From positions 1-37,550 of the IMG/VR virus record IMGVR_UViG_3300044641_005274: 37,550 nucleotides of DNA, one strand, 5' to 3'. Of this stretch, positions 1 to 37,550 are shown one piece after another. The position numbers were made by a program, and so were the translations under genes. Numbering within the stretch: position 1 is the stretch's first letter; the number at the start of each line of letters is the position of its first letter. This DNA is from a virus. Under the pieces are notes generated by a model. It did not search any database. It was not told the DNA's origin and worked only from the letters and a program-made list of their open reading frames with translations.

Positions 1-1
1 A

Positions 2-636
2 GGACTAACAGGTGCAACAGGTTTAACTGGTGCTACTGGAACAGCTGGAACAAATGGTGCAACAGGTACTGCAGGTACTAATGGTGCAACAGGTGCAGCT
101 GGTAGTAACGGTACTAATGGAGCTACAGGACTAACAGGTGCTACTGGTACTGCTGGTTCTAACGGAGCTACTGGAGCAGCTGGTTCTAATGGAACAAATG
201 GTGCAACAGGTACTGCAGGTACTAATGGTGCAACAGGAGCAGCAGGCTCTAATGGTACTAATGGAGCTACTGGACTAACAGGAGCAACTGGTGCAGCAGG
301 TAGTAATGGAACAAATGGTGCTACTGGTGCAGCTGGTTCTAATGGAACAAATGGTGCAACTGGTTTAACTGGGGCAACAGGAGCAGCAGGTAGTAATGGA
401 ACAAATGGAGCTACTGGAGCAGCAGGAAGTAATGGAACAAATGGAGCTACTGGAGCAGCAGGAAGTAATGGTGCTACTGGTGCAGCTGGTAGTAATGGAA
501 CAAACGGTGCTACTGGTGCAGCTGGTAGTAATGGTGCAGTTGGTGCTACTGGAGCAGCTGGTTCTAATGGAACAAATGGAGCAACAGGTTTAACTGGTGC
601 AACTGGAACAGCTGGAATAAATGGAGCAACAGGACC
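2..636 (+). repeat. Collagen-like Gly-X-Y coding repeats
   Basis: About 70 consecutive Gly-X-Y codon triplets are built from a few modules ([27 protein letters not shown]), giving imperfect 18-36 bp direct repeats at DNA level. Synonymous changes between copies (ggt/gga, gca/gct, act/aca) show the array is not a fresh exact duplication. The run ends near GATGPVAG, where the fibre tip begins. Confidence 0.9.
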
Positions 637-1534
637 AGTAGCAGGATCAGCAAATCAGGTAGTATACAAAGACGGTTCAAATAACCCAGCAGGATCAGCC
701 AACTTAACATTTAATGGAACTACACTAACAGCAGCAGCATTTAGTGGACCATTAACAGGTAATGCATCTACTGCAACAACCTTAGCAACATCAAGAACAT
801 TATGGGGACAAAGTTTTAATGGTGGAGGAAACGTAACAGGAGCACTAACTTCTGTAGGAAATATAACAGGTACAGCAGATATAAACTTAGCTTCACATAA
901 TGACAGATTAACATTAACAGCAGGAGGTGCTAATAAAATATCATTTGTTACAAACGGATCAGAAAGATGGTTAATAGACTCGAGTGGTAGATTAGAAGCA
1001 TCAGCAGCTACTACAATAAGAACATCAACAGGTAACTTAACTATTACAACAGGAGGAGGAAATGGAAAAATTTTACTAACCCCTCATGGATCAGGTTATG
1101 TAGAAATAACTAACGGTATTTTTTATAATAGTACACTAAGTACTGCTAATGTAAGTGGAGAGATAGTATACTGGGGAGGAGGAACAGTAGCAGCAGGAAA
1201 CCTATACTACTATGATTCATCAGGAAACTGGACAGCAGCAGACGCAGATACACCCAATCAATCGAACGGATTATTAGGAATAGCACTTGCAGCCGGAACC
1301 GCTTCAACAGTAGGAATGCTATTAAGAGGAAATGCCAGATTTACAGGTGTTACAAGTTTTACAGGCACAACAACAATAGGAGCAATTTTATATGTTTCAA
1401 CAACAGCAGGAGAATTTTCACAAACACCACCAACAGGAACAGGTAAAATAATAAGAATTATAGGATATGTACAAAGTGCAACAAACGATCAAATTTATTT
1501 CTGTCCAGACAACACATTTATTGAATTAATATAA
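2..1534 (+). CDS. Collagen-like tail fibre protein (5' partial)
   Basis: The reading frame is open from the window edge to TAA at 1532-1534 (510 codons), so the N-terminus lies upstream. Roughly the first 210 residues are Gly-X-Y triplets rich in Ala, Thr, Ser and Asn (units such as [12 protein letters not shown]) with no proline, as in phage and bacterial collagen-like fibres that form trimeric shafts. The rest is a Thr/Gly/Ala-rich beta-structured tip. Around 750-845 it carries the phrase [15 protein letters not shown] followed by NGGGNVTG, common in phage tail fibres, and later [15 protein letters not shown]. No chaperone or peptidase domain is visible at the C-terminus. The next gene starts 1 nt downstream. 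The role in host recognition is inferred from family and position; the short internal ATG at 1316 is not the start. Confidence 0.85.
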
Positions 1535-1535
1535 T

Positions 1536-2135
1536 ATGACATATTTAGATAAGACATTAACATTTGTAGAAGGTAAAATATCCTATCCAGACGCTACCTC
1601 ACATACAGGAGAGAGAGCGGTTATGATGGATTGGGAAGCCCCTATAATGGCTGCTCATGCTCAATACGTGGCAGAGAATAAAGGACGTATTTTAGAAATA
1701 GGGTTTGGATTAGGCATATCAGCTGGATATATACAATCATACAATCCTCAATCTCATACAATAGTTGAAATACATCCAGATATTATAACAAAAGCTAAAA
1801 ACTGGGCAGTAGGAAAACAAGGTGTAAACATTATTGAAGGAGATTGGTTTGAGGTAAGAGAAGCTATTAGAGTAAACGGACCATACGATGGGATATTTTA
1901 TGATACATACGGAGATAAAAATCTAAAATATTTAATAGATTTTTGCACAGAAATAATAGCTCCAGGAGGTAGATTTACATTATGGAACTCACTACCGTAC
2001 CCACTTGGCAGAGAACAGCAAAAAATGCCAAATGCAACAACAACCTATAGTGTTCTAGATTTAAAACAAGTCAATATACCGGATAATGACTATTTTAACT
2101 CTGACGTTTATTATTTACCAAAAATACAGTTTTAA
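1536..2135 (+). CDS. GAMT/RMT2-like SAM-dependent methyltransferase
   Basis: This 199-residue class I methyltransferase resembles guanidinoacetate N-methyltransferase (GAMT) and the related arginine methyltransferase RMT2. Visible motifs are MMDWEAPIMAAHA near residues 29-41, the SAM-binding ILEIGFGLGIS near 52-62, an acidic HTIVEIHPD strand end near 73-81, EGDWFEV, and the family hallmark YDGIFYDTYGD near 117-127 followed by IIAPGGRFT. The known family reaction is methyl transfer to a guanidino nitrogen; the substrate here is unknown. It starts 1 nt after the fibre gene and its TAA overlaps the next ATG (TAATG), so it is translated with tail genes. It could modify a virion protein or a host metabolite. 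The family call is fairly sure; the substrate is not. Confidence 0.75.
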   Translation: MTYLDKTLTFVEGKISYPDATSHTGERAVMMDWEAPIMAAHAQYVAENKGRILEIGFGLGISAGYIQSYNPQSHTIVEIHPDIITKAKNWAVGKQGVNIIEGDWFEVREAIRVNGPYDGIFYDTYGDKNLKYLIDFCTEIIAPGGRFTLWNSLPYPLGREQQKMPNATTTYSVLDLKQVNIPDNDYFNSDVYYLPKIQF

Positions 2136-2839
2136 TGCCAACAATAGATTCAACAACAACCCAAGGAGGATACCTACAAAACCAACTAAGCACTTCTACA
2201 ACACTTTGGTCAGATATTGTAGATGGTACTGTAACTACAGCAACTTTTATAGCGGGAGATCCAACATATATATATACTCAAGCTGGCGTTATCGGAAGCC
2301 GAACCACAGACTGGCTAAACTCTAGAGCATCTCTAGTATTTGATACATCAGGAATTACAGGAACAGTTATAGCCCTTACATTTAACATATACATACAAAG
2401 TTACTTTAATACTTACTACAACCCAGGAGCATATGTAGAAATAGTATCTGACCCTACCCTTAGTAATATTTTAGCCTCCTCAGACTGGGTACCCGGTATT
2501 ACAGGTTTAGCAGCTAGCTCCCCTCTTGCTCCTGGAGGATCTGGATTTTGGTTAGGCACAGGATTAAATTCTACTGCATTTAGTTATGCAGAAACTTATA
2601 ATGAAATGACACTACGACTAAGAGACGCATACTACGACTACGAGTATTCTACAAACGTTACCGACCCAACTGATGATGGCTATATAGGATATAGATTCAA
2701 CTACTCTGGTTTCATACCGTACTTAGATTACCAAGTAGCTACAGCATTTGGGCAAACAATAAACGGAACAATTATTGCTAATGTAGGTAAGATAGATGGA
2801 AAATCAAAAAATGCTATAGTTAGAGTATTAGGAGTATAG
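2135..2839 (+). CDS. Putative virion surface/fibre-associated protein
   Basis: A 234-residue Thr/Ser/Tyr-rich protein. The middle (SLVFDTSGITGTVIALTFNIYI is split by variable residues around 86-108) resembles the strand pattern of DNRLRE-type beta-sandwiches, and the C-terminal phrase NGTIIANVGKIDGKSKN resembles segments seen at the ends of phage fibre-region proteins. No signal peptide is present, so it is more likely a virion part than an exported protein. The ATG overlaps the methyltransferase stop (TAATG), indicating translational coupling. The function is inferred only from composition and from its place between the tail fibre and the tail sheath. Confidence 0.55.
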   Translation: MPTIDSTTTQGGYLQNQLSTSTTLWSDIVDGTVTTATFIAGDPTYIYTQAGVIGSRTTDWLNSRASLVFDTSGITGTVIALTFNIYIQSYFNTYYNPGAYVEIVSDPTLSNILASSDWVPGITGLAASSPLAPGGSGFWLGTGLNSTAFSYAETYNEMTLRLRDAYYDYEYSTNVTDPTDDGYIGYRFNYSGFIPYLDYQVATAFGQTINGTIIANVGKIDGKSKNAIVRVLGV

Positions 2840-2858
2840 TAAATAAAAAACAATAAAA

Positions 2859-3131
2859 ATGGAAAACAAAAAACTTTCACAACAGGAGTTACAACAAATT
2901 GAAACGGTAAAACAAAAAAGCCAAGCAGTTGTACAAGAATTAGGGCAAATTGAATTATTAAGATTAGACTTAAAAAGTAGGAAAGATGATGCACTTGCTT
3001 TCTTAGAACAATTAAGACAAGAAGAAAAAGAGTTAGCTCAAGCATTAGAAGCTACTTATGGCAAAGGTATGATTGATCTTGAAAAAGAAGAATTTATTCC
3101 TTATGTAGAACAAGCAGAAGTAGTAGAGTAG
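2859..3131 (+). CDS. Small coiled-coil protein
   Basis: A 90-residue, highly charged protein with Leu/Gln/Glu heptad-like spacing from about residue 5 to 68 (QQELQQIETVKQKSQ, LRQEEKELAQALE) and an acidic tail. It is predicted to be one long helix or coiled coil with no membrane segment. I recognise no family. It is the last gene before a hairpin terminator, so it closes the fibre-region transcript; a small structural or chaperone role is possible but unsupported. Confidence 0.6.
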   Translation: MENKKLSQQELQQIETVKQKSQAVVQELGQIELLRLDLKSRKDDALAFLEQLRQEEKELAQALEATYGKGMIDLEKEEFIPYVEQAEVVE

Positions 3132-3156
3132 CTATTGTAAAAAGTGTAAAAAATAT

Positions 3157-3178
3157 AAGGAGGGTTTCGACTCTCCTT
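3157..3178 (+). terminator. Probable intrinsic terminator
   Basis: AAGGAGGG at 3157-3164 pairs with CTCTCCTT at 3171-3178 (8 bp with one G-U pair, 6-nt loop), followed by a T/A-rich stretch. It separates the fibre-region genes from the sheath gene. The T-tract is weak, so termination may be partial. Confidence 0.55.
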
Positions 3179-3238
3179 TCCTATTTATTATAGAATATAG
3201 AACCTAGCACTATAGGATGGTTTACCAAAACCAAGTGA

Positions 3239-3251
3239 TATTTATAATAAA
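3239..3251 (+). promoter_or_regulatory. Late-type promoter box (TATTTATAATAAA)
   Basis: TATTTATAATAAA lies 22 nt upstream of the sheath ATG. The same box precedes the tube, tape measure and 9771 genes, always in a non-coding gap. No TTG sits 19-21 nt upstream, unlike the other promoter class. By analogy with the T4 late box TATAAATA it is read as a late promoter. A weaker TATTTATTATA lies at 3182-3192. Confidence 0.6.
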
Positions 3252-3272
3252 TTAAAAACAAATTAACAAAAC

Positions 3273-5375
3273 ATGGCAGAATCAATTATCTCTCCAGGAG
3301 TATATGCAAGAGAAAACGACATCTCTTATATCACACCAGCACCAATTCAGGCAGGAGCAGCATTTGTTGGACCAACAGCTAAAGGGCCGGATAACCAGCC
3401 TCTTATTGTTACATCATATAGTGACTACGTAAGAAAGTTTGGTGAAACCTTTTTATCAGGTTCTACTTCTTATGAATTTCTAACTTCTGTAGCAGTTAAA
3501 AACTATTTTCAAAATGGTGGTCAAACAGCATTAGTAACAAGAGTCGTATCAGGATCTTACACAGGAGCAGATTCAACTAACCTATTTACAGGATTAAATA
3601 AAGCAACAGGTTCAGGAACATTAGCTGCAATTGTAGATGGTCAACAATTTCAAATAGCCTATGCAGGTAGCACGTACAGTTTTACTGCTACAGGATCAGT
3701 ACCAGCAGATTCGCCTAATAGTGGAGTATTCTACTTTGCAACTGGATCAACATTAGCAGTATCAATTACAAACTTTGTTAATGAAATAAACGCATATCCA
3801 ACATTCCTACCAGTTTCAGCATCAGGTACTGCAACAGCGTTAAACTTATCAGCATCATTAGAAGGAACACCTTATAACGGGTTAACTTTCTTAACTGGAT
3901 CTGCAGCAGGTGGACCAGCAAACTTTACACTAATAACTTTAGGGGGTGGTACAGATCAAGCACCATTCACTCTAAAAACATTAGGAGAAGGTGTTATTTA
4001 CAACAACTCAACTTCAGCAACATCTGCAGGAGTGCAAAACGCAGACGGATCATTAGTGTCAGGTTCAGCAGACAACTTAAGATGGGAAATTCAAAATACT
4101 AATACTGCATTAGGAACTTTTACAATAAGCATAAGACAAGGAGACGATAATACAAATAATAAAACAATCCTAGAAACATTTACTGTAAATCTTGATCCAA
4201 ACTCAGATAACTACGTCGAAAGAGTAATTGGTAACCAATACGTAACAGTAGGTACAGATTCTTCAACAGGAACTTCGTATACTTACTTAAACGGAACATT
4301 CCCTAACAGATCAAACTATGTTAGAGTATCTTCAGTAGCATTATCAACTCCAAACTACGTAGGTAATGACGGAGTAACAGTTAATAGAGATGCATCAGGA
4401 ACTTTATTTTCAACATACCTACCAAGAATAGCATCAGGAGCATTCTACAATGCAACCGGAGCACCTAAATCAGGAGCTAGTTATTTTGGAGCAATTGGAA
4501 CTACATCAGGAGAATCACAAGGATTAGTACCTGCAAGCTACGCAACTGCATTGTCATTATTGTCAAACAAGGATGACTACCAGTTCAACATAGTATCTAC
4601 ACCAGGACTACTTAACAATGCAGGATTTACCTCTACAATAGGATCTTTTATTGCATTAGCAGAAGACAGAGGGGATTGTATTGCAGTAGTAGATTTAGTA
4701 AAAACAGGATCTATTGTAAGTGATTTAACAAGTCAAGCAGCAACAATTAACTCATCATACGCAGCAACATACTGGCCTTGGTTACAAATCCAATCAGCTA
4801 CAGGTAGAAACGAATATGTTCCAGCAGGAACAGTAATCCCAGGAGTATACGCATTCACAGATGCAGCTTCAGCACCATGGTTTGCACCAGCAGGACTTGT
4901 AAGAGGTGGAATTGGAGGAGTAATTCAAGCAGAAAGAAAATTAACTAAAGGTGATAGAGATGCTCTTTATGCAGCAAAAGTTAATCCAATCGCTTCATTC
5001 CCAGGATCAGGTATATCAGTATTCGGACAAAAAACTCTTCAAACTAAAGCATCAGCGTTGGACAGAGTAAACGTAAGAAGATTGTTAATTGAACTTAAGA
5101 AATTTATTGGTGACCAAGCTCGTAATTTAGTATTCGAACAGAATACCATCTCAACTAGAAACAAGTTCTTAGCAACGGTAAATCCTTACTTAGAATCAGT
5201 AGTACAACGTCAAGGTTTATATGCATATAGAGTTGTAATGGACGATACTAACAACACAGCGGATGTTGTAGATAGAAATCAATTAATAGGACAGATATTT
5301 ATTCAACCAGCTAAAACAATTGAATTCGTAGTATTAGACTTTACAATTGAACCAACTGGAGCAACTTTTGGATAA
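3273..5375 (+). CDS. Contractile tail sheath protein (T4 gp18-like)
   Basis: A 700-residue tail sheath subunit. The N-terminus SIISPGVYARENDIS is the classic sheath opening, followed by AAFVGPTAKGP. The middle (about residues 110-350) is a long Ser/Thr/Gly-rich insertion, as in the surface domains of large sheath proteins. The conserved C-terminal core has FPGSGISVFGQKTL, then VNVRRLLIELKKFIG and YRVVMDDTNNT, ending in a strand rich in Phe and Val (IEFVVLDFTIEPTG). Sheath subunits polymerise round the tail tube and contract on infection. It has its own late-type promoter and is followed by the tube gene, the standard order. Confidence 0.95.
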   Translation: MAESIISPGVYARENDISYITPAPIQAGAAFVGPTAKGPDNQPLIVTSYSDYVRKFGETFLSGSTSYEFLTSVAVKNYFQNGGQTALVTRVVSGSYTGADSTNLFTGLNKATGSGTLAAIVDGQQFQIAYAGSTYSFTATGSVPADSPNSGVFYFATGSTLAVSITNFVNEINAYPTFLPVSASGTATALNLSASLEGTPYNGLTFLTGSAAGGPANFTLITLGGGTDQAPFTLKTLGEGVIYNNSTSATSAGVQNADGSLVSGSADNLRWEIQNTNTALGTFTISIRQGDDNTNNKTILETFTVNLDPNSDNYVERVIGNQYVTVGTDSSTGTSYTYLNGTFPNRSNYVRVSSVALSTPNYVGNDGVTVNRDASGTLFSTYLPRIASGAFYNATGAPKSGASYFGAIGTTSGESQGLVPASYATALSLLSNKDDYQFNIVSTPGLLNNAGFTSTIGSFIALAEDRGDCIAVVDLVKTGSIVSDLTSQAATINSSYAATYWPWLQIQSATGRNEYVPAGTVIPGVYAFTDAASAPWFAPAGLVRGGIGGVIQAERKLTKGDRDALYAAKVNPIASFPGSGISVFGQKTLQTKASALDRVNVRRLLIELKKFIGDQARNLVFEQNTISTRNKFLATVNPYLESVVQRQGLYAYRVVMDDTNNTADVVDRNQLIGQIFIQPAKTIEFVVLDFTIEPTGATFG

Positions 5376-5389
5376 TTTAGAAACAAAGA

Positions 5390-5402
5390 TATTTATAATA
5401 AA
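5390..5402 (+). promoter_or_regulatory. Late-type promoter box
   Basis: TATTTATAATAAA lies 14 nt before the tube ATG. A TTG at 5368-5370 sits 19 nt upstream of the box, but it overlaps the sheath C-terminal codons and may be chance. Confidence 0.55.
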
Positions 5403-5416
5403 GTAAATAAAATAAA

Positions 5417-5905
5417 ATGGCAGTATTAGATCCAAACGAAATAATGTTCAGAGCCTTCGAACCAATGGTTCAGCACAGGTTCGTAATGTACATAGACAAT
5501 ATCCCAGCATTCATGGTTAAGAAGGTAAAAGCTCCTAACTTTGAAGACAGTATGATTAAACTTGATCATATCAACTCTTATAGAAAAATTAGAGGAAAGA
5601 GAGAGTGGAAAGCACTGGATATGACTTTGTATTCACCAATCACACCTTCAGGGGCTCAAGCAGTAATGGAATGGGCTCGTTTAGGATACGAATCAGTAAC
5701 AGGTAGAGCAGGTTATTCAGATTTCTATAAAAAAGATATAACTTTAAACATTCTAGGTCCTGTAGGAGATATCGTAGGGGAGTGGATTATTAAAGGAGCA
5801 TTCTTAACAAAAGGAGATTTTGGAGACTTTGACTGGACTTCTGGAGACGGACTTGTAGAAATTGCAATTACAGTTGAAATGGATTATTGTGTATTAAATT
5901 ACTAA
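5417..5905 (+). CDS. Tail tube protein (T4 gp19-like)
   Basis: A 162-residue tail tube subunit, close to the usual gp19 length. It shows the expected HRFVMYIDNIPAFMVKKV start of the beta-barrel, HINSYRKIRGKREWK with the W-centred strand, LTLYSP-like DMTLYSPITPSG, and a final IAITVEMDYCVL strand. Such subunits stack as hexameric rings inside the sheath and form the DNA conduit. It directly follows the sheath gene and is closed by a strong hairpin terminator. Confidence 0.92.
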   Translation: MAVLDPNEIMFRAFEPMVQHRFVMYIDNIPAFMVKKVKAPNFEDSMIKLDHINSYRKIRGKREWKALDMTLYSPITPSGAQAVMEWARLGYESVTGRAGYSDFYKKDITLNILGPVGDIVGEWIIKGAFLTKGDFGDFDWTSGDGLVEIAITVEMDYCVLNY

Positions 5906-5927
5906 TAATATTAAAATAAAAATTAAC

Positions 5928-5958
5928 AAGCCTGGCATTAGCTGGGCTTTGTTGTTTT
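5928..5958 (+). terminator. Intrinsic terminator after tail tube gene
   Basis: AAGCCTGGC (5928-5936), loop ATTA, GCTGGGCTT (5941-5949): a 9-bp stem with two wobble pairs, followed by TGTTGTTTT. It ends the sheath-tube transcript and overlaps the next promoter's TTG. Confidence 0.8.
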
Positions 5959-5982
5959 AAAAAAGTTTTATGTGTATATTTA
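5952..5982 (+). promoter_or_regulatory. Promoter TTG-N20-TATATTTA
   Basis: TTG at 5952-5954, exactly 20 nt, then TATATTTA at 5975-5982, matching the Bacteroidota -33/-7 layout (TTG ... TAnnTTTG). The -33 TTG lies inside the T-tract of the preceding terminator. It also contains TATTTATATATA, so it may be read by both promoter systems. It drives the gene at 6015. Confidence 0.6.
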
Positions 5983-6014
5983 TATATAGAAAAAGTTACT
6001 AACAAATAAAATTT

Positions 6015-6755
6015 ATGGAACAAAAGCAAAAATTTCCTACCGAAATGGTAGAATTACCTTCAAAAGGATTACTATATCCAAAAGATTCTCCCCTAGCATC
6101 AGGTACAATTGAAATGAAGTACATGACAGCTCGTGAAGAGGATATTTTAACAAATCAAAACTATATCCAACAAGGAGTGGTTATTGATAAATTATTACAA
6201 TCTCTTATCGTAACTCCAATTAATTATGGAGATATTTTAGTAGGAGATAAAAATGCCTTATTAGTTGCTTCTCGTATTTTAGGATATGGAAAAGATTATG
6301 AATTTGAATACAAAGGACAAAAAGAAGTAGTTGACTTATCAGAGCTTCAACCAAAACAAATCGATTACGAGATGTTTAAGTCAGGTAAAAACGAGTTTTC
6401 TTTTACTACACCTACAACTAAAACAAACCTAACTTTTAGCCTACTTACCCATGCTGATGAGCAGGCAGTAGAACAAGAAGTAAGAGGATTGAAAAAGCTT
6501 CATAAAGATGCTTCTCCTGAACTATCAACAAGACTTAAGAGAATGATTACATCAGTAGAAGGGGATGTAACACCATCAGCAATTAGAGGGTTTGTTGACA
6601 ATTTCTTATTAGCAAGAGATTCAAGAGCATTTAGAGAGTACATCAAGGAAATACAACCAGACGTCGATTTAAGATTCTTCCCAGAAGACGGACCGGAAGG
6701 AGGGGTTGATATCCCAATTGGGATTAGCTTTCTTTGGCCTGACGCCGGAATATAG
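6015..6755 (+). CDS. Baseplate/tail assembly protein (T4 gp26-like)
   Basis: A 246-residue protein with the opening VELPSKGLLYP, then SGTIEMKYMTAREEDILTN, which I recognise from T4-type baseplate hub proteins (T4_baseplate family, gp26-like) in marine and other T4-like phages. The middle contains a charged helical region and the end VDIPIGISFLWPDAG is a typical family terminus. It lies between tail tube and tape measure, the slot used for tail assembly chaperones in many myophages, so either a hub or a chaperone role fits. Its last 83 nt are shared with another open frame (see next entry). Confidence 0.7.
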   Translation: MEQKQKFPTEMVELPSKGLLYPKDSPLASGTIEMKYMTAREEDILTNQNYIQQGVVIDKLLQSLIVTPINYGDILVGDKNALLVASRILGYGKDYEFEYKGQKEVVDLSELQPKQIDYEMFKSGKNEFSFTTPTTKTNLTFSLLTHADEQAVEQEVRGLKKLHKDASPELSTRLKRMITSVEGDVTPSAIRGFVDNFLLARDSRAFREYIKEIQPDVDLRFFPEDGPEGGVDIPIGISFLWPDAGI

Positions 6756-6984
6756 AGCTGCACTTTTTGCACAATTACATGACATAGTGTTTAATGGAAA
6801 CGGAGGATATTCTTTTGAAACAGTATACGAACTTCCAATATGGTTAAGAAAATTTATACATAGAACATTAATTGAGCACTATGATAAACAAAACAAACAG
6901 CAACAGCAACAATCGGGAAATGGACCAACACTACAAAACGGTCAAATAAAAGCACCGGACTATAGCACAAAAGCTTCTAGATAA
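6706..6984 (+). CDS. gp51-like hub assembly protein, TTG start or +1 frameshift product
   Basis: A frame of 92 residues with LAFFGLTPEYRAALF, then FNGNGGYSFETVYELPIWLRKFIHR, a pattern seen in small gp51-like baseplate hub assembly proteins, and a Gln-rich tail. The frame has no ATG. It is open from 6673, after a TAA at 6670, and overlaps the previous gene. The best start is TTG at 6706, preceded by AGGAGG at 6698-6703, which is rare in this window. Alternatively, ribosomes may shift +1 at GGG-G (6702-6705) and fuse it to the upstream protein. Coding is supported by the conserved-looking motifs. Confidence 0.6.
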   Translation: MISQLGLAFFGLTPEYRAALFAQLHDIVFNGNGGYSFETVYELPIWLRKFIHRTLIEHYDKQNKQQQQQSGNGPTLQNGQIKAPDYSTKASR

Positions 6985-6997
6985 TAGAAGCTTTAGC

Positions 6998-7010
6998 TAT
7001 TTATAATAAA
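6998..7010 (+). promoter_or_regulatory. Late-type promoter box
   Basis: TATTTATAATAAA lies 13 nt before the tape measure ATG, with no TTG at -33 spacing. It is identical to the box before the sheath gene. Confidence 0.6.
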
Positions 7011-7023
7011 CTATCTTTATAAA

Positions 7024-9726
7024 ATGCCAAATACGAATCCACAACAACAGCAGAATTTACAACAGCAACAGCAGCTTAATGTTAGTATAGAAAACTACAG
7101 AGAGACGCTATCAAGTATTTCTGAAGAGCTAGGAAAGCAGAAAAGGCAAATAACAGCTGCTACAGGTGAGTACAGCAAATTGGATAGTATCGCAAGACAA
7201 CTACAATCTACTGAAAAAGGAATAGCAGGTCTTACTTCGGACCAAATAAAAAAGCTACAAGAAAAGTACGAATACTCTATAAAAGAACTTTCAACTCAAG
7301 CTACTCAACTAGCAAGGAAAAAAGGCTTAGGAAAACTGGATGAGCAAAAAATTAAAGATGCACTGACATACGGCCTAATAGATGAAAAAGAGGCAGCACT
7401 ACTATCAGCAAAGCTGGATAAGTTTAAAACAGAAAAGTCACTAAGAGACACACTAAACAACCAGTTAAAAGAAAGAGTAGAGTACGAGGAGAAAGTTAAA
7501 GATTTAACTGGTGCAACAGGTGCTGCTATAAAAGGACTCCATGACTCAATGGATAAGTTAGGCTTATCATCCTTAAACAATTTCCTACAAGTTGACAAAG
7601 CGAAAGAAGCTATGGAAGCTGAGGCAGATGCTATTGCTAGAGGAGAGAAGAGTGGTGGAGCACTTCAAGTTAAGATGGCAGGTATTTCAACACTTGCAAA
7701 AGGGTTTTATCAAAGTATGTTTTCTGCAGAAGTAGTAATAGGATTTATTGTAAAATCACTCGCAGCAGGTAGCCAGAACATGGCTGATTTCCAAAAACAA
7801 ACTGGAATGAGCTACACGAGTGCCTACAAGACGAATATGGGGATGCAAGCACTTGCAGCAAAAACCAACGACGCCTTTATAACATCAGAAAAACTTAACA
7901 AAAGCTACTCAATGCTTACCGAGCAACTTGGAGTATCAGCAGAGGTTTTAGGAGGAGAAGCACTGATAAGTGCAACTAACCTTTCAGAGAGATTAGGAAT
8001 GTCAGCCGAAGCAGCGAGTAGATTAACACAATATACCAGACTTCAAGGAGAAAATACAGAAGACATCTTAGGAAATGCAGTCGCTACAGTAGGAGCATTT
8101 AATAAGCAAAATAAAACAGCTATTAATTCCAAACAAGTAATGGATGATGTAGCCGGTGCTTCTAAGTCTATGTATCTTAATATGGGCAAAAACGTAGAGG
8201 CAATGGCAGCTACAGCTACAAAAGCAAGATCATTGGGGCTATCATTACAGAGCGTAGAAAAGATATCAGAAAGTTTACTTAATTTTGAAGACTCTATTGG
8301 AAAGGAAATGGAAGCAAACTTGCTTTTAGGAGGAGGAGTTAATCTTGCAAAAGCAAGGGAATATGCTTTAACAGGAGACACTGCTAAGCTAACTGATGAA
8401 ATAGGTAAGCAAGAAAGCATCCGAAATGCATTTGCAACTAAGAACGTAATAGCACAGCAAGCAGCAGCAGACGCTTTAGGAATATCTAAAGAAGAATTAG
8501 CTGGAATGGCCATGCAGAACGACATAAACATATTATCAGCAGAGCAATTAAAGGATAAGTACGGAGAAACTAGCTACGAAGCTATGAAGAGTAGAAGTGC
8601 TTCCGAAAAGTTTGGAGATGCAATGGAAAAGGTAAAATCGACAATAGGAGGTATTATACAGATATTTAGCCCACTTTTAGATGGACTCACATTGGTACTA
8701 AACATACCCTTTATGCCTCAAGTATTAGGACTTCTTATTGTATCAAAAGTACTACTAAGTAACTTTAAAGGGATTAAGGATTCTATAGGTGGAGCATTCA
8801 AGGCCATGTCAGGACTTAAGGACAAGATAATGGGCAGTGCAACATCTGTTAAAGATAAAGTAAAAGACAATGTAGACTCTATTAAAGATAAAGTAATGGG
8901 TGGTACAAAACCAGATGTCTCTTCATCAGCAGCAGAAGATGCAAAAGATAAAGTAGGAGCTAAAAGCAAAGGAGGCTTTAAGCAAGCGATGCGAGATCTT
9001 GCAGGTGGATTAAAGGCTATGGGAGCAACAGGAGTAGGGAAAGGTATCTTCAACCTATTGGTAGCAGGACCTGCCTTGGTATTTGCAGTAGCATCTATTC
9101 CGTTCTTATTAGCAGTAGCAGCAATAGGTACAGCAGCCGGAGTAGGATTGCAAGGATTAGCTACAGGTTTAAAAGCATTAGGAAAAGCAGGTACAGGTGC
9201 ATTATATGGAATAGGTCTTCTAGCCTTACTTGGAGTTGCAATGATTCCATTTGGAATTGCACTAGGACAAGCCGCACCAGCAATAGAGGCTTTTGGAACA
9301 GTAATCACAGCAGTGTTTGCAGGAATAGCAACAGTAATACCAGTTATAGTAGATGGCTTTGTTAGGTTAATTTCTGCAGTAACAAACGGTATTGGACCAT
9401 TACTTTTATTAGGACCAGCTTTATTTGGAATTGCAGCAGGATTGGGAGCAATTGGATTTGCAGGAATAACATCAATACCTGGAATAATGGCCCTAACAGC
9501 TCTTTCAGTAATAGCACCTGCTTTGACAGGTTTAGCAAATGCAATGGGTCCTCAAAAAGAAAGCAAAAGTGTAGGAGAAGCAAAATCAAAGGCAGACGAA
9601 GGATCCTTAGCAGCGTTAGAAGCAAAGTTAACAGAACTTATAGCAGTAGTAAAAGAAGGAGGAGATGTGTACATGGATACAGTTAAGGTTGGTAAAGCAT
9701 TACAACTTGGACGTACAAAACTATAA
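7024..9726 (+). CDS. Tail tape measure protein
   Basis: A 900-residue protein, the length-determining scaffold inside the tail tube (functional counterpart of T4 gp29). The N-terminus is Gln-rich, followed by a long charged coiled-coil-like region (about 20-230). Then comes an Ala/Ser-rich helical part with a short collagen-like phrase [10 protein letters not shown], a Lys/Asp-rich hinge (about 590-650), and strongly hydrophobic Gly/Ala/Val/Leu segments from about 670 to 840 that could insert in a membrane during DNA delivery. Length, composition and position after the tube and hub genes support the call; no lysozyme or peptidase domain is visible. Confidence 0.88.
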   Translation: MPNTNPQQQQNLQQQQQLNVSIENYRETLSSISEELGKQKRQITAATGEYSKLDSIARQLQSTEKGIAGLTSDQIKKLQEKYEYSIKELSTQATQLARKKGLGKLDEQKIKDALTYGLIDEKEAALLSAKLDKFKTEKSLRDTLNNQLKERVEYEEKVKDLTGATGAAIKGLHDSMDKLGLSSLNNFLQVDKAKEAMEAEADAIARGEKSGGALQVKMAGISTLAKGFYQSMFSAEVVIGFIVKSLAAGSQNMADFQKQTGMSYTSAYKTNMGMQALAAKTNDAFITSEKLNKSYSMLTEQLGVSAEVLGGEALISATNLSERLGMSAEAASRLTQYTRLQGENTEDILGNAVATVGAFNKQNKTAINSKQVMDDVAGASKSMYLNMGKNVEAMAATATKARSLGLSLQSVEKISESLLNFEDSIGKEMEANLLLGGGVNLAKAREYALTGDTAKLTDEIGKQESIRNAFATKNVIAQQAAADALGISKEELAGMAMQNDINILSAEQLKDKYGETSYEAMKSRSASEKFGDAMEKVKSTIGGIIQIFSPLLDGLTLVLNIPFMPQVLGLLIVSKVLLSNFKGIKDSIGGAFKAMSGLKDKIMGSATSVKDKVKDNVDSIKDKVMGGTKPDVSSSAAEDAKDKVGAKSKGGFKQAMRDLAGGLKAMGATGVGKGIFNLLVAGPALVFAVASIPFLLAVAAIGTAAGVGLQGLATGLKALGKAGTGALYGIGLLALLGVAMIPFGIALGQAAPAIEAFGTVITAVFAGIATVIPVIVDGFVRLISAVTNGIGPLLLLGPALFGIAAGLGAIGFAGITSIPGIMALTALSVIAPALTGLANAMGPQKESKSVGEAKSKADEGSLAALEAKLTELIAVVKEGGDVYMDTVKVGKALQLGRTKL

Positions 9727-9742
9727 ATTAGTACAAACAAAC

Positions 9743-9755
9743 TATTTATAATAAA
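9743..9755 (+). promoter_or_regulatory. Late-type promoter box
   Basis: TATTTATAATAAA followed by an A-rich leader, 15 nt before the ATG at 9771. It has the same sequence as the boxes at 3239 and 6998. Confidence 0.6.
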
Positions 9756-9770
9756 TTAAAAACAATTAAT

Positions 9771-9995
9771 ATGGGACTATTAGATTTACTACCAACATCT
9801 AACTTAGGATTAGACGGAGCAACACCGGCACAGATACCGAGTGCTAATCCAACATCAACATTACATTTTCAATCATCTATTAATGATCAACCAAACATTG
9901 CTCAAAACCCTTCTACATTAGACTTAAATGGTGTTAAACCAGTTATCTCTCCAACAGGGCAGCAACTTCCATACCTAGATCATTTACCAGGTTAA
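9771..9995 (+). CDS. Small structural-region protein, unknown
   Basis: A 74-residue Pro/Asn/Ser/Thr-rich protein (starting MGLLDLLPTSNLGLDG, ending GQQLPYLDHLPG) with no Cys, membrane segment or recognised domain. It has its own late-type box and lies 10 nt before a large baseplate-region gene, so it is probably co-expressed with it and may be a small virion or assembly factor. The function is unknown. Confidence 0.6.
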   Translation: MGLLDLLPTSNLGLDGATPAQIPSANPTSTLHFQSSINDQPNIAQNPSTLDLNGVKPVISPTGQQLPYLDHLPG

Positions 9996-10005
9996 TAAAA
10001 AGTAA

Positions 10006-12045
10006 ATGGCAAACGGATTAATAAATCTTCAAACGGATCTTACAAGTCTGAAGTATACCTCTATGCCTCTTGGAAGCGACAAACCTCTTATAACTAAGGA
10101 TATAGGACAAGCACCAGGAAGCCAAGTAGGAGTAGAGATATCTCGTCGTATTGACGATACATCACGTATTGCCCAAATGCTTGTATCTAAACCAGGTATA
10201 AAGTACCTATTGCATGAGGCAGAGCTTCAACAAATAGGTGCTGCTGATAAAATTAGAAAAGCACGTAAAGGAGGTAAATCTGTAGCAGGAGCAGTTTTAG
10301 GACAGTTAGGAAATACAGTAGTTAGTACTTTAAAAATTGTAGGATCAACTATTGCACAAGTTCCTGTAAATGGAACTGGTACACACTTTCTAAAAGGATT
10401 TAGAACTGACACTTATTTACAACCATCAGGAGGAAATAATAGATCAGCCTTTGCTCAATTTTTTGGAGCAGGAGGAATTGAGGGAGCACCACTAGCACTT
10501 GAGGGCAAACCTATTACTGGAAAAGTTCAATCTAACTTTGGAGAAGCAAACGAAAAGACAGGTGACTTTCAAGTAGCAGCTGAAAGCCAATTAGATTATG
10601 ATGAAAAAGTAAATTCTCTAATACCAGGCCAATCCGCATATACTAGTGCCGAGCAAGGTACTACAATTATCCAAGACAACCTAGGACAAGAAGGATGGAA
10701 GCCCTATACAAGTACAGGGGTAAAAGAAAATTTTGTAAGTAGAGATGCAAACAAAATTATCAGTCAAAGTATTTTTGCCGATAAAAAAATACAGAATAAA
10801 GGTAGATCACCTATAACAGGGCAAATTAGAAGTTCCCCTATAGAGCTGATATCCCCAATAGGAGGACCTCCTTTATTAATACCACAAAAAGAAACAACTG
10901 CTGCTGAAGGTAGTCTAGGAATATCAAATAAAAATGTAGCAGGGGATGTTTCTGAAACTCCTACAGATAGTTTAGGAAAGACTTACAGTAGCACAGATAC
11001 GTATACTGGAAAAGATTCTGCTGAGACCATCAGAAGAGCCGCTAGTGGCCTAAGCATCTCCTTAGACTCAGGCTCAGAAAATATATACATACCTAATACC
11101 CGCCGTCAAGATAATACCTACGGAGATGCAATGGTAGGAGATATTCAAAATGACAGTGCAGGAAGATTAGAGGATGGAGTACCGTTAGGTGAAAGACTAA
11201 TACCAAGAAAAATAACTCTAAAACAACTAAAAATAGGAGTTAATACAGGTTCTATAGAGGTAGTTGGAGAGTTTCCACCCACACCTACCATAGAGGATTT
11301 TAGATCAGGAAGTGGTTCACCAGTTGCGTACAATTATGGTTTAAATACAATAAACAAAGAAAGAAGAGTAGGATTAGGAAATCAAGGAAAAGCAGGGCTT
11401 ACAAGCTACGTAGTAACAGATCCATTATCAATAGATAAGCTAAACCAACAGGATATTAGCAATAACCGAGTTGACGGTACAAAGCCAGACGACGTTAGAG
11501 ATCTTTGTAAATTTTTCTTTGAAATAATAACACCTGACGGATCTAAATTTTTATACTTTAGAGCACTACTTGATAGTGTTGATGATAGTTATAATGCAAC
11601 TTGGAATCCAACCAAATACGTAGGTCGAGCAGAGGAGTTTTATACTTATGGAGGATTTAGTAGAGATATAAATGTTAAGTTCAAAATAGCAGCAGCTACA
11701 AGAGAGGAAATGAAACCTCTGTATAGAAAGATGGTATACTTAGCATCTGCAACAGCTCCTACTTATGGAGGACAAGGTTTTATGAGAGGAACACTTGCTC
11801 GACTAACAGTTGGTTCATATTTTGATCAATTACCAGGAGTAATAACTTCTGTAAAATATAACTTGATAGAAGACATGCCTTGGGAGATAGCAATGCAACA
11901 ACCAGAAGGAAACGAATCAGGAGTACAAGAATTACCAATGGGTCTGGAATGTACAGTAGCATTTAAAGTAATTCACGACTTTGCACCACAAACAGGATTA
12001 TACCATTATTTTACAAGTAATGAAGAAGCTAAAACTTATTTTTAA
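10006..12045 (+). CDS. Baseplate/tail-tube-initiator-like structural protein
   Basis: A 679-residue protein without signal peptide. The N-terminal half is Gly/Ser/Gln-rich with low similarity to anything I recognise. The C-terminal 190 residues (from about DVRDLCKFFFEI) have a tube-like pattern: RALLDSVDDSYNATWNP, then YVGRAEEFYTYGGFSRD, a basic helix REEMKPLYRKMVYLAS and closing strands. This resembles tail-tube-fold baseplate proteins such as the gp48/gp54 tube initiators that cap the hub. Position between tape measure and the LysM-like wedge gene supports a baseplate role; the exact T4 equivalent is uncertain. Confidence 0.6.
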   Translation: MANGLINLQTDLTSLKYTSMPLGSDKPLITKDIGQAPGSQVGVEISRRIDDTSRIAQMLVSKPGIKYLLHEAELQQIGAADKIRKARKGGKSVAGAVLGQLGNTVVSTLKIVGSTIAQVPVNGTGTHFLKGFRTDTYLQPSGGNNRSAFAQFFGAGGIEGAPLALEGKPITGKVQSNFGEANEKTGDFQVAAESQLDYDEKVNSLIPGQSAYTSAEQGTTIIQDNLGQEGWKPYTSTGVKENFVSRDANKIISQSIFADKKIQNKGRSPITGQIRSSPIELISPIGGPPLLIPQKETTAAEGSLGISNKNVAGDVSETPTDSLGKTYSSTDTYTGKDSAETIRRAASGLSISLDSGSENIYIPNTRRQDNTYGDAMVGDIQNDSAGRLEDGVPLGERLIPRKITLKQLKIGVNTGSIEVVGEFPPTPTIEDFRSGSGSPVAYNYGLNTINKERRVGLGNQGKAGLTSYVVTDPLSIDKLNQQDISNNRVDGTKPDDVRDLCKFFFEIITPDGSKFLYFRALLDSVDDSYNATWNPTKYVGRAEEFYTYGGFSRDINVKFKIAAATREEMKPLYRKMVYLASATAPTYGGQGFMRGTLARLTVGSYFDQLPGVITSVKYNLIEDMPWEIAMQQPEGNESGVQELPMGLECTVAFKVIHDFAPQTGLYHYFTSNEEAKTYF

Positions 12046-12070
12046 AATAAGTACAATTTATAGGTGTAGT

Positions 12071-12100
12071 TTGAAATTAAAATAATTTAAAGTATATTAT
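12071..12100 (+). promoter_or_regulatory. Probable promoter TTG-N19-TATATTAT
   Basis: TTG at 12071-12073, 19 nt, TATATTAT at 12093-12100, then 26 nt to the ATG at 12127. The spacing is one less than in the other members of this class. Confidence 0.45.
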
Positions 12101-12126
12101 AAAGTACTTAGGCAAAAATACAACAA

Positions 12127-12432
12127 ATGGCAAACAGATACAGGGACATAGCAAAATCAACAACTTCGGATGGAGTACAATATACCAATAATCCAATCTA
12201 TCCTGAAATTGCTTTATCTGAAAACGATTTCTATGTAATAACTTCGGAAGGAGATCGGTATGACACTTTGGCCCAACAATTTTACGACGACTACACACTG
12301 TGGTGGATTATAGCTGCAGCTAATACCTCAGAGAGAGCATCCTTGGTTATTACACCAGGAGTTCAACTACGAATCCCTGCAGACAAGGATAGAATAATAC
12401 AAGCATATAACCAGTTTAATACTAGTAGATAA
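12127..12432 (+). CDS. Baseplate wedge protein with LysM-like fold (T4 gp53-like)
   Basis: A 101-residue protein. The core (about 38-85) has YVITSEGDRYDTLAQQFY, then YTLWWIIAAANTSE and ITPGVQLRIP, the signature of LysM-like baseplate proteins such as gp53 (D.LA..FY...LWW.IA..N....P....G..L.IP). In T4 gp53 joins adjacent baseplate wedges. The stop codon overlaps the next gene's ATG (TAATG), coupling it to the large hub-like protein. The family call is good; wedge versus hub placement is inferred. Confidence 0.72.
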   Translation: MANRYRDIAKSTTSDGVQYTNNPIYPEIALSENDFYVITSEGDRYDTLAQQFYDDYTLWWIIAAANTSERASLVITPGVQLRIPADKDRIIQAYNQFNTSR

Positions 12433-15236
12433 TGGCAGGAGGAATAGGAAGCCCAATTAGAGCTGAAGTTGCAACTCAAATGGAAAGGAGGCAAGCTGTA
12501 ATATCTAAGACTCAACAAAGAACCGATAACGACTTATTATACCTTAACGGTAAAACAGGCTGGGTAAGACTATCATCAGGAATCAATACAATAACGCCAG
12601 CAGAAATAGCAAAGCTAAGAGCACAGAATGGTAGGTTTGATATAAAAGGTGATAGTACCGATGCAGGCTACAACATACTACAAGGTGGTGTACTACATCC
12701 AAACAGAGGGGTAAGAGCAGGTATAAACACATCAGGATTCTATGACGAATCTGCAGCATACAATAATAGAAAAGACACTACAGGTATAAGACCTATGCCA
12801 GGGATTACTTCTATGACTGTTAAAACAAAAAATGCTACCGGAACACTGAGAGAAGCTGAGGTAAAATTTACATGCTGGACGTTAGAGGATTTTGAGCTAA
12901 TGGAAAAGCTATACCTACGACCAGGATTTTCAATGCTATTGGAGTGGGGACATTCTATGTATATAGATAATAATGGAACTCTTATAAAAAACATAGAGAC
13001 AGTACCTAACGGATTTTTTGCAAATGGAATTAGTATGGCAGGTGTTCTAAAAAGTATCTCTAGCATTAGACAAAAGAGTAGCTACAACTATGAAGGAATG
13101 ATTGGGTACTGTAAGAATTTCTCTTGGACCTATACACAAGCAGGAGCTTACGAATGTAGTGTTAGTATTACATCAACAGGAGAAATACTAGAATCATTTC
13201 AAGTACGGTTTGATCCACAACTTAGGATAGATCCTGCAGATTTTGAAGACGCAGAATCAGAAACAGGAAAAGAAGAGCGTAAAAGTGTTTTTCATTTCTT
13301 CATTTCAAAAATGGATGAAATAAAAGAAGCTACTTTTACTAAAGCAGCACTTACAGCAAAAACACCAAGCTTAGGAGCAAAACTACAAGACTTTACAGCA
13401 TACTACTCAGCAGTGGAAATTGAAAGATGGGGTTGGGATAAAGATCAGCCAATGACTTGGATTCCTTTGAGAGTTGTCTTAGATGTATTTAACAATTGCA
13501 TTAGTCTAGTAGACGGAACTAAAAGTGAAGGAGATCCAGATAGATCATATATACATTTTAACACAGATTATTCTAAATCATCCAAATTCTTATCAAGTGA
13601 AGAGCACTTCTCAGTAGACCCTACTGTTTGTGTAATTCAGAATAAAGATACAAACGGATATGGAGTTGTAACAGCAATTCACGACAGCATAGCAACTTTA
13701 CCAGATAGCAGTACCTATGATGATGTGCTAAACATATTAGTAACAACAGCTTATTTAAAAAGTACATTAGACCTATCTTTAGACACTGCCGGAAAGGTAG
13801 ACAAAAGTATGTCAGACATAATGCAAACTTTTCTAGATGGTATTAACTCTGCTTTAGGTGGAATTAACGATTTTGCAATGTTACATGATGATGAAGATGG
13901 AGCTGGTACTTGGTACATTGCAGATAGAAATAATACACCTGCAGATACGGTTGTAAAAATGCCTGTTTTTACTTTAGCAGGACTAGGAAGTGTATTTACA
14001 GACATAAGCATTAGTAGTAAAATTTCAAACGAAATAGGAAGCAATATAGCAATTGCAGCACAGGGAACAGCGCAGAATTATTCACAAAATGTAGAAAACA
14101 TACTAAGATGGAATGAGGGAGTAATTGATAGAGTAAGAGTTACTAAAGACACTTCTAATACAGGCAAAGACGGAGTGCAAGCTGTAGAAGATGACAGAGC
14201 AAAACGAGAAGCAAAATGGATAGACACTTTAAAAACTTTCTTTGAGGACTTTAATGGAAGTGGCTATGACGAAGAGGATATGAAGACTGCTAAAACTATG
14301 CATGCTGAATGGACCCTAGAACACGTACTTAAAAAAGGTAGAACACAGAAAAAAGAACCACTTCCAGGAGCTGTACCAGTAGAGCTATCATTTAAGACAA
14401 CTGGTATAGGTGGATTTAGACCCATGGAAGCTTTTAAGATATCAGCAGGAATACTTCCAAGTAAGTACAATGAAAAATTTTGTTATTTGGTAACAGGAGT
14501 GGAACACACTTTGGATACAAACAATGTATGGGAAACTAACATATCAACTCAATTTTTTCCAATACAAGCACCTACAGCAGCGGAAATTGAAAACGCAGGT
14601 AAAAAAGGAACTCCACCACCAGGATCTCCACCAAAAGGTGGCGACGGTGGCGGTGGCGGCGATGGCGCTGAAACAGGAGGAGTTGTATCGGGAGATGTAA
14701 GACCTATCTCTAAAATGAAGCCGTATACTCAAGAAGTGTTGAAAACACATAAAGGATTGGTATTAGTAAGAGAGGCTGCAACAGTAAGAAGAACTATTGG
14801 TTCGTTATACTACAACCAAAAACTTATTGCAGTTACAGTAGAAGATGCTATTAGGGCGAAGAAAGTAAAAAGAGAGACTGCAATACCTGATACACTGTCA
14901 TTGAAAAAGGTTCCGTACAACCTGACTTTAGATACTACTGGAAACAAAAGTATTCAAAAAATTGCAGTTAACTTTAACGATGGAAAAGGAAAAGTAGCTC
15001 CTAGAGTAGGTACAGATAAATCAGCAGTTAATGTAGATGGACCAGGTAACTTAGATTTTGCAGGAATAAGAATCCATGCAGGAAAAAGTGAAGGTTGGTC
15101 AGAGGGATGTCTAATTGTTTCTTCCACTAGAAACAAAGACGGAACTATTGCATTAGATTATCCAAAAGCGACAGAAGTAGTAAGACTTATAAAAAGTAAT
15201 AATTTAAAAACAATTTACGTTGTAAACGATTTTTAA
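12432..15236 (+). CDS. Large baseplate protein with C-terminal DUF5675-like domain
   Basis: A 934-residue protein without signal peptide. Residues 1 to about 720 look like a baseplate hub or spike platform: VKFTCWTLEDFELMEKLYLRPG, FSWTYTQAGAYECSVSI and GTWYIADRNNTP are strand-rich phrases typical of such proteins. A Pro/Gly linker follows (about 718-745). Residues about 760-934 resemble DUF5675: LVLVREAATVRRTIGSLYYN, VTVEDAIR, TAIP-like, and IRIHAGKSEGWSEGCLIV with His882 and Cys893. That H...GC layout recalls L,D-transpeptidase-like active sites, so a peptidoglycan-acting tip replacing gp5 lysozyme is possible (inference). It is translationally coupled to the LysM-like gene. Confidence 0.7.
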   Translation: MAGGIGSPIRAEVATQMERRQAVISKTQQRTDNDLLYLNGKTGWVRLSSGINTITPAEIAKLRAQNGRFDIKGDSTDAGYNILQGGVLHPNRGVRAGINTSGFYDESAAYNNRKDTTGIRPMPGITSMTVKTKNATGTLREAEVKFTCWTLEDFELMEKLYLRPGFSMLLEWGHSMYIDNNGTLIKNIETVPNGFFANGISMAGVLKSISSIRQKSSYNYEGMIGYCKNFSWTYTQAGAYECSVSITSTGEILESFQVRFDPQLRIDPADFEDAESETGKEERKSVFHFFISKMDEIKEATFTKAALTAKTPSLGAKLQDFTAYYSAVEIERWGWDKDQPMTWIPLRVVLDVFNNCISLVDGTKSEGDPDRSYIHFNTDYSKSSKFLSSEEHFSVDPTVCVIQNKDTNGYGVVTAIHDSIATLPDSSTYDDVLNILVTTAYLKSTLDLSLDTAGKVDKSMSDIMQTFLDGINSALGGINDFAMLHDDEDGAGTWYIADRNNTPADTVVKMPVFTLAGLGSVFTDISISSKISNEIGSNIAIAAQGTAQNYSQNVENILRWNEGVIDRVRVTKDTSNTGKDGVQAVEDDRAKREAKWIDTLKTFFEDFNGSGYDEEDMKTAKTMHAEWTLEHVLKKGRTQKKEPLPGAVPVELSFKTTGIGGFRPMEAFKISAGILPSKYNEKFCYLVTGVEHTLDTNNVWETNISTQFFPIQAPTAAEIENAGKKGTPPPGSPPKGGDGGGGGDGAETGGVVSGDVRPISKMKPYTQEVLKTHKGLVLVREAATVRRTIGSLYYNQKLIAVTVEDAIRAKKVKRETAIPDTLSLKKVPYNLTLDTTGNKSIQKIAVNFNDGKGKVAPRVGTDKSAVNVDGPGNLDFAGIRIHAGKSEGWSEGCLIVSSTRNKDGTIALDYPKATEVVRLIKSNNLKTIYVVNDF

Positions 15237-15238
15237 AA

Positions 15239-16822
15239 ATGGCAGATATTTTAGTAAAACAATTTACTTACAAAACTTCATCACAAGGAGAGACCTACTT
15301 TATAGAAATATTTGGAGATGGAACTTTTATTAGAAAAAATGGATACACTATTGTAGAACCAACTGAACAAGCCTTTTTAGATAACTTTAAAAAAAGCATA
15401 GATGAATCAGGAATAAGAGCTCCAGATGGAACTAACTACAAACTAGATCCATCAGCAAAAGAAGCTACAATAGCAGAGGTTAGAGAAGAGTGGTCAAAGT
15501 ACAATAAGGACAAAGCAAGTAAGCTAGCTTTTGGAGAAGCAAAAAGCCCTGACATGAATTTTGCAAAAAATATAGCAAAAAATAATGCAATAGAGGAATT
15601 TGGTAAAAAACAAAATACACAAAACTATACGGTAAGAGGAGCTGTCATTACTCAAGAAAAACTATACAGTAACCCAGATAAGACATACTCCTCACTAATG
15701 GTAGTGGAAATAGATGCGTTTATTCCAGAAGCAGCAGTTGCTCAAGAAGACACAGGAGGAAACTCAGCAACACTAAATGATGAACAAGCAACCGTAATAA
15801 CAGGTACCACCGAAACTGAACCAGATGTTGAATTTCCAGACTATTTTTCATCAGCAAGGAGTGTACGTGGACAGGCTGTAAAAAATGGAAAAACATACAT
15901 TGCAGGAGGTTATCTCTTTTATGCAAACAGTACAGAAGTTATACAGAAGGAAATTTGGGGACGAATTTACGATGATATAGCAGAAAAGATTTTTAATGAT
16001 GATGTAAACAGTGATGAAACCTTAGACGATAAGTACGAATCTGGATACGCAGTAAAGACTGTATCTTTTAAGTTTACAGCGGTACCTGCAGATCGTCCTA
16101 AGGAGCAGAAACCACCACCAGCACCGGTACCAGAACCTGCACCACCTACAGCAGTGAAGACAACTCCTATAGTATACCAACCCCTGGCCAGAGTATCCAA
16201 AGCTAAATCTACAAGAGGAGGAGAGTTTGTTGAAAAGGTATCCGGAAAGGACTATAAAGGTCAGTATATAGAAGCATACAAAAGTAAGTACTATGCAGGA
16301 AGTAGTTTGGATCAAAATGGAGTAGAACTAATACCAGCAGGAACAGAAGGTTTAGATATTATAACACCTGCGCTTGGTTTACTATTCTCATCAATGCAAG
16401 GCTTTTTTAATAAAAAAGCTAGTAGTGCTGATAGAGAAAAAGGAACTACTAAGAGGTATTTTATGCAAATGAAATTAGACAATAAGATTGTAGAACTAGA
16501 TAAAAGTAACTTTCAACAAGCACAATCCTATTTTCCTACACAAACCTATGCACAAATAGATTGGATAATAAAAGGACCAGCAGAGGATAAGGTTATCAAT
16601 GGATACCCTTTTGAAGGAGCAGAATCCAAGAATAAAAAAACAATACAATCACTAGAAAAACAAATACCAGGTATTCTAACTTTTATAAAAGACTATAAGT
16701 ATTTAGTAGAAGATCCGATGACGTATCAAAAACCACAACTTACATCGCAAGTAGTTGTACAAAAAGATGCAAATACAGAGTTACAAAACGATCGAAAAGC
16801 ACGTTTCGATACAAGAAAATAA
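15239..16822 (+). CDS. Baseplate-region structural protein, unknown
   Basis: A 527-residue protein beginning 2 nt after the preceding stop. The N-terminal part (FTYKTSSQGETYFIEIFGDG) is strand-rich; a Pro-rich linker with repeated PAP/PEP (about 282-305) splits it; the C-terminal half has VYQPLARVSKAKSTRGG and a charged helical end. No signal peptide, Cys-rich motif or catalytic signature was seen. It is the last gene of the tail block and is closed by a strong terminator. A virion role is inferred from position only. Confidence 0.6.
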   Translation: MADILVKQFTYKTSSQGETYFIEIFGDGTFIRKNGYTIVEPTEQAFLDNFKKSIDESGIRAPDGTNYKLDPSAKEATIAEVREEWSKYNKDKASKLAFGEAKSPDMNFAKNIAKNNAIEEFGKKQNTQNYTVRGAVITQEKLYSNPDKTYSSLMVVEIDAFIPEAAVAQEDTGGNSATLNDEQATVITGTTETEPDVEFPDYFSSARSVRGQAVKNGKTYIAGGYLFYANSTEVIQKEIWGRIYDDIAEKIFNDDVNSDETLDDKYESGYAVKTVSFKFTAVPADRPKEQKPPPAPVPEPAPPTAVKTTPIVYQPLARVSKAKSTRGGEFVEKVSGKDYKGQYIEAYKSKYYAGSSLDQNGVELIPAGTEGLDIITPALGLLFSSMQGFFNKKASSADREKGTTKRYFMQMKLDNKIVELDKSNFQQAQSYFPTQTYAQIDWIIKGPAEDKVINGYPFEGAESKNKKTIQSLEKQIPGILTFIKDYKYLVEDPMTYQKPQLTSQVVVQKDANTELQNDRKARFDTRK

Positions 16823-16831
16823 AAAGACAAC

Positions 16832-16858
16832 AACGCTTGCTTCGGTAAGCGTTTTTTT
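16832..16858 (+). terminator. Strong intrinsic terminator with UUCG tetraloop
   Basis: AACGCTTGC (16832-16840), loop TTCG, GTAAGCGTT (16845-16853), then a T run to 16858: a 9-bp stem closed by C(UUCG)G. It marks the boundary between the tail block and the replication block. Confidence 0.92.
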
Positions 16859-16867
16859 GTATATTAT
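16837..16867 (+). promoter_or_regulatory. Promoter TTG-N20-TATATTAT overlapping terminator
   Basis: TTG at 16837-16839 is part of the terminator's left stem arm; 20 nt later is TATATTAT (16860-16867). It starts the polymerase gene 18 nt downstream. Confidence 0.6.
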
Positions 16868-16885
16868 AAAAAAAGGTTATAAGAT

Positions 16886-18211
16886 ATGTTCTATATTGTA
16901 GAAACAGATGAGCAAATACAATTGCTTAAAAATTTAGGTAGGAAAGGAGGGTATGTTGAGGTCATTTCTTCAAATGACAATTATCATCCACTTCTTACAT
17001 CTACAGTAGCAGTTTACTTACGACCTTTGGACTACCATGAGGGATTTATTATTCCAATAAATCATGATGAGGGACTTAATGTTTCAAAAGATCGTGTCTA
17101 CGACATCTTAAAACAATACACAACACTTTATACTTTAGATAAGAAACAGTTGATGTATCACTTTGTACTACCTTCTGTTATAGATCTTTCTCTACTTTAT
17201 TCAATGACTCATTACAATAGGTTGGAACTTGCAAGATCAAATTCAACTTGTAATTGGTATTATAATCGTTTCTACCAATTTAAACAAATAAATGCTATTA
17301 TTCCAATATCAAAGTTGTTTGAAAAATGTGAGGATAATTATAATACGGTACATCGTATATTGCAATATGAAATACCAAATGGATTTGACTTTTACAACAA
17401 AACAGCAACGTCGGTTTTCTTTATGATTGAAAGAGCTGGTTTAAGAATAATTCACGAACAATTTTTACAACTTTTTAAACCAAATAATGAATCCTACAGT
17501 ATCGAAGATAATATTGTTTATACATCGTATAATTTATATAACAATACATCTCGTCCAACAAATGCTTTTAATTCTATAAACTTCGCAGCAATACCAAAAG
17601 CTCCTGAGTTTAGAAAAACAATCATACCTCAGAATGATGTATTCGTAGAGATGGACTTTGATGGGTACCATTTGAGATTATTATGCGAACAAATAGGGTA
17701 CCCACTCACAGATGAATCTGCACACGTCCAATTAGCAAGACTTTACTTTGGAAAGGATGAAATAGCTGAAGACGAGTACGCAAAAGCAAAACAAATTAAC
17801 TTCCATGCAATCTATGGAAAGATTCCACCTGAGTATGCTTTTTTAGATGTATTTACTAAGATAGATGATTATATCAAAATGCTTTGGAAACAATTTAACG
17901 AAATAGGATACGTAGAGGATCCAATCTCAGGTAAAAGATTTACCAATGAACTAAAAGAAATGCATCCACAAAAGCTAATGAACTATATGATGCAGAGCTT
18001 GGAAACCTCAAGAAATATTCTTATATTAAAAGATGTGCTTATGTTTCTTCAAGATAAAAAAAGCAAACTAGCACTTTATACTTATGATGCTTTTGTATTT
18101 GATTTTGATAAGTCGGATGGCAAAGAGACATTAGAATCTTTAGAAAAAATAATGAACCAAGGAGGAAAGTATCCTATCAAGTTCAAATACAGTAACAATT
18201 TAGTTTTGTAA
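16886..18211 (+). CDS. Short family-A DNA polymerase
   Basis: A 441-residue protein with a Pol I-type palm. Residues 222-238 carry SRPTNAFNSINFAAIPK, matching the R-(x)-N-x-Q-x-IP loop before motif A. Motif A is EMDFDGYHLRL (catalytic Asp257; the usual Glu of DYSQIELR is His262). Motif B is KAKQINFHAIYG (Lys302, Phe306, Tyr310). Motif C is LYTYDAFVFDF, where the usual HDE becomes YDA but Asp401 is kept. Residues 1-150 occupy the place of a 3'-5' exonuclease but show no DxE motif. It is shorter than Klenow-type enzymes (about 600). It heads the replication block, so it may be the replicative polymerase instead of a T4 family-B gp43. Confidence 0.8.
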   Translation: MFYIVETDEQIQLLKNLGRKGGYVEVISSNDNYHPLLTSTVAVYLRPLDYHEGFIIPINHDEGLNVSKDRVYDILKQYTTLYTLDKKQLMYHFVLPSVIDLSLLYSMTHYNRLELARSNSTCNWYYNRFYQFKQINAIIPISKLFEKCEDNYNTVHRILQYEIPNGFDFYNKTATSVFFMIERAGLRIIHEQFLQLFKPNNESYSIEDNIVYTSYNLYNNTSRPTNAFNSINFAAIPKAPEFRKTIIPQNDVFVEMDFDGYHLRLLCEQIGYPLTDESAHVQLARLYFGKDEIAEDEYAKAKQINFHAIYGKIPPEYAFLDVFTKIDDYIKMLWKQFNEIGYVEDPISGKRFTNELKEMHPQKLMNYMMQSLETSRNILILKDVLMFLQDKKSKLALYTYDAFVFDFDKSDGKETLESLEKIMNQGGKYPIKFKYSNNLVL

Positions 18212-18221
18212 AACAAAAACA

Positions 18222-18230
18222 TATTTATAA
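18222..18230 (+). promoter_or_regulatory. TATTTATAA box abutting the start codon
   Basis: TATTTATAA immediately precedes the ATG at 18231. If it is a late-type box, transcription would begin inside the gene or leave no leader, so it may be a chance AT-rich match. Confidence 0.25.
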
Positions 18231-18686
18231 ATGATACACAATGATGTAGCGCCAACAATGTTCGATTATGATATCGAATATAATTTCAATGCAGCCGACA
18301 TGAGCAACAAGTTATTTTGTACCTTCTCTTCAGAACAACAACTAGACGGGATTTTAAGTACAATACAAACTAAATACAAGATCATTTATAACAAAATTTT
18401 CGTTCTCTATTCAAAGAGCCAAGATGAATATATCTGTACCTATAACGTAGAATTTGGAAATGTTTCTAATTTCTTAGAAAATACTATTCTAGTTCATAGA
18501 AAAAAAGAATCAAATACCCTTTATACAATCAATTCTTTAAATCGTCTAATTGAATCTCTAAATGGAGGAGTATTGGATACAAGTTTTAAAGTAGATTGGA
18601 ATGACTACCAAAACTGTATCCTACTAACAAAAGGTGCAGAACTAAAAAGAGTCAACACAAAATTGTTTAGAATAATAGAATTATAG
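18231..18686 (+). CDS. Unknown protein of the replication block
   Basis: A 151-residue protein with no Cys motif, membrane span or recognised domain. It contains a mixed alpha/beta pattern (KYKIIYNKIFVLYSKSQ, then TLYTINSLNRLIES) and the phrase GGVLDTSFKVDWNDYQN near the C-terminus. Its place between polymerase and SSB is where T4-like phages often hold a translational repressor or other replication accessory factor, but no RegA similarity was convincing. Function unknown. Confidence 0.65.
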   Translation: MIHNDVAPTMFDYDIEYNFNAADMSNKLFCTFSSEQQLDGILSTIQTKYKIIYNKIFVLYSKSQDEYICTYNVEFGNVSNFLENTILVHRKKESNTLYTINSLNRLIESLNGGVLDTSFKVDWNDYQNCILLTKGAELKRVNTKLFRIIEL

Positions 18687-18717
18687 TTGGAATACTAAAA
18701 TATTCTTTGTATATTAT
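18687..18717 (+). promoter_or_regulatory. Promoter TTG-N20-TATATTAT
   Basis: TTG at 18687-18689, 20 nt, TATATTAT at 18710-18717. The spacer contains a small hairpin (GAATA/TATTC). It drives the SSB gene at 18753 and probably the following recombination genes. Confidence 0.6.
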
Positions 18718-18752
18718 ATAAATAAAAGTTTTAATTAAAAATTAGTTACACT

Positions 18753-19592
18753 ATGGATTTAAACGCTATCAAGAATAAGCTAGCAGCTTTAAACAGCACC
18801 GGAAATCAAGACCGTGAAAAAGTTGACTTCGATAAGATTTATTGGAGACCAGCAAACGGAAAATCAACAATTCGTATCGTTCCTTCAGCATTTAACGCTG
18901 CAGACCCTTTTACAGAATTGAAACTACACTACAACATAGGTAAGTTTCCTATGATGTCATTGTCGAATTACGGCAAACAAGACCCAATCGAAGAATTTGT
19001 AAAAGAATTAAGAAAGACTTCTGATAAAGACAACTGGTCATTATCTGGAAAGTTATCTCCTAAGTCAAGATTCTTTGCTCCTGTTATTGTAAGAGGTGAA
19101 GAAGAAAAGGGAGTTCGTCTTTGGTCATTCGGTATTAACATCTACAAAGCATTATTAGCTTTAGCAGAGGATGAAGATATTGGAGACTTTACAGATGTAA
19201 TGAGTGGATGGGATATGGTTGTTGAAACTACACCAGCAGCAGGACCAGGTCAATTCCCAGCTACGACAGTTCGTATCAAACCAAAGCAAACAGTATTGTC
19301 AGAAGATGACAGTAAAGTAAACTCTTGGTTAAAGGATCAACCTAATGCGTTAGAAGTACAAACTCAGTACGACTATGAGTTCATCAAAAAGAAATTACAA
19401 GAGTACTTGAATCCAGGAGAAGAAGTTGCAACACCACCAGCAACTCCAACAGAATCAATTGCACCTGCAACAGCAGCAGTTGAAACTGACTTGTCAGCAA
19501 CTTTAGGAAATCATGCAACTGATTTTACTTTAGAAACTGCCGCAGCAGGAAACAAGAGCACAGTAAACAAATTTGATGATCTATTCAACTAA
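18753..19592 (+). CDS. Single-stranded DNA-binding protein (T4 gp32-like)
   Basis: A 279-residue gp32-type SSB. The N-terminus MDLNAIKNKLAAL resembles the cooperative-binding arm, the core has KIYWRPANGKSTIRIVPS and FPMMSLSNYGK typical of T4-like gp32 oligonucleotide-binding folds, and the protein ends with an Ala/Thr-rich linker and the acidic tip KFDDLFN that recruits partners. The protein has no Cys, so the zinc site of T4 gp32 is absent. It lies directly before the UvsX-like gene (2-nt gap), as expected for joint action in replication and recombination. Confidence 0.88.
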   Translation: MDLNAIKNKLAALNSTGNQDREKVDFDKIYWRPANGKSTIRIVPSAFNAADPFTELKLHYNIGKFPMMSLSNYGKQDPIEEFVKELRKTSDKDNWSLSGKLSPKSRFFAPVIVRGEEEKGVRLWSFGINIYKALLALAEDEDIGDFTDVMSGWDMVVETTPAAGPGQFPATTVRIKPKQTVLSEDDSKVNSWLKDQPNALEVQTQYDYEFIKKKLQEYLNPGEEVATPPATPTESIAPATAAVETDLSATLGNHATDFTLETAAAGNKSTVNKFDDLFN

Positions 19593-19594
19593 GA

Positions 19595-20665
19595 ATGGCA
19601 AAAACAAAACCACAAACCGCTAGCGAAATAATCAAAGGCGGTTTTAGTTTGGACAACTTTAAAAAGAACAAAGGCTTTTCTAACACTTCAGTAAAGTTCA
19701 AGAGTCAAGATTGGATTAAAGTTTCGGATGCATTTACAGAAGTAACTTCTCTCAAAGGAATTCCTATGGGGCATATTACACTTCTAAGAGGGCATTCGGA
19801 TACAGGAAAGACAACCCTACTACTAGAAGCAGCAGTCCAAGCACAGAAAAAACAAATTCTTCCAGTATTCATTATTACTGAGATGAAATGGTCATGGCCA
19901 CATGCTCAAATGATGGGTCTTGAAGTTGAAGAAGTTGTTGATCCAGAAACAGGAGAAATAACTGACTATAAAGGATTCTTCTTATATGCAGATAGAGGAA
20001 CTTTAAATACAATAGAAGATGTAGCAGTTTACATCTTAGACTTAATTGACGAACAAAAGAAAGGAAATCTTCCTTACGATTTATGCTTCTTCTGGGATTC
20101 AGTAGGATCTGTTCCATGTGACTTATCTGTTAGATCAAATAAGAACAACAACGAATGGAATGCTGGAGCAATGTCAACTCAATTTGGAAATAACGTAAAT
20201 CAAAAGATTATGTTATCAAGAAAAGAAGCAAGCAAGTATACTAATACGTTAGTAGCAATTAATAAAGTTTGGACTGCAAAACCTGAACATCCAATGGGAC
20301 AACCTCGTTTGGAAAATAAAGGAGGAAAAACAATGTGGTATGACTCAACTGTGATCATCACTTTTGGAAACATCACAAACTCAGGAACAAGTAAAATTAA
20401 AGCTGTTAACAAAGGTAAAGAATTTGAATTTGCCAAAAGAACCAAAGTTCAGATAGAGAAGAATCATATCGATGGTATCCAATCAAGAGGAGCAATCATT
20501 ATGACTAGTCATGGATTTATTGCAGACGATAAGAAAGCAATTGATACATATAAAGATACTCATAAAGGATCTTGGGCTAACACTTTAGGATCTACAGACT
20601 TTACTGTAATGGTAGAGGCAGACGTAGAAGAGGATACAACTAACCTAGAAGCACTAGATGATTAA
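19595..20665 (+). CDS. uvsX: UvsX-like RecA-family recombinase
   Basis: A 356-residue strand-exchange ATPase. The Walker A motif GHSDTGKTT is at 66-74, followed by VFIITEMKWSWPHAQ with the expected catalytic Glu, Walker B at LCFFWDSVGSVP and a loop region NNEWNAGAMS, then NKVWTAKPEHPMG and KTMWYDSTVIITFG typical of T4-type UvsX. The C-terminus is acidic. It forms filaments on ssDNA coated by the gp32-like protein and promotes recombination-dependent replication. Its last 8 nt overlap the exonuclease start (ATGATTAA). Confidence 0.92.
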   Translation: MAKTKPQTASEIIKGGFSLDNFKKNKGFSNTSVKFKSQDWIKVSDAFTEVTSLKGIPMGHITLLRGHSDTGKTTLLLEAAVQAQKKQILPVFIITEMKWSWPHAQMMGLEVEEVVDPETGEITDYKGFFLYADRGTLNTIEDVAVYILDLIDEQKKGNLPYDLCFFWDSVGSVPCDLSVRSNKNNNEWNAGAMSTQFGNNVNQKIMLSRKEASKYTNTLVAINKVWTAKPEHPMGQPRLENKGGKTMWYDSTVIITFGNITNSGTSKIKAVNKGKEFEFAKRTKVQIEKNHIDGIQSRGAIIMTSHGFIADDKKAIDTYKDTHKGSWANTLGSTDFTVMVEADVEEDTTNLEALDD

Positions 20666-21680
20666 TTATTTAGACATCCTAAATAAAATTGAACAAAAGC
20701 CAGATAGAAAACTAAACGACCATGTTTTAATTGTGGATAGCATGAATACCTTCATAAGGTCCTTTGCAATGTTACAATCTATGAATCCACAAGGCCACCA
20801 CACAGGTGGTCTCGTTGGCTTCTTGAGGTCCTTAGGGTTCCTAACTAGAACAATTGATCCAACTAGAGTTATTTGTGTATTCGATGGACAGGCATCCTCA
20901 TCAAGTAGGAAGAGCATCAATCCAGAATACAAAGCCACTAGGAACATTAAAAGGATTACCAATTGGGAATTGTTTGATGATAAAGAAGATGAGTTCGCTT
21001 CAATGACTATGCAAATGCATAGATTGGTTGAGTACTTACAATGCTTACCGGTTACTCTAATATCAATAGATAAAGTAGAGGCAGATGATACGATTTCATA
21101 TTTAGCACAAAAGTTTGCAGCTAATAATAAAAAGGTAACAATTGTTTCTTCTGATAAAGATTTTCTACAGATAGTAGATGAAAACATTGAAGTTTATTCA
21201 CCTATTAAGAAAAAAACATATCAAAAAAAAGATATACAACAAGAAATAGGACTGATTCCTGAGAATTATTTAATAATGAAGGCATTATTAGGTGACAACT
21301 CAGACAACCTTTCAGGGATAAAAGGATTGGGACCTAAAACATTATTGAAAGAGTTTCCACAGTTAATTAATAAACCTGGAGTAACACTAAAAGATATTTA
21401 CGATATTTGTGAACAAAAGTTGCAAACTAAGAAAATATTCGCTAGTATTATATATGACTGGGACAAAGTAAAAACTAATTGGGAATTAATGAATTTATCC
21501 GAGCCAAGGTTGGGAGATTACGAAATTTTTCATATATTAGAAAAGATAAAAGAGCCAACTCCAAATTTACAAGCAGTTACTTTTTTAAGCATGTTAGAGT
21601 TAGATCAGATCGAAGCTCTAAACAAAAACGTTGAAGGATGGCTTGAAACATTCAGACCGCTTTCAACATATAAAAAATAA
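20658..21680 (+). CDS. 5'-3' exonuclease/RNase H (FEN family)
   Basis: A 340-residue flap-endonuclease-family nuclease comparable with T4 RNase H. Metal-site motifs are visible in order: LIVDSMNTFIR, CVFDGQASSSSRK, the basic arch with RKSINPEYKATRN, VEADDTISYLA, IVSSDKDFLQIV and the helix-hairpin-helix-like DNSDNLSGIKGLGPKT. It would remove RNA primers and flaps during lagging-strand synthesis. The start overlaps the end of uvsX by 8 nt, so the two are translationally coupled. Confidence 0.92.
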   Translation: MINYLDILNKIEQKPDRKLNDHVLIVDSMNTFIRSFAMLQSMNPQGHHTGGLVGFLRSLGFLTRTIDPTRVICVFDGQASSSSRKSINPEYKATRNIKRITNWELFDDKEDEFASMTMQMHRLVEYLQCLPVTLISIDKVEADDTISYLAQKFAANNKKVTIVSSDKDFLQIVDENIEVYSPIKKKTYQKKDIQQEIGLIPENYLIMKALLGDNSDNLSGIKGLGPKTLLKEFPQLINKPGVTLKDIYDICEQKLQTKKIFASIIYDWDKVKTNWELMNLSEPRLGDYEIFHILEKIKEPTPNLQAVTFLSMLELDQIEALNKNVEGWLETFRPLSTYKK

Positions 21681-21700
21681 GTTATAATAAAATAAGTTAC

Positions 21701-23053
21701 ATGACATCACTAGCGAAATTATCTTCTTACGGAAAAGGATTCCAATTAAAAGTATTGGGAGCATTATTGACAGACAAAAAATTCCTACTCAACACAAGGG
21801 ATTTATTACGACCAGATTATTTTGATTCAGATGCTCACAGATGGATTTTAGAAACTACAATCAAGTACTACGACAAGTACCATACTACAATTTCTTTAGA
21901 AGCATTAAAAATAGAATTACAAAAAGTAGAGAATGATATTCTGCAAGTAGCAGTTAAATCAGAATTGAGAAATTGTTACGAAGCAACTCAAGAAGATTTA
22001 GCATATGTAGTGGAAGAGTTTACAACGTTTGCTAAAAACCAAGAACTTAAAGCAGCATTACTAAGCTCAGCAGATCTTTTGAACCAAGGAGACTTTGATG
22101 GAATCAGAGGAGTGATTGAAAAGGCTATGAGAGCTGGTATGGATAAGAACATGGGTCACGAATACAACAAAGATGTTGAAAGTCGTTACAGAGAAAACTA
22201 CAGACCTACTATTCCATCACCTTGGCCAATTCTTAATGAAACTATCGGAGGAGGATTTGGTCCTGGAGATTTAGCAATCATATTTGGTAATCCTGGAGGA
22301 GGAAAGTCTTGGACGATGGTTGCAATAGCAGCACATGCAGTACTATTAGGTTACAATGTAAATTACTATACATTAGAACTTGGAGAGGATTATGTAGGAA
22401 AAAGATTCGACTGCTACTTCACAGGTTACGGAATTGAAGAAGTGAACAAACACAGAGGTGAAGTTGAAAAGATTGTAGGTAAATTGAAAGGAAAACTTAT
22501 TGTAAAAGAATATCCACCAAAAGGAGCCTCAGTAAGTACAATTAAAGGACATATCCAAAAATGTATGGATGTTGATCACAAACCTGATATGATTATTATT
22601 GATTACGTTGATTATTTGAAAGCACCTTCAAAATCTCGTTTCACAGAAAGAAAGGATGAAATCGATGACGTATTCATTGCAACAAAAGGATTGGCTAAGG
22701 AACTTCAAATACCTATCCTGACACCATCTCAAGTTAATAGAATGGGAGCAAAGGACTCAGTTATCGAAGGAGATAAAGCAGCAGGGTCGTATGACAAGAT
22801 GATGGTTGCCGATGTATGTTTATCTTTATCAAGAATGAAAGAAGATAAGGTTTTAGGAACAGGACGTATCCACGTAATGAAAAATAGATACGGAATGGAC
22901 GGTATGACTTGGGATGCTAAGGTCGATACAAACAATGGACATATTGAAATTCTAGGAAATATGTTACCAACTGAATCAGGTGATAGACCTAGAGGAAATT
23001 TTAAAGAAATCGCGAATAAGTTCTTTGAATTGGAGACTCAAGTTCCAATCTAA
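21701..23053 (+). CDS. Replicative DnaB-type helicase (T4 gp41-like)
   Basis: A 450-residue hexameric helicase. The N-terminal 150 residues are helical like the DnaB N-domain; the RecA-like core has GPGDLAIIFGNPGGGKSW (Walker A about 196-203), VNYYTLELGEDYVGKR, Walker B DMIIIDYVDYLKAP, and ILTPSQVNRMGAKDS with the H3-type Gln, then an arginine-finger-like GRIHVMKNRYGMDGMT. It unwinds the fork for the polymerase. A short TTATAATAAAA box lies at 21682-21692 in the gap upstream. No primase gene is seen in the window. Confidence 0.92.
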   Translation: MTSLAKLSSYGKGFQLKVLGALLTDKKFLLNTRDLLRPDYFDSDAHRWILETTIKYYDKYHTTISLEALKIELQKVENDILQVAVKSELRNCYEATQEDLAYVVEEFTTFAKNQELKAALLSSADLLNQGDFDGIRGVIEKAMRAGMDKNMGHEYNKDVESRYRENYRPTIPSPWPILNETIGGGFGPGDLAIIFGNPGGGKSWTMVAIAAHAVLLGYNVNYYTLELGEDYVGKRFDCYFTGYGIEEVNKHRGEVEKIVGKLKGKLIVKEYPPKGASVSTIKGHIQKCMDVDHKPDMIIIDYVDYLKAPSKSRFTERKDEIDDVFIATKGLAKELQIPILTPSQVNRMGAKDSVIEGDKAAGSYDKMMVADVCLSLSRMKEDKVLGTGRIHVMKNRYGMDGMTWDAKVDTNNGHIEILGNMLPTESGDRPRGNFKEIANKFFELETQVPI

Positions 23054-23106
23054 AATGCTATTTATTCTTACAGTCCTAATTTATAACAAATAATAAAAAA
23101 ACCAAT

Positions 23107-24084
23107 ATGAGTTTAAAAGATGAACGCATAGTTTACAAGCCCTTTGAATACCCACAAGCACACGATTACTGGCTGAAAGCCCACCAAGCTCACTGGCTAC
23201 ATACAGAAGTTCCAATGTCACAAGACGTATCAGATTGGAATTCAAACCTAAAACCTCATGAAAAAAATGTTATAGGAGGAATCTTAAAAGGATTTGCACA
23301 AACAGAAACAGTTGTAAATGATTATTGGACGTCTTTAGTAACAAAATGGTTTAGAAAACCTGAAGTTATTATGATGGCAGTTACCTTTGGAGCGTTTGAA
23401 ACTATCCATGCTGAAGCCTATGCTTTGTTAAATGAACAATTAGGATTGGATAACTTTGCAGAATTTTTAGAAGACGAATCAACTGCAGCTAAAATTCAGT
23501 CTCTAATGGATGTTAGAGATGGAAACAACGGAGAAACAGATTGGCATGAAGCAGCAAGATCACTAGCAATCTTCTCAGCATTTACTGAAGGAGTAAATCT
23601 ATTCTCTTCTTTTGCAGTATTGTTATCATTTAAAATGAGAAACAAACTAAAAGGAGTAGGACAGATAGTTGAGTGGTCTGTAAGAGATGAATCACTTCAC
23701 TCAGAGGCAGGTTGTTGGCTATTCAGACAGTTAATGGAAGAATACCCAGAACTAAAAACAGAAAGACTTATTAATGATATTAGAGAAGCAGCAACACTTG
23801 CTCTTCAACTAGAATTCAATTTTATCGATAAGATATTTGAAATGGGAGATTTAGAAAATTTATCTAAGGATGAATTAAAAAACTTTATCAAACACAGAGT
23901 AAATACTAAGATGGGAGATTTAGGATTGAAACCTTTAATACCTTCAGATCAAATCGATAAAGGAGCTTTGAAACAAATGTTATGGTTTGATGCTGTAGTA
24001 GCAGGAAAACAACACACAGACTTCTTTGCAAATAGAGTAACAAATTATGCCAAAGGGCATATGGATTGGGACAACGCATTTTAA
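23107..24084 (+). CDS. nrdB: Ribonucleotide reductase small subunit, class I
   Basis: A 325-residue beta subunit that holds the di-metal cofactor and radical. Ligands can be placed: Glu68 (probable first ligand), Glu98-x-x-His101 in FETIHAEAY, Glu161 in FTEGVNLF, and Glu195-x-x-His198 in RDESLHSEAG. Tyr105 stands four residues after His101, the position of the radical Tyr122 in E. coli NrdB, so a Tyr-radical enzyme is likely. It supplies dNTPs for phage replication with the adjacent nrdA. Confidence 0.94.
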   Translation: MSLKDERIVYKPFEYPQAHDYWLKAHQAHWLHTEVPMSQDVSDWNSNLKPHEKNVIGGILKGFAQTETVVNDYWTSLVTKWFRKPEVIMMAVTFGAFETIHAEAYALLNEQLGLDNFAEFLEDESTAAKIQSLMDVRDGNNGETDWHEAARSLAIFSAFTEGVNLFSSFAVLLSFKMRNKLKGVGQIVEWSVRDESLHSEAGCWLFRQLMEEYPELKTERLINDIREAATLALQLEFNFIDKIFEMGDLENLSKDELKNFIKHRVNTKMGDLGLKPLIPSDQIDKGALKQMLWFDAVVAGKQHTDFFANRVTNYAKGHMDWDNAF

Positions 24085-24093
24085 TTTAATTTT

Positions 24094-25803
24094 ATGGGAG
24101 TAGATTACAGTACCTGGAAACCAGGTGTAGATTATCCAGACTGGATGAACGAAGTATCTTTGGCAACAATTTCAAATGGTTATTTATTACCTGATGAAAA
24201 TCCAAAGAAAGCATACAGAAGAGTTGCTGATGCAGTAGCTAAAAGATTAGATCGTCCTGATCTAGCAAATAAGTTTTTTAAGTACATGTGGAAAGGTTGG
24301 TTAAATTTAGCTTCACCTGTACTATCAAATACTGGAACTGACAAAGGATTGCCAATCTCGTGTTTTGGTATAGATACTCCTGATTCGATCAGAGGTATAG
24401 GATTAACCAATGCAGAACTAATGAGACTTACCTCTTTAGGAGGAGGAGTAGGAATTGGACTTGGAAGAGTAAGAGGTAGAGGAGTAAAGATTGGAAATGG
24501 AGAAACAGGACAGTCAGAGGGAATTGTGCCTTGGGCTAAAATATTTGACTCAACTATCATTGCTACAAATCAAGGATCAGTTCGTAGAGGAGCAGCATCT
24601 GTAAATTTAGATATTAATCATATTGACATAAAAGAATTTCTACGTATTAGAAGACCTCAAGGAGATCCAAACCGTCAGTGTTTGAATTTACACCAATGTG
24701 TTTCTATTGACGATAAGTTTATGAAAAAATTAGAACACAGAGATCCACAAGCAATGGAACTATGGGTTGAGATTTTAAAGTCAAGAGTTGAAACAGGAGA
24801 GCCTTACCTTATGTTTAAGGATAATGTCAACAATGCTAACCCACCAGCATATATAAAAAACAACTTAGACGTAACAATGACAAACATCTGCTCAGAGATT
24901 GCTTTACATACTGATGAGGAGCATTCATTTGTTTGTTGTTTATCTTCTCTGAACTTAACAAGATACGACGAATGGAAAGATACTGATTTAGTTGAGACAG
25001 CAATTTATTTCTTAGATGGAGTACTAGAAGAATTCTTAATTAAAACAAACGGAAAAGAATCTATGATTAGATCTCACCGTTCTGCTAAAAAAGGAAGAGC
25101 ATTAGGATTAGGAGTTTTAGGATGGCATTCATTCTTACAATCAAAAGGATTACCTTTTAACTCAATTGCATCTACTTCTTGGACAAATAGAATCTTCTCT
25201 CAAATTAAAACACAAGCAGAAGCAGCTTCAAGAAAATTAGCAGAGGAATACGGAGAACCAGTTTGGTGTAAAGGAACAGGAATGAGAAATACGCACTTAA
25301 TTGCAATTGCTCCAACAGTTTCTAATTCAACAATCTCAGGAGGAGTATCAGCAGGTATTGAACCAATTCCAGCTAACGTTTATACTTTCAATTCATCTAA
25401 AGGAACTTTCATTAGAAAGAACCCAGTATTAGAAAAGTATTTAGAAGATAAAGGACATAATACAGAAGAGGTATGGCAACAGATTTTAAAAGACAGAGGA
25501 TCAATTGCAAATCTACCAGAAGATATTATGCCGTTTGACGATAAAGAAATATTCTTAACATTTGCAGAAATAAACCAATTGGCTTTAGTTGAACAAGCTT
25601 CAGTAAGACAGAAGTATGTTGACCAAGCTCAATCACTAAACTTAGCATTCGATCCAGGGGATAGTCCTAAATTTATAAACCTTGTTCACCAGACAGCTTG
25701 GAAACTTGGATTAAAAACGTTATATTATTTACGAACGGATTCTGTCATAAACGGAGATATAGGAAGTAGAACTTCTGAAGACTGTTTAAGCTGTGACGGA
25801 TAA
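24094..25803 (+). CDS. nrdA: Ribonucleotide reductase large subunit, class I
   Basis: A 569-residue catalytic subunit, shorter than the usual 750 or so because the N-terminal ATP-cone is missing; the ten-helix barrel appears complete. Key sites: Cys in LPISCFGID, NICSEIAL (Asn-x-Cys-x-Glu active-site loop), CCLSSLNL, APTVSNSTISGG, the radical-transfer pair in LYYLRT, and the C-terminal redox pair DCLSC. It starts 9 nt after nrdB. Loss of the ATP-cone suggests it lacks overall dATP inhibition (inference from the family). Confidence 0.94.
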   Translation: MGVDYSTWKPGVDYPDWMNEVSLATISNGYLLPDENPKKAYRRVADAVAKRLDRPDLANKFFKYMWKGWLNLASPVLSNTGTDKGLPISCFGIDTPDSIRGIGLTNAELMRLTSLGGGVGIGLGRVRGRGVKIGNGETGQSEGIVPWAKIFDSTIIATNQGSVRRGAASVNLDINHIDIKEFLRIRRPQGDPNRQCLNLHQCVSIDDKFMKKLEHRDPQAMELWVEILKSRVETGEPYLMFKDNVNNANPPAYIKNNLDVTMTNICSEIALHTDEEHSFVCCLSSLNLTRYDEWKDTDLVETAIYFLDGVLEEFLIKTNGKESMIRSHRSAKKGRALGLGVLGWHSFLQSKGLPFNSIASTSWTNRIFSQIKTQAEAASRKLAEEYGEPVWCKGTGMRNTHLIAIAPTVSNSTISGGVSAGIEPIPANVYTFNSSKGTFIRKNPVLEKYLEDKGHNTEEVWQQILKDRGSIANLPEDIMPFDDKEIFLTFAEINQLALVEQASVRQKYVDQAQSLNLAFDPGDSPKFINLVHQTAWKLGLKTLYYLRTDSVINGDIGSRTSEDCLSCDG

Positions 25804-25814
25804 AATTAAAAAAT

Positions 25815-26270
25815 ATGGCATTATTAATTATTTCACTATTTCTAGCAATTGTAATTTTTCTTCTAACTGTAAAACTAAGAGAGTATGTAGAAGAGGTAGC
25901 ACAATTAAGAAAACAAATTGAACAAACAGCAGCAGCTCATATAATTGAGAAAGCAAAAGTAAAAAAAGATTCCACATTTAGATCTTCAGCAGTTAACTGG
26001 GGTAAAACAATTGAGCACTTTGTACCTTTTATGACAAAGTTTCCAGTACCAGCAGAAGATGTGGTTTTCTTAGGGATGCCAATAGATTATGTAGGATTTA
26101 CTGACACAGAGAGTAAAACTAAATGCGAAGTACACTTCATTGAAGTTAAGTCAGGAAACGCAGCTTTGATGGGTAAACAGAGAAATATTAAAAAAGCAAT
26201 TCAAGAAGGAAGAGTTCACTGGCATGAAATTGCAGTGGATGGAAACCGAGCAGAGATCGTAGAAGAATAG
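25815..26270 (+). CDS. Membrane-anchored Holliday-junction-resolvase-like endonuclease
   Basis: A 151-residue protein. Residues 2-20 form a hydrophobic segment (LLIISLFLAIVIFLLTV), followed by a coiled-coil stretch and then a nuclease domain resembling Endonuc_Holl (PF10107): FRSSAVNWGKTIEHFVPF, FPVPAEDVVFLGMPIDYVGF, and HFIEVKSGNAALMGKQRNI. The D...E-x-K arrangement (PIDYVGF and IEVKSG) is a PD-(D/E)XK active site. A role in resolving recombination intermediates for packaging is likely; the membrane helix is part of the family pattern in bacteria too. It closes the replication/nucleotide block. Confidence 0.75.
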   Translation: MALLIISLFLAIVIFLLTVKLREYVEEVAQLRKQIEQTAAAHIIEKAKVKKDSTFRSSAVNWGKTIEHFVPFMTKFPVPAEDVVFLGMPIDYVGFTDTESKTKCEVHFIEVKSGNAALMGKQRNIKKAIQEGRVHWHEIAVDGNRAEIVEE

Positions 26271-26271
26271 C

Positions 26272-26280
26272 TATTTATAT
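26272..26280 (+). promoter_or_regulatory. Late-type box before lectin gene
   Basis: TATTTATAT lies 3 nt before the ATG at 26284. The close spacing would give a nearly leaderless transcript, so the assignment is tentative. Confidence 0.35.
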
Positions 26281-26283
26281 CAA

Positions 26284-27282
26284 ATGAATATACTAGCCAA
26301 AATAGTAAAAATGTTATACCCTCTACTAATACTAGGGGGTATTTTGTCTACACAGAGTCAAACCTTTACCCACTCTGGATATATCTATGGTTCAAACGCA
26401 GTAGGAATACCAGGTGTACAGGTACAGCTATACAGTAGAACCACACCTACTTTAACAGGATTTACAAACCAGCAAAACTATAACGGTCATTCCTATTATA
26501 GATCAACAAGTTCAATGACATGGACAGCTGCAAGACAGGCTTGTGCTAATATGGGAGGATACTTAGTAACCGTAACTACACCTGCTGAAAATAACTTCAT
26601 ATTTAACTTATGGTCTGATGGATGGATAGGATTAACAGATGAAGTAGTGGAAGGTCAATGGAGATGGGTAAATGGAGAGCCTTATACTTGGGGAAACTGG
26701 AACCCTGGTGAACCAAATAACGCTGGTAATGAAGACTATATTCAATTTGTAGGAAATGGGAAATGGAATGATTTACCAAATGCTTCCTTACCTTATGTAT
26801 TAGAATTTGATTATATAGTAACTTTCACACCCTGGACTCTACTAACAACAGCTACAACAGATGCGACAGGAAGGTATGTATTTTCAACACCAACAAATCC
26901 TTCTGTAGAGTACTACATAACATTTACTCCTCCAACTTTACCTACATTACAAATAAGTGATGCTCAAGTTTCAAATAATGTAACATTAGGATCACTAGCT
27001 TTAAAGAGTAGAGATTATTTTAGATTTGATATTAATAATGACGGAAGAGTGACAATATCCGATACTTATTCAATATTTGCTAGAAGAAGAGGATTAATAA
27101 GTTCATTTATAGCATCACCTCCAGATAGTAGAATATTTACAACAACTCAATGGAGTACAATTAATGCAAGTACAGCAAACCTGAAAGCGTCATTTCCAGG
27201 GGTACAGTCAATAACAATAAACAACCCTGTATCGGGTGGAGTTTCTTCTTATTATATCACTAGACTGGGGTATAGCAACTAA
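26284..27282 (+). CDS. Secreted C-type lectin with dockerin-like motif
   Basis: A 332-residue exported protein. Residues 1-26 are a signal peptide. Residues 31-52 (SGYIYGSNAVGIPGVQVQLY) and 183-215 (TTATTDATGRYVFSTP and following) look like the two halves of a carboxypeptidase-regulatory-like beta-sandwich split by a C-type lectin domain at about 66-175. The lectin domain shows WTAARQACANMGGYLV, GWIGLTD, WRWVNGEPYTWGNWNPGEPNN with the mannose-type EPN motif (143-145), and WND (161-163). The usual disulfides are absent: Cys87 is the only Cys. Residues 249-260, DINNDGRVTISD, match a dockerin calcium loop. It starts the exported-protein block; sugar binding and docking are inferred. Confidence 0.8.
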   Translation: MNILAKIVKMLYPLLILGGILSTQSQTFTHSGYIYGSNAVGIPGVQVQLYSRTTPTLTGFTNQQNYNGHSYYRSTSSMTWTAARQACANMGGYLVTVTTPAENNFIFNLWSDGWIGLTDEVVEGQWRWVNGEPYTWGNWNPGEPNNAGNEDYIQFVGNGKWNDLPNASLPYVLEFDYIVTFTPWTLLTTATTDATGRYVFSTPTNPSVEYYITFTPPTLPTLQISDAQVSNNVTLGSLALKSRDYFRFDINNDGRVTISDTYSIFARRRGLISSFIASPPDSRIFTTTQWSTINASTANLKASFPGVQSITINNPVSGGVSSYYITRLGYSN

Positions 27283-27291
27283 AATTAAGAC

Positions 27292-27300
27292 TATTTATAA
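27292..27300 (+). promoter_or_regulatory. Late-type box before cohesin-like gene
   Basis: TATTTATAA lies 60 nt before the ATG at 27361. The leader between them holds a small hairpin (GTGC ATGA GCAC at about 27312-27323) and an A-rich tract. Confidence 0.5.
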
Positions 27301-27360
27301 AAGGTATGAGAGTGCATGAGCACCCGGTTGTGAAATAAAAATAACTTAAAAACAAAAGAA

Positions 27361-28452
27361 ATGAAAAAATTACTTTTAGTATTAAGTCTAGTTTTAGTAT
27401 CATTAACAGGATTTGCACAAACTACCGCACCTGATGCTACTAAGCCTTACTTAATATTTGACGCTAGTTACAACCTAGCACCAATTGGAGCAACACCTAC
27501 AAACGTTGCGATTTATTATGATAATGCTGGAGCAACAGCTATCAAAGCAGTACAGTACAGATTTTGGTACGACAAAAACGTATTTGCTTCTCCTACAGTA
27601 ACTTATACTGGAGCTGAAACAAACAATTATTTCCAAACATTAGTAAATGCTACTGAAGGAAATGTAACAGTTACATGGGTTTACACAGGAGCAGATGCTG
27701 CTTTCAATATTGCTGACGGAGCAATGTTTAATGTGGCTTTACCATTTAAAGCAGGTTATACAAACGGAGCTGTAACAGCAATGGCATTTTCAGGAGCAAC
27801 AGCTTACCCAGCTTACGGTACTGTAGCAAATGGAACCGATACATCATTAGGATTACAAAACTACGGAGGTGCATTCACAGAACCGGTATTTAACTACGCT
27901 GCTACATTCTTAAATGACCCAACCAACCCAGCTTCAGACATTCCAGTAATATTACAAAAATCTTCAAACGGAACAGTTTGGACAGATGTAATGACTGTTA
28001 ACACAGCAGCTACAACAGGAGTAGCATCATTTACAACTAACTTAGATCAAAACTACTGGCAGATTAGAGTAAAAGTAGCACCAGGATTAACAGCACCAGG
28101 AGCTTTAGCAACAGCAGATGCAAATATGATTGCTCAAATTGCTACAGGAATACAAGCTCCAACTGGAACTCAATTCTACACTGCTAACCCTAACCAAGCA
28201 AACGGAATTACAATTTCAGATTCATATACAGTATTCTCAAGATTAGCACAAGGTTTAACAACTTACCCAAACAATCCTGATGTATTATTCTTTACAGAAG
28301 CTCAATACACTCAAATTGCTGCAGCAACAACAAGTTTATCAGCAACAATTCCAGGGGTAGCAACATTCCTTTCAGCTAACATTAACAATACAACAGCAGC
28401 CAATTACTATCTATTAGTATTAGGAGACGCAAACGGAACAGGACGTAACTAA
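27361..28452 (+). CDS. Secreted cohesin-like protein with degenerate dockerin-like tail
   Basis: A 363-residue protein with a textbook Bacteroidota signal peptide (KKLLLVLSLVLVSLTGFAQ, 2-20). Residues about 30-165 have a cohesin-like pattern: VAIYYDNAGATAIKAVQYRFWYD, GNVTVTWVY and ADGAMFNVALPFKAG. A second beta-sandwich spans about 172-250. Residues about 252-363 are paralogous to the C-terminus of the upstream lectin protein: NGITISDSYTVFSRLAQG against DGRVTISDTYSIFARRRG, then a similar TEAQYTQI and IPGV run. Here the calcium-binding Asp residues are lost. Its own leader and late-type box suggest strong late expression. Cohesin/dockerin pairing with its neighbours is inference. Confidence 0.72.
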   Translation: MKKLLLVLSLVLVSLTGFAQTTAPDATKPYLIFDASYNLAPIGATPTNVAIYYDNAGATAIKAVQYRFWYDKNVFASPTVTYTGAETNNYFQTLVNATEGNVTVTWVYTGADAAFNIADGAMFNVALPFKAGYTNGAVTAMAFSGATAYPAYGTVANGTDTSLGLQNYGGAFTEPVFNYAATFLNDPTNPASDIPVILQKSSNGTVWTDVMTVNTAATTGVASFTTNLDQNYWQIRVKVAPGLTAPGALATADANMIAQIATGIQAPTGTQFYTANPNQANGITISDSYTVFSRLAQGLTTYPNNPDVLFFTEAQYTQIAAATTSLSATIPGVATFLSANINNTTAANYYLLVLGDANGTGRN

Positions 28453-28453
28453 T

Positions 28454-29185
28454 ATGTTACGCTATATAATCATAGCACTGTTATCAATAAGTTCACTATA
28501 TTCCCAGGTACAATTTCAAGTGCCTGGGATTACGGTGTCTCCGTCTAATACAATAGATCTACCTGTAGCTATTCTAACAAATGGAAATGCAGTAGGGAGT
28601 TTAGAATTTGCTTTAAACTACGATCAAAGCATCCTACAATTCTCAGAAATAATCTTATCTGAAAAAGCACAGACGTGGCTAACCTATACAATGGATACCG
28701 AAAACGGAAAAGTAAGATGGGGAGGATATGATAGAACTCATGGACAGCATACTGTAACAGCTCCAACAGAATTATTTATATTAAAATTTACAGTAATTAA
28801 TACTAACTGGACTCAGACTCCTATAACTGTAGGAAGAAAAACAGCAGGAAATGTACAAGGGTGGGATATCGCTGTAGCTAATACAGATGGATATATCAAC
28901 TATAATAGATATGCAACTCCTTTAGATGAAGATGGAATCCACGGAAAAGTATACCCAGTACCTACGGATGGAATTGTAACAATGGAAATGTCTTTACCAG
29001 TGAGTGGAGATTATGAAATTGTAGTTTACGACATGGGAGGAAATCAACTGAGTATAAGAAAGGAACGTTTTGCAAAAGGACCAAATACTACTTACGGAGA
29101 TCTAACTACTTACGCAAGTGGTAACTATTTATTAAATATAAGAAGTAAGAACTTCGCAAAAACATTTAAAGTAATAAAAAAATAA
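28454..29185 (+). CDS. Secreted cohesin-like protein with T9SS sorting domain
   Basis: A 243-residue protein with signal peptide (1-18, ending LYSQ). Residues about 19-150 form a cohesin-like domain: NTIDLPVAILTNGNAVGSLEF, ALNYDQSILQFSEI, and ELFILKFTV. Residues 165-243 match a type A T9SS sorting domain: KVYPVPTDGIVTMEM, EIVVYDMGGNQLS, ASGNYLLNIRS and a final KTFKVIKK. In Bacteroidota this tag sends proteins through the type IX machinery to the cell surface. It starts 1 nt after the preceding gene's stop. A phage protein with this address would be displayed or released by the infected cell. Confidence 0.8.
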   Translation: MLRYIIIALLSISSLYSQVQFQVPGITVSPSNTIDLPVAILTNGNAVGSLEFALNYDQSILQFSEIILSEKAQTWLTYTMDTENGKVRWGGYDRTHGQHTVTAPTELFILKFTVINTNWTQTPITVGRKTAGNVQGWDIAVANTDGYINYNRYATPLDEDGIHGKVYPVPTDGIVTMEMSLPVSGDYEIVVYDMGGNQLSIRKERFAKGPNTTYGDLTTYASGNYLLNIRSKNFAKTFKVIKK

Positions 29186-29188
29186 GCT

Positions 29189-29515
29189 ATGTCAGAAGAA
29201 GCAAACAACGAAGGTGGATTATCAGGATTGAAAAAAACCTTAATCGGAACTCTAGGAACTATTGTAACAGCAGGAGGAGTATGGTTAACAACTCAACTTG
29301 GTGGAGGTCACTCAGAAGATAAAGAGGAAGTAAAAACAGAACAAGTAGCACCTGCACCCGCAGCCGCACCTGTTGTAATTAACTTACAAAACAATAATAC
29401 TAATCAACAAAAACAATCTGGAGGTACACATACTGTTGTTAAAGAAAGAGTAATTGAAAAAGCAACTCCAGCACCACCACCAGCAGCAAAACAAGAACCA
29501 AAAGAATCTTGGTAA
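29189..29515 (+). CDS. Small single-span membrane protein
   Basis: A 108-residue protein with a Glu/Asn-rich start, one hydrophobic segment at about 17-37 (LIGTLGTIVTAGGVWLTTQL), then a Pro/Ala/Gln-rich disordered tail. There is no signal peptidase site, so it probably stays in the inner membrane. It is 3 nt from both neighbours. A holin-like or assembly role is possible; nothing in the sequence decides this. Confidence 0.6.
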   Translation: MSEEANNEGGLSGLKKTLIGTLGTIVTAGGVWLTTQLGGGHSEDKEEVKTEQVAPAPAAAPVVINLQNNNTNQQKQSGGTHTVVKERVIEKATPAPPPAAKQEPKESW

Positions 29516-29518
29516 TAG

Positions 29519-29788
29519 ATGGAAGAGGCTAAAGGGTTTGCGGATACATTCTTATCTAAACTAAAGGAACAGTCTTTTACTATATTAATTATGGTAGGAG
29601 TAATCTGGTACCAGGGAGTAATGATGGAAGAAAGAGTTGCATATTGGCAAAAAATGTATGAAGAAAAAGAAGCTTACATACAGCAAACAACAAAAGACGA
29701 TAAAACAATTCTATTGGATAGAATAAATTATCTTCAAGAACAAAGAGATAAGTACGTAGAAGATTTACTATTAGAAAAAAATAAATAA
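29519..29788 (+). CDS. Small membrane protein with coiled coil
   Basis: An 89-residue protein with one membrane span at about 19-36 (SFTILIMVGVIWYQGV) followed by a charged coiled coil to the C-terminus (YWQKMYEEKEAYIQQ, LQEQRDKYVEDLL). The gap to the upstream gene is 3 nt and to the downstream 2 nt, so it belongs to the same translational unit. It could be a spanin- or holin-associated protein or a membrane anchor for the next, Ala-rich protein. Function unknown. Confidence 0.6.
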   Translation: MEEAKGFADTFLSKLKEQSFTILIMVGVIWYQGVMMEERVAYWQKMYEEKEAYIQQTTKDDKTILLDRINYLQEQRDKYVEDLLLEKNK

Positions 29789-29790
29789 AA

Positions 29791-30738
29791 ATGGCAGAAG
29801 AGAATATCGGAGTTACAGCAGGTAACGAACAAGCAGGTGCATCAGCAGAAGCACATGCAGGAACAGAAGTAACAGATACATCAGTATCAGCAAATGCAGG
29901 AGTATCAGCCGAGGCTCATGCCAATGTAGAAAATACAACCGAAGTTGTAGAAGGAGTAGATATTAATTCAGAAGCACACGCTACAGCAGAAGCATCAGTA
30001 GAAGCACAAGCACAAGCAGGGTGGGATGGACAAGACGCTTCAGCATCAGCTGGAGTAACAGCTGAAGTAAAAGTAGAGGTAGAAGCTTCAACAGAAGTAG
30101 AAACTGATTACGGAACAGCAGGAGTACATGCCGGAGCATATGCAGAAGCTCATGCAGGAGTAGAAGCAAACGCTTCAATAGGAGAACATGGAGCTGAAGC
30201 TAACGCAGGAGCATCAGTTGGAACATCAGTAGGAGTAGAAGCTGGAGTAACAGCACAATCAGGTGATGTATCAGCAGAAGCTAATGCAGGAGTATCTGTA
30301 GGGGTACAAGCAGGAGCAGAAGTTGGTGGTGGAGCTACTTATGATGATGGGGCTATTACATTAGGAGTTGAAGGTGAATTAGCACTTTTAGTTGGTGTAG
30401 ATGTAGACGCATCAGTAACAATAGATGTATCAGATGAAGTTGAAGCAGCAAAAGAGGCAGCAGCACAAGCAGCTCAAGCAGCAGCAGATTTATTAGCGTC
30501 TCAAGAAGCAGCAGAAGCACAACGTGTAGCAGAAGAAGCAGCTAGAATTGCTCAAGAACAAGCAGCAGCAGCCCAAAGAAGGTTAGAAGAAGAAGCTGCA
30601 GCAGCACAAAGAGAATTAGAAAGACAAGCAAGAGAAGCTCAAGAAGCAATCGATAGAGCTGCAAGAGAAACTCAAGATGCACTTGATAAAGCAGCTAGAG
30701 AAGTAAAAAATGCATTTAATCCAAGAAATTGGTTCTAA
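29791..30738 (+). CDS. Ala-rich repeat protein with TolA-like coiled coil
   Basis: A 315-residue protein without signal peptide. Residues about 1-215 consist of degenerate alternating repeats of the kind SAEAHAGVEANAS and SVGVEAGVTAQ, with small residues every second position, suggesting an extended beta or fibrous structure. Residues about 217-305 are a long Ala/Glu/Arg/Gln helix (AQAAADLLASQEAAEAQR and similar) like TolA or other periplasm-spanning stalks, ending FNPRNWF. There is no Cys. Its stop overlaps the next ATG (TAATG). It may be a stalk or scaffold; composition makes any homology call unreliable. Confidence 0.6.
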   Translation: MAEENIGVTAGNEQAGASAEAHAGTEVTDTSVSANAGVSAEAHANVENTTEVVEGVDINSEAHATAEASVEAQAQAGWDGQDASASAGVTAEVKVEVEASTEVETDYGTAGVHAGAYAEAHAGVEANASIGEHGAEANAGASVGTSVGVEAGVTAQSGDVSAEANAGVSVGVQAGAEVGGGATYDDGAITLGVEGELALLVGVDVDASVTIDVSDEVEAAKEAAAQAAQAAADLLASQEAAEAQRVAEEAARIAQEQAAAAQRRLEEEAAAAQRELERQAREAQEAIDRAARETQDALDKAAREVKNAFNPRNWF

Positions 30739-31451
30739 TGATCAGAAAAATACTTTACATATTATTTCTACTATTCAGCATAATAGGCTCTGCTCAAAAG
30801 ATAGGGTCTGTTAAAACTGAGGAATACAAAGCTGATTTTGAAAAAAAACAATCATTGGATGTGGTATCTGATTATGCTGGGGATATTATCATTCCTATTC
30901 AGATTCTTAAAATTGGTATCAACGAAGAGTTGTACGAAATGTACCCAGAACTAAAAGATAAAAGAGTTGGTTTAGGGGTATCAAATATTGTACTAGAATA
31001 TTTAGAATCTACAAACAGATTTAAGTTTACAGAAGACCGAGAAGAAATAAAACAAAAAATGATTGCCCAGCACATAGCTTCTGCTAAGGGAATATCAGAA
31101 AATAAAATAGAAGTTAAAGGAAATGTTATATTAGCAAAGTATTTTGTTTATATAGAAGTCTATGACTTCAGCATAGGTGAGGATGAAGAAGTTTCAACCT
31201 CTGGAGCTGAGATAAGACAAAAAACAATATTAGGGTTACAAGTAAGATTTGTGGATGCACAAAGCGGTGAAATAATTACTGGATCAGGATCCGGTGAGGC
31301 AGTTACAGTGAAGAAGGCAAACTTATTAGATGGACTCGACGATATTAAATTCAATCAATCAACAATCGGAGTATCTACCAAAAAGTCATTAGAAACTGCT
31401 TCTTCAAGAGTCGTATCAAAAATGATTAAAAAGGGGATATTTCCGAACTAA
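30738..31451 (+). CDS. CsgG-family (curli secretion-like) exported protein
   Basis: A 237-residue protein; ATG at 30738 is preferred because it overlaps the previous stop (TAATG) and gives a clean signal peptide (IRKILYILFLLFSIIGSAQ). The mature part resembles CsgG/HfaB: VGLGVSNIVLEYLESTNRFKF about 76-96, ENKIEVKGNVILAKYFVYIEVYDF, and LQVRFVDAQSGEIITGSGSGEA. CsgG is an outer-membrane nonamer that exports curli subunits. This protein has no Cys at all, so the lipid anchor of CsgG is missing. It is followed without a gap by a barrel-like protein. CsgG-like genes are known in some marine T4-like phages, with no settled role. Confidence 0.65.
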   Translation: MIRKILYILFLLFSIIGSAQKIGSVKTEEYKADFEKKQSLDVVSDYAGDIIIPIQILKIGINEELYEMYPELKDKRVGLGVSNIVLEYLESTNRFKFTEDREEIKQKMIAQHIASAKGISENKIEVKGNVILAKYFVYIEVYDFSIGEDEEVSTSGAEIRQKTILGLQVRFVDAQSGEIITGSGSGEAVTVKKANLLDGLDDIKFNQSTIGVSTKKSLETASSRVVSKMIKKGIFPN

Positions 31452-32884
31452 TGAAAAAATGGGCTTGTATACTTTTTTACTTTTTCTTTCTGCAGAGCTT
31501 TGCACAGTACAGCTATACCTATACAGATCCATGTACACTTCAATTAAAGAGTGTATTCGTACCTGCTGGAGGTGGTGTAGTAGTAAACTACTTTAATAAC
31601 CAGAATACATTTAATTCAAATGACTTCTCTTCAGGAGCATTTGACAACTGGATAGCTCTAGTATCTCAACAAAATTCAAACTCACCTTGCCAATCTGTAA
31701 CCACAGCTATTGTAAATAGCATAACAAATGTAACAGTTGCAAACACACTAACTGTTGTTACAAATGTAATATCAGTAACAAACGTAGCCCAATCTATAGC
31801 AACCATAGGAGGATCTATGGGAAGTTCTATGACAGCTACAGCCGGAGGCGTAACAAACTCTTCACAAAGTGAAGGAGGTAGTACTAACCAAAATTCAAAA
31901 GATGAAAAAAAATCAGATTCAAATACACCTACAGGAACGAATTCAGGAACTACTGGAACAGGCTCAACAGGTAACCAAAGTCAAGGAGGCCAAACCAATC
32001 CTAGTTCTTCTGGAGGAACACCTTCACAACCTTCATCAGGAACACCTCAGCAAGGAGGAGAAACTACTAGTCCAAATCAACCAACTTCAACAGGAGGTTC
32101 TACGTCTGAGTCATCTGTAGAAGGATCAAGTGGTGGAGGGAGTAACTTAGCTAACTCTTTATCAAACTCCGTAGACGGAGGATCAGCTGATGGAGGAAGT
32201 TCATCAGGAGGTGGAGGAACATCAGGTGGAGGTAAAAAATCAAATACTGCTGCTAAAAGTGTAGGAAGTTTAATTGCCTCAGGAGATATAGTAGCTATTG
32301 CCAATACTGATCAAACTCAGAACTTTAGATTTGTAGGAAGTATAACTCATGCCAATACTAGAGGAACTAGAATTAAAGGAGTACTATTCAATTTTACCTC
32401 AGGAGTTAATAACCTAAATGTTACTTTTTATAAATCTTGGATTAATAAATCTAAAAAATTAAATACAGTAGGTGCTCAATCTCTTATGATGGATTTTGAT
32501 AAAAACTTCTTTAGTACAACTACAGTATTAGAATCATATAAAGTGAGTAGTAAACTAACAGGAATGTTTGGGGTTAATTTTACAGCAGGTAAAATGGGAG
32601 AAAGAGCTTTATTAAATCTATCTGCTGTAGCTGGAGGACATAGTAGTTTCAAATTAAGTGATAGAGTTAGTACTAGCGTACTTGTATTAGGAGTGTATTC
32701 TCCATTCACTCAGTTCTACGAAGGTAAGTGGTGGGATGCAGGTATCATAATAGTACCATTTAATTCATGGGATTTAAAAATAACTAAGACATTTAAGTTT
32801 AACGTAAGTTTTACAGGAGTATACGAAGCAGGTAAAGAATTTTTAAATTATCAAATATTAACAGGTGGTAAATTAACATTTTAA
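31451..32884 (+). CDS. Putative outer-membrane beta-barrel with Ser/Gly linker
   Basis: A 477-residue protein with signal peptide (KKWACILFYFFFLQSFAQ). Residues about 20-130 are Val/Thr/Asn-rich and include NSITNVTVANTLTVVTNV repeats. Residues about 135-275 are low-complexity Ser/Gly/Thr/Gln/Asn. From about 280 to the end, alternating aromatic and polar strands (FRFVGSITHANTRGTRIKG, FKFNVSFTGVYEAG) suggest a small barrel, ending in a C-terminal Phe as outer-membrane proteins do. It is TAATG-coupled to the CsgG-like gene, pointing to joint action at the outer membrane. No specific family recognised. Confidence 0.6.
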   Translation: MKKWACILFYFFFLQSFAQYSYTYTDPCTLQLKSVFVPAGGGVVVNYFNNQNTFNSNDFSSGAFDNWIALVSQQNSNSPCQSVTTAIVNSITNVTVANTLTVVTNVISVTNVAQSIATIGGSMGSSMTATAGGVTNSSQSEGGSTNQNSKDEKKSDSNTPTGTNSGTTGTGSTGNQSQGGQTNPSSSGGTPSQPSSGTPQQGGETTSPNQPTSTGGSTSESSVEGSSGGGSNLANSLSNSVDGGSADGGSSSGGGGTSGGGKKSNTAAKSVGSLIASGDIVAIANTDQTQNFRFVGSITHANTRGTRIKGVLFNFTSGVNNLNVTFYKSWINKSKKLNTVGAQSLMMDFDKNFFSTTTVLESYKVSSKLTGMFGVNFTAGKMGERALLNLSAVAGGHSSFKLSDRVSTSVLVLGVYSPFTQFYEGKWWDAGIIIVPFNSWDLKITKTFKFNVSFTGVYEAGKEFLNYQILTGGKLTF

Positions 32885-32886
32885 TT

Positions 32887-32955
32887 ATGAAAAAATTAAA
32901 TCAATTATTTGAAAGGTTTTACGATAAAGTATCAAATTTCCTTTTTGGAAGATAA
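32887..32955 (+). CDS. Tiny amphipathic peptide
   Basis: A 22-codon frame (MKKLNQLFERFYDKVSNFLFGR is 22 residues; key features are Lys2-3, Phe8, Phe11, Phe18, Phe20, Arg22) that begins 2 nt after the barrel gene and ends 14 nt before the next. It would form an amphipathic helix with Phe/Leu on one face. Position in a tightly packed operon supports translation; there is no other evidence. Confidence 0.4.
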   Translation: MKKLNQLFERFYDKVSNFLFGR

Positions 32956-32969
32956 AACAGTTTAGTATT

Positions 32970-33425
32970 ATGAAAAAATTATTTTTATTATTAGCATTAG
33001 TATTTTTAGTATCAGCTGATACAGCTACTAAGGAATGTTATAAAGTAACAAAAGTGTCTTCTCAAGTTGAAGCACCGGAAATGAAAAAAGAAAGAGTTGT
33101 ATTTGGTATTAAACAAATGACTGAAGAAATTCTATCTGAAAAGCACGACATATGCGAAGATGGAACTCCAGTTGAAGTAGAAGTATTATCAGTTGAAGCA
33201 CCTTCCACAAATACCTCTTTAGGACCATTCTCTAAAACTAAAAAAATTACTATTGTAAAATTAAGACTTATAATAGGAAAAGAAGAGTACTGGGGTCAAG
33301 GAGAAGCAAACGTAACAGTTCAATCGACATTCTTAGATTTGAACGACGATAATCTACCATTCAACAAGACTGCATTCTCAGGAGCAGTTAAAAAAGCTTT
33401 AGTAGAAGCTGTTGGAGAAATGTAG
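32970..33425 (+). CDS. Small secreted protein, unknown
   Basis: A 151-residue protein with signal peptide (KKLFLLLALVFLVSA) and no lipobox. The mature part has two Cys (in KECYKV and HDICED) that could form a disulfide, and a strand-rich end KLRLIIGKEEYWGQGEANVTV. It ends the block with the CsgG-like and barrel genes, so a periplasmic accessory role for them is plausible but unproven. The next promoter overlaps its 3' end. Confidence 0.6.
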   Translation: MKKLFLLLALVFLVSADTATKECYKVTKVSSQVEAPEMKKERVVFGIKQMTEEILSEKHDICEDGTPVEVEVLSVEAPSTNTSLGPFSKTKKITIVKLRLIIGKEEYWGQGEANVTVQSTFLDLNDDNLPFNKTAFSGAVKKALVEAVGEM

Positions 33426-33442
33426 AAAATTTCGTATCTTTA
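33412..33442 (+). promoter_or_regulatory. Promoter TTG-N20-TATCTTTA
   Basis: TTG at 33412-33414 lies within the upstream coding region; TATCTTTA is at 33435-33442. The ATG at 33447 follows by 4 nt, so the transcript would be almost or fully leaderless. Confidence 0.55.
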
Positions 33443-33446
33443 CAAT

Positions 33447-33653
33447 ATGGAAGATAAGAAATACACCATTACATACAGAAAGCAGAAATACGAACTAGAT
33501 GCGGAGTATTGGGATGAAACACAGCCTAATAGTAGTAGAGCATTTCAACTAAGACAACTTACATATTGTGTAGAGGTAGGAGATTTTGTTACTCTAGAAA
33601 ATAGAATAAACAATATGCTCAAGTGGGGAGGTATAAAAAAAGTAGAGAAATAG
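33447..33653 (+). CDS. Small unknown protein
   Basis: A 68-residue charged protein (YTITYRKQKYELDAEYW, then LENRINNMLKWGG) without membrane segment or recognised motif. It has its own promoter and is the first of a run of short genes, typical of early phage genes that modify the host. Function unknown. Confidence 0.55.
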   Translation: MEDKKYTITYRKQKYELDAEYWDETQPNSSRAFQLRQLTYCVEVGDFVTLENRINNMLKWGGIKKVEK

Positions 33654-33684
33654 TTGTATTTCTTAAATAAAATACTTATCTTAT
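33654..33684 (+). promoter_or_regulatory. Promoter TTG-N20-TATCTTAT
   Basis: TTG at 33654-33656 directly after the upstream stop, 20 nt, TATCTTAT at 33677-33684, then 22 nt to the ATG at 33707. Confidence 0.55.
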
Positions 33685-33706
33685 ATTATAATCAAAAATC
33701 AAATTT

Positions 33707-33862
33707 ATGTCTAAAAATTCAGCAAAGAGTATCTATACTCAACTAATGGAATGGCTTCCTACCCTGAACCGTCCAAAACAAGTAGCAGAACAATCATCAA
33801 CCAAATTCAGCAAAGCTGATCACTACAAATCGAAAGGAGCATATGGCAAAGCAGGTAATTAA
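33707..33862 (+). CDS. Small basic protein upstream of thioredoxin
   Basis: A 51-residue frame (SKNSAKSIYTQLMEWLPTL at the start, YKSKGAYGKAGN at the end), basic, without Cys or membrane span. Its last 20 nt overlap the thioredoxin start in another frame, suggesting coupling. It sits at the right distance from a promoter, which supports it as a gene; function unknown. Confidence 0.5.
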   Translation: MSKNSAKSIYTQLMEWLPTLNRPKQVAEQSSTKFSKADHYKSKGAYGKAGN

Positions 33863-34109
33863 ATTCTACGCAGATTGGTGCGGACCTTGTAAAGCATATG
33901 GACCAGCCTTTACTCAAGTAAGAGAAGAATTAGAAAGTGACGAGATTACTTTTTTAGAAATTAACGTAGAAAACGATCCGGACAATTTAGCAGGCGAATA
34001 CGGAGTAAGAGGAATTCCTCATACAGTAGTCGTAGAACAAGGAGCAGACTTCAGAGCTGCATCAGGAGGACTACAAGCAGAGTCGTTAAGGAACTTTATT
34101 TTAAACTAA
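33843..34109 (+). CDS. Thioredoxin-like protein
   Basis: An 88-residue thioredoxin fold, shorter than the usual 105 or so. The active site WCGPC is at residues 12-16 in FYADWCGPCKAYGPAF; the conserved cis-Pro is in VRGIPHTVVV. It can reduce disulfides in the cytoplasm (no signal peptide). The most likely partner is the phage's own class I ribonucleotide reductase, whose large subunit ends in the DCLSC redox pair. The start overlaps the small gene before it. Confidence 0.9.
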   Translation: MAKQVIKFYADWCGPCKAYGPAFTQVREELESDEITFLEINVENDPDNLAGEYGVRGIPHTVVVEQGADFRAASGGLQAESLRNFILN

Positions 34110-34121
34110 AAATCAAAACAA

Positions 34122-34430
34122 ATGTTACGTAATCCAAATACAATCGCAGCAGGTGATACAGTTATAGAAGATCCAATGATGGAACCTTTCTTCATCACAC
34201 ATTCTTCATCAGGAGGATACACAGTATTCGAAAAAGTAAATAGAGGTAAAGAGGATAGAGCATACATAAGAACAGTATGCTACCCAGCCACATTCAACCA
34301 CGCATTAAAGACAGTGTCAAAAGAATTACTAAACTTTGGTGAAAATAAACACTTCAATACTATTAAAGAGTATATCGAAACTTGGAACTCTATTGAGCAA
34401 AGTATGAAGACAATGACTACTATCGATTAA
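34122..34430 (+). CDS. Small unknown protein
   Basis: A 102-residue protein: an N-terminal strand region (PFFITHSSSGGYTVFEKV) followed by a helix with FNHALKTVSKELLNF and an acidic end. No membrane span or catalytic motif. It shares the transcript of the thioredoxin gene (12-nt gap). Function unknown. Confidence 0.6.
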   Translation: MLRNPNTIAAGDTVIEDPMMEPFFITHSSSGGYTVFEKVNRGKEDRAYIRTVCYPATFNHALKTVSKELLNFGENKHFNTIKEYIETWNSIEQSMKTMTTID

Positions 34431-34440
34431 CAAAAAGGAC

Positions 34441-34590
34441 ATGGTAGAGACATTTAGACATGCAATGGGACTGTGCGGAGAGCATTGGCATCCAAATTTA
34501 ATAAACATTTCTGCATTTTTTGTTGCCTTCGGAGGAAGTATTTCGTATATTAAATATAAAATAAAATCATTATGGAACAAGGAGAATTAA
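34441..34590 (+). CDS. Small membrane protein
   Basis: A 49-residue protein: FRHAMGLCGEHWHPNL near the start, one hydrophobic span about 20-37 (LINISAFFVAFGGSISYI) and a basic C-terminus. The Cys/His-containing start is distinctive and resembles short membrane proteins seen in other phages. It overlaps the next gene by 19 nt in another frame, and that gene's promoter lies within it. Confidence 0.55.
   Translation: MVETFRHAMGLCGEHWHPNLINISAFFVAFGGSISYIKYKIKSLWNKEN
34523..34553 (+). promoter_or_regulatory. Promoter TTG-N20-TATATTAA
   Basis: TTG at 34523-34525, 20 nt, TATATTAA at 34546-34553, all inside the small membrane-protein gene, 18 nt upstream of the ATG at 34572. Confidence 0.5.
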
Positions 34591-34775
34591 TTTCATTGTA
34601 TGATTATTTAGGTCATGCAGCAGGTGCTGAATTAGGAAAGCAAGTAGCAACAGCTGCTACTAGAGCTAAAGAGAAATTCGGAAAAAGAACTATTAGCAAT
34701 ACTCGATATAAAGGAGAAGTATTGCTTTATAGAAAAGCATTTTTAAAAGAGTATTTTCAAACCCAACAACAATGA
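34572..34775 (+). CDS. Small basic unknown protein
   Basis: A 67-residue protein with a helix SLYDYLGHAAGAELGKQV and a basic C-terminal half (ATRAKEKFGKRTISNTRYKG). No recognised family. Its stop overlaps an ATG opening an 11-codon frame that runs into the next gene, so coupled translation is possible. Function unknown; a nucleic-acid-binding role would fit the charge but is not shown. Confidence 0.5.
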   Translation: MEQGELISLYDYLGHAAGAELGKQVATAATRAKEKFGKRTISNTRYKGEVLLYRKAFLKEYFQTQQQ

Positions 34776-34790
34776 CTGACAAAGAAAAGT

Positions 34791-35252
34791 ATGAACGAAA
34801 CAAATAGCAACTGGCTGACAAATAATCCATGTAGTGTAACTACAGCAGGAATAACAACAGGAACATCGACAATAGCAGGAGGATACCCAGGAACATCTAT
34901 CAACACAAACCTCGGGACAGTAGGAATGGGTAATATTAATCCTTCAGAAAGACTTACAGTATCAGGAACAAACTTTAACCAAGGAGTAACCTTACAAGGA
35001 AATTCAACAATCAATTATTCAATATCAAATCAAATTCAAAATAACATGGCACCAAGACAAGTAAACGTAGCAGTATTTACAATCACAAGAGACAAAAAGA
35101 CAAATGAAATCAATTCAACAAAATTTGTAAAACAATTATGGATTGAGCAAAAGAATGGAATATCAATTGACTTACTAGTTGCAAAAGAATTAGGAAACGA
35201 CTTTGATCCAGAAACTACAGTTATTAAAGTTTTGACAACAGTTTCTTTCTAA
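34791..35252 (+). CDS. Unknown protein with Gly/Thr/Asn-rich start
   Basis: A 153-residue protein. Residues 1-60 are Gly/Thr/Asn/Ser-rich (TTAGITTGTSTIAGG, NTNLGTVGMGNINPSERL, the latter like phage structural tips), and residues 80-153 are a strand-helix region VNVAVFTITRDKKTNE followed by FVKQLWIEQKNGIS. No signal peptide. The role is unknown. Confidence 0.55.
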   Translation: MNETNSNWLTNNPCSVTTAGITTGTSTIAGGYPGTSINTNLGTVGMGNINPSERLTVSGTNFNQGVTLQGNSTINYSISNQIQNNMAPRQVNVAVFTITRDKKTNEINSTKFVKQLWIEQKNGISIDLLVAKELGNDFDPETTVIKVLTTVSF

Positions 35253-35257
35253 AAAAG

Positions 35258-35288
35258 TTGCATAAGTAAAAAACAATTAGTATCTTTA
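35258..35288 (+). promoter_or_regulatory. Promoter TTG-N20-TATCTTTA
   Basis: TTG at 35258-35260, 20 nt, TATCTTTA at 35281-35288, in a non-coding gap 28 nt before the lipoprotein ATG. This is one of the clearest members of the class. Confidence 0.65.
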
Positions 35289-35316
35289 AGTATTAGTATT
35301 AACAAAAACAATTAAA

Positions 35317-35478
35317 ATGAAAAAATTAGTTTTAGTATTAGCCGTAATGGCTTTAGGAGTAGTAAGCTGTAACAAAGTAACACCTCCAGCAAAATTAACA
35401 ACAGCAGATTCAACAGAAGTAGCAGTTGATTCAGTTCAAGTAAATTCTACAACAGTAGACACTACAGCTGTAAAATAA
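35317..35478 (+). CDS. Small lipoprotein
   Basis: A 53-residue protein with a lipoprotein signal peptide (KKLVLVLAVMALGVVSC; lipobox ending at Cys18) and a short Thr/Val/Asp/Ser-rich mature part. It would be lipid-anchored in the envelope of the infected cell. Small phage lipoproteins in other systems block receptors or DNA injection (superinfection exclusion); this is a possibility here, not a demonstrated role. It has its own promoter. Confidence 0.7.
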   Translation: MKKLVLVLAVMALGVVSCNKVTPPAKLTTADSTEVAVDSVQVNSTTVDTTAVK

Positions 35479-35597
35479 TTACCAATGCTCGCTGTTAATT
35501 GAGAAGTAGAGTGTATTAATTTCCGAACAAGGGTTTATAGTAGGAAGACGTCACTTATTGCACTCAATCAGAAACCCTGAAAGACCAAGGTTGGTAA
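35479..35597 (+). other. Possible structured non-coding RNA
   Basis: No open frame. TTACCAA (35479-35485) can pair with TTGGTAA (35591-35597), enclosing ATTGAG (35498-35503) with CTCAAT (35563-35568) and AGGGTTT (35530-35536) with AAACCCT (35572-35578). The last two cross, which would make a pseudoknot. It lies between a lipoprotein gene and a tRNA-like locus and is probably co-transcribed with them. Stems are short, so chance cannot be excluded. Confidence 0.3.
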
Positions 35598-35601
35598 AAA
35601 G

Positions 35602-35693
35602 AATCGGTTGGTGTAAGATCTAGGGACTCTAGACAAAGGTTAACATGGGAAGCAATAGCATCCTGGATAAAGGTTCGAATCCTTTACCGATTC
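35602..35693 (+). tRNA. tRNA-like locus, isotype unresolved
   Basis: AATCGGT (35602-35608) pairs with ACCGATT (35686-35692), extended by G-C to 8 bp, and AAAGG TTCGAAT CCTTT is a perfect T-arm. The 92-nt length suggests a class II tRNA with a long variable arm, but I cannot fold a standard D-arm or anticodon stem-loop in the interior. It may be degenerate, interrupted, or a non-coding tRNA mimic. CA follows the 3' position as in the other tRNAs here. Confidence 0.4.
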
Positions 35694-35705
35694 CAAATTT
35701 TAAGA

Positions 35706-36065
35706 TTACCGTTCTTTGAATTTAAAAAATAAAACTATGGAACAAATTTTAGCATTTGTTTTAGGTGTTGGTATAGCTCTTCTTGGATGGGGGGTTGTGG
35801 TAGCGTTTAGAACAGCAAGCAAAGTAGCAAAACAAGAAAAACAGTTAACTGATATAGAGAACTGGATTTCTAGAAATGACGAATTAGTAAATCGTAGAAT
35901 TGATCAAGAAATTGATCGAGTAGATAATCTACATAAAGACAGTATTTCATTTACTGACTCCAGAGTAGATAAATTAGAACAAAAACTTACATCAATTGAC
36001 AAAGGCGGATGTGAGCCAGTTAAAGACAAATTAATAAAAGGATAAATTAATCAAAAGAACGGTAA
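35706..36065 (+). repeat. 12-bp inverted repeat flanking a small gene
   Basis: TTACCGTTCTTT at 35706-35717 is exactly inverted as AAAGAACGGTAA at 36054-36065, framing the gene at 35737-36045. No target duplication or transposase accompanies it. Confidence 0.45.
35737..36045 (+). CDS. Membrane protein with coiled coil
   Basis: A 102-residue protein starting at ATG 35737; an upstream TTG at 35716 in the same frame is unlikely. One membrane span at about 4-25 (ILAFVLGVGIALLGWGVVVAF) is followed by a charged coiled coil (QLTDIENWISRNDELVNR, then HKDSISFTDSRVDKLEQ). The layout resembles small phage envelope proteins of unknown role. It is flanked by a 12-bp inverted repeat. Confidence 0.6.
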   Translation: MEQILAFVLGVGIALLGWGVVVAFRTASKVAKQEKQLTDIENWISRNDELVNRRIDQEIDRVDNLHKDSISFTDSRVDKLEQKLTSIDKGGCEPVKDKLIKG

Positions 36066-36087
36066 CTTAAAAATAAACAACTAACTG

Positions 36088-36118
36088 TTGCAAGGGAAAT
36101 AAAAAAGCAGTATATTTA
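36088..36118 (+). promoter_or_regulatory. Promoter TTG-N20-TATATTTA
   Basis: TTG at 36088-36090, 20 nt, TATATTTA at 36111-36118, continuing TATATAG exactly as at 5975, and 19 nt before the ATG at 36138. Confidence 0.65.
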
Positions 36119-36137
36119 TATATAGAACAAAAGTAAA

Positions 36138-36281
36138 ATGAAAGCACAACAAAACATACATCAACAACTTAGCACAGCGACAAGAGCACTTAATACGTGG
36201 TCGGATTCGTTATGTGGGGATGTCATTTTAGGCTTTAGCGCATATAATAACGAACCGAAACAAGGAGGTACCGAGGTATGA
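36138..36281 (+). CDS. Small unknown protein
   Basis: A 47-residue frame (start MKAQQNIHQQLSTATRAL; one Cys in SLCGDVILGF). It has no recognised motif. A well-placed promoter upstream and a terminator downstream make it a single-gene transcript, which is the main support for it. Confidence 0.5.
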   Translation: MKAQQNIHQQLSTATRALNTWSDSLCGDVILGFSAYNNEPKQGGTEV

Positions 36282-36317
36282 TATAAATTTTTTATACATA
36301 TAAATTCTAATAAGAAG

Positions 36318-36352
36318 CTCGGATCAAATAAAAAAGATTCGAGTTTTTTTTT
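36318..36352 (+). terminator. Intrinsic terminator before tRNA array
   Basis: CTCGGATC (36318-36325) pairs with GATTCGAG (36336-36343), 8 bp with one G-U pair and a 10-nt A-rich loop, followed by nine T. It isolates the tRNA array from the genes upstream. Confidence 0.88.
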
Positions 36353-36371
36353 GAAATAAATTAAAAAAAAG

Positions 36372-36402
36372 TTGCTGCGTAAGAGAAAAAGGAGTATCTT
36401 TA
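36372..36402 (+). promoter_or_regulatory. Promoter of the tRNA array (TTG-N20-TATCTTTA)
   Basis: TTG at 36372-36374, 20 nt, TATCTTTA at 36395-36402, 16 nt before the first tRNA-like locus. No other promoter or terminator was seen inside the array, so it is probably transcribed as one precursor. Confidence 0.65.
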
Positions 36403-36418
36403 CCAAGTAAAAAAATAA

Positions 36419-36534
36419 GGGGCGGTGGTAAATGGTAAAGCACCGGAGGCATTCGGGATGGGGTTCGAGTCCTCAAAGTAGCCGGCAGGTGAAAAAGTAT
36501 GGTACTATTGTAGGTTCGAGTCCTACCTGCTCCA
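36419..36534 (+). tRNA. tRNA-like locus with two T-arms
   Basis: GGGGCGG (36419-36425) pairs with CTGCTCC (36527-36533, two wobbles) and a T-arm GTAGG TTCGAGT CCTAC precedes it. A second T-arm, TGGGG TTCGAGT CCTCA (36459-36475), lies inside, giving 116 nt. A D-arm-like GGT...ACC follows the acceptor. No canonical anticodon stem could be assigned. It could be a duplicated, interrupted or decaying tRNA. Confidence 0.4.
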
Positions 36535-36569
36535 CAAAAGAGTTCATTGACATATTGGATAAAGCATAG

Positions 36570-36653
36570 GGAAGGCATCCGGCTGGATCAGGAGCCACTC
36601 TTGAAAAGTGGTAGCAGGTAATACTGTTGTGGGTTCGAGTCCCACGTCTTCCT
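36570..36653 (+). tRNA. tRNA-Ser (anticodon TGA)
   Basis: Acceptor GGAAGGC/GTCTTCC, D-stem TCC/GGA, anticodon stem CCACT/AGTGG with loop CTTGAAA (TGA), a long variable stem (AGCAG/CTGTT) expected for class II tRNA, and T-arm GTGGG TTCGAGT CCCAC. The discriminator would be T, unusual for Ser (normally G). Confidence 0.8.
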
Positions 36654-36659
36654 CAATAT

Positions 36660-36731
36660 TGGCTTATAGTGTAACGGTTAGCACAAAACACTTTGACTGT
36701 TTTAGTCTAGGTTCGAATCCTAGTAAGCCAA
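36660..36731 (+). tRNA. tRNA-Gln (anticodon TTG)
   Basis: Acceptor TGGCTTA/TAAGCCA, D-stem GTGT/GCAC, anticodon stem AAACA/TGTTT with loop CTTTGAC (TTG), T-arm CTAGG TTCGAAT CCTAG, discriminator A, followed by CA. It reads CAA codons. Confidence 0.92.
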
Positions 36732-36740
36732 CAATAATTT

Positions 36741-36816
36741 CTGGTAGTAGAGGAGTCCGGTTTATCTCGCTCGCCTTGGACGCGAGAGCACGCAAGTTCG
36801 AATCTTGCCTATCAGA
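36741..36816 (+). tRNA. tRNA-Pro (anticodon TGG)
   Basis: Acceptor CTGGTAG/CTATCAG (one wobble), D-stem GAG/CTC, anticodon stem CTCGC/GCGAG with loop CTTGGAC (TGG), T-arm GCAAG TTCGAAT CTTGC, discriminator A followed by CA. Confidence 0.92.
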
Positions 36817-36822
36817 CAAATT

Positions 36823-36895
36823 GCCTTCGAAGCTCATGTGGACGGGCACCGGGCTTTTAACTCGGGGGTAGCTGGTTCGAGGCCAGCCGGGGGTA
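36823..36895 (+). tRNA. tRNA-Lys (anticodon TTT)
   Basis: D-stem GCTC/GGGC, anticodon stem CCGGG/CTCGG with loop CTTTTAA (TTT), T-arm GCTGG TTCGAGG CCAGC. The acceptor GCCTTCG/CGGGGGT pairs fully only with three G-U wobbles, so it is weak for a functional tRNA. Discriminator A, then CA. Confidence 0.8.
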
Positions 36896-36939
36896 CAAAA
36901 GTTTTTACGGGACTGTTTCTTTAAAAAACGGCTCCACCA

Positions 36940-37010
36940 GCCTCGTTGGCGTAATGGCAGCGTATTTGTTTTACATGCAAAGGGCGATAGTTCGATTCTA
37001 TCACGAGGTA
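36940..37010 (+). tRNA. tRNA-Val (anticodon TAC)
   Basis: Acceptor GCCTCGT/ACGAGGT (one wobble), D-stem GCGT/GCGT with wobbles, anticodon stem TTTGT/GCAAA with loop TTTACAT (TAC), T-arm GATAG TTCGATT CTATC, discriminator A, then CA. The 44-nt gap before it holds a GTTTTT/AAAAAAC inverted repeat. Confidence 0.85.
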
Positions 37011-37018
37011 CAAAAATT

Positions 37019-37099
37019 GGGATGCTTCAGTCACTGGTGTGATAAGCGGTCTGTAAAATCGTTCTGTAAGAAGGTGTGGTTCGATTCCACAGTATCCCA
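37019..37099 (+). tRNA. tRNA-Tyr (anticodon GTA)
   Basis: Acceptor GGGATGC/GTATCCC, anticodon stem GCGGT/ATCGT with loop CTGTAAA (GTA), a short variable stem (TCT/AGA) as in bacterial Tyr class II tRNA, T-arm TGTGG TTCGATT CCACA, discriminator A. The D-arm is weak (TCA/TGA). Confidence 0.8.
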
Positions 37100-37162
37100 C
37101 AGAATAGTAGAGAAGGGTAGTCCGTTCCCCTACAACCAGTATACAGGTAAGCGGACGCAATT

Positions 37163-37235
37163 GGACCTTTTGTATAGCTGGTGCGTACGCTAGTCTGAAG
37201 AACTAGAGGAGCAGGTTCGATTCCTGCAGGGTCCA
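37163..37235 (+). tRNA. tRNA-Phe (anticodon GAA)
   Basis: Acceptor GGACCTT/AGGGTCC, D-stem GTA/TAC, anticodon stem CTAGT/ACTAG with loop CTGAAGA (GAA), T-arm GCAGG TTCGATT CCTGC, discriminator A, then CA. The 63-nt gap before it holds GTCCG/CGGAC (37120-37124/37152-37156) but no tRNA. Confidence 0.92.
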
Positions 37236-37240
37236 CAACC

Positions 37241-37312
37241 GGGTTTGTCGTATAAAGGTTATTACGGATGACTGTTAATCATCTTATGGAGGTTCGATTC
37301 CTCCCAGGCCCG
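37241..37312 (+). tRNA. tRNA-Asn (anticodon GTT)
   Basis: Acceptor GGGTTTG/CAGGCCC (two wobbles), D-stem GTA/TAC, anticodon stem GATGA/TCATC with loop CTGTTAA (GTT), T-arm GGAGG TTCGATT CCTCC, discriminator G as usual for Asn, then CA. Confidence 0.92.
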
Positions 37313-37321
37313 CAATTAAAT

Positions 37322-37465
37322 GCTCGTATAACAGGTAGTGTGGTAGCTCCCCAACCTGAAGTGGGATAACGTGACGGTCAATCGTAAAAGCTCAAGGTAC
37401 GTAACAAGTAGCAGTTGGTTGGAGTAAGTGACTTATCGAGGTTGGTTCGATTCCAGCTATGAGCA
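37322..37465 (+). tRNA. Oversized tRNA-like locus
   Basis: GCTCGTA (37322-37328) can pair with TATGAGC (37458-37464), 8 bp if T37321 and A37465 are included, and GTTGG TTCGATT CCAGC is a good T-arm. The 144-nt span is twice a normal tRNA. A D-arm-like GTAT AACAGGTA GTGT lies at 37326-37341, overlapping the acceptor. No anticodon arm is convincing in either a 144-nt or a 76-nt fold (from 37390). It may be an interrupted tRNA or a fusion of two decayed copies. Confidence 0.35.
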
Positions 37466-37472
37466 CAAAAAT

Positions 37473-37546
37473 AGGTAATTAGCTCAATTGGTTAGAGCAC
37501 TCGCCTGATACGTGAGAGGTTATAGGTTCGATTCCTATATTACCTA
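37473..37546 (+). tRNA. tRNA-Ile (anticodon GAT)
   Basis: Acceptor AGGTAAT/ATTACCT, D-stem GCTC/GAGC with GG in the loop, anticodon stem CTCGC/GTGAG with loop CTGATAC (GAT), T-arm ATAGG TTCGATT CCTAT, discriminator A, then CA. This is the last locus in the window; the array may continue beyond it. Confidence 0.94.
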
Positions 37547-37550
37547 CAAA

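Follow-up and report, generated by a model that had tools for sequence, protein, structure and literature searches.

Conserved phage genes with lectin, cohesin-like, and dockerin-like modules that may form an adhesive scaffold on the surface of the infected cell

The window, that is, the whole stretch of 37,550 nucleotides analyzed here, is a 37.5-kb IMG/VR fragment of a T4-like myovirus, in which ribonucleotide reductase genes and the T4-like genes for the tail sheath, the tail tube, a baseplate wedge subunit, and a gp32-like protein lie 5' of three genes, P1, P2, and P3, arranged head to tail on the + strand. The preliminary description of this DNA had assigned it to a T4-like phage, in agreement with these window genes and with the presence of gp20 and gp23 in the genome of a relative, Flavobacterium phage vB_FspM_immuto (hereafter, immuto). 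It had also reported three neighboring genes with export signals; all three open reading frames (ORFs) are present, each sequence shows on inspection a hydrophobic export signal at its N terminus, and we infer that P1, P2, and P3 are exported proteins. The genes of the locus are as follows.

26284 to 27282, + strand: P1, with signal peptide, X-module with an inserted C-type lectin head, dockerin-like module, and C-terminal strands
27361 to 28452, + strand: P2, with signal peptide, cohesin-fold domain 1, X-module, and dockerin-like module (adaptor-scaffoldin layout)
28454 to 29185, + strand: P3, with signal peptide, cohesin domain 2, and type IX secretion system (T9SS) type-A sorting domain (anchoring-scaffoldin layout)
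29189 to 29515, + strand: P4, small protein with one hydrophobic stretch, conserved beside P3
30729 to 31451, + strand: P7, exported, possibly CsgG-like, conserved cluster member
31451 to 32884, + strand: P8, exported, with Ser/Gly-rich linker and, by eye, a beta-rich outer-membrane-like C terminus, conserved cluster member
32970 to 33425, + strand: P9, small exported protein, conserved cluster member

P7 to P9 are conserved together with the trio. CsgG (PF03783) is matched by 2 of 15 relatives of P7, with a best E value of 0.01 and the family cutoff not reached, while the window P7 has no match to this family, no PDB match, and no significant similarity to Escherichia coli CsgG; P8 matches no family among the Pfam and T9SS sorting-domain profiles. 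An identification of P7 and P8 as CsgG and CsgF, with support that is marginal for P7 or lacking, was therefore rejected, as was a role of P4/P5 as a lysis holin, because the annotated holin and endolysins of immuto are located elsewhere and the holin match of P5 is weak. Between P5 and P7, only some relatives share P6 (29791 to 30738), an alanine-rich repeat protein (AEAHAGVSAEA...). Directly 5' of P1, positions 25815 to 26270 encode a Holliday-junction-type endonuclease (PF10107; E value, 1e-22) with an N-terminal membrane helix. Farther upstream, a 934-residue protein with a C-terminal DUF5675 domain (12432 to 15236) probably belongs, by position, to the tail module; its positional counterpart in immuto is annotated as a carboxypeptidase.

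Two elements within P1 deserve separate coordinates.

26512 to 26778, + strand: C-type lectin head of P1 (residues 77 to 165), with Lectin_C match and EPN and WND motifs intact
27028 to 27063, + strand: dockerin-type calcium loop DINNDGRVTISD of P1 (residues 249 to 260)

The C-type lectin domain noticed in the preliminary description matches Lectin_C (PF00059) with an E value of 6e-17 and 62.7 bits (cutoff, 22.6), and both of its sugar/calcium motifs are preserved. From its sequence, the identity of this head as a lectin is certain despite its poor modeling: in the predicted structure of P1, the pLDDT is about 80 to 94 for the X-module, of the transthyretin/CnaB-like (immunoglobulin/transthyretin-like) type, and for the dockerin-like module, and low for the lectin part. 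The model displays three helices in the dockerin-like module (residues 224 to 235, 242 to 248, and 258 to 268). Compared with the two F-hand repeats of a dockerin, the first repeat is degenerate and the second has a canonical loop, in which D249 and D260 never vary and N251 hardly varies among 42 sequences. The dockerin-like loop first claimed for the locus is thus present as DINNDGRVTISD, but the window P1 reaches only an E value of 0.12 and 13.0 bits against Dockerin_1 (PF00404), below the cutoff of 22.9.

Among 42 relatives of P1, Pfam recognized Lectin_C in 32, SdrD_B in 21, Dockerin_1 in 12, Laminin_G_3 in 3, and GEVED and PA14 in 2 each, with no hydrolase domain in any head; the EPN and WND motifs are kept in 32. 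The head is a lectin, a lectin with LamG, PA14, GEVED, or, in one type, nothing recognized, and among phages whose P2 is at least 90% identical to that of the window, lectin, GEVED, or unrecognized heads occur. The heads of P1 turn over, a pattern typical of proteins with variable binding targets. One contig carries two side-by-side P1 paralogs (L017, 6060 to 7328 and 7332 to 8336), one with an unrecognized head and one with a lectin. A large glycosyltransferase/nucleotide-sugar cluster, including a GDP-mannose-dependent mannosyltransferase, occupies positions 24573 to 35389 of another relative (L145) and 49 to 60 kb of immuto. C-type lectins with the EPN motif are of the mannose type, and the phage-made glycans of such a cluster could be the ligand of the EPN-type lectin that the same phage encodes.

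The second protein with a clear family match is P3, whose alignment comprises 13 relatives. It scores 36.4 bits against Cohesin (PF00963; cutoff, 24.1), and its sorting domain, absent from P1 and P2, exceeds the thresholds of both Pfam PF18962 (Por_Secre_tail; 35.9 versus 27 bits) and TIGR04183 (38.8 versus 23), as expected from the T9SS-type sorting domain proposed at first; P3 combines this C-terminal domain with an N-terminal hydrophobic signal, as type-A cargo of the T9SS does. The window P2 has no Pfam match of its own, including to Dockerin (PF00404). In its N-terminal half, the Cohesin model touches relatives at E values of 7e-4 and 2e-3 (best, 20.3 bits; cutoff, 24.1), and the initial count of two cohesin-like domains holds, one being above the cutoff in P3 and the other cohesin-like through the relatives of P2 and the structural model of a fused relative described below. 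Furthermore, the X-module and dockerin-like module (X-Doc) of P1 and P2 share 31% identity (E value, 2e-10; 1e-25 in profile-profile comparison). Judged by this similarity, the C-terminal X-Doc of P2 is homologous to that of P1 and represents a second dockerin-like domain, missed by the preliminary description, whose calcium loop NPNQANGITISD is without an acidic residue at either position 1 or position 5. In profile comparison, the P2 cohesin shows no significant similarity to that of P3, and the two may therefore bind different partners.

A tblastn search of the trio against 50,697 phage records retrieved it in one named genus, Immutovirus, with 4 records at 70 to 76% identity and in the same order, and scans of IMG/VR gave 75 loci for P1, 46 for P2, and 26 for P3. 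Wherever a split P2 is complete (44 of 44 contigs), P1 and P3 are both present; in this split form, P2 stops at a conserved site, GDANGTG, and P3 carries a separate signal peptide. In 41 other contigs, P2 and P3 form a single natural fusion of about 630 to 655 residues with the arrangement Coh1-X-Doc-Coh2-CTD, beside which a separate P3 was never found, and P1 lies a few genes 3' of it. The fusion and the strict co-occurrence strongly indicate that the parts work jointly.

The fused form was also informative about the folds. One fused relative (L134) scores 23.2 bits against Dockerin_1, narrowly above the cutoff of 22.9 (E value, 8e-5), and in the set of 31 family members scanned with it, Cohesin was recognized in 21 and the sorting domain in 19. 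Its structural model has a mean pLDDT of 75, with about 80 to 96 in the cohesin domain that corresponds to the N-terminal half of P2, and the model as a whole matches the cohesins 2jh2 (TM score, 0.78) and 6kgf (0.73) in the PDB. Among the best matches are also 4fl4 and 3kcp, which, going beyond their PDB titles, we take to be the Coh-X-Doc C terminus of the CipA scaffoldin. Structure prediction is in line with the cohesin and dockerin folds initially suspected, with a cohesin fold in the fused relative and an X-module plus three dockerin helices in P1.

Each of the four modules was searched for by profile in the full set of six-frame ORFs from the window and from the complete genome of immuto, and the dockerin was found in P1 and P2 only, the cohesin in P2 and P3 only, and the C-terminal sorting domain (CTD) in P3 only. 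This closed docking set, the P2-P3 fusion, and the strict co-occurrence argue against three unlinked exported proteins, in which the cohesin and dockerin folds would be common Bacteroidota surface modules with no mutual assembly; such a reading, to which the weak dockerin signal in the window copies and the cohesins known outside cellulosomes (e.g., 2jh2 and 2xdh among the PDB matches) lend some weight, appears to us unlikely. The same confinement of the modules to P1 to P3 bears on the decoration of virions, one of the functions imagined in the preliminary description, according to which the exported proteins would coat the progeny at lysis and make the particles sticky. The profile search detected no matching cohesin or dockerin in any capsid, tail, or fiber protein of immuto, which makes decoration via the docking modules less likely, and the signal peptides and the T9SS CTD direct the proteins away from the cytoplasmic assembly of virions. 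Even with lectin-type heads and probable late expression alongside the structural genes in its favor, we consider virion decoration very unlikely.

As to the origin of the modules, 232 of the 295 Bacteroidota genomes searched have a match to the P2/P3 profile at an E value of at most 1e-10, and among the matches listed only the sorting tail is involved, the exception being a phage-like contig from a genome bin. It follows that the tail belongs to the type that the hosts themselves have, and the remainder appears to be phage specific; a host origin of the set was discarded because Bacteroidota genomes match via the CTD alone, apart from phage-like contigs in bins. Three P2 relatives binned with bacterial genomes (L148, L149, and L150), one of them labeled Sphingomonadaceae, appear to lie on phage contigs and probably reflect binning contamination. 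In PHROGs, neither P1 nor P2 has a family, and P3 has no significant match.

The boxes that the preliminary description had pointed out in front of two of the genes were located, together with a leader, as follows.

26272 to 26279, + strand: TATTTATA box before P1, 12 nt 5' of its start
27292 to 27299, + strand: TATTTATA box before P2, 69 nt 5' of its start
27300 to 27360, + strand: conserved P2 leader, with a short GUGC/GCAC hairpin, then GGTT ... AACTTAAA

TATTTATA occurs 11 times in the window, against 4.8 expected, with 10 copies on the coding strand; window sites include 3239, 5390, 5977, 6998, 9743, and 18222. On the coding strand of immuto there are 30 copies, of which 24 lie 9 to 50 nt before an annotated start, in zones that make up 6.1% of the genome and would receive about 2 copies by chance (P about 3e-24), and the genes so preceded include those for the terminase, gp20, sheath, tube, hub, and tape measure. 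On these positional grounds, TATTTATA is probably a late-promoter element of this phage group, different in sequence from that of T4, which reads TATAAATA on the coding strand. Its presence before P1 and P2, as before structural genes, suggests that P1 and P2 are expressed late. The P1 box, closer to the start than in most structural genes, is kept at -12 or -13 in most split-clade P1 genes while the remaining upstream DNA differs, and the P2 box is found as TATTTAT about 65 to 70 nt upstream in most split-clade freshwater loci, followed by the conserved leader. The leader has a mean column identity of 71% across 18 loci; the sequence is conserved, covariation support for the hairpin is weak and not convincing, and an mRNA-stability or translation element is possible. 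Codon bias was dismissed as a sign of high P2 expression, since the C-ending fraction is 0.56 in the window but 0.36 in immuto.

We lean toward the reading that the trio encodes a self-assembling adhesive scaffold, built on the surface of the infected cell through the T9SS of the host. Late in infection, Sec would take P1, P2, and P3 across the inner membrane, as their signal peptides suggest, and host type IX secretion would carry P3 over the outer membrane and anchor it via the type-A sorting domain. P1 and P2 might pass the outer membrane carried along with P3 or via P7/P8. In view of the domain families and the closed gene content, the P2 and P3 cohesins would receive the dockerin-like ends of P1 and P2, in the order head-X-Doc (P1), Coh-X-Doc (P2), and Coh-anchor (P3). 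The fused form keeps its dockerin despite carrying the anchor, so neighboring molecules may cross-link into a coat, which would be adhesive through its swappable sugar-binding heads. Of the scaffold logic first proposed, the domains, the conserved trio, and the scaffold-like order stand, but "cellulosome" is a likeness only, as there is no glycoside hydrolase in the scanned P1 to P3.

It is possible to hypothesize, tentatively, that the coat tethers the dying cell to neighboring cells or particles so that the progeny meet new hosts. We favor tethering as the likeliest purpose, with receptor masking against rival phages close behind. In the latter case, the heads of the coat would bind and mask the host glycan or receptor used by competing phages, as the predicted T9SS routing to the surface and the interchangeable glycan-binding heads of P1 would allow; superinfection exclusion has also been proposed for the T9SS cargo of Cryophage (PMC7468147) and for an S-layer-like phage protein in Melnitz (PMC9004378). 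However, the probable late-promoter boxes imply expression at a stage when exclusion helps less, and for this reason we prefer tethering and regard exclusion as somewhat unlikely. A cellulosome-like metabolic aid, that is, a scaffold capturing nutrients or polysaccharides to feed the infected host, would parallel the Coh-X-Doc modules of scaffoldins; with no hydrolase domain in the P1 heads and with expression probably late, it is the least probable of the readings weighed here. In its full form, the tethering reading is more doubtful, namely that lytic T4-like phages of Bacteroidota build through the T9SS a cross-linked cohesin-dockerin coat, a virus-made extracellular matrix whose interchangeable sugar-binding heads would stick the dying cell to particles or new hosts.

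To our knowledge, no cohesin-dockerin assembly is known from any virus, and none was found for phages in the open-access literature; the scaffold is new as far as we could find. If the proposal is true, it would be the first known viral cohesin-dockerin assembly and an example of a lytic phage that adds a modular adhesive structure to the surface of its host. How aquatic Bacteroidota phages influence aggregation, particle attachment, and competition between phages becomes open to testing, for which the cultured pair of immuto and Flavobacterium sp. LMO8, its host, exists, and the family is a potential source of compact new cohesin-dockerin pairs.

The whole trio, in the same order and at 70 to 76% identity, is found in immuto (Immutovirus, NC_055915.1, gp013 to gp015), where it is annotated gene by gene as lectin, hypothetical, and cohesin; we found no study of it as a set in the literature. 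Among the clostridial cellulosome scaffoldins (CipA Coh-X-DocII and anchoring scaffoldins; PDB 4fl4, 3kcp, and 5k39), for which X-Doc structures have been described (PMC5141474), the Coh-X-Doc order is that of P2, and a separate surface-anchored cohesin and an X-Doc with a functional head correspond to P3 and P1. Different from these, the trio is phage borne, has a Gram-negative T9SS anchor where the scaffoldins use S-layer-homology anchors, carries a single cohesin in each cohesin-bearing protein, presents binding heads and not enzymes, and has no known role with cellulose; dockerin-bearing enzyme subunits, by which a cellulosome is recognized, were not found, the immuto dockerins being in P1 and P2 only. 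The initial view that no such phage system had been described requires qualification, since T9SS cargo (PMC7468147) and curli pores (PMC7029224 and PMC9004378) of phages are already reported. The curli cluster (csgG and csgF) of pelagimyophages and methylophages (PMC7029224 and PMC9004378), for which "sibling capture" has been proposed, is likewise an exported outer-membrane cluster between the replication and structural modules of T4-like aquatic phages; the available portions of these articles mention no cohesin, dockerin, or lectin, and P7 of our locus is a marginal CsgG match. The phage-encoded T9SS cargo of Cryophage (Bellas et al. 2020, PMC7468147) likewise has type-A tails and varies among phage variants, one protein having a PA14 domain. 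It is presented as separate tagged proteins, with no mention of cohesin-dockerin modules in the available portion of the article, whereas in the trio P3 alone is tagged and P1 and P2 would be expected to dock.

Follow-up and report, generated by a model that had tools for sequence, protein, structure and literature searches.

The window analysed here, the whole 37,550-nucleotide stretch of IMG/VR virus record IMGVR_UViG_3300044641_005274, carries a conserved gene unit in which three envelope genes (P1, P2 and P4) are locked in strict synteny to genes for a chain of lectin and cohesin proteins. P1, P2 and P4, usually together with P0, may form the envelope half of this unit and exported surface lectins the other half, an assignment we make tentatively. 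The parts of the unit in the window are as follows.

Lectin, 26284..27282, + strand: signal peptide, C-type lectin domain and dockerin-like module, without T9SS tail
Adaptor, 27361..28452, + strand: cohesin-like module and dockerin-like module
Anchor, 28454..29185, + strand: cohesin domain and type A T9SS sorting tail
P0, 29189..29515, + strand: single-transmembrane protein with a Pro/Ala-rich tail that ends in Trp
89-aa gene, 29519..29788, + strand: single-transmembrane, coiled-coil-like protein between P0 and P1
P1, 30738..31451, + strand: secreted protein of predicted CsgG fold, 237 aa, no Cys
P2, 31451..32884, + strand: signal peptide, N-domain with Cys28/Cys80, helix 81–121, disordered arm ~122–270, predicted 12-strand barrel 273–475
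22-aa ORF, 32887..32955, + strand: amphipathic-looking peptide
P4, 32970..33425, + strand: secreted protein, 151 aa, Cys23/Cys62, a shortened P1 paralogue

Gene order and distribution

P1, P2, the 22-aa frame and P4 are open as the preliminary description had them, and its other readings of the local sequence also held: P2 has a signal peptide, a Ser/Gly linker and a terminal Phe, and P4 is, by its signal peptide, a secreted protein, with a Cys pair. TAATG occurs at two junctions, between the preceding gene and P1 and between P1 and P2; the latter pair, proposed to be translationally coupled, overlaps or touches (≤5 nt) in 74 of 104 loci. The tiny peptide between P2 and P4 recurs as well, with a similar ORF of the same length in 9 of the 10 loci that have a P2–P4 gap of 40–200 nt.

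Synteny was assessed in 127 de-replicated loci, nearly all viral. All three of P1, P2 and P4 are present in 104 of these, and 22 of the remaining 23 are cut by contig ends. All 104 loci holding the three genes keep them in the order P1–P2–P4 on one strand, which answers the preliminary description's call for a synteny check in other phages; in a 105th locus (L082), P4 lies upstream and only the start of P2 is present, at the contig edge. The adjacency to lectin and cohesin genes likewise proved general. Cohesin was found in 98 of the 104 loci and one T9SS-tail gene in each of 98, always on the same strand and upstream of P1 (median gap 409 bases, maximum 1633). Five of the loci without a T9SS-tail gene are cut at or near P1; the other (L016) has two dockerin-like and cohesin genes and no T9SS-tail gene. 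Dockerin-like genes lie near P1 in 100 of 104 loci, the four misses having at most 1.5 kb before P1. A reverse search from cohesin and lectin genes returned 97 loci in 56 groups, of which 43 hold all seven parts and four, on contigs of 4.2–8.7 kb, are without P2.

In a neighbour census that joined genes by single linkage, the P0 family was present in 91 of 104 loci, and its alignment conserves the N-terminus and the terminal Trp. The envelope genes had been described as a self-contained set; this is not supported, because the lectin, adaptor and anchor genes and, mostly, P0 belong to the unit. The family of the 89-aa gene occurs in 8 of 104 loci, is confined to the immuto-like clade and matches a PHROG holin (E = 0.0041).

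The unit is present in hundreds of large phages whose hosts appear to be Bacteroidota, its carriers being large viruses of Flavobacterium-type bacteria. P1 relatives were found on 119 viral contigs, and the set is nearly virus-only: the genome collection yielded two loci, and of 199 Flavobacterium genomes a single one has P2, located at the edge of a contig. It is more conserved than the tail sheath of these phages: P1 identity is 60–95% in 35 of 36 long contigs, whereas the sheath in the same 36 contigs shows 27–88% identity in 26 and was not found in 10.

Composition of the lectin chain and the envelope proteins

The lectin matches Lectin_C (62.7 bits, cut-off 22.6), and the anchor matches Cohesin (PF00963; 36.4 bits, cut-off 24.1), Por_Secre_tail (PF18962; 35.9, cut-off 27.0) and TIGR04183 (38.8, cut-off 23), which makes its T9SS tail type A. 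Lectin, adaptor and anchor genes fell into one single-linkage family and were split by domain HMMs, which were built from the loci themselves and can drift. These identified a dockerin-like module in the lectin (E = 4e-50) and both cohesin (E = 5e-27) and dockerin-like (E = 9e-43) modules in the adaptor; the adaptor has no Pfam match, and its direct phmmer comparison with the anchor's cohesin reached only E = 0.07. We call the module dockerin-like only, because it has one recognisable calcium loop, against two in a type I dockerin, and Dockerin_1 (PF00404) remained below its cut-off of 22.9, both in the lectin (13.0, E = 0.12) and in the best of the scanned relatives (19.1). Among 197 dockerin-like family genes, an F-hand-like loop is present in 151 (in strict form in 80) and a hydrophobic N-terminal core in 191; 99, or roughly one for each locus, lack both cohesin and T9SS tail. 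Cohesin–dockerin scaffolds that follow cellulosome logic comprise a cohesin anchor, a cohesin–dockerin adaptor and a dockerin-bearing binding protein. The phage chain has the same arrangement, but its heads are lectin, LamG-like or GEVED domains rather than cellulases, and its dockerin-like module differs from the cellulosome dockerin in the single loop and sub-threshold Pfam score.

Structures were modelled as single chains for P1 and P2. The AF2 model of P1 (pLDDT 68.6, pTM 0.60) agrees with the CsgG fold first proposed for it: its best PDB matches are CsgG (Foldseek E = 4.9e-8; VIA Z 12.4 over 160 residues, rmsd 3.3), followed by LptE-like proteins, PelC and FlgT (VIA Z 9.4 for PelC and 9.2 for LptE). 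The expected CsgG profile match was absent for the window's P1 in a direct scan with Pfam CsgG (PF03783), and PDB sequences gave 0 matches at E up to 10, but remote family matches emerged among relatives, with PF03783 matching 4 of 32 (best E = 8.5e-5) and the P1 family aligning with non-curli CsgG-family proteins (hhalign probability 86%, E = 5e-6). Judged by profiles, then, kinship to the CsgG family is remote, and the match of the predicted fold is clear. Of the refuting outcomes named in the preliminary description, only the direct Pfam scan of the window protein produced one; the evidence from fold and family points in the opposite direction. The claim that P1 has no lipid anchor fits the window, where P1 contains no Cys and so lacks the lipidated N-terminal Cys of curli CsgG, but is not general: among 104 P1s, 19 have a lipobox-like Cys and 51 have no Cys whatever.

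P4, by profile–profile comparison, is a shortened relative of P1, a relation that the preliminary description did not notice. The two families align with an hhalign probability of 96.2% (E = 2.5e-9), or 96.7% (E = 3.8e-10) with 104 sequences each. We treated them as separate families, since iteration would draw P4 into the P1 family; at E up to 10, the P1 family HMM finds 1 of 74 P4s and the P4 family HMM 75 of 81 P1s.

The AF2 model of P2 has a mean pLDDT of 58.3, with barrel blocks mostly at 71–83, and its highest VIA scores are to outer-membrane barrels such as NalP (Z 19.9); 12-strand barrels including FapF (14.8) and the uptake porins CymA (17.4), KdgM (15.2) and OmpG also matched. The barrel-like end originally described corresponds to a predicted 12-strand barrel in the model; the in–out alternation of its strands is not significant over 104 homologues (492 of 5000 permutations at or above the observed value). 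Cys28 and Cys80 are invariant in 28 rows. The arm (residues 122–270, ~150 residues) is 77% G/S/T/N/Q and, by a composition rule, varies widely in relatives, from 77 to 449 residues. Helix 81–121 of the model shows no heptad signal (3.5-residue periodicity) of a coiled coil.

Proposed role, known systems and rival readings

By analogy with known exporters, P1, P2 and P4 might constitute a PelBC- or FapF-like outer-membrane exporter or anchor for the lectin, a proposal to which we give somewhat less than an even chance. We infer that P1 and P4 would be periplasmic proteins of the CsgG/LptE/PelC fold that form a collar beneath the barrel of P2, itself an outer-membrane protein with a long, flexible N-terminal arm. 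This complex would allow the lectin–dockerin protein to pass through the infected cell's outer membrane or to be retained on it, and the lectin would then dock, directly or via the adaptor, on cohesin displayed by the host's own T9SS; once at the surface, it might serve to hold neighbouring cells or to shut out other phages. The lectin itself bears a Sec signal and lacks a T9SS tail. Several points count against this export model. Synteny is no proof of joint function, and the phages may share descent; a barrel of 12 strands offers little room for a folded lectin; the dockerin-like module scores below Pfam's cut-off, and P2 shows neither significant strand alternation nor a heptad signal; and P0 has no part in the model. 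In addition, because cargo of the T9SS is transported folded, a lectin attached to cohesin might be exported along with it and need no outlet of its own.

PelBC, an exopolysaccharide exporter, likewise combines a CsgG-fold periplasmic protein, PelC, with an outer-membrane barrel protein, and PelC is described as forming a twelve-membered ring that sits on the PelB barrel (PMC12141448). The same description gives PelC as a lipoprotein and the PelB barrel as one of 16 strands, combined with TPRs (PMC12141448); in the window, by contrast, P1 is free of Cys, and P2 lacks a TPR and is predicted to have 12 strands. The modelled fold of P1 and the adjacent predicted outer-membrane barrel gene correspond to the PelC/LptE-like feature set; as the likeness lies in fold, with no sequence relation evident, we claim no membership. 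FapF, the functional-amyloid exporter of Pseudomonas, is described as a periplasmic helix, a disordered linker and a 12-strand barrel (PMC5557850), a layout that P2 resembles without detectable sequence relation. FapF has a periplasmic trimeric coiled coil and a plug, neither of which is evident in P2, and no CsgG-fold partner features in its description (PMC5557850); the missing heptad and alternation signals both weigh against this comparison.

Among phages, the csgGF genes of pelagimyophages, pelagipodophages and the OM43 phage Melnitz also place a CsgG-fold protein beside a partner gene, and are described as missing from most hosts and suspected of a part in adhesion, uptake or lysis (PMC7029224, PMC9599517, PMC9004378). 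As described there, they encode true CsgG and CsgF of alphaproteobacterial descent and accompany curlin-like fibre genes; in the window set CsgF and a curlin-like repeat are absent, the CsgG relative is of the non-curli sort, and it is joined by another protein of that fold, by a barrel protein and by the T9SS/cohesin lectin chain. The parallel could plausibly lie in a phage adding adhesive surface proteins along with their outlet. T9SS type A tail proteins are also described in a Bacteroidetes phage, Cryophage, as variable single cargo genes (endoglucanase, GH39, PA14) (PMC7468147), whereas the conserved unit analysed here has a single cohesin cargo as a fixed member, together with lectins and the envelope set.

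The main rival to the export model is lysis, already raised in the preliminary description as permeabilisation of the envelope: P0 in the inner membrane, P1 and P4 in the periplasm and P2 in the outer membrane would bridge the envelope like spanins and open the outer membrane after holin and endolysin action. We regard this as unlikely. The topology of P0 and P2 is compatible with spanin partners, and the Melnitz authors suggest a lysis role for phage CsgGF (PMC9004378). In 54 of 104 loci an endolysin family (GH19 or phrog_33083-like) is encoded no more than 6 kb away, a proximity that also counts against the export model. Of the 31 long contigs that match strongly, some of them near-duplicates, 17 have a GH19 gene no further than 5 kb from P2; a 2-TM protein is present in 50 of 104 loci and a Pfam holin in 9. 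This linkage is nevertheless facultative, with the endolysin at a distance of 26–154 kb in 14 of these 31, among them cultured immuto (28 kb), whereas the lectin linkage is nearly invariant; moreover, long-lived lectin display needs no lysis protein, and the window's P1 does not have the spanin feature of a lipoprotein partner. Slightly less probable is that host T9SS exports the cohesin-bound lectin and that P2 with P1 and P4 only retains the chain at the outer membrane, perhaps via the long P2 arm, in keeping with the strict synteny with T9SS-tailed cohesin, the type A tail and the wide length variation of the arm. Host sortase normally ties type A tails to the cell surface, so a further anchor would be superfluous, and a barrel with both ends in the periplasm would put the arm inside. 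Such sortase attachment is described in P. gingivalis (PMC8545088).

Two readings that treat the set as a pore are weaker still. An uptake or leak channel, in which P2 would raise outer-membrane permeability to feed the phage and P1 and P4 would gate it, seems very unlikely: the barrel does resemble uptake porins (CymA, KdgM, OmpG), and uptake has been proposed for pelagiphage CsgGF (PMC7029224), but the lock to the lectin chain, the long arm and the Cys-paired N-domain would go unexplained. We consider it highly improbable that P1 itself spans the outer membrane as a curli-type nonamer with P2 as a CsgF-like partner, even though CsgG is its best fold match and csgGF is carried by pelagimyophages and Melnitz (PMC7029224, PMC9004378). 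The CsgG pore envisaged in the preliminary description is not supported by the profiles, which match non-curli but not curli CsgG (hhalign probability just 0.5%, E = 0.12, against 14 from Flavobacterium), or by the hairpins. Hairpin 1 (readable in 101 of 104 P1s) has 22 residues against 28 in the 14 Flavobacterium curli CsgGs and is more charged (fraction 0.31 against 0.17 in curli CsgG); hairpin 2 (readable in 77 of 104 with a tight pattern, at 23–26 residues) has about 24–25 against 34. A looser hairpin 2 pattern (76 of 104 P1s, 8–189 residues) ran over and was set aside. A CsgF-like N-terminus of P2 was also dropped, because its hhalign alignment with 14 Flavobacterium CsgFs is confined to the signal peptide (36%); Pfam gave no CsgF match. 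The curlin repeat motif, QxGx[GN]NxA, occurs in none of the 1883 neighbour genes of the 104 loci. Curli CsgG membership of P1 was examined with Pfam, the PDB-sequence search, hhalign and hairpin length and charge and was rejected; by none of these tests does P1 qualify as a curli-type CsgG pore.

Implications for phages of flavobacteria

We found no published description of this module, and in the only cultured relative, Immutovirus immuto, annotations of the unit go no further than hypothetical protein, lectin and cohesin. After the curli genes of pelagiphages, the unit provides a second, independent case of a phage CsgG-fold envelope set accompanied by surface adhesins, and one with a cultured member (Immutovirus immuto, Flavobacterium sp. 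LMO8), so that the purpose of such sets becomes testable. A bolder version of the export model, to which we attach considerable doubt, would make P0–P1–P2–P4 a phage-specific trans-envelope outlet whose composition is unrelated to that of any numbered secretion system and which sends the lectin to the cell surface to dock on T9SS-delivered cohesin; if true, one virus would join a hijacked and an own secretion route into a surface adhesin. Making extracellular structures on a living host is a role rarely ascribed to phages. If the unit displays lectins, infected flavobacteria would alter their stickiness during infection, which would in turn affect particle colonisation, further phage encounters and superinfection.

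Gene order and distribution of the module

Four open reading frames of the window, a virus record of 37.5 kb, are considered here, the central set being P1, P2 and P4, usually accompanied by P0, a single-transmembrane protein upstream of P1:

30738–31451, + strand: P1, predicted CsgG-fold protein; open
31451–32884, + strand: P2, predicted barrel protein; open, joined to P1 by TAATG
32887–32955, + strand: 22-amino-acid reading frame; open
32970–33425, + strand: P4, shortened secreted relative of P1; open

The TAATG coupling of P1 to P2 and the two small downstream frames are therefore as the preliminary description had them. Elsewhere in the window, 36570–37547 holds a row of nine tRNA genes (Ser, Gln, Pro, Lys, Val, Tyr, Phe, Asn, Ile), and 12432–15236, within the baseplate-like region, encodes a large protein with a C-terminal DUF5675 domain (E = 2.2e-8).

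Pattern scans of viral contigs returned 119 relatives of P1, 260 of P2, 264 of P4 and 245 of the P1 of a distant member, and loci were taken from the best 80 of each. Together with the window, a stretch of the cultured phage immuto and two genome loci, these gave 312 loci, which were dereplicated to 127 groups sharing no identical 400-base stretch. P1, P2 and P4 were all present in 104 groups, and every one of these loci (104/104) kept the order P1–P2–P4 on a single strand; conserved synteny of the four genes had been proposed as a check. Judging from coordinates, 22 of the remaining 23 groups are cut by contig ends; in the last, a Flavobacterium MAG contig (L082), P4 lies upstream of P1 and the P2 start is at the contig edge. 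A scan of one genome each for 84,980 species, which detects close relatives only, found just L082 and L081, both MAG contigs, and P2 occurred in 1 of 199 Flavobacterium genomes, the one with L082. In contrast to this rarity, true curli CsgG or CsgF gave strong matches in 14 of 61 Flavobacterium genomes. The module is also carried by very large phage contigs (L284, 434,509 bases, and others over 200 kb).

Among 36 long contigs (100–435 kb, near-duplicates among them), P1 was found in 35 at 60–95% identity, the sole miss being one where P2 sits at the contig end (G231). The tail sheath of the window was found in 26 at 27–88%, frequently as a partial-length match, and went undetected in 10; the contigs may be fragments. 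Median pairwise identity across the 104 loci was 0.67 for P1, 0.33 for P2 and 0.39 for P4. The nearest named relative of P1 (89% identity) is in Flavobacterium phage vB_FspM_immuto_2-6A (Immutovirus immuto; 160,410 bases; host Flavobacterium sp. LMO8). Its gp017–gp019 are the positional counterparts of P1, P2 and P4, each annotated 'hypothetical protein', and genes upstream are annotated as lectin C-type and cohesin domain-containing proteins.

The literature searched, which included few subscription papers and no preprints, contained no description of the module and no paper on a Flavobacterium phage with cohesin and lectin; a term search of the main text of a paper on large Bacteroidota 'moraphages' found lectin, cohesin and curli unmentioned (PMC12619734). 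The module is real, conserved, phage-borne and undescribed in that literature.

Predicted folds of P1, P4 and P2

The P1 of the window matched no Pfam or NCBIfam family, and the P1 family profile matched no PDB sequence. Its AlphaFold2 model (32 sequences; pLDDT 68.6, pTM 0.60) was nearest to CsgG by structure comparison (Foldseek E = 4.9e-8; VIA Z = 12.4 over 160 residues, rmsd 3.3), followed in VIA by LptE-like Cj1090c (11.0), PelC (9.4), LptE (9.2) and FlgT (8.6); Pfam CsgG was found in 4 of 32 P1 relatives (best E = 8.5e-5). Profile comparison with P1 divided bacterial CsgG relatives into two kinds: three non-curli proteins (L101, L346 and L347) matched with 86% probability (E = 5e-6), against 0.5% (E = 0.12) for 14 Flavobacterium curli CsgGs. 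The stretch corresponding to the first membrane hairpin of curli CsgG spans 22 residues in P1 (read in 101 of 104) versus 28 in curli CsgG, with 31% versus 17% charged residues, and the second, with slightly different end points, spans 23–26 (read in 77 of 104) versus 34. Sequence and model, with the non-curli profile match and the shorter, more charged hairpins, indicate that P1 is a CsgG-fold protein and probably not a curli-type pore. The earlier assignment to the CsgG family thus stands for the modelled fold and the non-curli relatives, but not for curli CsgG, and the window protein itself lacks the Pfam match.

Profile alignment shows P1 and P4 to be homologous families (hhalign 96.2%, E = 2.5e-9; 96.7%, E = 3.8e-10 with 104 sequences each), so that the unit has two predicted CsgG-fold proteins. 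The part of P1 around residues 100–135 has no counterpart in P4, whose Cys23 is invariant (31 alignment rows).

The P2 model (28 sequences; mean pLDDT 58.3, pTM 0.47) comprises a small N-domain, a helix (81–121), a disordered arm (115–270) and 12 strands (273–475), whose blocks mostly reach pLDDT 71–83. Its best 50 VIA rows were outer-membrane barrels, led by NalP (Z = 19.9, 229 aligned, rmsd 3.6) and including CymA (17.4), KdgM (15.2) and FapF (14.8). These matches support the barrel-like partner of the preliminary description; in–out alternation of the strands was not significant, which counts against it. Cys28 and Cys80 are invariant (28 alignment rows), the polar arm spans 77–449 residues across 104 homologues by a composition rule, and 60 of these homologues end in Leu, 33 in Phe, 9 in Gln and 2 in Ile. 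The modelled helix, arm and strands resemble FapF, which according to passages of PMC5557850 has a helix in the periplasm, a disordered linker and a barrel of 12 strands, while a P2 barrel with a P1/P4 collar would resemble PelBC, where, according to passages of PMC12141448, twelve PelC sit under PelB.

Linkage to the lectin chain

Upstream of P1, the window encodes a lectin chain:

from 26284: lectin-dockerin
from 27361: cohesin-dockerin adaptor
from 28454: anchor, cohesin with a T9SS (type IX secretion) type A tail

Many relatives instead have a single fusion of adaptor and anchor, ~630 amino acids long, in which two cohesins and an internal dockerin-like module are combined with the tail; cohesin and tail exceeded the Pfam cut-off in all four fused proteins scanned. 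The adaptor cohesin is assigned by family HMM only. The head of the chain may be a C-type lectin, LamG-like or GEVED domain. Of 197 dockerin-like genes, 99 carry no cohesin and no T9SS tail. The dockerin assignment is based on a below-threshold Pfam match and a calcium-loop-like motif in 151 of the 197.

Within 6 kb of the module, a dockerin-like module was present in 100 of 104 loci (the four misses have at most 1.5 kb before P1), a cohesin and a T9SS tail in 98 each, P0 in 91, C-type lectin in 61, endolysins in 54 and a secreted nuclease in 17. The T9SS-tail gene occurs once per locus in those 98, always on the same strand and upstream of P1 (median gap 409 bases, maximum 1633). A reverse search from the window cohesin and lectin returned 97 loci, which fell into 56 groups; all seven parts were present in 43 groups, and the four without P2 lie on contigs of 4.2–8.7 kb. 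From either side, P1 thus belongs to one unit with the lectin chain, upholding the proposed link to the lectin/cohesin genes, and we consider it very probable that envelope genes and lectin chain are a single unit.

Several other families were observed nearby, of which the HExxH-like and the two-transmembrane protein were also counted within 6 kb of the module. A secreted HExxH-like protein of ~150 amino acids (L182, 2446–2904, − strand, and relatives; 53/104 loci) had no Pfam match in the one member scanned, nor had two secreted barrel-like families (L307, 10993–11730, 14 loci; L270, 9106–9912, 8 loci). A conserved two-transmembrane protein of ~120 amino acids (L161, 4522–4884, and relatives; 50 loci), often beside or between P1 and P2, is holin-like by appearance and had no firm family match. 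In the window, 29791–30738 encodes a 315-amino-acid protein without signal peptide, with Ala/His/Glu repeats followed by an Ala/Glu/Arg-rich helix that ends in NPRNWF; its family occurs in 6 of 104 loci.

Surface display or lysis as possible roles

Passages of earlier papers interpret phage CsgGF variously, as an uptake pore or 'sibling capture' in pelagimyophages (PMC7029224) and as a lysis timer in Melnitz (PMC9004378), and place it in pelagiphages together with curlin-like fibres, FecR and a cyclase (PMC9599517). A lysis role is also the rival for the present module, and the linkage behind it is real: a GH19 endolysin lies within 5 kb of P2 in 17 of the 31 long contigs where GH19 matches strongly (near-duplicates included), against a chance expectation estimated at roughly 2 for contigs of about 100–435 kb. 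It is facultative, however: in the immuto-like clade, two contigs have the GH19 endolysin at a distance of 0.8 kb and five at 28 kb or more, whereas the lectin linkage is nearly invariant. We weighed this difference in favour of a surface role.

The lectin has a signal for Sec export and lacks a T9SS tail, so it needs an outlet or a ride. By analogy, a P2 barrel and a CsgG-fold collar of P1/P4 may form one complex that exports or anchors it. We tentatively favour this outlet or anchor role as the best reading, at somewhat less than even probability; the lectin would then dock on cohesin displayed by the host T9SS.
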